Shown one piece after another: positions 1-32,151 of a stretch of 32,151 bases of DNA. The stretch is from IMG/VR virus record IMGVR_UViG_3300027796_000030, positions 1 through 32,151 of that record; one strand, 5' to 3'. Below the pieces are notes generated by a model, which ran no database searches, was not told where the DNA came from, and saw only the letters and a program-made list of their open reading frames with translations. Numbering within the stretch: the stretch's first letter is position 1; each line of letters starts with the position of its first letter. Source of the stretch: a virus. The position numbers and the translations under genes are program-made.

Positions 1-1
1 G

Positions 2-475
2 TCGTTCGCTTCCTCTGAAGAACCGGATGTCCTCGTTTACGGGTATACGGGCACTACGCTTTTCGAAATCAAAATGAGCCGTTCCGATTTTCTGGCAGAC
101 TCGAAAAAGTCATGTAGAAGAAGATATAAATTGCAACATTGGATGGAAATCGAAAATGTAAAAGACGTTGTTATTAAACGCGCATACGCGAGGCTAAAAC
201 AATATCGACCGGAATTGTTTCTACAGCAAGCGCCTCACCTCGGGAACCGTCGCTATTTCGTTTGCGAAGCTGGACTGATTCAGCCCGAAGAGATTCCCGA
301 AGGATGGGGATTGTACTGGTTCAAGGGCGGGAAATATTACTGCAAAAAAGAAAGCGCAAAATACCGCTCGAATCTCAAAGTAGAAAACGATCTGTTGATT
401 CACTCCATGCGTCGATACGGATCAGGTTGTAAAACCGGAATCGTTATCAATTCGTATTCAGGAGACAAGGAATGA
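2..475 (+). CDS. PD-(D/E)XK-like nuclease, 5' end cut off by window
   Basis: The reading frame is open from base 2, so the true start lies upstream. The visible product starts SFASSEEPDVLVYGYTG and continues into TTLFEIKMSRSDFLADSKK. An Asp after Pro (visible residue 9) followed by Glu-Ile-Lys (residues 22-24) is the PD...ExK arrangement of PD-(D/E)XK nucleases, and the stretch after it (SRSDFLADSKK) is typical of a small phage and MmcB-like nuclease family. An internal ATG at 74 would remove the catalytic motif, so it is unlikely to be the start. The last codons overlap the helicase gene by 4 bases, which suggests translational coupling and a joint role in DNA processing. Function is inferred from motifs only. 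Confidence 0.6.
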   Translation, partial: SFASSEEPDVLVYGYTGTTLFEIKMSRSDFLADSKKSCRRRYKLQHWMEIENVKDVVIKRAYARLKQYRPELFLQQAPHLGNRRYFVCEAGLIQPEEIPEGWGLYWFKGGKYYCKKESAKYRSNLKVENDLLIHSMRRYGSGCKTGIVINSYSGDKE

Positions 476-2028
476 TCCTCCGCAAGCACCAAGCCTCTAT
501 AGTCGAAGTCTGCAAGGAAATCCTTTCCGGTGCTCCGATAAATGAAATCATCCTTTCCGTAACTCCCGGCGGTGGCAAGTCGTTCGTCCCGGTCATTCTC
601 GCAGAAAACCTCATTCCGGCAATCGCTGACCGTATCTGCTGGATCGCTCCCAGAGACGCGCTGAAGTATCAGGGTGAAGCCGAGTTCTTGAATCCGATAT
701 GGAATACCTCGAAGCGTATTCGTGCCGCTCAGAATGGATCTGACCTCTCGCGTGGTTGTGAAGGATACGTCACGACGTTTCAAGCGGTTGGCGCAAATCC
801 TGAATGTCACGCGGAAGAATTTCGGAAACATCGATACATACTTTTCCTCGACGAAACGCATCACGTTTCAGACGATGCAAAATGGGAAGCCGCAATCAAG
901 CCGCTTGTAGAATCTGCGGTACTGGTTGTTTACGCTTCAGGAACACTTTCTCGCGGCGACGGGGAGAAGATTGCATTCCTTCCGTATAAGAATGGTGAAA
1001 TCGACCTCGCGGAAACCGAAACGCGTCGCGTCATCACGTATTCTCGAAGTGAAGCTATTCGAGACGGGGCGATTCTAAAAGTAGGCTTCAAGCTCATCGA
1101 CGGTGAAAGCGAGTGGGAGGAATTGGACGGGACGAAAGGAACGTCGAAACTCTCAGGGGAAGAATCCGCGAAGGCGCTTTTTACGGCACTCAGGACAGAG
1201 TTCTCGAATTCCATGCTCGACGAATGCCTTGCAGACTTCCTTTCGGAATGCACGAACTATACCTCCGCGAAGATGCTTGTCGTCGCTCCGACGATCGAGA
1301 TCGCGAAGGCTTATTACGACTACCTTGCCACAAAAGGACAGTATGCACGTATCGCGACAACCGACGACACCCCGGGCGCGCGCCGGAACGTTGACGACTT
1401 CAAGCGCGGAGTATTTCACATACTCGTTTCGGTCGGAATTTGTTACGAGGGGTTGAATGTCCCTGAAATAACTCATATCTGCTGTCTGACGCATATCCGC
1501 TCTATGCCGTGGCTCGAACAGTGTTTCGCACGTGCGAACCGCCTTGCGCCCGGGAAGCTTCGCGCCATTGTCTACGCTCCGGCCGATCACAACTTCAAGA
1601 AGGCTATGCGCATGATCGAGCGCGAACAGCTCGTCCCGCTTTCAAATCCCGACGAGCAGATGGATCTCGCGGGATCGAGCGAAGAAAAGCGCGGGGAAGG
1701 GACGGGCGAGGCGAGGCCGTGGATCATACCGACAGGATCGACAGCGTATGTTGACGGCGCGCCGACATCATCCCCCCAGGTATCCCCCTGTATCCCCCCA
1801 TGTTCCCCCTCCGAGGCCGAGAAGATCCTCCGGAAGAACATTCATCAGCACATTACGGCGTTTCTCTCGCCGATCAATAACGGTTCGAAACTCGCTTACC
1901 AGAAGATTCTCTATCGTCGCATGCGTCTTCAGGTTGCGAAGCCGGCCGCAGAAATGAACTCGAAAGAACTCGCTGCGATCTGGATATGGCTTAAGAATGA
2001 ATATCCACTCACGGAGGGAATTCAATGA
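472..2028 (+). CDS. Superfamily 2 DEAD/DEAH-box helicase
   Basis: This 518-residue protein has the core motifs of an SF2 helicase or translocase. Walker A is TPGGGKS at residues 31-37. The Walker B/DExH motif is DETH at 127-130. A second RecA-like domain carries motif VI as QCFARANR at 350-357, where the Arg residues act as arginine fingers. Residues about 400-450 form a proline-rich linker of low complexity, followed by a basic tail. Phage members of this family unwind or remodel DNA in replication or recombination. The start overlaps the upstream nuclease stop by ATGA, and the stop overlaps the next gene, so it sits in a tight operon. The exact role in the phage cycle is not visible. Confidence 0.85.
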   Translation: MILRKHQASIVEVCKEILSGAPINEIILSVTPGGGKSFVPVILAENLIPAIADRICWIAPRDALKYQGEAEFLNPIWNTSKRIRAAQNGSDLSRGCEGYVTTFQAVGANPECHAEEFRKHRYILFLDETHHVSDDAKWEAAIKPLVESAVLVVYASGTLSRGDGEKIAFLPYKNGEIDLAETETRRVITYSRSEAIRDGAILKVGFKLIDGESEWEELDGTKGTSKLSGEESAKALFTALRTEFSNSMLDECLADFLSECTNYTSAKMLVVAPTIEIAKAYYDYLATKGQYARIATTDDTPGARRNVDDFKRGVFHILVSVGICYEGLNVPEITHICCLTHIRSMPWLEQCFARANRLAPGKLRAIVYAPADHNFKKAMRMIEREQLVPLSNPDEQMDLAGSSEEKRGEGTGEARPWIIPTGSTAYVDGAPTSSPQVSPCIPPCSPSEAEKILRKNIHQHITAFLSPINNGSKLAYQKILYRRMRLQVAKPAAEMNSKELAAIWIWLKNEYPLTEGIQ

Positions 2029-2519
2029 AAAAGCTTCTCATTTTCCTCTTCATTACCGCGTTTCTTTGTTCCGTAGGCAATTCGGTCCAGAAAATCGAAC
2101 GACCGGCCTTTACCGTCGATTTCTCGGAACCTGAGCTCAATATCTACATGATCGCGTCGTATCTGACCGGATGCCCTGAATATATTCTTCGCGGGATTCA
2201 CTTTGCTGAGTCGACGTATGGTATGAACACGAAGCACAAGGATCCGCTTGACCGCGGCGAATTCGGGTTGCATGAGGATCCTTCTTTCCACGCTGAGCGC
2301 GCGGCAAAGTGGGGCGAATACAACGCAGATTGTCCGCTACAGTCGGCGATCATCGCGGGTCATATTTACATGGAAAACTTACGTATTATTGGTAATGAAC
2401 GTGACGCAATTGCGGCTTACAAACAGGGAAGACGCGGTGTTCGCGAGAATGGGCGCCAGGAATGGTACGTCGAGCGCGTCTTAAATTATCAGGTAATTTT
2501 AGGAGAATCGATAGTATGA
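2025..2519 (+). CDS. Secreted lytic transglycosylase-like protein
   Basis: The N-terminus (MKKLLIFLFITAFLCSVG) is a clear signal peptide: two lysines followed by a hydrophobic stretch. The mature part has an SLT/lysozyme-like motif, with a Glu in GIHFAESTYG followed by the GEFGLHE segment, and a later AIAAYKQG segment equivalent to the AYNxG motif of transglycosylases. At 164 residues it matches a single catalytic domain. It would cleave glycan strands outside the membrane. Its place among early DNA genes, rather than with the lysis genes at 27651-28532, is odd. It overlaps the helicase stop by 4 bases. It could help lysis, entry or host surface change; the sequence does not decide which. Confidence 0.6.
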   Translation: MKKLLIFLFITAFLCSVGNSVQKIERPAFTVDFSEPELNIYMIASYLTGCPEYILRGIHFAESTYGMNTKHKDPLDRGEFGLHEDPSFHAERAAKWGEYNADCPLQSAIIAGHIYMENLRIIGNERDAIAAYKQGRRGVRENGRQEWYVERVLNYQVILGESIV

Positions 2520-3364
2520 AAGAAATTGAAGCCTTACGGGATGATTTCTGTCGCGCTCATAACGGAACAAGCTTTACCCCGGACGTTCGCGCAGACAAGG
2601 CGGTCCGCGATTATTCTGCCGAACTTGAGGCCGACCTTTCCGAGCTTGGCGACAATACCGGAAATTATGCCCGGAAATACGTCGAGCACCTGAGGACGTA
2701 CACCGCGCGCATGTCGCGTTGCATGTCACCAATGATTACCGGCCCTGCCAACTTCCCGGCCGAGGCCAATCGAAAGCGCATGGCGTCCGCTATGAAGGCA
2801 TGGGACGAGTTCCAGGCGTGGCGCGAGCGGTATATCAAGCGCGCGAACAGCATCCCGGTAAAGTCTCCCGAAGAAGAGATCGACGACGCGGTAATCAAGC
2901 TTGAAAAAGAGCGGAACGCGCACACCCTCATGGTAGAGGTGAACAAGATCCATCGCCGGAAAATAAGCGACGATGAAAAGCGAAAGGCCTTCGCCGAAGA
3001 GCTCGAGATATCGTCCAAAATGATCGACAAGCTCATGGAGCCCGATTTCATGGGCCGCTTCGGGTTTGCTTCCTACGCGCTGACTAATTCAAACGCACGG
3101 ATCAAGAACCTCGAGGAAAAGGTATTGACCATGAAAAACCGGATCACGCGCCGCGACGACTTCGATCCGATCGCATTTCCGGGCGGATCAATCGACATCG
3201 AGGGTGACCGCGTAGTTATCAGGCATAACGAAAGGCCAAGCAACGAGATGATCTCCGCGCTCAAGGCTCGCGGGTTCCATTGGTCCCCGAAGGGAAAATA
3301 TTGGTGCCGAAAGCATACGGCGAACGCGCTCCGTGACGCGAAAAACATTTGCGAGGTCAAGTGA
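2516..3364 (+). CDS. Conserved phage protein with C-terminal GFxWSPKxKYW domain
   Basis: The start at 2516 is preceded by AGGAG and overlaps the previous stop as ATGA; the frame is open further upstream but without a better ribosome site. The product is 282 residues. The first 200 residues are highly charged and probably helical, with several coiled-coil-like stretches. The last 60 residues contain SNEMISALKARGFHWSPKGK followed by YWCRKHT and NALRDA. This pattern (new residue, then GF-W-SP-K-W and a final NA) recurs in many phage and plasmid proteins linked to DNA methylation or anti-restriction genes, but its biochemical role is not established to my knowledge. The next gene begins on its stop codon. 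Confidence 0.6.
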   Translation: MKEIEALRDDFCRAHNGTSFTPDVRADKAVRDYSAELEADLSELGDNTGNYARKYVEHLRTYTARMSRCMSPMITGPANFPAEANRKRMASAMKAWDEFQAWRERYIKRANSIPVKSPEEEIDDAVIKLEKERNAHTLMVEVNKIHRRKISDDEKRKAFAEELEISSKMIDKLMEPDFMGRFGFASYALTNSNARIKNLEEKVLTMKNRITRRDDFDPIAFPGGSIDIEGDRVVIRHNERPSNEMISALKARGFHWSPKGKYWCRKHTANALRDAKNICEVK

Positions 3365-3627
3365 TGGATTATCGATACGCGAATCCATGGGCTCGAAACA
3401 ATGAACCAAAGGAATATATTCGATTTGAAAAGCCGACTGAATACAACGGTTGCCAGATATTCCATGTGCATCAAAACCAATTCGACGTGGTAAAAGCAGG
3501 TGTTTGTATTTCTCAGCGCGGAGGGCTTGAAGGTGCCAAAAAATGCGCCGATGTCGTTGCCGATCTCATGTTCCCGAGCTTTCATGACGTGAGATCTCAA
3601 ATGCTGGAAAAACACGGTCATATATGA
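3364..3627 (+). CDS. Small hypothetical protein
   Basis: ATG at 3364 overlaps the TGA of the preceding gene, which favours this start over one five codons upstream. The 87-residue product is soluble, with no membrane segment. It contains YIRFEKPTEYNGCQIFHVHQ and a helical C-terminal half. I do not recognise the family. Tight overlap with neighbours on both sides supports a real gene in the same operon. Confidence 0.55.
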   Translation: MDYRYANPWARNNEPKEYIRFEKPTEYNGCQIFHVHQNQFDVVKAGVCISQRGGLEGAKKCADVVADLMFPSFHDVRSQMLEKHGHI

Positions 3628-3887
3628 AACCGCTCTCCGTGACCCGCGCAGTGTATGCAGTTCTCGACGATCTACCGGAAGGAAGAATATCGGGCCGTGA
3701 GCTGCAATACATGGTCACGCTGCGCCTTGAGAACAAGGATCCGTATCATTCGTCGGTTCTTGAGAAGGCGCGGGACTATGCGGATATCACGGGAGCGACG
3801 TTCGAATGCGTGGATGGGAAACGAAGCATTTATAACTTCCGCCCGGGGTTCAGGCTGGGTGATACGAAGATTGGGGGGAGGGAATGA
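3624..3887 (+). CDS. Small protein, possible winged-helix fold
   Basis: This gene of 87 residues begins 4 bases before the previous stop. The pattern VTRAVYAVLDDLPEGRISGR, then a helix, then a short beta segment (ATFECVDGKRSIYNFRP), resembles a winged-helix DNA-binding domain: helices first, then a wing formed by two strands. No catalytic motif is seen. It may bind DNA, but this is inference from secondary-structure pattern only. Confidence 0.5.
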   Translation: MKPLSVTRAVYAVLDDLPEGRISGRELQYMVTLRLENKDPYHSSVLEKARDYADITGATFECVDGKRSIYNFRPGFRLGDTKIGGRE

Positions 3888-4126
3888 TGACTTTGCAGCT
3901 TGATCTGTTCCGTGATGCGATGATAAGAGATGGATTCCCGGGAGTTCCTCGATTCCCAGGAAAAACATGCTCAATTCACTGCGAGAACTTCAGGTATTTT
4001 GAGTATGCCCCTGGGAAATCATCCTACCCAACCGGCAAATGTCTGGCTAAAAGCTATCTGATCTTCAACCCGATTATCGGACATGAATGCCTTGCGACTC
4101 TTTTTCCTTGTGAGGTAAGCGCATGA
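3884..4126 (+). CDS. Small hypothetical protein, cysteine-containing
   Basis: The 80-residue product (MMTLQLDLFRDAMIRDGFPG at its start) overlaps both neighbours by 4 bases. It has four scattered cysteines (CSIHC, GKC, HEC), which could bind a metal, but spacing does not match a known zinc ribbon. No function can be assigned. Its position directly before the cytosine methyltransferase, with an ATGA junction, suggests co-translation with it. Confidence 0.5.
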   Translation: MMTLQLDLFRDAMIRDGFPGVPRFPGKTCSIHCENFRYFEYAPGKSSYPTGKCLAKSYLIFNPIIGHECLATLFPCEVSA

Positions 4127-5037
4127 CCGCGATCGACCTTTTCGCCGGAGCTGGAGGATTCTCGACTGGTGCGCGCGCCGCGGGAGTCAACGTTCTCTGG
4201 GCTGGCAATCACTGGCCCGAGGCCGTTCAGGTTCATGCGAATAACCATCCCGACACGATCCATATCTGCCAGGACTTGCATCAGGCGGATTGGAGTAAAG
4301 TTCCCTCGCATGACCTCCTCATGGCATCGCCGTGTTGCCAGGGGCATTCACGCGCGCGCGGAAAGGAAAACGGAGATCCTCAGCACGATGCCTCGAGATC
4401 GACCGCCTGGGCCGTTATTTCAGCTGCCGAGTACCATAGGCCCGCCCATATTCTGGTCGAGAACGTGCCTGAGTTCTGTAAATGGGCGCTGTATCCCGCA
4501 TGGAGGATGGCGATCGAAGCGCTCGGTTATTCTGTTTCTCCTCATGTCATCGACGCGGCCGATCATGGCGTCCCGCAGAACCGGCGCCGCCTGTTTCTGG
4601 TTTGCGCCCGATCGAAAGCACCGCTCGTTCTCTTCATGGAATCGAAGCAGACACGGACCGCTGCGACGATCATCGATGACACCGCCTCCGGCTGGTCCAA
4701 TGTTGATAAACTCGGTAGAAGTGCGAGAACGCTTGAGCGTGTAAGAAACGGTCGCCAAGTATTCGGTGAGCGTTTCTTAATTGCCTATTACGGATCGGAG
4801 CACGGAGGACGGAGCCTTGATCGTCCGATCGGCACGATAACCACCAAGGATCGCTATGCGTTCGTTTCAGGCGATCAGATGCGCATGCTGAATATCACTG
4901 AATACCGGCGCGCGATGGGCTTCCCCGCGGATTACAGGCTTCCAGAGAATCATGCAAACGCTTTGAAAATGCTGGGGAATGCCGTGTGCCCTCCAGTCGT
5001 AACCGACATCATTAACGAAATCAGGAGAATAGCATAA
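4123..5037 (+). CDS. DNA (cytosine-5-)-methyltransferase
   Basis: This 304-residue protein carries the ordered motifs of C5 cytosine methyltransferases. Motif I, which binds S-adenosylmethionine, is AIDLFAGAGGFSTG near residue 3. Motif IV is SPCCQGHS, with the catalytic Cys at residue 72; the usual Pro just before it is replaced by Cys. Motif VI is ENV at 113-115, motif VIII is QNRRR at 152-156, and motif X is GNAVCPP near 285. The target-recognition region between VIII and X is short. No matching restriction enzyme is beside it, so it is probably an orphan enzyme that protects phage DNA from host restriction or marks it. Its target sequence cannot be read from the gene. Confidence 0.92.
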   Translation: MTAIDLFAGAGGFSTGARAAGVNVLWAGNHWPEAVQVHANNHPDTIHICQDLHQADWSKVPSHDLLMASPCCQGHSRARGKENGDPQHDASRSTAWAVISAAEYHRPAHILVENVPEFCKWALYPAWRMAIEALGYSVSPHVIDAADHGVPQNRRRLFLVCARSKAPLVLFMESKQTRTAATIIDDTASGWSNVDKLGRSARTLERVRNGRQVFGERFLIAYYGSEHGGRSLDRPIGTITTKDRYAFVSGDQMRMLNITEYRRAMGFPADYRLPENHANALKMLGNAVCPPVVTDIINEIRRIA

Positions 5038-5483
5038 TGACCCCAACCTTCGAGCCCTTCATCAACGATTTCGTCATCCCAGAGAACTGGTCGATCCTTT
5101 CCTCTCGTTTCGACGTTTCGACATGGACTCCTTCAAATCAACGTCTGAAAATCATCGGCGAGATCGTCGAATTCCACGAAGCTCTCGAGCTCTACAAAAC
5201 CGTTCCGACCCCGCTCGGATTTTTAGACGTCATCGATGAGCTCGCGGACATCATCATCTCCTGCTGTACGCTCATTCGGCTTCAAGGTTCCGATCGCAGG
5301 TTTCAGCCGATTCTCATTAACCACGAAGACGATCCGCTCGAATGGATTCGCATGGTTTATTCGCGGGATACGAACCTTGTTCTCTCTTCGGTCGCCTGTT
5401 ATGCACGAAAGCTCGGTATCAACGTCGAAGAAGCAATCTCTCGGAAGCTTGTCTACAACATGCAGCGAAAGGATTGGAACTGA
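5037..5483 (+). CDS. MazG-like nucleotide pyrophosphohydrolase
   Basis: The 148-residue product shows the metal-binding pattern of all-alpha NTP pyrophosphatases: GEIVEFHEAL with Glu42 and Glu45 (ExxE), then DELADI with Glu68 and Asp71 (ExxD). The C-terminus (RKLVYNMQRKDW) also fits this family. Such enzymes hydrolyse NTPs or dNTPs to the monophosphate and pyrophosphate. In phages they adjust nucleotide pools or lower alarmone levels. Start and stop overlap the methyltransferase and the next gene. The substrate is unknown. Confidence 0.72.
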   Translation: MTPTFEPFINDFVIPENWSILSSRFDVSTWTPSNQRLKIIGEIVEFHEALELYKTVPTPLGFLDVIDELADIIISCCTLIRLQGSDRRFQPILINHEDDPLEWIRMVYSRDTNLVLSSVACYARKLGINVEEAISRKLVYNMQRKDWN

Positions 5484-5959
5484 TGCCAACAAAGGTCGAA
5501 CAGGATCGCTTAAACCTCATTGATATGTGCAAGCAGCTCGTTTCTGGTTCGACAATCTATAACCTCAAGGGAGACGTTTCGGTAAACGGATGGCGGGCCC
5601 GAAAGTACAAGCTGATAAAGCTCGGAGTAATCATCAACACGAAGATGTACCCCGGAAGAGGCTACGGGACTCCGTTCTATACGCTCGGGGAATCGCTTGA
5701 AAGTACGATTCAAAAAATCGACTGTAAAAAGCCGGAACAGAAGGAGAAGGAGAAACGCGATAGAAGAAACCGTACTCGAAACGATCCAGGATGCTCAGGA
5801 CGGTTCGCGGGATATGGAATCGAAAGCTGGCTGTTTATGACTTCTGACTGCGCGAATGAATACATGGACTGGTGCTACGACTGGACCGATCCGGCGCAGC
5901 GAAGACGGAAATGGAAAAATGGTAAAAAGAAGGGAAAGGCAAAAAATGAAGGTAAATGA
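5483..5959 (+). CDS. Basic hypothetical protein
   Basis: ATG at 5483 overlaps the TGA of the MazG-like gene, so it is chosen over an upstream in-frame ATG. The product has 158 residues. Residues 1-70 look like a compact helix-turn domain (SGSTIYNLKGDVSVNGWRAR). A strongly basic middle (KKPEQKEKEKRDRRNRTRN) and a lysine-rich end (KKGKAKNEGK) suggest nucleic-acid binding. It is the last gene of the leftward part of the + strand block, and it faces the repressor gene end to end, 25 bases away. No family recognised. Confidence 0.5.
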   Translation: MPTKVEQDRLNLIDMCKQLVSGSTIYNLKGDVSVNGWRARKYKLIKLGVIINTKMYPGRGYGTPFYTLGESLESTIQKIDCKKPEQKEKEKRDRRNRTRNDPGCSGRFAGYGIESWLFMTSDCANEYMDWCYDWTDPAQRRRKWKNGKKKGKAKNEGK

Positions 5960-5966
5960 GATTTTT

Positions 5967-5981
5967 GTCCGCATTGCGGAC
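5967..5981. repeat. 15-bp inverted repeat GTCCGCATTGCGGAC (copy 1)
   Basis: Six-base arms with a three-base loop lie in the 25-base gap between two convergent genes. The same 15-mer, in opposite orientation, recurs at 18536-18550. The T-run is on the wrong side for an intrinsic terminator in either direction (it precedes the hairpin on the + strand), so a termination role is not supported. Confidence 0.5.
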
Positions 5982-5984
5982 GTA

Positions 5985-6239
5985 TCACCTGTCCATGATC
6001 TTCTTGATTTCTTCGAGCTTCTCGGCCGCGTGGTTTTGCGGCTCGGCGCCGGTAACGAGGAATTCGACGGAGACATTGAGCGCCGCGGCGATCCGGACGG
6101 ATTCATCGGCACGAGGGAGGTTTTCATATCGTTTCAATGAATTATACGAGTCGTAATTCATTCCGAGTCCTTCAATGAAATCTCGGAGGTTTAGGTTCTT
6201 TGCTTTGACAAGCTCTTTTACGCGGTCGAAGAAGTCCAT
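5985..6239 (-). CDS. Cro/CI-type HTH repressor
   Basis: This is the only convincing minus-strand gene. The 84-residue product has an XRE-type helix-turn-helix: LNLRDFIEGLGMNYDSYNSL covers helices 2 and 3, followed by YENLPRADESVRIAAALNVS and FLVTG, a classic ending of this domain (choose start by conserved length). A short charged helix (KLEEIKKIMDR) follows, possibly for dimerisation. It lacks the C-terminal S24 peptidase domain of SOS-cleaved repressors, so induction would need another trigger or anti-repressor. It faces the early promoter and operator-like repeats at 6259-6340, which fits a lysogeny switch. No Shine-Dalgarno sequence precedes its start codon. Confidence 0.8.
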   Translation of the reverse strand: MDFFDRVKELVKAKNLNLRDFIEGLGMNYDSYNSLKRYENLPRADESVRIAAALNVSVEFLVTGAEPQNHAAEKLEEIKKIMDR

Positions 6240-6246
6240 GCAAAGA

Positions 6247-6275
6247 AATATACACGAAATTGGTTAAATAAACAA
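6247..6275 (-). promoter_or_regulatory. Predicted repressor promoter
   Basis: Read on the minus strand, TTGTTT (6275-6270) and TATATT (6252-6247) are separated by 17 bases. Transcription would begin at about 6240, at or next to the repressor start codon at 6239, so the transcript may be leaderless. The leftmost operator-like site (6259-6276) covers the spacer and the -35 box, which allows autoregulation. Confidence 0.5.
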
Positions 6276-6276
6276 T
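6259..6276. promoter_or_regulatory. Operator-like site 1 (ATTGGTT-N4-AAACAAT)
   Basis: One arm matches the perfect palindrome at 6323-6340 exactly and the other has one mismatch. It overlaps the predicted repressor promoter. TTGGTT starts here at 6260, exactly 32 bases before site 2. Binding by the adjacent HTH repressor is inferred. Confidence 0.6.
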
Positions 6277-6283
6277 ATTTATA

Positions 6284-6311
6284 TTGACAACTTGGTTATA
6301 CTAACTATAAT
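6284..6311 (+). promoter_or_regulatory. Strong early promoter (TTGACA-16-TATAAT)
   Basis: Both hexamers match the sigma-70 consensus perfectly: TTGACA at 6284-6289 and TATAAT at 6306-6311, with a 16-base spacer. Transcription would start near 6318 and run right into the structured leader and the early operon. Operator-like site 2 fills the spacer and site 3 lies just after the start point, so repression in the lysogen is expected. Confidence 0.85.
6291..6307. promoter_or_regulatory. Operator-like site 2 (half site TTGGTT in promoter spacer)
   Basis: TTGGTT at 6292-6297 repeats the left arm of sites 1 and 3; the right arm is degenerate. It lies between the -35 and -10 boxes of the early promoter. 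A bound repressor here would block RNA polymerase directly. Confidence 0.5.
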
Positions 6312-6322
6312 AAGTATTAGAT

Positions 6323-6340
6323 ATTGGTTGTGTAACCAAT
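6323..6340. promoter_or_regulatory. Operator-like site 3 (perfect palindrome ATTGGTT-GTGT-AACCAAT)
   Basis: This is a perfect 7-base inverted repeat around GTGT, about 5-22 bases downstream of the predicted transcription start. It is the best match of the three sites and probably the strongest repressor target. Its left arm starts 32 bases after that of site 2. Confidence 0.65.
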
Positions 6341-6349
6341 TTATAGAGA

Positions 6350-6445
6350 CGTTATGAGTGACTACTACCCAGTCATAACGGCTTTCGAGCCTAACAGGCC
6401 GGGTTGAAGCGGGGTAGTAGCGCGGAAATCCGGCCTTTTCTTTCT
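6350..6445 (+). ncRNA. Predicted pseudoknotted leader RNA of the early operon
   Basis: Four complementary pairs can be read in the 5' leader. Stem A: CGTTATGA 6350-6357 with TCATAACG 6373-6380. Stem B: CTACTACCC 6362-6370 with GGGTAGTAG 6412-6420. Stem C: GGCT 6380-6383 with AGCC 6388-6391 around a TTCG tetraloop. Stem D: AGGCCGG 6396-6402 with CCGGCCT 6430-6436, followed by a U-rich run to 6445. Stem B starts in the loop of A and crosses D, so the set implies a pseudoknot or mutually exclusive folds. The U-rich tract after stem D could make it a conditional terminator. I do not match it to a named riboswitch or ribozyme. Confidence 0.55.
6354..6407 (+). CDS. Possible 17-codon leader peptide
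   Basis: ATG at 6354 opens MSDYYPVITAFEPNRPG, ending at TGA 6405-6407, wholly inside the structured leader RNA. The Tyr-Tyr-Pro codons lie in the 5' strand of stem B. Only a weak purine stretch (AGAGAC) precedes the ATG. If translated, ribosome passage would change which stems can form, as in attenuation. It may equally be a chance frame. Confidence 0.25.
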   Translation: MSDYYPVITAFEPNRPG

Positions 6446-6458
6446 ACGGAGGTTCGAT

Positions 6459-6629
6459 ATGACGACATTCCTTGATCTGGTTCGTGCGAACGGATTCGAA
6501 ACGATAAACGAGTACCTGGATTCAATGCCGGAGCTTCCGGTTCAAAACGATATTTCCGAGGCTCGGCTTGAGAAAATCAGGCGGAGCGAGGCCATGACAG
6601 AACAATACCTGGGAGGAAAAGCATGCTGA
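6459..6629 (+). CDS. Small early protein (56 aa)
   Basis: ATG at 6459 has a strong GGAGG six bases upstream (6448-6452). The product starts MTTFLDLVRANGFETINEYL and is 56 residues, soluble and acidic with a helical C-terminal part. It is the first gene after the early promoter and the leader RNA, the usual place for a transcription or host-takeover regulator, but no family is recognised. The next gene starts 7 bases before its stop. Confidence 0.6.
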   Translation: MTTFLDLVRANGFETINEYLDSMPELPVQNDISEARLEKIRRSEAMTEQYLGGKAC

Positions 6630-6838
6630 ATCCTGAATCGTATAAAGACGGCGCGATCGACCAGATCATGCGTACCTGCGAAACGGTGAGCGCGGAAGAC
6701 ATTGAGATCATCGGCGACGTGTTATTGAACACCATAACGCAGGTCAAGGCGGATCTTATTGACGAGATTGGCGTTGATCTCGCGGCGAGCGTAAAAGATC
6801 GCGTGAACCTCACGCTTTCGAAACTGAGGAGCGCGTAG
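6623..6838 (+). CDS. Small early protein (71 aa), helical
   Basis: The 71-residue product is almost entirely predicted helix (TCETVSAEDIEIIGDVLLN and AASVKDRVNLTLSKLRSA). GGGAGG lies just upstream within the preceding gene. It overlaps that gene by 7 bases and almost touches the next. No family recognised; a small helical DNA- or protein-binding factor is possible. Confidence 0.6.
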   Translation: MLNPESYKDGAIDQIMRTCETVSAEDIEIIGDVLLNTITQVKADLIDEIGVDLAASVKDRVNLTLSKLRSA

Positions 6839-7018
6839 ATGGATGTCAAAGAGGTAAAGGAAAAGAAGGCCGAGCTCGAGAGCTTCATCTCGACGGCAAT
6901 CTTCCGCTACGAGAATGAAACCGGCTGCAAGGTTGGCGGTATTCATATCATGCCTTTTCGGACGATTGGAGGAGATCCCACGCCTCAGATAATCGTCCTC
7001 GATGTGGAGGTTTTCTGA
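6839..7018 (+). CDS. Small early protein (59 aa)
   Basis: ATG at 6839 immediately follows the previous stop (TAG 6836-6838). The product starts MDVKEVKEKKAELESFISTA, a charged helix, followed by a beta-rich part (GGIHIMPFRTIGGDPTPQII). The layout resembles small phage proteins with a helix followed by a sheet. No family recognised. Its stop overlaps the next start as TGATG. Confidence 0.5.
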   Translation: MDVKEVKEKKAELESFISTAIFRYENETGCKVGGIHIMPFRTIGGDPTPQIIVLDVEVF

Positions 7019-7143
7019 TGTTCGCACTCGAAACGTTTGAAAACGGGAAATGGTCGCCGGTTCTCAAGAGTGAACAAAAGGATTGGCTCGAAAGGGTCAA
7101 GATCAAGATGGAATCGTCCGGCTGGAAATGCCGGATCGTATAG
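7018..7143 (+). CDS. Very small early protein (41 aa)
   Basis: The frame runs from ATG 7018, which overlaps the preceding TGA, to TAG 7141-7143. The product (MFALETFENGKWSPVLKSEQ at its start) is basic with three Trp residues. Tight packing supports it as a real gene; function unknown. Confidence 0.45.
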   Translation: MFALETFENGKWSPVLKSEQKDWLERVKIKMESSGWKCRIV

Positions 7144-7156
7144 GGGAGGGGTTTAA

Positions 7157-7357
7157 TTGGACGGACAGCAGAATTCGCGGACGCGGGCTCAGATTAGCCT
7201 GACTGCGAAAGGAACGGTTCAGTTTGAGGTGACGTCAGAATACGACACTCCTGAACTGATGGAAAAGAACCTCCGGGAAGGCATCGAACGCACTCGGAAG
7301 GTTATTGCGGATCTCGGCTTGAAGGAATGTCCTCAGGTCGAGGAGAAAACCAAATAG
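7157..7357 (+). CDS. Small early protein (66 aa), TTG start
   Basis: No ATG is present near the beginning; TTG at 7157 is preceded by GGGGAGG at a suitable spacing, so it is taken as the start. The 66-residue product begins MDGQQNSRTRAQISLTAKGT and has a beta-strand part (VQFEVTSEYDTPELMEKNLR follows) and then a helix with a charged tail. It looks like a single small alpha-beta domain. Function unknown. Confidence 0.5.
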   Translation: MDGQQNSRTRAQISLTAKGTVQFEVTSEYDTPELMEKNLREGIERTRKVIADLGLKECPQVEEKTK

Positions 7358-7370
7358 ACGCAATTGCGTC
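7357..7370. repeat. 14-bp perfect palindrome GACGCAATTGCGTC
   Basis: The palindrome begins at the last base of the stop codon and fills most of the short gap between two small genes. Its core CGCAATTGCG also occurs at 2405-2414 and 26292-26301, but there it is explained by Ala-Ile-Ala codons. It may be a protein-binding site; the evidence is only its symmetry and location. Confidence 0.35.
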
Positions 7371-7384
7371 AAAGGACACTTTCG

Positions 7385-7552
7385 ATGGACGCGAGGAAAA
7401 TGGAATCTGAGCTTGACGAGCTGATGGACTTTGAAACGCTGCTTACGCCTGAGAGGGCGAAGGCAATCGGTTCATTGCGCGAAATGCTTTGGGAGATTCA
7501 GAACATAGAACTCGCGTCCGTTGGGAGAAACTTTCGAGGAATTAGCGCGTAA
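7385..7552 (+). CDS. Small early protein (55 aa)
   Basis: ATG at 7385 with AAAGGA eight bases upstream is preferred to a TTG at 7364 that lies inside a palindrome. The product is acidic and helical (MDARKMESELDELMDFETLL at its start). No family recognised. Confidence 0.45.
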   Translation: MDARKMESELDELMDFETLLTPERAKAIGSLREMLWEIQNIELASVGRNFRGISA

Positions 7553-7574
7553 GGGCGCGAAGGAGAATATGAAT

Positions 7575-8618
7575 ATGGATACCACAGCATTGACTATCGT
7601 GAATAACGCAAAGGCAAAGGGCGCCCTGATTTATGTTGACATGAACAGCCTCAATCAAATGACTGAGCTGTATCGTGCAGAAGCCACGGAAACTGTTTTT
7701 GACAAGAAGCAGTTTCATTCAATGAAGGGCGGCAAGTTTCAGCCTGACAAAGCTACAACCGATAAAATCGGTGAGCTATCTGGAATTACCTTCATTCCTT
7801 CTGCAAGCTCTGAGAAACTGGTTCATCGGAAAGATAGTATTTGCGGCGAGCGCGATTCATGGATCGTAACCGCGCAGGGGAAAAAACTCTGTTCAGATGG
7901 GAACTGGCAGGAATCAAACATCGAAGCCTATGAGTTTGATCCTTGTGTCCGTGCCATGGAAGAACTCGGATTATCTGAAGTGACCGAAACGAATAAACCG
8001 GCATATAACCGCAAGGTAATCGAATTCACGAAAGTAGCTCTCGCTCGTGCAAAAACCGGCGCACGTCTTCGGGTGATTCGCGCTCTCGCCGGTCTTCCGA
8101 GTTCGTTCGATGCAGATGATATCAAAAAACCGATGGTTTTCTCCCGCGTCGTCATGAACACTGCTTTCGTCCTTTCAACTCCTGAAGGCCGTACTATGGC
8201 GACCGCGAAGGCCCTTGACATGGACGTTTCGAGCCTTCTTTTCGGAAACAAGAAACCCGATCCCGCTCAGGCGATCGCCGCTTCGGCCGAAAAGACTCCC
8301 TCCGAAGCCGATATGGGAAACCTTCGGAGTGCGAACGAACCGGAAACAGAGCCCGAACCCGCAGCCGATACCGTGTCTCTCGCAGATCAGGCGAACCCGG
8401 GCGAAGGATCTTCCGAGGAGTTCAAGCAGTTAACCATCGAACTCGAGGAAATGGTTGTGAGCTTTAAGGAAATGCTCAACGTCAACCTTCCTTCTGGCAT
8501 GAACCCTTTTACCCTGGCACAGGCAGAACTCGACGACTTCACCGCGACCGTCGAAACGAGAAAATCGATGATTAAACGCACAACTGATTTCCTAAAGGCC
8601 AGAAAGGTGGCGGTATGA
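7575..8618 (+). CDS. Candidate phage recombination (single-strand annealing-like) protein
   Basis: AAGGAG at 7560-7565 serves ATG 7575 with nine bases of spacing; ATG 7569 in the same frame is the alternative. The product is about 347 residues. Features seen include a conserved-looking middle region (ITFIPSASSEKLVHRKDS, then KVALARAKTGARLRVIRALA and GLPSSF) and an acidic, low-complexity linker at about 240-280. The motif of a helix with repeated Ala, Arg and 'R-IRALAGLP' resembles the helical region of RecT/Erf-like annealing proteins, where similar residues bind ssDNA. Its place directly before the SbcDC fusion and tandem SSBs strengthens this view. I regard it as a recombination protein with moderate doubt; it could be an unrelated DNA-binding protein. 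Confidence 0.45.
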   Translation: MDTTALTIVNNAKAKGALIYVDMNSLNQMTELYRAEATETVFDKKQFHSMKGGKFQPDKATTDKIGELSGITFIPSASSEKLVHRKDSICGERDSWIVTAQGKKLCSDGNWQESNIEAYEFDPCVRAMEELGLSEVTETNKPAYNRKVIEFTKVALARAKTGARLRVIRALAGLPSSFDADDIKKPMVFSRVVMNTAFVLSTPEGRTMATAKALDMDVSSLLFGNKKPDPAQAIAASAEKTPSEADMGNLRSANEPETEPEPAADTVSLADQANPGEGSSEEFKQLTIELEEMVVSFKEMLNVNLPSGMNPFTLAQAELDDFTATVETRKSMIKRTTDFLKARKVAV

Positions 8619-11600
8619 AAATAATTTGTTTATCAGACATTCACGCTTGCAAGGAACACGAAGCGGAGGTTATGACTTCCCTTGGCGAGGTCAAAGAAGC
8701 GCGCAGAATACACGGAGCCGATATCGTCGCCTTAGCGGGCGACTGGTGGGACGCGACTGTCCAGAACACCGCGCAGGGCGGTCTCGATCGCTTTCTCGGT
8801 GAGCTTCAGGCGATCGCGAACGAATGCCCGGTCGTCATGGTCGAAGGAACCCCGAGTCACGATGTCGACGGTTCGCTCGACGTCATCAAGCGACTCGATA
8901 CGGAATACGGTATCACGATTCTTGAGCCGGGAAGGCCCTATTTCCTTGACGGACACAAAGTCAGAGAAAAGGAATCGATGGCGGGCGCGCATGGATCTCT
9001 TCTCATCCTCGGAATCCCCGAGCCGCGCAAGAAATACCTTCTCGCTAACGGGACGGCCGGAAAGGACGCGACCGAGGAGGCCGTGAGGAACGCGATGCAC
9101 ATGCTTTGCTTCCAGCTCGCCGCGATTCGGAAGCAGTACGCCGATCTTCCGTGCCTCGTCGTCTACCATGGCGACGTCGCGGGAACGACGCTCCAGAACG
9201 ACCAGACCGTCGAGCGCGGGACGGGAATCGCGATTACGATCGACGATCTCGCATCGATCGGTGCCGATTTCTATCATCTAGGCCACATTCACAAGCCGCA
9301 GCAGGTCGGTACGCTTCCGGCCTATTACCCGGGGTCAGTCTACGCGAAGAACTTCGGGGAGACGCACAAGCCGGGGTGCAATCTGGTTGAGATTGGAATG
9401 AAAGAGGAGTTCGATTTCTTTCATGAAAGTCAGTTTGGATCCAAGGTCACCCGAATCGACTTCTCGCATCCTCAAAACCTGAAGGTCAATATCGATTTCA
9501 AGTTGTGGAATGCAGAATTCCATGATATCTCGGGTCGCCGCGTCTGGGCAGAAATTTCCTGCAAAAAGGAAGAACAGGCACTCGTTGATGTCGACAAGGT
9601 GCTTACGAGTCTTTTGACAGCGGGCGCCGTACTAGGCTCTCGCGTAACCCTCGCCGTAGATGCCGTAGAGACCGTCCGTGCTGCCGAGATATCGGGAACA
9701 TCGATCACGCCCACGAAGAAATTCGAGATCTGGGCCGATCAATCCGCGATCCCCGTGACCGACACGCTCCGCACGAAGATCAAAGACCTCGAGAACGCTT
9801 CCGAACGCTCAGGCGCGACAATCTCCGGAGAATGGGAACTCGTTTCCGTCCGGCTTCGCGGGGCGACCGGGATCTATAAAGGGATCCGCAAAGACGAGAT
9901 CTATGTCAACTTCGACGAGTTCGATGACGGAATTATCGCGCTTGGCGGCCGTAACGGGAAGGGGAAAACAACCTTCATCGAGAATTGCCACGCATACGGG
10001 CAACTTCTCACCCGTAAAGGAACCCTCAAGGACCACTTCCGGCTCAAGGATTCATTCCGCGAGGTCATCTATCGCGACGTTTCGACCGGAGCCGAGAAGC
10101 GCTTCTTCATCCAGATCGACGGATTCACGAAGTCTGGAGGCTCGAAATACTTTATCTTCGACCGTGCCGCGGGCGAGACCGAATGGATCCCGATGCCCGG
10201 GATTGATGGAAACCTCGACCCGTACAAGGAAGCCGTCCAGGCGATCTTTGGGCCGCTAGAGCTCTACCTTCGGACCGCGTTCATCACGCAGAGGCCGAAC
10301 AAGGACGCGCCCGACCTCACGGAAGCGACGAAAACCGAGAAGAAGATGCTCTTCGCGAACCTCGCGGGGATCGACTACCTCCAGAAATTCGCAGATACCG
10401 CGAAGGAACGCGCCGACAATACGGCCGCGGAGAGCCATGACGCCGAGATCAAGATCGGCATGCTCGAGACGGCTGTATCGGGCAAGACGGAAATAAACAA
10501 CGAGATTGCGTTGCTCCAATCCGACAAGGCAACCAACGAAATTCTTCTCAAGGAAACGATGGAGAAGGGCTCCGCGGCCAAGAACCGCGTGGAAGGGCTC
10601 CAGATCGCGGCAAATGCCGAACGCGCCCGTTCTCAGCGCGCGGCCGACGCGGAACTTTCCCTGGGTAGAATCCGGCAGGAACTCGCCGAGATCAACCAGT
10701 CGATTACGAGCCTTGCGGACCTTTCGGTGCGCCGGCCCGAGATCGAGAAGGAAATCGCCCGGTACGAAGCCATCAGGGCAACGATTGAGACTGAAACTGA
10801 GAAACTCCGCGAGGTTGAGAAGCGGGATCAGGTCAAAACGAACGATTACCACGCTCAGATGGATAACTTCAACGCGAAGAAGCGGAATGCCGAACAGGCA
10901 ATCAATCAGCAGAAGATCGCGCTTCAGAAGGCGCAGTCCGATGCGGACGCTATTGCTCGTGAAATCCGGTTTGCCGAGTCCGCAGCGCCCGAGATCGAGG
11001 AAACCTGTCCGACATGCAAGCAGCACCTTCCGGCCGATACGGTCGCTGAGCTCACCAAAAAGCGTGAAGAGGCCCTTAAACGCATCGACGAGATGCGCGA
11101 CACGCTCGCGGGTCAGAATGCCGCAATTGCCTCAACAGCGGCCCGCCTCGATGAGCTCCAAGCGGAATTCGCGGGAATCATCTACGAAGAACCGCAGAAA
11201 CCGACGCCAGAACCCTTCGACGGCTCGATGCTCTTGAACGCGAGGGCTCAGGCCGCCGCAATCCGGATCGATGACCTCCGCGCGAACCTCACACGAGCGG
11301 CCGAAGCTTCGGCGAGAATCGAAGGCTACAAGGCGCAGATCATCGAAAAGAACCGCCAGATCGTCGAAAAACAGGGCGAGTTCGATGAACTTGTCCGCAA
11401 TGCGGACCCGGACGCGCTTACCGATCTCGAACTTGCAAAAACCGAGCTTAACGAGCTGATTGAGAAACACCGGCAGCTCACGGCGGACCTCGCATCGAGC
11501 CAAGCCTCTCTCGACGCGCAGAAGAAACGCCTTGCAGAGATCGAAGTATCAGAAACCGAGCTCAAAACGCTCAGGGAATCGGTCAGAACCGCGAAGACGG

Positions 11601-12151
11601 AATTCGCCGAGTGGGATCTCCTTCGCCGAGCGTTTGGACCGGACGGAATCCAGGCCCTCGAGTTCGACGCCCTAGCGCCCGGGATTGCGCAGGTCGCGAA
11701 CGATATTCTTACGGCTTCCTTCGGCGATCGCTTCAGGATCGAATTCCAGACAACGCGCATGGCCGGTACCGGAAAAAACACGAAGCAGGTTGAGGATTTC
11801 CTGATCTACGTCATCGATACGCTCGACGGGGAGGCAACGCTCCTCGAGAACAAGTCAGGCGGCGAGGCGGTTTGGATCAAGCGGGCGATTTACTCCGCGT
11901 TCGCGATCATTCGATCCCGGAATACAGGCTTTCGCTTCCTGACGTCATTCCAGGACGAGGCGGACGGCGCCCTCGACTCGGAATCGAAGGTCGCGTACTG
12001 CGCGATGCTCTCGGCCGAGCATGATACCGCGAAGCTCAAGCACACGATCATCATCACGCACTCGGAAGAGGTTAAGGCCATGATCGACCAGAAGATCGAC
12101 ATGGAGTCGTTCGTGGAGGAAAAGGTGGAAGACGGGGAGGCAGTGGCATGA
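8615..12151 (+). CDS. sbcDC: Single-chain SbcD-SbcC (Mre11-Rad50) nuclease-ATPase fusion
   Basis: One 1178-residue frame joins both subunits. The N-terminal Mre11/SbcD phosphoesterase has the metal-binding motifs SDIHA (D8, H10), GDWWD (42-46), TPSHD (H82), YHGD (H185) and HLGHIH (H221, H224, H226). The Rad50/SbcC ATPase follows: Walker A GGRNGKGKTT at 444-453, a long coiled coil with a CPTC zinc hook at 798-801, signature SGGE at 1081-1084, Walker B ending D1114-E1115, and an H-loop His at 1149. Normally two proteins form this complex, which trims DNA ends and opens hairpins. Phage T4 gp47/gp46 act in recombination-dependent replication. The last 4 bases overlap the RtcB gene. The fusion is seen directly; its function is inferred from the family. 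Confidence 0.93.
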   Translation: MKIICLSDIHACKEHEAEVMTSLGEVKEARRIHGADIVALAGDWWDATVQNTAQGGLDRFLGELQAIANECPVVMVEGTPSHDVDGSLDVIKRLDTEYGITILEPGRPYFLDGHKVREKESMAGAHGSLLILGIPEPRKKYLLANGTAGKDATEEAVRNAMHMLCFQLAAIRKQYADLPCLVVYHGDVAGTTLQNDQTVERGTGIAITIDDLASIGADFYHLGHIHKPQQVGTLPAYYPGSVYAKNFGETHKPGCNLVEIGMKEEFDFFHESQFGSKVTRIDFSHPQNLKVNIDFKLWNAEFHDISGRRVWAEISCKKEEQALVDVDKVLTSLLTAGAVLGSRVTLAVDAVETVRAAEISGTSITPTKKFEIWADQSAIPVTDTLRTKIKDLENASERSGATISGEWELVSVRLRGATGIYKGIRKDEIYVNFDEFDDGIIALGGRNGKGKTTFIENCHAYGQLLTRKGTLKDHFRLKDSFREVIYRDVSTGAEKRFFIQIDGFTKSGGSKYFIFDRAAGETEWIPMPGIDGNLDPYKEAVQAIFGPLELYLRTAFITQRPNKDAPDLTEATKTEKKMLFANLAGIDYLQKFADTAKERADNTAAESHDAEIKIGMLETAVSGKTEINNEIALLQSDKATNEILLKETMEKGSAAKNRVEGLQIAANAERARSQRAADAELSLGRIRQELAEINQSITSLADLSVRRPEIEKEIARYEAIRATIETETEKLREVEKRDQVKTNDYHAQMDNFNAKKRNAEQAINQQKIALQKAQSDADAIAREIRFAESAAPEIEETCPTCKQHLPADTVAELTKKREEALKRIDEMRDTLAGQNAAIASTAARLDELQAEFAGIIYEEPQKPTPEPFDGSMLLNARAQAAAIRIDDLRANLTRAAEASARIEGYKAQIIEKNRQIVEKQGEFDELVRNADPDALTDLELAKTELNELIEKHRQLTADLASSQASLDAQKKRLAEIEVSETELKTLRESVRTAKTEFAEWDLLRRAFGPDGIQALEFDALAPGIAQVANDILTASFGDRFRIEFQTTRMAGTGKNTKQVEDFLIYVIDTLDGEATLLENKSGGEAVWIKRAIYSAFAIIRSRNTGFRFLTSFQDEADGALDSESKVAYCAMLSAEHDTAKLKHTIIITHSEEVKAMIDQKIDMESFVEEKVEDGEAVA

Positions 12152-13314
12152 AAATTCTCGACGGGAAATACAATTTCGCAAAGGTCATGATCGACGAGAT
12201 CGACGACAATACGCAGGCTCAGATTCAGGGCTTTCTCAATCATCCGGCTTTCGGAAACAAGAAGAAGATTGCCATCATGCCCGACTGCCACGCGGGAAGC
12301 GGGTCTTGTATCGGTTTCACCATGCGTTTCAACGAAATCCCCGATGCTGTCATGCCTCAGATCGTTGGCGTCGATATCGGCTGCGGAATGCTTGCCGCTT
12401 GTTTCGGGAATATCGAGCTTGATCCCGTAAAACTCGATGCATTCATCAAGGAAAATATCCCGGCTGGCCGTTGCATCAACGATAAGCCTTTCGAGTTCAT
12501 CGAAGAATTTCGGGATAAAGTTGAGACGGTTTCGAGCCGTATTGGTGCTGGGTATGCTCAGGTTTCTCGGGCAATCGGTTCGCTTGGCGGCGGGAACCAC
12601 TTCATCGAGGCGGATCATGATTCACAAGGCCGCGTATGGATCGTTATTCATTCGGGATCGCGTAATTTCGGAAAGCGGATTGCAGATTTTTATCAGAAAA
12701 ACGCGCGAAACCTTATGGATGCGTTCTATATCGACTTTGAGAAGGATATGGAATTCATCCCATCGGGGCAGCCCACCGCACTCGAATACGTCAATGCCAT
12801 GAAGATCGCCCAGGAGTATGCGAGGATCAACCGCTATGAGATGTTGCACCGGATCGGCCGTTTCATCATCGAGGGTGTACCTAGCGCGGGTATGACCGAG
12901 GTCGTCGAGTCGGTTCACAACTATATCGACTTCAAGGATCACACGATCCGCAAAGGGGCGATTAGCGCTCATGAAGGTGAAATCTGCATTATACCGTTCA
13001 ATTCCGCCGACGGTTCCGCGCTCTGCAAAGGGAAGGGAAATAAAGAGTGGAACGAATCTGCTCCGCACGGAGCCGGTCGCCTTATGAGTCGAAGCAAGGC
13101 GTTTGAGAATCTTGACTACAAAGAGTATCAGGCGCGGCTTGCAGAAAAAGGAGTGTATTCTTCGACAGCAAACAGCTCGACGCTCGACGAGGCGCCAATG
13201 GCATACAAGCCGATGGAAACAATCCTTTCAGCAATCGAGCCGACCGTTGAAATCGTCGACATGCTCAAGCCGTTCTACAACTTCAAGGCCGCTGAAGGGC
13301 GAGGCAGAAAATGA
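12148..13314 (+). CDS. rtcB: RtcB-type RNA ligase
   Basis: The 388-residue product has the hallmark motifs of RtcB: PDCHAGSGSCIGF, GVDIGCGM with the metal-binding Cys, GGGNHFIE, HSGSRNFG, the long RKGAISAHEGEICIIPFN region, and HGAGRLMSRSKA, whose His is the one that becomes guanylylated. RtcB joins RNA ends with 2',3'-cyclic phosphate to 5'-OH ends using GTP and Mn2+, and repairs RNAs cut by toxins or tRNA nucleases. It overlaps the SbcDC fusion by ATGA, so the two are probably co-translated. No archease gene is visible. In a phage, the likely role is repair of tRNAs cleaved by host defence nucleases. Confidence 0.92.
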   Translation: MKILDGKYNFAKVMIDEIDDNTQAQIQGFLNHPAFGNKKKIAIMPDCHAGSGSCIGFTMRFNEIPDAVMPQIVGVDIGCGMLAACFGNIELDPVKLDAFIKENIPAGRCINDKPFEFIEEFRDKVETVSSRIGAGYAQVSRAIGSLGGGNHFIEADHDSQGRVWIVIHSGSRNFGKRIADFYQKNARNLMDAFYIDFEKDMEFIPSGQPTALEYVNAMKIAQEYARINRYEMLHRIGRFIIEGVPSAGMTEVVESVHNYIDFKDHTIRKGAISAHEGEICIIPFNSADGSALCKGKGNKEWNESAPHGAGRLMSRSKAFENLDYKEYQARLAEKGVYSSTANSSTLDEAPMAYKPMETILSAIEPTVEIVDMLKPFYNFKAAEGRGRK

Positions 13315-13505
13315 CCTACACGTTTCACTTTCCCGATGGGACAACGAGAACTCTGGAAGGTGAAACGCCGTTCAAGGCGCTTCGCTCGAAATACGAGGCG
13401 GGACAATTTGACGGTGACTTATACGTGAGGGCCAAGGATAGCGAAGACTGGAAGAAGGTCAAATGGGAGCCCGCGCCCATAACAGCGGGAAAGGTGGGGG
13501 AATGA
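13311..13505 (+). CDS. Small hypothetical protein (64 aa)
   Basis: The start overlaps the RtcB stop by 4 bases and the next gene begins 4 bases before its stop. The product (MTYTFHFPDGTTRTLEGETP at its start) has a short beta-hairpin-like N-terminal part, then a helix and an aromatic segment (DWKKVKWEP). No family recognised. Confidence 0.5.
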   Translation: MTYTFHFPDGTTRTLEGETPFKALRSKYEAGQFDGDLYVRAKDSEDWKKVKWEPAPITAGKVGE

Positions 13506-13852
13506 ACGCATTAAACAGTATTTTGATCGAAGGTGATCTGATCGATGATCCCGTTACGAAGGAAACTCCGCGCGGTTCGACAGTATGCACCTTCTCGATT
13601 GCTTCAAGCCGGTTTTATAAGCAAGATGAGGATTTCGAGGAGGAAGTTTCGCATTTCGACATCGAATCCTGGGGAAAGATCGCGGAGAGCTGCAAGGAGA
13701 ATCTTGCCAAGGGTCGCGGTGTTCGCGTTGTCGGGAGGCTCAAGCAGGAGCGATGGATCGACGACGAAGGGAAGGCGCAGAGCAAGATAAAGGTCGTAGC
13801 CGAGCACATCGAGTATAAGCCTCGGCTTAACAAGGCGGTAACTCATGCCTGA
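13502..13852 (+). CDS. ssb: Single-stranded DNA-binding protein, tail-less copy (SSB 1)
   Basis: ATG 13502 follows GGTGGGGGA and is preferred to an upstream start. The 116-residue product has the OB-fold pattern of bacterial SSBs: NSILIEGDLIDDPVTKETPR, then FSIASSRFYK, SHFDIESWGKIAE, and GRGVRVVGRLKQERWIDDEG. It ends NKAVTHA and lacks both the Gly/Gln-rich linker and the acidic C-terminal tip that recruits partner proteins. It overlaps a second SSB gene by 8 bases. A tail-less copy may coat ssDNA without recruiting host repair proteins, or form mixed tetramers with SSB 2. Confidence 0.85.
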   Translation: MNALNSILIEGDLIDDPVTKETPRGSTVCTFSIASSRFYKQDEDFEEEVSHFDIESWGKIAESCKENLAKGRGVRVVGRLKQERWIDDEGKAQSKIKVVAEHIEYKPRLNKAVTHA

Positions 13853-14306
13853 CGTAAACCACGTAATACTGATCGGCCGCCTCACGCGCGATGCCGAACT
13901 GAAATACACCTCGGGCGGCATGGCTGTCTGCAAGTTCGCACTCGCGGTCAATAAGCGCCGAAAGCAAGGCGAGCAATGGATCGATGAGGCGAATTTCTTC
14001 GATATCGTCTTGTGGGGACGGTCAGGGGAAACGCTGAATCAATACCTGGTGAAAGGGAAGCAGGTCGCAGTCGAGGGTGAACTTCATCAGAATCGCTGGG
14101 AGCAGGACGGACAGTCGAGGTCAAAGATAGAGATCAACGCGACGAACTGTCAGCTTCTTGGTGGAGGCGACGGGCAGCGACAGCAAGGGAATCCGACTGA
14201 TAGTCCCGAGCACGTTCAGGACCACGCGCAGAAGCCGTATTCGAAGTCTGCAACTGCGAACGAGGACGGAACGCCACCGGATTTCCCGGACGATATTCCG
14301 TTTTGA
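13845..14306 (+). CDS. ssb: Single-stranded DNA-binding protein with acidic tip (SSB 2)
   Basis: The 153-residue product is a complete SSB: NHVILIGRLTRDAELKYTSG at the start of the OB-fold, then FALAVNKRRK, NFFDIVLWGR, GKQVAVEGELHQNRWEQDGQ, a Gln/Gly-rich linker, and the acidic tip DFPDDIPF. The tip is the usual docking site for replication and repair partners. It overlaps the tail-less SSB 1. A perfect 11-base inverted repeat follows its stop at 14311-14348. Confidence 0.93.
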   Translation: MPDVNHVILIGRLTRDAELKYTSGGMAVCKFALAVNKRRKQGEQWIDEANFFDIVLWGRSGETLNQYLVKGKQVAVEGELHQNRWEQDGQSRSKIEINATNCQLLGGGDGQRQQGNPTDSPEHVQDHAQKPYSKSATANEDGTPPDFPDDIPF

Positions 14307-14310
14307 GAAT

Positions 14311-14348
14311 GATTACCCCGGGCGAATGCTGACTAGTCCGGGGTAATC
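14311..14348. repeat. Perfect 11-bp inverted repeat after SSB 2
   Basis: GATTACCCCGG (14311-14321) and CCGGGGTAATC (14338-14348) surround a 16-base loop. There is no T-run after it, so it is a poor intrinsic terminator. It lies between the SSB gene and the AT-rich cargo gene and may be a protein-binding site, an RNA processing hairpin, or a scar of insertion. Confidence 0.5.
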
Positions 14349-14399
14349 TGATGATGGAATAGTGCCGATAATGGGAAAAACTATCGCTTGGAGGAAAGA

Positions 14400-15095
14400 A
14401 TGAAGTTGTCACAGGATGTTAAAGATTTTTTTAATTTTATAAATAATCGCGGAGAATGTACGATTCATGACTTGATTGAGAACTTCTGTACAATTAAGGA
14501 ACTAGAATTAAATACCGCCTTCTATGGTAGTACCATTAGTTATAGTGCTGGAACAAAAGTACCATCATTGGAGAACATAGAAGAGTATTATTCAATGATA
14601 AAAACTCTGAAATTTATATGTAATAGACCAATTCTATCAAAACTACTAGATATTTACCGAGTCGAGACAAAGCAAATAGGAATAAAGCTATATTTTACCT
14701 CTGATGGTGATCGGATTATAAAAGATGATGTTTTATTAAAAGAAGTATCTACTTACGAAAAGACAACGTATTCGCGAACAGAAGAATTACGTGAGTTTGT
14801 TAATAATAACTATTTAACTGATGATGAAATAAAACAATCATGGGAAATGCAGCGTGATATCGCTAATGGAAAGCTTACCAGAAGAATGGCGTATCTCTCA
14901 TTGTTGGTATCTGTATTGATTTCTATAGCAACATCGATATTCAATTACTCAACTTATACAACTATTCGAAACGTGAATATTTCTTCAATGCCGAATAACA
15001 AGGAGCCAATAAAAATAATCTTAGTTGACGAAAACGGAAAACCTGTTACACAAATTGATTTTTCAAATGATGAAACGATAATCATCAAGAAATAA
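14400..15095 (+). CDS. AT-rich membrane-anchored cargo protein (candidate moron)
   Basis: ATG 14400 has GGAGG five bases upstream. The product has 231 residues: an N-terminal helical part (about 1-40, SQDVKDFFNFINNRGECTIH) that looks winged-helix-like, a mixed middle, one transmembrane helix around residues 160-185 (MAYLSLLVSVLISIATSIFN), and a short C-terminal domain of strands (PIKIILVDENGKPVTQIDF). Base and codon use (many AAA, ATA, TTA codons) is clearly more AT-rich than in the genes on both sides, a sign of separate origin. Membrane-anchored cargo in prophages often acts in superinfection exclusion or defence, but nothing in this sequence proves that role. Confidence 0.65.
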   Translation: MKLSQDVKDFFNFINNRGECTIHDLIENFCTIKELELNTAFYGSTISYSAGTKVPSLENIEEYYSMIKTLKFICNRPILSKLLDIYRVETKQIGIKLYFTSDGDRIIKDDVLLKEVSTYEKTTYSRTEELREFVNNNYLTDDEIKQSWEMQRDIANGKLTRRMAYLSLLVSVLISIATSIFNYSTYTTIRNVNISSMPNNKEPIKIILVDENGKPVTQIDFSNDETIIIKK

Positions 15096-15125
15096 TCGCT
15101 TTCTCTGGGGAGGGGAAGAGAGTAA

Positions 15126-16211
15126 ATGGCACGACCAACCAAAGATGGGCTGGATTATTTTCCGCTCAACACAAAAAACGATGACAAGTTCGATCTCATC
15201 GAAGCGCGTCATGGGTTAACTGGATTCGCAATAATTATTAAGCTTTTCCAGCGCATATACGACGAGAATGGGTATTTCTATCCATGGGGCGACAAGCAGA
15301 AACTTCTTTTTTCTCGCGCTATTTCGACGCCGATCGGCATCATCGATACTATAATCGAGAGCGCTGTGGAGTTTGGATTATTCGACTCAGAACGCTTCAA
15401 GAAAGGTGTTTTGACCTCTAAGGGAATCCAACGTCGTTATTTCGAGGCGAGTAAGAAACGGAAGGTCATAAACCTCTATTCCGACATTTTGCTCATTATT
15501 CCCGAATTAGGTGAGAAACAATCCCCCTGCAACGGGGTTTTTACTGGAAATAACCCCCAAGCAAGTGGAGTTATTACCGGTAATAATCCCCAAAGTAAAA
15601 GGGAAAGTAAAGAGGAAAGTAGTGGTAATAATCCGGAGTTTATTCCGGAAATAACTCCACAGGAAGAACCAGAAAATACCACCACTTTCCCTTTTTCAAA
15701 ACTCCAAGAAGAGGTGAAGGCCTCAACCGGATATCTCATCGACGAAAAGGTCGCATCGAGATTCAACACCTCGAAGATCCCTGAAGACTGGATTTCAGGA
15801 CCGGAATCATTCTTCGCATTTGCGAAATCAATCGTCCAGGAGAAATACCCAGGGAAACCAGAATCAGAACAGCGAACACTTTTCATCACCGCGGTAACCG
15901 ACTGGGAGAACCTCAGAACAGAATACCCGGGATGGAAGAGCAAGAAAGAAAAAGCATCAACGGACGAGGCCGTAAAAAAAGCGAAGATCACACCTCCTGA
16001 GATCTGCGATTGCGGAGGAGTAATCAAAGTACGAGCCGGACGATTGACCTGCGAAAAATGCGGAGCAGCCTGGGTGTTCGAGAATAAAATCTGGGAAAAA
16101 CTCGAAGTCAACGCTTCAGCTCACATCGATCTGGAGAAGGGACGAAGACCAGCAACCAGGAAAACTGACCCCGTTGAAGAGGACGAGAATCCGATTCCTC
16201 TTACGTTTTAA
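15126..16211 (+). CDS. Lin1244-like (DUF4373-type) replication initiator
   Basis: The N-terminal 110 residues (ARPTKDGLDYFPLNTKNDDK, then LTGFAIIIKLFQRIYDENGY and LTSKGIQRRYFEA) match the Lin1244/Lin1753 domain of phage replication organisers. A flexible middle with repeated GNNPQ units is followed by a helical part and a C-terminal zinc ribbon (CDCGG with CEKCG). The protein is 361 residues. Such proteins bind the origin and load the host helicase. GGGGAGGGG before ATG 15126 is a good ribosome site. The repeats of the linker form iteron-like DNA (15546-15658), as in lambda O, where the origin lies within the initiator gene. Confidence 0.75.
   Translation: MARPTKDGLDYFPLNTKNDDKFDLIEARHGLTGFAIIIKLFQRIYDENGYFYPWGDKQKLLFSRAISTPIGIIDTIIESAVEFGLFDSERFKKGVLTSKGIQRRYFEASKKRKVINLYSDILLIIPELGEKQSPCNGVFTGNNPQASGVITGNNPQSKRESKEESSGNNPEFIPEITPQEEPENTTTFPFSKLQEEVKASTGYLIDEKVASRFNTSKIPEDWISGPESFFAFAKSIVQEKYPGKPESEQRTLFITAVTDWENLRTEYPGWKSKKEKASTDEAVKKAKITPPEICDCGGVIKVRAGRLTCEKCGAAWVFENKIWEKLEVNASAHIDLEKGRRPATRKTDPVEEDENPIPLTF
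15546..15658. repeat. Iteron cluster inside initiator gene, predicted replication origin
   Basis: Copies of GGWAATAAYYCC lie at 15546-15558, 15579-15590, 15624-15634 and 15647-15658 (+ orientation), and inverted at 15567-15578 and 15635-15646. The pairs 15571-15586 (TTATTACCGGTAATAA, a perfect 16-base palindrome) and 15635-15658 are palindromic. A purine-rich AT-rich tract with AAAGTA three times (about 15591-15621) lies between and could melt first. Each copy also encodes part of a GNNP repeat, so the DNA and protein repeats are not independent evidence. Confidence 0.5.
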
Positions 16212-16217
16212 CCGCAA

Positions 16218-16616
16218 ATGCGCTTGACCAAACAGCCTCTACACCGTTATTACTCGATAGTCATGAGAAACATGACGCATTCGGAAATAGCGGTTGCATT
16301 GATCGAGCGTCTCTCGAAGAAAGGTGTTCCTGCCTTTTCGAGGAGTTCGCTTTCCGGAAGCGTATACGTTTACATCGTCGGAAGCCGCCAGATGGTTCGC
16401 ATTTCAGATCATGGGAAGCACCGAGGATGGTTCCGCTACAACATCAGGACGGACCTGAAGAAAGGCCGTGCGTTCATCTTTCGAGGACAGCGAGTCTTTG
16501 TTTTCACGGAGAACGAGATTAAGCAGGTCTGTTTTACTGTTGCGCGGGACTCGAAGAATGAACGGGTTAAGAACGCAAGCGCGATAATCAAGAAAAAGCT
16601 TATGAGAAGGAGGTGA
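16218..16616 (+). CDS. Small hypothetical protein before terminase
   Basis: The frame starts just after the initiator gene; ATG 16218, 16263 and 16272 are all possible, none with a strong ribosome site. The longest form has 132 residues, basic, with a beta-rich centre (SGSVYVYIVGSRQMVRISDH, then FRYNIRTDL) and a lysine-rich C-terminus (IIKKKLMRRR). It may bind nucleic acid. No family recognised. Confidence 0.5.
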   Translation: MRLTKQPLHRYYSIVMRNMTHSEIAVALIERLSKKGVPAFSRSSLSGSVYVYIVGSRQMVRISDHGKHRGWFRYNIRTDLKKGRAFIFRGQRVFVFTENEIKQVCFTVARDSKNERVKNASAIIKKKLMRRR

Positions 16617-16623
16617 GGGATTT

Positions 16624-17283
16624 ATGGCGATCAAGAAAAAAGAACCGGCAAGAATAAAGAAACCCGCTCCTGCAAAGAAAGCGCCAACCTCCTCAAAATC
16701 TTCAAATGTTACTACGAGTAAGAACAAGAAACCCGGAAGACCGCGTACAAGGCCTGAGAAACCTCCAAGACCTGAGGAAGCGAAGCCGATTGGATGCCCA
16801 ACTGAATACCGCAAGGAATACGACGAACAGGCGTTCAAGTATTGCCTTCTCGGGGCGACTGATAAGGTTTTAGGCGATTTCTTCGGAGTTTCTGAGAGAA
16901 CTATAAATACCTGGAAAAAAGAGTTTCCGTCGTTCCTTCAGTCCATTTCGCGGGGTAAAGATAGAGCGGACGCCGAAATAGCAAACTCTTTCTTCATGCG
17001 AGCGAAGGGATTTACTCACAAAGTGGAGAAACCTCTGGTTGTTTCGGTTGGTAATTTCCAGTCAGAAATCAAAATTGCAAAATATTCCGAAGTGGTGCTT
17101 CCCGATGCGAATGCCTGTCATAAATGGCTGCATAACAGGCAGGCGAAACTCTGGCCGGATAAACAAAACTTGTCTCTTGGTGAATTGCCACCCATCGCGG
17201 TAGTTCTTGATTTACCTGAAGGATATGTACCTGAAAACGGTGCTAAAAAGGACACCCATGATGGCGACGATAGCGGCGACTAA
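16624..17283 (+). CDS. terS: Terminase small subunit
   Basis: AAGGAGGTGA at 16607-16616 is a perfect ribosome site. The 219-residue product has a lysine- and proline-rich disordered N-terminus (about 1-55), followed by a helix-turn-helix (DKVLGDFFGVSERTINTWKK) and SRGKDRADAEIANSFFMRAK, the usual order of small terminase DNA-binding domains. An oligomerisation core and acidic C-terminus (HDGDDSGD) follow. It recognises the packaging site and regulates the large subunit, whose gene overlaps its end by 26 bases. The lysine-rich N-terminal extension is longer than usual. Confidence 0.82.
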   Translation: MAIKKKEPARIKKPAPAKKAPTSSKSSNVTTSKNKKPGRPRTRPEKPPRPEEAKPIGCPTEYRKEYDEQAFKYCLLGATDKVLGDFFGVSERTINTWKKEFPSFLQSISRGKDRADAEIANSFFMRAKGFTHKVEKPLVVSVGNFQSEIKIAKYSEVVLPDANACHKWLHNRQAKLWPDKQNLSLGELPPIAVVLDLPEGYVPENGAKKDTHDGDDSGD

Positions 17284-18532
17284 TCAGCGCCACGGAGAAA
17301 GACCTAATCTCAGGTTGATCAAACCGACTCGTCCTCAGTCGATCGTCTTCTCGCATCCGGCTCGCTTCAAGATTCTCAATGCCGGCCGGCGCTTCGGCAA
17401 GACATTCCTAGCGCTCATCATGCTTTTTACGTTTGCCGTCAATCACGCGAACGCGATTTGCTGGTACGTCGCTCCGACATACAAACAGGCTGAGCAGATC
17501 GCATGGGAAGACCTGAAGCGCCTTGTTCCTGAAGCGTACATTCTCAAGAAAGACGAGACGGATCTTTCGATCACGTTGCTAAATAATTCGGTTATCGCGC
17601 TAAGGGGATCCGATAATCCCGATTCTCTCCGTGGTCCAGGGCTCGATGCGCTCGTTCTCGATGAAGCGGCCTTTCAGAAAAGCGAAGTCTGGAAGGTCAT
17701 GCGCCCGATGCTCGCGGATAAGAAGGGCTGGTGCCTCTTTATCTCGACGCCGAAGGGATACAACTGGTTCTACGATCTCTATTGCGCTGCAGATGATCGC
17801 AAGGGATGGAAGCGCTTTCAGTTCACGACGGCCGAAGGCGGGAACGTTGATGCGGAAGAAATCGAGGACGCGAAGGCCGAGCTCGACGATCGCACCTTCA
17901 ATCAAGAATTCCTCGCATCCTTCGAAACACTCACCGGCCGCGTTTACTACAACTTCTCGCGCGAGCTCAATAAGACCGACTACGAAATAACTCAAGCGCC
18001 GATTCTCGTCGGCATGGACTTTAACGTAAATCCGATGACCGCGACGATCGCGCAACGGGCAGGAACTCAGCTCATTTTCATTGACGAGATCGTCATGGCG
18101 GACGGTAATACCGAGATGATGGCTCAAGAGATCCGGCGTCGTTATCCGAAACACTCGGTTTGCGTTTACCCGGATCCGACCGGGAACCGCCGACAAACGA
18201 ACGCGCCCGCGGGCCAGACCGACTTCACGATTCTTCGCTCTCATGGTTTCACCGTTCTCGCACCGACGAAGCCATACTCGACCGCGGATAAGATCAACAC
18301 GGTCAACGCTGCGCTCTGCAACGCGAAAGGCGTTCGGCGCGTGTTCGTAAAGCAGGGGACATGCGCTCTTTTGTGCAAGGGATGGGATGGATATTGCTAC
18401 AAGGAAAACACAGGGCTTCCCGATAAATCGGGCGGGCTTGATCACGAGACGGACGCTGCGGCGTACCTGATCAACTACGAGCTGCCGATTCTTGGGCGCG
18501 GAATGGTTCAGGGTTCGGCAACAGGCGTATGA
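17258..18532 (+). CDS. terL: Terminase large subunit
   Basis: ATG 17258 (or 17261) follows AAAAGGA. The 424-residue product has the N-terminal packaging ATPase: Walker A AGRRFGKT at 42-49, Walker B LVLDEA with D135-E136, and coupling motif ISTPKG. The C-terminal RNase H-like nuclease shows its acidic residues in GMDFN (D254), YPDPTG (D306) and DHETD (D395/D399). It pumps DNA into the prohead and cuts it. It overlaps the small subunit gene. The packaging type (cos or pac) cannot be told from the protein alone. Confidence 0.96.
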   Translation: MMATIAATNQRHGERPNLRLIKPTRPQSIVFSHPARFKILNAGRRFGKTFLALIMLFTFAVNHANAICWYVAPTYKQAEQIAWEDLKRLVPEAYILKKDETDLSITLLNNSVIALRGSDNPDSLRGPGLDALVLDEAAFQKSEVWKVMRPMLADKKGWCLFISTPKGYNWFYDLYCAADDRKGWKRFQFTTAEGGNVDAEEIEDAKAELDDRTFNQEFLASFETLTGRVYYNFSRELNKTDYEITQAPILVGMDFNVNPMTATIAQRAGTQLIFIDEIVMADGNTEMMAQEIRRRYPKHSVCVYPDPTGNRRQTNAPAGQTDFTILRSHGFTVLAPTKPYSTADKINTVNAALCNAKGVRRVFVKQGTCALLCKGWDGYCYKENTGLPDKSGGLDHETDAAAYLINYELPILGRGMVQGSATGV

Positions 18533-18535
18533 TCT

Positions 18536-18550
18536 GTCCGCAATGCGGAC
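18536..18550. repeat. 15-bp inverted repeat GTCCGCAATGCGGAC (copy 2)
   Basis: It lies four bases after the TerL stop and five bases before the GAGGGG ribosome site of the portal gene. It is the exact reverse complement of the repeat at 5967-5981. A regulatory or protein-binding role is possible. Confidence 0.5.
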
Positions 18551-18566
18551 ATTCGAGGGGGATATT

Positions 18567-20045
18567 ATGGGTGTGGAAACAAAATGCAAGGAATACGATA
18601 AGAACCGGCCCGCATGGGACCTGGTTCGTGACGCGATCGACGGGGAGGACACGATCAAGGCTAAAGGGACGCTCTATCTCCCGAAACCCGAGGGCATGGA
18701 GAAAGAGGAATACCAGTCCTACGCCGCGCGAGTTCACTGGTTCAATGCGACGGGTCGAACCGCAAAAGGCCTTCATGGCATGGTTTACTCGAAGCCTCCG
18801 ATTCTCGATAACTGCCCGGAAGCGCTCAAGAAAGTCCTCGAAGATATCGATCGCGAGGGAACAAACATCGATCAGTTCTCATCGGATCTCACTTGGGACG
18901 CGCTCGCGACGAATTGGGGCGGCGTCCTCGTCGATTATCCGCAAGCCGACGAAAAGCTCGACAAAGGATCAGCTGAGCGCGAGGGCTTGAGGACCTACGC
19001 AGCATGGTATTCGGCCGAGTCGATCATCAATTTGCGCAAAAAAACGGTAAACCATCAGCAGATTATCACCCTTGTTGTTCTTCACGAGCCATACGAGAAG
19101 ATCGGGAGCAACGAGTTTTCGACCGAGATCAAGAACCGGTACCGCGTTCTCGATCTCGACGAAGCGACCGGAACTTACCGGCAGCGCATCTTCGACGAGG
19201 ATGGAGACCAGGGACTATCGGTTCCGACGTCGGAAGTCCATCCAAAGAAGCAGGGAAAAGAACTCGACTACATCCCGTTCTTCACGTTCCCCGGCAGAGA
19301 GCCCGAGAAGTCGATGATCTTCGACCTCGCATGCGAGAACGTCGGACACTACCAGAAAAGCGCCGACTTCGAGAACGGTCTGCACCTCACCGGAATTCCG
19401 ACGCCGTTTGCGACCTGTCAGGCTCCTGTCGATAAGAACGGGGATCCCGTCAAAGTGAAACTCGGAGGGAACTCGTTCCTCTATCTCGGGGATCCCGCGG
19501 CGACTGCCGACTATCTTGACTTTAAGGGTGAAGGACTCTCGGCGCTCGAGAAAGCCATCCTGAACTGCGAGGAGCGCATGGCGATCCTCGGAGCTCGCAT
19601 CATCTCGGCCGAGAAGAAGGGCGTCGAGTCTGCGTCGGCCGCGCGAATCCATCGCGCCGGCGAGAACTCGGTTCTCGCGTCGTTCGCGCTTAACGCCTCG
19701 GACGTTCTCACGGCGGTCATTCGCGAGATCGGCTCCTGGGAGAATATTTCGGGATCAGACAAGGTGACCTACAAACTCAACACCGAGTACGACGTCGAGG
19801 AGATGGAAGCGCAGCTCTTCAGTGCGCTTACCTCGGCTCACGTGCAAAACAAGATCGGCCGTAAGGTCTATTTCTACAACCTCAAGAAGAACGACCGCGT
19901 TCCTGACGATATGGATCTCGAGGCGTTCGAAAAGGATATCGCGGATAGCACGGAAGACCATGGACCGGATGGCGATGACGCGAATTCGAGCGCGGAAGGA
20001 ACCGATGATGAGAAGAACGCAAAGGTCGGGGCAGCACAGAAATGA
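18567..20045 (+). CDS. Portal protein (DUF4055-like)
   Basis: ATG 18567 with GAGGGG just upstream is chosen over earlier in-frame starts within the TerL end. The 492-residue product matches the DUF4055-type portal family in overall pattern: WDLVRDAIDGEDTIKAKGTL at the start, WFNATGRTAKGLHGMVYSKP, NWGGVLVDYP, and a C-terminal VEEMEAQLFSALTSAHVQNK region. The C-terminus is acidic and disordered. Portals form the twelve-subunit ring at the head vertex through which DNA passes. Position directly after TerL supports the call. Confidence 0.87.
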   Translation: MGVETKCKEYDKNRPAWDLVRDAIDGEDTIKAKGTLYLPKPEGMEKEEYQSYAARVHWFNATGRTAKGLHGMVYSKPPILDNCPEALKKVLEDIDREGTNIDQFSSDLTWDALATNWGGVLVDYPQADEKLDKGSAEREGLRTYAAWYSAESIINLRKKTVNHQQIITLVVLHEPYEKIGSNEFSTEIKNRYRVLDLDEATGTYRQRIFDEDGDQGLSVPTSEVHPKKQGKELDYIPFFTFPGREPEKSMIFDLACENVGHYQKSADFENGLHLTGIPTPFATCQAPVDKNGDPVKVKLGGNSFLYLGDPAATADYLDFKGEGLSALEKAILNCEERMAILGARIISAEKKGVESASAARIHRAGENSVLASFALNASDVLTAVIREIGSWENISGSDKVTYKLNTEYDVEEMEAQLFSALTSAHVQNKIGRKVYFYNLKKNDRVPDDMDLEAFEKDIADSTEDHGPDGDDANSSAEGTDDEKNAKVGAAQK

Positions 20046-20230
20046 GCCCAAAGATAATTCAGCTCATAGAGTTCATTCCTCACGTCGTCTCCGAGGTTAT
20101 CTGCGTGAAATGCGGTCATCGTCAGATTTCCGTGAGGCCTGAAGGAACGCTCTTGAAAGATCTCGAATGCGCCGGATGCCACAAGCAGGGTTTCGTGATT
20201 GAAACCGGGCAGGAGATCGACGATGCCTGA
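20042..20230 (+). CDS. Small zinc-ribbon protein
   Basis: The 62-residue product has two cysteine knuckles, CVKCG and CAGCH, separated by about 25 residues, as in zinc ribbons. Start overlaps the portal stop and its end overlaps the minor head gene. A short zinc-ribbon protein between portal and MuF genes occurs in related phages; its role is unknown. Nucleic-acid or protein contacts during head assembly are possible. Confidence 0.6.
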   Translation: MSPKIIQLIEFIPHVVSEVICVKCGHRQISVRPEGTLLKDLECAGCHKQGFVIETGQEIDDA

Positions 20231-21887
20231 CACCTATCTCGACCGAATGCTGACCCATGCGGTCTATTTCGAGCGCTACAAGACGCATGAGGTCAACCAG
20301 CTTCTTAAGGTCCTCGATGCGGCGAACGTCGCTTGCAAGGCGGAAGTCTTGCGCACAAATGGCGCCGCGACGAAGGCACGGTACGTCGAAATCATGAAAC
20401 AGATCGGCAAGATCCGTGATGAGGCAGTCGGAAAGATCGACAAGCAGCTCAGTCTCGACCTCAAGGACCTCGTTTCCTCCGAGATCGACTTCCAAGATAA
20501 GACACTGAAGGCGGTAATCGGAGCGAAGCTCGAGCTGACGCTTCCGGCGCCCGAGAAGGTCTATACCGCGGCGACGTTCATGCCATTCGCGCATTCAGCG
20601 ACCTTCGAGAGCACTCTTACAAAGATCTCGAATGACCTCTATTCGCAATGGGATATGTCGGTCCGGGCGGGATATCTCGCAGGGGATACCGCGCAGGTTA
20701 TTAACCGGCGCGTTTTGGGATCTGTAAAGAATCTAGAGCCCGGAACCATGCAGACTTTGCGAAATTCGCTCGATACCAACACCAGGACCACGCTTTCTCA
20801 TTTCGCCGAGCAAACACGGAATGCGGTCTATCGCGCGAATGAGGATTTATTCAGCGGGTATCGTTACCTCGCGACGCTCGACGGTCGGACATGCCTCATC
20901 TGCGCGGCTGACGATGGCAGGACCTTCAAGTCGCTCGACGTAGCGCCGCAGCTTCCGCGACATCACCGCGATCGCTGCCTGTATGTCCCGGTAATCAAAG
21001 GCATGGAGAACGACATCGGAGAACGAGCGAGCGTCGACGGACCGGTTGACGGGAAGGTTGACTTTGAAACGTGGCTCAGAACGCAGTCCGAGGACCGACA
21101 GAAGGATTTTCTTGGCCCGTCTCGATACGAACTCTTCAAAAACGGCGCATCTCTCCGGGGATTCACCTCCGATGGTCGTAAATTGTCGCTTAAGGACTGG
21201 AAAGAACTCGAAGGAAACGTTCTGCCGACTCCGAAACGGTCTCACAACAAGGTTACGTTTCAGTCAGAAAAGGACATCACCGCTGCTGGTCGTGATATCC
21301 TCAATCAGGCGAGAGCGGATAATGCCGATGTATTCGACATTCTTCGAACGAAGCGTGATTTCGGCTTGTCAAAGACTCATGAATTCAAAAAAGGGTCATC
21401 ACTCTTTGCAAAAGATGCCATTCTCGAAGCTCAGAAATACTATCCGACGGAATGGTTGAAACAATCTCTTGCAGCTTCCAAAGGAACCCCTTTAACGGCA
21501 AAGAAGCTCAGGCGCGGGTATTACTGCAATAGCCTAGAGCCTTCTATCGCGATATCCGGTCGGAAGGATTGCGCAGTCCATGAGCTTGCGCATCGAATGG
21601 AAAGCATAATTCCTGAAATTGTTAAGGCTGAGAAAGAGTTTTATGACAGAAGGACCAAAGGCGAAGCGCTTCAGTCGCTTCGTTACTTAACCAAAACACC
21701 GTATCCTCTGAGCGAAATTGCGCGGCCTGATAAGTTTCGCGATCCCTACATGGGAAAATATTACAAGGGCGAGCGAAATTACGAGCTTTTGAGTGTTGGC
21801 ATTGAAAAAATAGTTAATAGGTCGTATATTAAAGGCGATGACGATGATTTCGATTCGTTCATAATTGGTCTTTTGCTGGGGGTCTGA
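20223..21887 (+). CDS. MuF/SPP1 gp7-like minor head protein with C-terminal zinc metallopeptidase domain
   Basis: ATG 20223 lies within the end of the zinc-ribbon gene. The product has 554 residues. Residues 1-270 are a MuF/gp7 head morphogenesis domain: helical, ending in the typical cysteine-histidine cluster (TCLICAADDGRTF, then PRHHRDRCLYVPV). After a linker, residues about 345-554 form a separate domain with HELAH at 453-457 (zinc-binding His453 and His457, catalytic Glu454) and a later NYELLSVGIE with Glu521 as likely third zinc ligand, as in gluzincins of the lethal-factor type. MuF proteins are packaged in the virion with the DNA, and similar fusions have been described as polymorphic toxins of temperate phages. 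The small acidic gene after it could be immunity. Confidence 0.83.
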   Translation: MPDTYLDRMLTHAVYFERYKTHEVNQLLKVLDAANVACKAEVLRTNGAATKARYVEIMKQIGKIRDEAVGKIDKQLSLDLKDLVSSEIDFQDKTLKAVIGAKLELTLPAPEKVYTAATFMPFAHSATFESTLTKISNDLYSQWDMSVRAGYLAGDTAQVINRRVLGSVKNLEPGTMQTLRNSLDTNTRTTLSHFAEQTRNAVYRANEDLFSGYRYLATLDGRTCLICAADDGRTFKSLDVAPQLPRHHRDRCLYVPVIKGMENDIGERASVDGPVDGKVDFETWLRTQSEDRQKDFLGPSRYELFKNGASLRGFTSDGRKLSLKDWKELEGNVLPTPKRSHNKVTFQSEKDITAAGRDILNQARADNADVFDILRTKRDFGLSKTHEFKKGSSLFAKDAILEAQKYYPTEWLKQSLAASKGTPLTAKKLRRGYYCNSLEPSIAISGRKDCAVHELAHRMESIIPEIVKAEKEFYDRRTKGEALQSLRYLTKTPYPLSEIARPDKFRDPYMGKYYKGERNYELLSVGIEKIVNRSYIKGDDDDFDSFIIGLLLGV

Positions 21888-22156
21888 TGTTTACGATCAC
21901 TGGTTCGATCAAGAATAAAACCTGCTCGATTACCTACGACGAAGGGAAGCTCAGCGGCGACGAAACAGCCGTTTCCATTGCGCGTGAAGAAGCAAAGAAA
22001 GATCACGGTCCGGTAGGACTTCACCCTGAAGTCATCGAATCCGATTATTTATCCCAAGAGATCCCGGCATACGCGCTCATCTATTCGTTTGTCTTCGATT
22101 CGGTCGAATCCGAGGAGAACGATTGGGAACCGGCGCCGGATGATGCCGTGTTCTAA
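21887..22156 (+). CDS. Small acidic protein, candidate immunity or partner of MuF peptidase
   Basis: The gene starts on the TGA of the MuF-metallopeptidase gene and ends just before a terminator. The 89-residue product begins MFTITGSIKNKTCSITYDEG, continues with a helix (ETAVSIAREEAKKDHGPV), and ends acidic (VESEENDWEPAPDDAVF). Small size, acidity and strict coupling to a putative toxin domain are the usual signs of an immunity protein. It could also be a head-assembly partner. Nothing in the sequence proves inhibition. Confidence 0.55.
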   Translation: MFTITGSIKNKTCSITYDEGKLSGDETAVSIAREEAKKDHGPVGLHPEVIESDYLSQEIPAYALIYSFVFDSVESEENDWEPAPDDAVF

Positions 22157-22173
22157 AAATACCATGCTTATTG

Positions 22174-22204
22174 AACCAAGGCGCTCCTCGTGAGCGCCTT
22201 GGTT
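22174..22204. terminator. Strong hairpin terminator after the MuF pair
   Basis: A 13-base stem (22174-22186 with 22192-22204) has a five-base loop. The following ATTGTT is only weakly U-rich on the + strand, so termination may be partial or help transcript stability. It closes the packaging and portal gene group and lies just before the new promoter of the capsid genes. Confidence 0.75.
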
Positions 22205-22346
22205 ATTGTTCCAGAAAAAAAGTTAAAAATATTTTATGCAAAATCTATCGTACTCTATATAGTCTCATTGATTCATAGTATCCAATACAGCCTAATACGA
22301 TATAACACGTTTTAATTTTCACGAATACCACCAATGAAAATCGCGC
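22205..22346. other. AT-rich intergenic spacer between head gene groups
   Basis: No open frame or RNA structure worth naming is seen in this AT-rich stretch between the terminator and the promoter. Several TATA-like strings occur (for example CTATATAG near 22254), so further promoters or binding sites are possible, but none has a good partner box that I can support. Confidence 0.4.
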
Positions 22347-22376
22347 TTGTCAACAAATACTACACACCGTTATAGT
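22347..22376 (+). promoter_or_regulatory. Predicted promoter of capsid operon (TTGTCA-18-TATAGT)
   Basis: TTGTCA (22347-22352) and TATAGT (22371-22376) each differ from consensus by one base, with an 18-base spacer. Transcription would start near 22383, producing a 100-base leader with the AGGA hairpins before the scaffold gene. The upstream region is AT-rich, as for UP elements. Confidence 0.6.
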
Positions 22377-22403
22377 CCCTCCAAAAGAGAAATCAGTTCT
22401 GTC

Positions 22404-22477
22404 GCGCAGGAGCGCAACGGCAGGAGCCGGACGGGACGACGCAATCACTTACCAAAACCCCAGGAGGGGTACAGGAG
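22404..22477 (+). promoter_or_regulatory. Leader with three AGGA-loop hairpins, CsrA-like binding sites
   Basis: Three hairpins show the same loop AGGA: GCGC-AGGA-GCGC (22404-22415), CGGC-AGGA-GCCG (22418-22429), and ACCCC-AGGA-GGGGT (22457-22470). A fourth AGGA, in ACAGGAGA (22471-22478), is the ribosome site of the scaffold gene at nine-base spacing. CsrA/RsmA proteins bind GGA in hairpin loops, often with one site at the Shine-Dalgarno. The stems are unrelated in sequence, so the shared loop is under selection rather than a duplication. Binding by host CsrA or a phage protein is inference. Confidence 0.55.
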
Positions 22478-22486
22478 ATCCAGAGT

Positions 22487-23176
22487 ATGCCAATGAATGC
22501 AGAGTTTTTGAAGAAGGCACTGTCAGGAGACGGTGACGTTGATGCCAAGATCACAGCGATCCTGACTGAGTACGAAGTCGACGTGAACGGGCTCAAGACG
22601 AACAAGCAGACCATCCTTCAGGAGAAGGAAGCGCTCGAAGCGAAGTTCAAGGCCCTCGAAACCGAGAAATCCGGATTCGACACGAAGGTCAAAGAACTCG
22701 AGGACAAGATCAAGAAAGCCGGAAGCGAGGACACGAAAGCGTTCTACGAAGCCGAGCTCAAGAAAGTGACCGAGACTCACGCGACGGAACTCAAGAAGCT
22801 GCAGGACGAGCGTGATTCGGCAATTGCTGAATCGTCGCGATACATCGCGAACGACGAATTCGCCAAGGCAACGAAGGATCTCAATATCAGACCGGAACTT
22901 CGCGAGGATCTTCGTGAAGTTCTCTATGCGCGCAACAAGTTCGAACGGAAGACGATCGACAAAGAGATTAAATACCTCAACGCCGAGAGTCGGACTGTGA
23001 AAGACGTGCTCGCGAACTATCTGCAGACGGATGCCGGCAAGGCATACCTTCTAAACGGAAACTCTGGCGGCGGCGCGGGCGGAAGCCGTTCCGGTAGCAC
23101 AACTCAGCCGCCCAAAGAACCGACGACTTCAAGAGAAGCGTTGGCTCAGGCGCTCACCGAAGCACCTGAGAAGTAA
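22487..23176 (+). CDS. Capsid scaffolding protein
   Basis: AGGAG at 22473-22477 precedes ATG 22487. The 229-residue product has a short head, then a long coiled coil (about residues 35-115, rich in Lys, Glu and Leu), then a helical region and a Gly/Ser-rich disordered tail ending EALAQALTEAPEK. This is the architecture of phage GP20-type scaffolds, which nucleate prohead assembly and leave before DNA fills the head. Placement immediately before the major capsid gene supports it. Confidence 0.8.
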   Translation: MPMNAEFLKKALSGDGDVDAKITAILTEYEVDVNGLKTNKQTILQEKEALEAKFKALETEKSGFDTKVKELEDKIKKAGSEDTKAFYEAELKKVTETHATELKKLQDERDSAIAESSRYIANDEFAKATKDLNIRPELREDLREVLYARNKFERKTIDKEIKYLNAESRTVKDVLANYLQTDAGKAYLLNGNSGGGAGGSRSGSTTQPPKEPTTSREALAQALTEAPEK

Positions 23177-23191
23177 ACAAAGGAGGGCATT

Positions 23192-24286
23192 ATGCCTGTA
23201 ATCACTGGACAGATCGATTCGTTTGGAGTTCCGACTAACGCTCGGGATGTTTCCAAGGCTTTTTATATGATCAAGAAAGAGGAGTCCCCTCTCTTGAATC
23301 TCATTGAGATTCCCGGCGTTGCGGGTAATACCAAGCACTATTGGTGGGACGATGCGCGCCAGATTGCGAAAACCGCGCTTACCGCGGCCCACGTGTCGGC
23401 AAGCGGAACCTTTACGGTCGCCTCGACCAAAGGTCTTCGCGTTGGCTCGATCGTCTCTGTTGCTGGGATTGCATACCAGGTCACGGCTGTTTCCAGTGAT
23501 ACCGTTATTACGGTTTCTCTCCTGAGCGCCGCCGATGCTGCTGCAGCTTCCGGACTGGAAATGCAGTTTCACGGTACCGCCGCAAAAGAAGGCAAGGACT
23601 ACGAGGATACCGACTACACCCCCGAGGTCGAGCGCATGAACGTAACTCAGATTTTCGATGATTTCCTGAAAATCACCGGAACTGAGCGTGCCGTTAAGCG
23701 CGAAGCCAGCGATGCGGACCTTCTCCTGCAGATCGCCTCCAAGAAACTGGATCGGCTGTACCTCGCCCTCGGTCGTTCCATTTGGAGGAACCCGCTCGTA
23801 TCGCCGACCGAAAATACCGCTTCCCGCGTCCTCGGCGGAATCGAGTATTTCATCGCGAAATACGGATACGCTCCAGCTGCTTCCGCTTTCAGTGCCGCGA
23901 ACTTTGACGCGTTCCTCCTGGAGCTCGATAAGGCCGGTGCCGTTATTTCCGAAGCATGGATGAATCCGTCCGATCTCGGGAAATTCAGCGATCTCGATGT
24001 GAGCAAGGTGCAGATGCAGCGCGAGGACAAGTCCCGCGGAACGTTTGCCAATCAGTACGTATCGAAGTACGGTCACGTGCTCACCCTGAACACCGATCCG
24101 AACGCAACTCCTGGCCGGATCAACGTATTCAGCAAGAACGACATCAAGCTCCTCCCGCTTGCTGGCCGCCAGATGCAGATCGTCGACCTCGCCAAGACTG
24201 GAGACAACGATAAGCGTCAGCTCCTCGGCGAGTACACCATCGAGGTACGAAATTCTGCTTTGATGGGGACCTTCACCCCGTCGTAA
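23192..24286 (+). CDS. Major capsid protein (SU10/DUF5309-like)
   Basis: AAAGGAGG precedes ATG 23192. The 364-residue product fits the SU10-type HK97-fold capsid family: KHYWWDDAR near the N-terminus, an inserted beta-rich domain (about 60-135, with GTFTVASTKGLRVGSIVSVA), then VTQIFDDFLKITGTERAVKR, a long spine helix (LLLQIASKKLDRLYLALGRS) and the GGIEYFI loop. A C-terminal beta-rich part ends the protein. It forms the head shell. Terminator-like sequence follows its stop, so capsid transcripts may be favoured over the tail genes. Confidence 0.85.
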   Translation: MPVITGQIDSFGVPTNARDVSKAFYMIKKEESPLLNLIEIPGVAGNTKHYWWDDARQIAKTALTAAHVSASGTFTVASTKGLRVGSIVSVAGIAYQVTAVSSDTVITVSLLSAADAAAASGLEMQFHGTAAKEGKDYEDTDYTPEVERMNVTQIFDDFLKITGTERAVKREASDADLLLQIASKKLDRLYLALGRSIWRNPLVSPTENTASRVLGGIEYFIAKYGYAPAASAFSAANFDAFLLELDKAGAVISEAWMNPSDLGKFSDLDVSKVQMQREDKSRGTFANQYVSKYGHVLTLNTDPNATPGRINVFSKNDIKLLPLAGRQMQIVDLAKTGDNDKRQLLGEYTIEVRNSALMGTFTPS

Positions 24287-24301
24287 TCCGTCATGCTACT
24301 G

Positions 24302-24323
24302 AAAGGGCCGCAAGGCCCTTTTC
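24302..24323 (+). terminator. Intrinsic terminator after the major capsid gene
   Basis: AAAGGGCC (24302-24309) pairs with GGCCCTTT (24314-24321) around a GCAA tetraloop and is followed by a T-run. The hairpin is small, so partial read-through into the connector and tail genes is likely. No new promoter is evident in the short gap before the next gene. Confidence 0.7.
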
Positions 24324-24344
24324 TGTATAAGGAGATTTTAGATA

Positions 24345-24623
24345 ATGAAAATCGATACGAAAGGCAAAGACTATTTTGAGAATGGTGTTTGCTATCACGC
24401 AGATGAAGAGGGTTTTGTGAATACTCCTGGTAAACAAACCGAGGAAGAAGACACCGCCGATCCGGACAAGGAAGCTCTTGTCGCGAAACTTCTCGCGCTC
24501 AAAGAAGCTCATCCCAAGATCGTAAAGGCGGCCCCTTCGCAGATTCCCGCGATGAGTGCCAAAACACTCACCAAGCTCATCGCTGAAGCCGAAGCGGCCA
24601 TCGCCGCGGGGAACCAGGAGTAA
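24345..24623 (+). CDS. Small acidic protein after capsid gene
   Basis: AAGGAG lies ten bases before ATG 24345. The 92-residue product starts MKIDTKGKDYFENGVCYHAD, has an acidic linker (TEEEDTADPDKEA), and ends with two helices (MSAKTLTKLIAEAEAAIAAG) that resemble a SAP/HeH-like helix-turn motif. Genes at this place in related phages encode minor head or connector factors. Function unknown. Confidence 0.55.
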   Translation: MKIDTKGKDYFENGVCYHADEEGFVNTPGKQTEEEDTADPDKEALVAKLLALKEAHPKIVKAAPSQIPAMSAKTLTKLIAEAEAAIAAGNQE

Positions 24624-24626
24624 TCC

Positions 24627-25181
24627 ATGGCAATCACGCTCGTCGTCGAGGACGGAACTGGTCTTGCGACCGCAAATACCTACATATCCGCCTCCAACGC
24701 AGACCTCTACAACGCCAATCTTGGCCGCGCGGAATGGTCTGTACTCGACGACGAAGTGAAAGCCGCAGCCCTCATTAAGGCAACGCAGTTCATCGATGCT
24801 TCGTTCCAGTGGATCGGAAAGAAAAAAACCTCGGCGCAAGCCCTCAAGTGGCCGCGTGTCGAGGGAAAAACTCCTGACGGTATCGAGATCCAGCTCTCAG
24901 ACAGCGACGGTTTCGGTATTGAAGGCGTTCCTTCGCCGGTATCGAAAGCAGTTGCGGAAACGGCCTTCTTGTCGCTCTCAAACGATCTTTTTCAGATTGC
25001 CGACCCGAACGGGAAAGTTATTCGCGATAAGACCGACGTGCTCGAGACCGAGTATCAGCCGGATTCGCCGAGCCTTAAGCCTGCTGCGCCGACGCTTTTC
25101 AGCGCGGTCAACCTCATGCTCCGCGGTCTCTACTCGGCGCCGACCGGTGGAATGGTTATTGGAAAGGCGATTCGCGGATGA
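24627..25181 (+). CDS. Head-tail connector (adaptor), DnaT-like family
   Basis: The 184-residue product has the pattern of the so-called DnaT-like phage family: VVEDGTGLATANTYISASNA, LIKATQFIDASFQWIGKKKT, LKWPRV, VSKAVAETAFLSLSN, and a tail helix. Despite the family name, its place between capsid and tail genes and its helical-bundle pattern match gp6/gp15-type adaptors which sit under the portal. It overlaps the next gene by 4 bases. Confidence 0.72.
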   Translation: MAITLVVEDGTGLATANTYISASNADLYNANLGRAEWSVLDDEVKAAALIKATQFIDASFQWIGKKKTSAQALKWPRVEGKTPDGIEIQLSDSDGFGIEGVPSPVSKAVAETAFLSLSNDLFQIADPNGKVIRDKTDVLETEYQPDSPSLKPAAPTLFSAVNLMLRGLYSAPTGGMVIGKAIRG

Positions 25182-25561
25182 ACTACGAAGCGAAACGGAT
25201 CGCGACCTACGCGAATTTAAAAGCGAAAGGCGCGCCGTGTACCCTCGTAAAGCCGGTACCTGGCGAAGAGCCTTCTTACGATTCGGATACTGACGAGACC
25301 ACAACGCCTTCGACAAGCCATTCAGGCGTCTGCGTGATTACCAGTTTCGAGGCGAAAGTCATCGATGGAAAGACGATCCTTGCGAACGACCTGAAGATCC
25401 TCTGCCTGTTTGCTGATCAATCAATTCCCGATGCTGACAAGGACCAGATCGTTGTGAACCCCGGGACGGCTTATAAGGAAACGATCAACGTCGTCGGAGG
25501 TTTTTCGCTCAAACCGGACGGGAAGACGGTGATTCTGTTTACTGCGCAGGGACGGAAGTAA
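25178..25561 (+). CDS. Head-closure / head-tail joining protein candidate
   Basis: The 127-residue product has a mostly beta pattern (SHSGVCVITSFEAKVIDGKT, then KILCLFADQSIPDADKDQIV and GGFSLKPDGKTVILFTAQGR), as in small head-closure proteins. Its position between the adaptor and the gp10-like gene is the conserved place of that gene. Assignment rests on synteny and predicted fold only. Confidence 0.6.
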   Translation: MNYEAKRIATYANLKAKGAPCTLVKPVPGEEPSYDSDTDETTTPSTSHSGVCVITSFEAKVIDGKTILANDLKILCLFADQSIPDADKDQIVVNPGTAYKETINVVGGFSLKPDGKTVILFTAQGRK

Positions 25562-25999
25562 ATGTCTTCTTGGACGCTTCCGCTCGATGCCTGGGTGGAT
25601 AAAAGGAAGATTCAGATATCGAAGACCCGCGAGATTCTCGCTATGGCGATTTTCACGAGAGTCGTTTTGAGAACTCCGGTTGATGCTGGAGCCGCGAGAC
25701 AGAATTGGCTTGTTACCTTGAATCACCCGACCTACGAGTACGATACCGGTAAGGCGAAGGGTGGCCGGGTAATGAGCGACGGACAGAATGCAATCGCGGG
25801 CGCAAATGGTGATGACACAATCATCATGCAGAACAATATGCCGTATATCGAAAAGCTCGAGTACGGTGGATACGGACCGAACAGCAAGAGCGGGAAGACG
25901 GTAAATGGCTTTTCGAAGCAGGCACCGCGCGGAATGGTCGGAATCACGATGCAGGAATTCGGCGGCCTCGTGACAGAAGCAGTGGAGAAGGCGAAATGA
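25562..25999 (+). CDS. HK97 gp10-like tail component
   Basis: The gene starts directly after the previous stop. The 145-residue product shows the gp10 pattern: RTPVDAGAARQNWLVTLNHP after a first helix, then MPYIEKLEYGGYGP and KQAPRGMVGITMQEF. Proteins of this family act in tail completion or at the neck of siphoviruses. The next gene overlaps its end by 4 bases. Confidence 0.83.
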   Translation: MSSWTLPLDAWVDKRKIQISKTREILAMAIFTRVVLRTPVDAGAARQNWLVTLNHPTYEYDTGKAKGGRVMSDGQNAIAGANGDDTIIMQNNMPYIEKLEYGGYGPNSKSGKTVNGFSKQAPRGMVGITMQEFGGLVTEAVEKAK

Positions 26000-26451
26000 T
26001 AGATACGTACATCGAAGAAACGCTGACCGAAACCTTCAAAACGCTTTCGCTGATCAAAACGAAAACTGTGAACGGCAAGCAGGAAATAAATGTTGCTGAG
26101 CCGAATAAGGCTTTTACCCAGGCGAACTGGATGAAAGAAACTGAAGGCTGGTACGAGATCGACTTTCTTCCCGGTGAACCGATTCAATCAGAACTCGGAA
26201 CTTCTGGCCGTAATCGCTGGGTCGGAATATTCCAGGTCACGATCTGCGTCAAGCTCAACATCGGTAAGGGAATGATAAACGCTCGGTTTAACGCAATTGC
26301 GGACTTATTCAAGCGCGGAACCGTGTTTTCAGGGATTGAGATAACAAGTTGCCATCGGAGCCCGAATCTGACGTCCGAGCTCGAGGGTGCTGAAGTAGAC
26401 CATTACAGGCTGCCGGTTCGCATTGCGTACCGCGCGGACCTCGCGAATTAA
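25996..26451 (+). CDS. Tail terminator (DUF4128-like)
   Basis: The 151-residue product matches the pattern of DUF4128 tail-terminator proteins: a helix at the start (DTYIEETLTETFKTLSLIKT), NRWVGIFQVTICVKLNIGKG, and ADLFKRGTVFSGIEITSCHR. These cap the tail tube and stop its growth. Position between gp10-like and tail tube genes agrees. Confidence 0.75.
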   Translation: MIDTYIEETLTETFKTLSLIKTKTVNGKQEINVAEPNKAFTQANWMKETEGWYEIDFLPGEPIQSELGTSGRNRWVGIFQVTICVKLNIGKGMINARFNAIADLFKRGTVFSGIEITSCHRSPNLTSELEGAEVDHYRLPVRIAYRADLAN

Positions 26452-26466
26452 ACCAGGAGGAATATC

Positions 26467-27648
26467 ATGGCGAGAAAAAAAAGCGGTGCGAACCGAGGGC
26501 TTTATTTCGGACAGTACGACGGAAAAGGAAGTATACCGGCCGCTCCGGTTGCGATGTTCCTCAGGAACACTTCGGATACCATTGATGGTAAGACCGAAAT
26601 GATCAAATCGAACGAGCTCCTTCCCGGACGCTCGACTTCTGCTCCGATGCCAGGGAATTCTTCCTCGGGCGGCGGTGTCCCGATCGAGTTCTCCGCGCTT
26701 TCTTTCGATCGGCTTTTGTCCGGTCTTCTCATGTCGAACTGGATCCGTGATGCTACGAATCCGAAAGTATCAACGCTCGTCCCTGGCTCAATCGCAAAAA
26801 AGTTCTGGATCCTCAAGCACTTCGCTGAAGCGGATTATCCGCTCTATCAGCTTTTCAAGAAGAACATGGTCGACTCGCTTGATCTGACCTTTGCGGTTAA
26901 TGCGATCGTGACCGGTACCTTCAATTTCGTCGGCGTCAACGACCCTCTCATGGAGAAGACGAATCCGGTTGTTGGTCTTGCGTCCCTCCCGGCACCGCTA
27001 ACCACCGAAGCGTTCACATCGCGGATTGGATACCTCAATATTGACGCGGTCGAATGCAAAGAATCGAAGGATTTCAAGCTCACGGTGAAGAACAATCTCG
27101 CTGCGATATACGCGCTTTTCCAGAGCGAGGCAGACGTCATTGAGAAGGCTCTCGATGTTACGGGTTCGGTTACGATCTTTTTCACTGACGAGGAAGCGTA
27201 TAACAAGGCCGTAAACGGGGCGACCGTTGTATTCGCGATTCAGGTTTCTGACACCGCAGGAAACTCGTATCTTTTCGAGCTCTCGGGAACAAAGTTCGAC
27301 ACCCACAGCTCGGCTGTTTCAGGCAAAGACGAAATGGCACCTCCGTTCCCGTTCACCGCATTCGGAACGAACGTCGTTAAAATCACGCGAACCCTCGCGA
27401 CTGCTCCGACGCTCTTCACGTTGACCTACGACGATAACGACTCGACCGGTGGAACCGTCCCCGCGGACGCCACGCTCCAGGAAGGAGGCGCAATGCTCTT
27501 TGCCTCGGCGAACTCCGGAACCCTCGTGAAGACCGGTTCGACCTTCGACGGTTGGAACACGGCAGCCGATGGTAGCGGAACCGATTACGCGGTCGGTGAG
27601 GCTGTCGTACTCGAGGGGAATATGACGCTGTACGCGGTGTGGATCTGA
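26467..27648 (+). CDS. Major tail tube protein with C-terminal InlB-type repeat
   Basis: AGGAGG precedes ATG 26467. The 393-residue product has a beta-rich tail tube domain (about 1-310; for example SLDLTFAVNAIVTGTFNFVG and MAPPFPFTAFGTNVVKITRT) followed by a Listeria-Bacteroides (InlB B-type) repeat at about 315-393: LTYDDNDSTGGTVPADAT, then FDGWNTAADGSGTDYAVGEA and TLYAVWI. The extra domain would be displayed on the outside of each tail ring and may help host attachment. Similar decorations exist on tail tubes of other phages. Confidence 0.82.
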   Translation: MARKKSGANRGLYFGQYDGKGSIPAAPVAMFLRNTSDTIDGKTEMIKSNELLPGRSTSAPMPGNSSSGGGVPIEFSALSFDRLLSGLLMSNWIRDATNPKVSTLVPGSIAKKFWILKHFAEADYPLYQLFKKNMVDSLDLTFAVNAIVTGTFNFVGVNDPLMEKTNPVVGLASLPAPLTTEAFTSRIGYLNIDAVECKESKDFKLTVKNNLAAIYALFQSEADVIEKALDVTGSVTIFFTDEEAYNKAVNGATVVFAIQVSDTAGNSYLFELSGTKFDTHSSAVSGKDEMAPPFPFTAFGTNVVKITRTLATAPTLFTLTYDDNDSTGGTVPADATLQEGGAMLFASANSGTLVKTGSTFDGWNTAADGSGTDYAVGEAVVLEGNMTLYAVWI

Positions 27649-27650
27649 TC

Positions 27651-28145
27651 ATGAGCACGAAACTTTCTGATCTGAATGCTGGTACCAGGCTTCGCGCTGG
27701 TAAAGCAATGGCTCAGCTTCTGAAAGAAAACGTTGCTTACGTCGTGACTTACACCCTTCGCACTGAGGCGGAACAGTATGCGCTTTGGTGCCAAGGGAGA
27801 AAGCCTCTTTCTTTCGTGAATGATAAACGTAGGGAAGTCGGCCTCTATCTTCTTGCTGAATATGAAAACAAGTACACCGTGACGAATTGCGATGGCAAGA
27901 GAAAGAGTGAAGGCGGAACCGGAAGGAGTGCGCATCAGACCGGCAATGCGCTCGACGTCGTTCCGCTCGAGAACGGAAAAGCGATCTGGCCGGTACCGGA
28001 AGATCCGCGATGGGAGAAAATCTCAGCGGCTTTCATCGCTCAAGGCTTCACATGGGGCGGCGACTGGGACCGGGACGGTTTGACCGCACTCGAAGGCGAC
28101 GACGACGAGGATATGGTCGACTATCCACATTATCAGCTTATGTAA
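27651..28145 (+). CDS. Endolysin, M15/VanY-type peptidase
   Basis: ATG 27651 begins two bases after the tail tube stop. The 164-residue product is a lone M15-type zinc peptidase: SAHQTGNALDVVP gives His95 and Asp102, and YPHYQL near the end gives His160, the three zinc ligands of L-Ala-D-Glu or D-Ala-D-Ala cleaving enzymes. TLRTEAEQYALWCQGRKPLS is also typical of that fold. No signal peptide is seen, so release probably needs the holin encoded next. Placement within the tail module is unusual. Confidence 0.82.
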   Translation: MSTKLSDLNAGTRLRAGKAMAQLLKENVAYVVTYTLRTEAEQYALWCQGRKPLSFVNDKRREVGLYLLAEYENKYTVTNCDGKRKSEGGTGRSAHQTGNALDVVPLENGKAIWPVPEDPRWEKISAAFIAQGFTWGGDWDRDGLTALEGDDDEDMVDYPHYQLM

Positions 28146-28178
28146 GCTCGACCGGCTTTAAGGGCAAAGGAAAATCGA

Positions 28179-28532
28179 ATGGATATTATGGCAATTCTTT
28201 CTTGGATTCTGATGATTCTCGTCGCTTCATTCGACGTGATCGGTCTTATCGAGGGAGTGAAATCGATATCTGTAGCGATCAAGGCGAAGAAAGGCCAAGC
28301 TTGGCCGATTCTCTCGATCGGGTTCTCTGTTCTGGTCGCTGTCTTCTTGGGTAATACCAAATCCGACATTTTCGGCTCGAAGCTGAACGCGATCCTATTT
28401 GCGGCCGTTACGATTTTCGCCTTCATCGAGCTACTCGGGTATAACGTAATCGTGAAATGGATTTTCACTGTCGTTGATTCGAAGATCGAAAAAATCGACC
28501 CAGGGAATCATGGCTTTGATCGTTTGACATAA
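28179..28532 (+). CDS. Holin candidate (three membrane helices)
   Basis: AAAGGA precedes ATG 28179. The 117-residue product has three hydrophobic helices: about 3-28 (MAILSWILMILVASFDVIGL), about 42-58 (WPILSIGFSVLVAVFLG) and about 70-95 (NAILFAAVTIFAFIELLGYN). It is small and lies directly after the endolysin, the standard signs of a holin. The charged C-terminus (DSKIEKIDPG) would face the cytoplasm. It does not match a named holin family that I recognise. Confidence 0.65.
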   Translation: MDIMAILSWILMILVASFDVIGLIEGVKSISVAIKAKKGQAWPILSIGFSVLVAVFLGNTKSDIFGSKLNAILFAAVTIFAFIELLGYNVIVKWIFTVVDSKIEKIDPGNHGFDRLT

Positions 28533-28551
28533 CCGCAATTGCTTCTATACC

Positions 28552-28569
28552 CCGGTCCGTATGGGCCGG
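28552..28569 (+). terminator. Weak hairpin after the holin gene
   Basis: CCGGTCC (28552-28558) and GGGCCGG (28563-28569) pair with one G-U and a four-base loop, in the gap between the holin and chaperone genes. Only ATTTCT follows, so it may be an attenuator or RNA stability element rather than an efficient terminator. Confidence 0.4.
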
Positions 28570-28593
28570 TATTTCTAAGACATGAGGTTTGAA

Positions 28594-29067
28594 ATGGATC
28601 TTGGCAAGCTTGCAACGCACAAAAACGCGGAAGAGGGTGTTTGGTTTGAACCGGTCGTTTTCGGTTATGCAACCGGTGTGGAATTTCGTGTACTCGGAGC
28701 TGATTCCGACGTCGTTCGGAAACAGGCACAAGTGAGCCTCAACGAGATTCGAGCGCTTACACAACCCCAGCAGGAACGAATTAACTTCGTTGAGCGGAAT
28801 CGCGAAGCAGTCGTTGTTCGCGTCCTCGAGATCCGTGGCAAAGAAGGAAAACCGGTCATCCTCGATGGTGCCGAAGTCGAGAATACCGCGGCCGGATATC
28901 GGAAAATCTTCATCGCGTGCCCCGAGATCCAGGATGCCGTGAAAGCATTCTCGGATAAACGTGCAAATTTTTTGCCGGAAGAGAAGGAGACCTCGAACGA
29001 GCAATCCGACGCTTCTTCTTCCTCAATCACCCATACAGCGTCGGACGAGGGAAAGAAAGACAAGTAA
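28594..29067 (+). CDS. Tail assembly chaperone gpG-like
   Basis: GAGG at 28584-28587 serves ATG 28594 better than the upstream ATG 28582, which overlaps that site. The 157-residue product begins MDLGKLATHKNAEEGVWFEP and ends with a Ser/Lys-rich acidic tail. Location right before the tape measure gene and the following frameshift site mark it as the short tail assembly chaperone, which coats the tape measure during tail growth. The frame ends at TAA 29065-29067 unless ribosomes slip at 29049-29055. Confidence 0.75.
   Translation: MDLGKLATHKNAEEGVWFEPVVFGYATGVEFRVLGADSDVVRKQAQVSLNEIRALTQPQQERINFVERNREAVVVRVLEIRGKEGKPVILDGAEVENTAAGYRKIFIACPEIQDAVKAFSDKRANFLPEEKETSNEQSDASSSSITHTASDEGKKDK
29049..29055 (+). 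promoter_or_regulatory. Programmed -1 frameshift site GGGAAAG
   Basis: The heptamer is read in zero frame as G-GGA-AAG, the X-XXY-YYZ form, and is identical to the slippery site of lambda G/GT. It is ten bases before the gpG-like stop. The -1 frame after it is open for 106 codons to 29375 and has no good start of its own. Confidence 0.88.
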
Positions 29068-29375
29068 TACGCAATCGCGAGGACCGGGATTTCTTCTTCG
29101 AGAACTACGGAGTTCCAAAAGAAGGAACTACGGCCTACCAAAAGTTCGAACCGTATATGGAGATCGCGCCGCCTGAGTGCTTCTCGTGGCTTTATGGCGA
29201 GTTTATCAATCTCTATAACGCGAATGAAACCGTGATAACTCCGGCAACTATACGTGAATACCAGGAACTCAAGCAGTTCCATTTTTCATTGTACGAAATC
29301 GACCTGATCTTCTGTATGAAGAACTGGGCGAATGATGAAAAGCAAAAACTAGAAAAGGAGGTTGCCGATGTCTGA
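29055..29375 (+). CDS. gpT-like extension, made by -1 frameshift (gpGT)
   Basis: After slippage, translation continues from 29055 as ERQVIRNREDRDFFFENYG, giving a fusion of about 154 + 106 = 260 residues. The extension (TTAYQKFEPYMEIAPPECFS, then LYEIDLIFCMKNW) looks protein-like from its first residues. The only ATG in this frame, at 29157, has no ribosome site and would lose the first third, so a separate gene is unlikely. In lambda, gpGT bridges gpG, tape measure and tail tube. The end lies just after the start of the tape measure gene. Confidence 0.82.
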   Translation, partial: ERQVIRNREDRDFFFENYGVPKEGTTAYQKFEPYMEIAPPECFSWLYGEFINLYNANETVITPATIREYQELKQFHFSLYEIDLIFCMKNWANDEKQKLEKEVADV

Positions 29376-31875
29376 AATATCCAGGCTTACGCTTGAAATA
29401 GATTCCAACGGAGTCGTTAAGGCGAACGGCAACCTTGATTTATTCAAGAAAAAATCTGACGATGCGGCAAAGGCCGCATCCGGAGTTGAAAGCGCCAATA
29501 AAAAGACAGCAAAAAGTTTTGGCCTCGTGAATCAACTAACCGACATGCACACGCTTGCCATGGGCGCTGCAAACATCGGAATTATTAAGTTCATGGATTC
29601 GTGCGCAGAAGCGTCCGGACGCATGGAAATGCTACGAACGAATTTACAGGTTGTCACAGGAAGCGCCCAAGAAGCCGATACAATGTTTCGCCAGCTTCAA
29701 AGATTTGCCGCCGAAACACCGTTTTCCGTTGAAGGAATTACCGATACTGCAACCCAGCTTATGCAGGTCGGAGTCGCGGCCGATGACGTTATGTCTCAGC
29801 TTCAAATGCTCGGAGACGTTTCGGGCGGATCTCAAGAAAAACTCAACCGCATAATGACAAATTACACGCAGATTCTTTCCGTTGGGAAAGCGTCTACGAT
29901 GGATATCCGCCAATTTGCTCAAGCAAACCTTCCGATTTACCAGGAACTCGAGAAAGTTACCGGCAAAACCGGCGAAGCTCTCCAAGATATGATCACCAAC
30001 GGAAAAATAACTGGTGAAGTGATTACCAAGGCCTTCCAGGACATGACAGCGGAAGGCGGAAAGTTCTACAACGGAATGTCGCTCGCTTCCGAGACTTACG
30101 AAGGGAAACTCTCAACAATGAAAGATTCAGTTACGAATCTTTCCGCTGCGTTCTCAGATCTCTGGTATACCGACTTCAAGAAATCAGCATTTGATGCAAT
30201 TGCTGCTGTGTCAGATGAGCTCGCAAATTTCTTTAGAGAAAACAAAGAACATGCAGATGCGTTTAAAATATTCAACACTGATTATACAAACTCTTCATTC
30301 AACCAGCGCGAATACGTTGCAAATGAACAGATAGAATACTGGAGTAAGCGTTCTCAAATGCTTAAGCGTGTCGGCGGCGATTACAAAAGCGATCCAGAAT
30401 ATCAAGAGGCCATTAAGCAGCTCAACGGATGGTATGACTACCTCGACAAGATAACTCGCCAAGAAGCCAAGCTTACAAAAGAACAGCGCGAGATGGAAGA
30501 AGCAGCAAAATCAGCTTCAGAAACTGGAAAGAATGCAGCGAAAGAAGCTGAAAAATGGCAAGAGGTTCTAAAAAAAGCGCTTAGTCTTGAAGAAGTCTCT
30601 ACGGGCGCTCAAGCAGTTGCTGATTATCAAAGAAACCTCGAAGACTCTTTGCATGGTGCAATCGCCTATGCGCAAATGATGGGCGAGAGTGTCAAAGACG
30701 TTTATACAGAATATGCCAAGAAGATCAGGATCGCACTTTCAGAAGTATTGTCATCTGGACAGTTTAATGTATTGGATAATGCCGTTACTTCATTAAGTAA
30801 CCTGGAAAAGAGTTATAGCGTTAGCTTTGGGATTTCCAATCAATCTCTATTTGACGACAATTTGTTCTCGTCTTCTGGGAAACCTTCAGATAGCTTAAAG
30901 CAGTCCTATATACAGATGATCACCGAGGCTCAAGCAGAGGCCGCAAAGAATGGCGACTGGTCCGGATATGCCAAGAACTCCGCGATTGTTTCCGGCTATC
31001 AATCGATCCAGGGAACCGACGCAGGGAATTTCGCGCAGGGTATGTCTCAGGGTGGATGGCAGCAGGGTCTTATAAACATGGTTCTCGGCGCCTTCATGAA
31101 AAACCTCGAGGATGTCGAAGGGTTTCAGCGCGCGCTTAATCTCGTAACTGAAGCGCTTGCGCCTGCGGCTGACATGATAGGCGAAGTGTTTACCGCACTC
31201 GAGCCGCTCATGGATGCCGCTGTAATCGGAGGCGAGATCGGGCAGCAGTTAGCAAATGTAACGCTCGGGATCAAGACCCTCATGCCTACTATCAGGATGT
31301 TGGCGGCTTTTATATTAGGAATCTCGAAAGTTCTTGGCATGGCTATGTCCGCGATTGAGAATGCGTTTGACTGGCTTTTCGGTGACATAACGGACGGTAT
31401 GAACGATTTCTCTGATGCCATGATCGGTTCAACGGAAGCGGCTGAAGAACAGGCCGACGCGACAAGCAATCTCATCGATGAACTGAAGGCCCTTCGCGAG
31501 CAGCTTCGCGAGGATCAGCTTTATTACGCTTCGCAGAACACGAGTCTAAACGCCGCGCAGAATATCTCCTCGGTTAATGACGCGATCATTGCCCCGGGTG
31601 GGCACATTATCTCAACCGCTCCTGATGATTACCTCATCGCAACCAAAACCCCGGGCTCTCTTGGATCCGGTGGAAATCGGGTAACCATAACGGTGGTAAA
31701 TAATGCCGGTGACGTTGCCGAGGCCGAAGCGGTAAGCACCGAACGCGCGGACGGCATGACGGAGATATTGGTTATGGTCGACAAGCGGGTTGCGAACGGA
31801 ATAGCCGCGGGAGCCTTCGACACCGCACTCTTGGCGCGCGAGCGGCGAATGGCCGGACGGAGGATATCTGTATGA
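29368..31875 (+). CDS. Tape measure protein
   Basis: AAAAGGAGG precedes ATG 29368. The 835-residue product has a typical tape measure N-terminal domain: SCAEASGRMEMLRTNLQVVT, then AAETPFSVEGITDTATQLMQ and RQFAQANLPIYQELEKVTGK. A long helical middle (about 300-480), a Gly/Ala-rich hydrophobic segment near 600-670, and a mixed C-terminus follow. It sets tail length: at about 1.5 angstroms per residue the tail would be roughly 120 nm, though proteolysis and partial structure make this rough. The middle is somewhat richer in AT. Confidence 0.92.
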   Translation: MSEISRLTLEIDSNGVVKANGNLDLFKKKSDDAAKAASGVESANKKTAKSFGLVNQLTDMHTLAMGAANIGIIKFMDSCAEASGRMEMLRTNLQVVTGSAQEADTMFRQLQRFAAETPFSVEGITDTATQLMQVGVAADDVMSQLQMLGDVSGGSQEKLNRIMTNYTQILSVGKASTMDIRQFAQANLPIYQELEKVTGKTGEALQDMITNGKITGEVITKAFQDMTAEGGKFYNGMSLASETYEGKLSTMKDSVTNLSAAFSDLWYTDFKKSAFDAIAAVSDELANFFRENKEHADAFKIFNTDYTNSSFNQREYVANEQIEYWSKRSQMLKRVGGDYKSDPEYQEAIKQLNGWYDYLDKITRQEAKLTKEQREMEEAAKSASETGKNAAKEAEKWQEVLKKALSLEEVSTGAQAVADYQRNLEDSLHGAIAYAQMMGESVKDVYTEYAKKIRIALSEVLSSGQFNVLDNAVTSLSNLEKSYSVSFGISNQSLFDDNLFSSSGKPSDSLKQSYIQMITEAQAEAAKNGDWSGYAKNSAIVSGYQSIQGTDAGNFAQGMSQGGWQQGLINMVLGAFMKNLEDVEGFQRALNLVTEALAPAADMIGEVFTALEPLMDAAVIGGEIGQQLANVTLGIKTLMPTIRMLAAFILGISKVLGMAMSAIENAFDWLFGDITDGMNDFSDAMIGSTEAAEEQADATSNLIDELKALREQLREDQLYYASQNTSLNAAQNISSVNDAIIAPGGHIISTAPDDYLIATKTPGSLGSGGNRVTITVVNNAGDVAEAEAVSTERADGMTEILVMVDKRVANGIAAGAFDTALLARERRMAGRRISV

Positions 31876-32151
31876 TCGCATGGCCCGTTGGCGTTAACAA
31901 AACGATTCTTCAGGAGACAACCTGGAAATTCCGCTCGGGAACTGTTTCTGACACGATGCGGAGCGGTAAAAAGAAGTCGCGCCTTATCAGTACGACTTCT
32001 CCAAAACCGTTTTCTGTAACCATGATCCTCACGCGCGCCGAATTAGCAATTTTCGAAGCGTGGTATGAAACGGATCTCAGGTTTGGCACTCTCACGTTTC
32101 AGTTTCCAAAGATCGCGGGAAGTGGGGACGCCGAATATCGAATACTCGATA
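31872..32151 (+). CDS. Distal tail / minor tail protein, 3' end cut off by window
   Basis: ATG 31872 overlaps the tape measure stop (ATGA) and the frame is open to the window edge: 93 codons seen. The product begins MIAWPVGVNKTILQETTWKF and includes TRAELAIFEAWYETDLRFGT, then LTFQFPK. This pattern is typical of small tail-tip proteins found right after the tape measure in siphoviruses. The call is based on synteny and that pattern. Confidence 0.7.
   Translation, partial: MIAWPVGVNKTILQETTWKFRSGTVSDTMRSGKKKSRLISTTSPKPFSVTMILTRAELAIFEAWYETDLRFGTLTFQFPKIAGSGDAEYRILD

Follow-up and report, generated by a model that had tools for sequence, protein, structure and literature searches.

Structured RNAs that lie directly behind the early promoters of phage HK022, the put RNAs, promote read-through by binding polymerase; to our knowledge, these elements have no terminator of their own and no kissing pair. 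Transcription attenuators of the pT181 plasmid type combine a leader terminator with an antiterminator that captures the 5′ portion of the terminator stem, under the control of kissing hairpins (PMC4878617). In the CI RNA immunity of satellite phage P4, the early genes are subject to premature termination and a processed antisense RNA pairs with seqA and seqC (PMC4825925). Finally, the GOLLD and ROOL RNAs of phages are multimeric molecules of hundreds of bases, often encoded near tRNA genes, that contain covarying kissing loops (PMC12286853).

Here we analyze a leader RNA in front of the early operon of a phage represented by a stretch of viral DNA of 32,151 nucleotides (hereafter the window), which shares features with each of these systems. 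The nearest in function are the pT181-type attenuators (PMC4878617) and the P4 CI RNA (PMC4825925). As in pT181, a terminator-like hairpin (hairpin D) with a U-tract, a predicted terminator, precedes the controlled gene in all seven members of the family. An antiterminator competing for the 5′ strand of this hairpin may exist: such pairing is predicted in the six members folded, though only modestly above shuffled sequences. However, the pT181 kiss involves the leader and a separate countertranscribed RNA, whereas here both loops belong to one leader and one of them sits in the terminator hairpin itself; a consensus scan of window positions 6150–6700 found no promoter-like site on the opposite strand facing the leader, and the countertranscribed RNA that defines the pT181 systems was not found. 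The resemblance to P4 lies in complementary segments within the early leader (here, helix B), but in our case these are the apical loops of two hairpins, one of them followed by a U-tract, and the element is located beside a protein repressor. The put RNAs have the same position directly behind an early promoter but lack the terminator-like hairpin and the kissing pair, and GOLLD and ROOL, despite their covarying kissing loops, are not terminator leaders and find no counterpart here in the form of an Rfam match for the leader. No leader of this layout is named in the open-access text that we searched.

Genomic context of the leader

The window is a phage genome, with genes for a helicase, a primase, a cytosine methylase, an SbcD-SbcC-like fusion, RtcB, SSB, terminase, portal, and head and tail proteins; the closest named relative of the SbcC-like protein comes from Leptospira phage LE1. 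The apparent SbcD-SbcC fusion is a protein of 1178 aa (8615–12151) with an N-terminal, SbcD-like metallophosphatase and a C-terminal SMC/SbcC-like part, and its gene is adjoined by that of a phage-encoded RtcB RNA ligase (12148–13314).

The early promoter, TTGACA-16-TATAAT (6284–6311, plus strand), matches the sigma-70 consensus at 12/12 positions and is surrounded by palindromic TTGGTTA/TAACCAA repeats; the palindrome ATTGGTTGTGTAACCAAT (6325–6342, plus strand), with TTGGTTA-like copies upstream, reads as the probable operator. The divergent gene on the minus strand (5985–6239) codes for an 84-aa HTH repressor-like protein, probably the early repressor: it matches a PHROG of transcriptional regulators (6e-12) and Pfam HTH_3 (E 2e-4, just under the cut-off), and its orthologues in the related contigs L002, L019, and L020 match Phage_CI_repr. 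On the other side, hairpin D is followed by TTTTCTTTCT, a Shine-Dalgarno sequence (CGGAGG, 6447–6452, plus strand), and the ATG of the first early gene (6459–6629, plus strand), which encodes 56 aa and belongs to no known family according to our searches. The element occupies the place that an earlier note, made from the letters of the window, had assigned to it: it is a structured leader, preceded by a promoter that is probably under repressor control and followed by the first early gene. The interval separating the predicted terminator from the first start codon (6446–6459) is too short to hold a promoter, so that early transcription must pass hairpin D.

Architecture of the leader RNA

The leader (6350–6446, plus strand throughout) consists of hairpin A, a small hairpin C, hairpin D, and a U-rich tract, the folded RNA amounting to about 90 bases. 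Hairpin A (6350–6380) has an 8-bp stem (6350–6357/6373–6380) and displays CTACTACCC (6362–6370) in its loop. Hairpin C (6380–6391; GGCT-TTCG-AGCC, 4 bp) uses as its first G the last base of hairpin A and, its loop being closed by U-A, is not the special cUUCGg tetraloop. Hairpin D (6396–6436) comprises a GC-rich stem of 10 bp including one G-U (6396–6405/6427–6436), a purine-rich internal loop, a 3-bp inner stem GCG/CGC (6409–6411/6421–6423), and the apical loop GGGTAGTAG (6412–6420), and is directly followed by the U-rich tract TTTTCTTTCTA (6436–6446). Because the 9-nt loops of A and D are exact complements, the pairing between them, 9 perfect Watson-Crick base pairs (6362–6370/6412–6420), constitutes a kissing-loop helix, B. 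All four pairings proposed in the earlier note are present; the 7-bp stem that it gave for D is the core of the longer one, and helix B, there said to cross A and D, is a real pairing that is more exactly described as joining their apical loops in a kissing-loop complex.

The note had matched the element to no named motif, and scanning the leaders of the window, L019, L020, L025, and L029 against the Rfam 15 covariance models likewise gave no credible match. None of the self-cleaving ribozyme classes was matched in these five leaders, which leaves the ribozyme that the note had entertained without any support.

Conservation and covariation in related phages

The family comprises seven members (the window, L002, L019, L020, L025, L029, and L229), all of them metagenomic or uncharacterised viral contigs from one group of related, mostly uncultured phages. 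The homologues were reached via neighbouring phage genes and not via the leader sequence: a 365-aa ORF led to L002, the SbcC-like protein to L019, L020, L025, and L029, and the helicase to L229. Pairwise identity among the first six leaders is 31–68%. The order A, C, D, U-tract is common to all seven, with a small hairpin drawable between A and D in most (its alignment is uncertain in L029, L025, and L229), and the U-rich run noticed in the window follows D in 7/7 members. Moreover, the element is in every case located downstream of a promoter and directly before an early ORF, within a common gene order of the early operon. Promoter scores are 10–12/12 in six members; those of L029 (15-base spacer) and L229 (8/12) are weak and the other five are clear. 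A divergent HTH gene was identified by family in the window, L002, L019, L020, and L229; it was not identified with certainty in L025, and the divergent product of L029 has no Pfam match. In L229 this gene is of another HTH type, indicating that the leader was kept while the putative repressor was exchanged.

The decisive evidence for the structure is covariation, which the earlier note had named in advance as the test for A, B, and D. MAFFT misaligned the variable strands of B; hence, a structural alignment was made by hand and pairs were counted by script. Such an alignment is built around the structure and favours it, but the exact complementarity of differing loops cannot arise from alignment. 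Over the seven members, 49/49 cells of B are paired with two-sided changes in 6/7 pairs, as are 56/56 cells of D (10/10 pairs) and 56/60 cells of A (8/9 pairs); in the inner stem of D, where GCG/CGC is nearly constant, 21/21 cells are paired and 2/3 pairs show two-sided changes. The loop pairs change in concert, yielding six distinct B helices: CTACTACC/GGTAGTAG in the window and L002, CTTCCACC/GGTGGAAG in L019, CTGTCACC/GGTGACAG in L020, GTTAGGG/CCCTAAC in L025, CTGGAAG/CTTCCAG in L229, and, in L029, GGTGGAAG/CTTCCACC, with the strands swapped relative to L019. When the partner strand is slid by 1–3 columns, pairing of B falls to 11–24/42, and when the 3′ strands were permuted among the five distinct helices then known, 35/35 was reached only in the true order, the next best being 32. 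Since pairing is kept while its letters change, the element qualifies as a real, undescribed RNA switch candidate, and its structure is well supported.

The density of perfect pairing, which the earlier note held to be rare in random sequence, was assessed with a descriptor that asks for two hairpins, loop complementarity over at least 7 nt, and a U-tract, and that was written after the first six members had been seen. The score of the window was reached by 0/20,000 dinucleotide shuffles of the leader, and a single site scored at least 80 among 4.56 million strand-bases of phage DNA from unrelated loci, the family members scoring 80–90. The descriptor predicted the leader of L229 in newly fetched DNA, where it sits in the expected place, a single prospective success. 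It found no match in more distant relatives (L149, L159, L231 onward), nor was a leader found in L144–L146 and L148, the contigs of which are cut upstream of the helicase; the rest of the two larger records among them was likewise without a match. An exact-pattern scan of genomes returned four stretches, none with the architecture, and of the 111 stretches returned by a looser scan of viral contigs only the known members combined long stems with complementarity at the centre bases. Searching the phage collection by DNA similarity, whether with the leaders or with the second-class RNA described below, produced only chance matches or nothing. Elsewhere in the window, a weak descriptor match at 22111–22220 corresponds to a strong GC-rich intergenic hairpin (AACCAAGGCGC/GCGCCTTGGTT) that follows the head morphogenesis genes and precedes a T-rich stretch; this is probably an ordinary terminator.

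Proposed conditional termination and its alternatives

Hairpin D and the U-tract after it are built like an intrinsic terminator and, as a predicted terminator, are kept in all seven members, so that of the roles in early transcription suggested in the earlier note, control by termination is the best reading. D escapes a simple terminator scan, which does not accept a loop region of this length. We favour, with moderate confidence, the interpretation of the element as the 5′ leader of the early transcript that acts as a conditional intrinsic terminator, i.e., a transcription attenuator. Transcription would start at about 6318, and hairpin A would be made first, followed by C and then by D with the U-tract. 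In the stop fold, A, C, and D would coexist and the 7–9 nt loops of A and D would kiss, with polymerase released near 6445 and an RNA of about 125 nt as the product. In the go fold, the B sequences would pair as an ordinary long hairpin before the 3′ strand of D is made, and the segment enclosed by B would pair with the 5′ strand of D, so that no terminator would form and the early operon would be transcribed. Helix B would pair in both folds and would accordingly be the hinge of the switch, with the kiss locking the stop fold of a two-state attenuator.

Folding predictions, made with a nested model without kissing energies, are compatible with this scheme. When the 3′ strand of D is withheld, B is nested and the 5′ strand of D is paired upstream with a mean probability of 0.39–0.98 in the first six members; this upstream pairing exceeds the mean of linker shuffles in 6/6 members, the fraction of shuffles that reach the observed value being 0.00–0.34, and the signal is weaker against shuffles of the D strand (0.08–0.59 in the six members). 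The positions of the alternative helix are not homologous in all members and the signal is modest. At full length, the terminator fold (A, C, D) wins in 5/6, L025 being the exception. We infer that D may terminate in vivo and that the go fold may be populated; the regulatory direction of the switch is likewise our surmise, and the trigger could be the speed of transcription, a protein of the phage or of the host, or a further copy of the leader RNA. Elsewhere in the records examined, the loop words are no more frequent than chance would give, and hence no second phage target is apparent.

Foremost among the rivals, though unlikely in our view, is a self-antisense immunity RNA. If transcripts end at D, the RNA of about 125 nt so released may be a free small RNA, which the earlier note also considered; stable and with both loops displayed, this RNA could pair in trans with nascent leaders and force their termination, either in lysogens or in the late phase of infection, much as the P4 CI RNA acts. 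The loops would then set specificity, which would explain their change in concert between related phages, and the element does belong to the immunity region, with the repressor gene as its neighbour; furthermore, the existence of six B helices among seven members, including the L019-L029 strand swap, against a nearly constant inner GCG/CGC, is in line with such a function. However, perfect intramolecular complementarity favours cis pairing, drift with cis pairing kept yields the same pattern, and no processed RNA is known. It seems improbable to us that the leader, as the bearer of antisense loop and target alike, stops its own transcription and thereby frees the antisense, and that its loops diversify as an RNA immunity type alongside the protein repressor.

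Also doubtful is the idea that the kiss forms part of a site recognised by a protein (of phage or host), by a ligand, or, as in HK022 put, by polymerase itself, with binding leading to termination or antitermination. The position just behind the early promoter would suit such a site, as would the recurrence of a purine-rich internal loop (GAA/GAA-like) and of GCG/CGC in hairpin D, but few of the unpaired bases are invariant, the stems and B vary freely, and no Rfam aptamer matches.

The remaining readings rank low, together with the ribozyme. Attenuation by a leader peptide, in which the position of a ribosome on the small ORF MSDYYPVITAFEPNRPG (6354–6407, overlapping hairpins A to D) sets the fold, is very unlikely: small ORFs with an ATG start coincide in part with the leader in the window, L002, L020, L025, and L029, but start, stop, and peptide are not conserved, no clear Shine-Dalgarno sequence is seen, L019 has no ATG-led ORF there, and that of L229 has only nine codons inside hairpin A. 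We likewise give little credence to a constitutive leaky terminator, for instance one that stops transcription from upstream genes, with the kiss merely stabilising the hairpin, because this reading, while consistent with the retention of D and its U-tract and with upstream genes on the same strand, needs neither a covarying kiss with a separate hairpin nor a fixed place behind the early promoter.

A second class of kissing-loop RNA

A pattern scan with CTACTACC...GGTAGTAGCGC also matched an intergenic RNA of another phage group. This second class comprises 14 loci (L014:960–1110 on the minus strand, L003, L005, L008–L013, and L205–L209) with about 130 nt conserved, in which a 12-bp hairpin carries CTACTACC in its loop and GGTAGTAG lies downstream between GC and CGC. 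A rescan with the stem only recovered the variants ATACTACC/GGTAGTAT (L205, L206) and CTACAACC/GGTTGTAG (L207–L209); as these loop variants have matching partners, the second-class kiss covaries too. The RNA has no U-tract, is located, as far as seen, outside early leaders, and gave no match in an Rfam scan; in L014, a long ORF that we take to be portal-like lies nearby. Rfam abiF RNA matches were noted in the same records (L003:7273–7308, L005:3831–3866, L008:9282–9318, L012:11819–11855), within about 600 bases of the second-class RNA in L005, L008, and L012. This class and the leader family may share an origin or may have converged. Separately, downstream of the SbcC gene in a distant relative (L028:10960–11080), a possible kissing pair GTCCGAG/CTCGGAC is followed by a T-rich run; this GC-rich pair may be due to chance.

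Implications

The present analysis delineates a family of structured RNAs that Rfam does not contain and that is placed at the decision point of temperate-type phages. We found no described attenuator in which the apical loop of the terminator itself kisses a hairpin further upstream in the same leader. The concerted change of the loops, in six versions among seven phages, bears on control in cis versus in trans and on the prospect of RNA-based immunity beyond P4, and is testable by reporter. Should the immunity reading prove true, the loop pair of like kind that occurs in the second phage group, which is unrelated, would point to a wider class of phage kissing-loop RNA.
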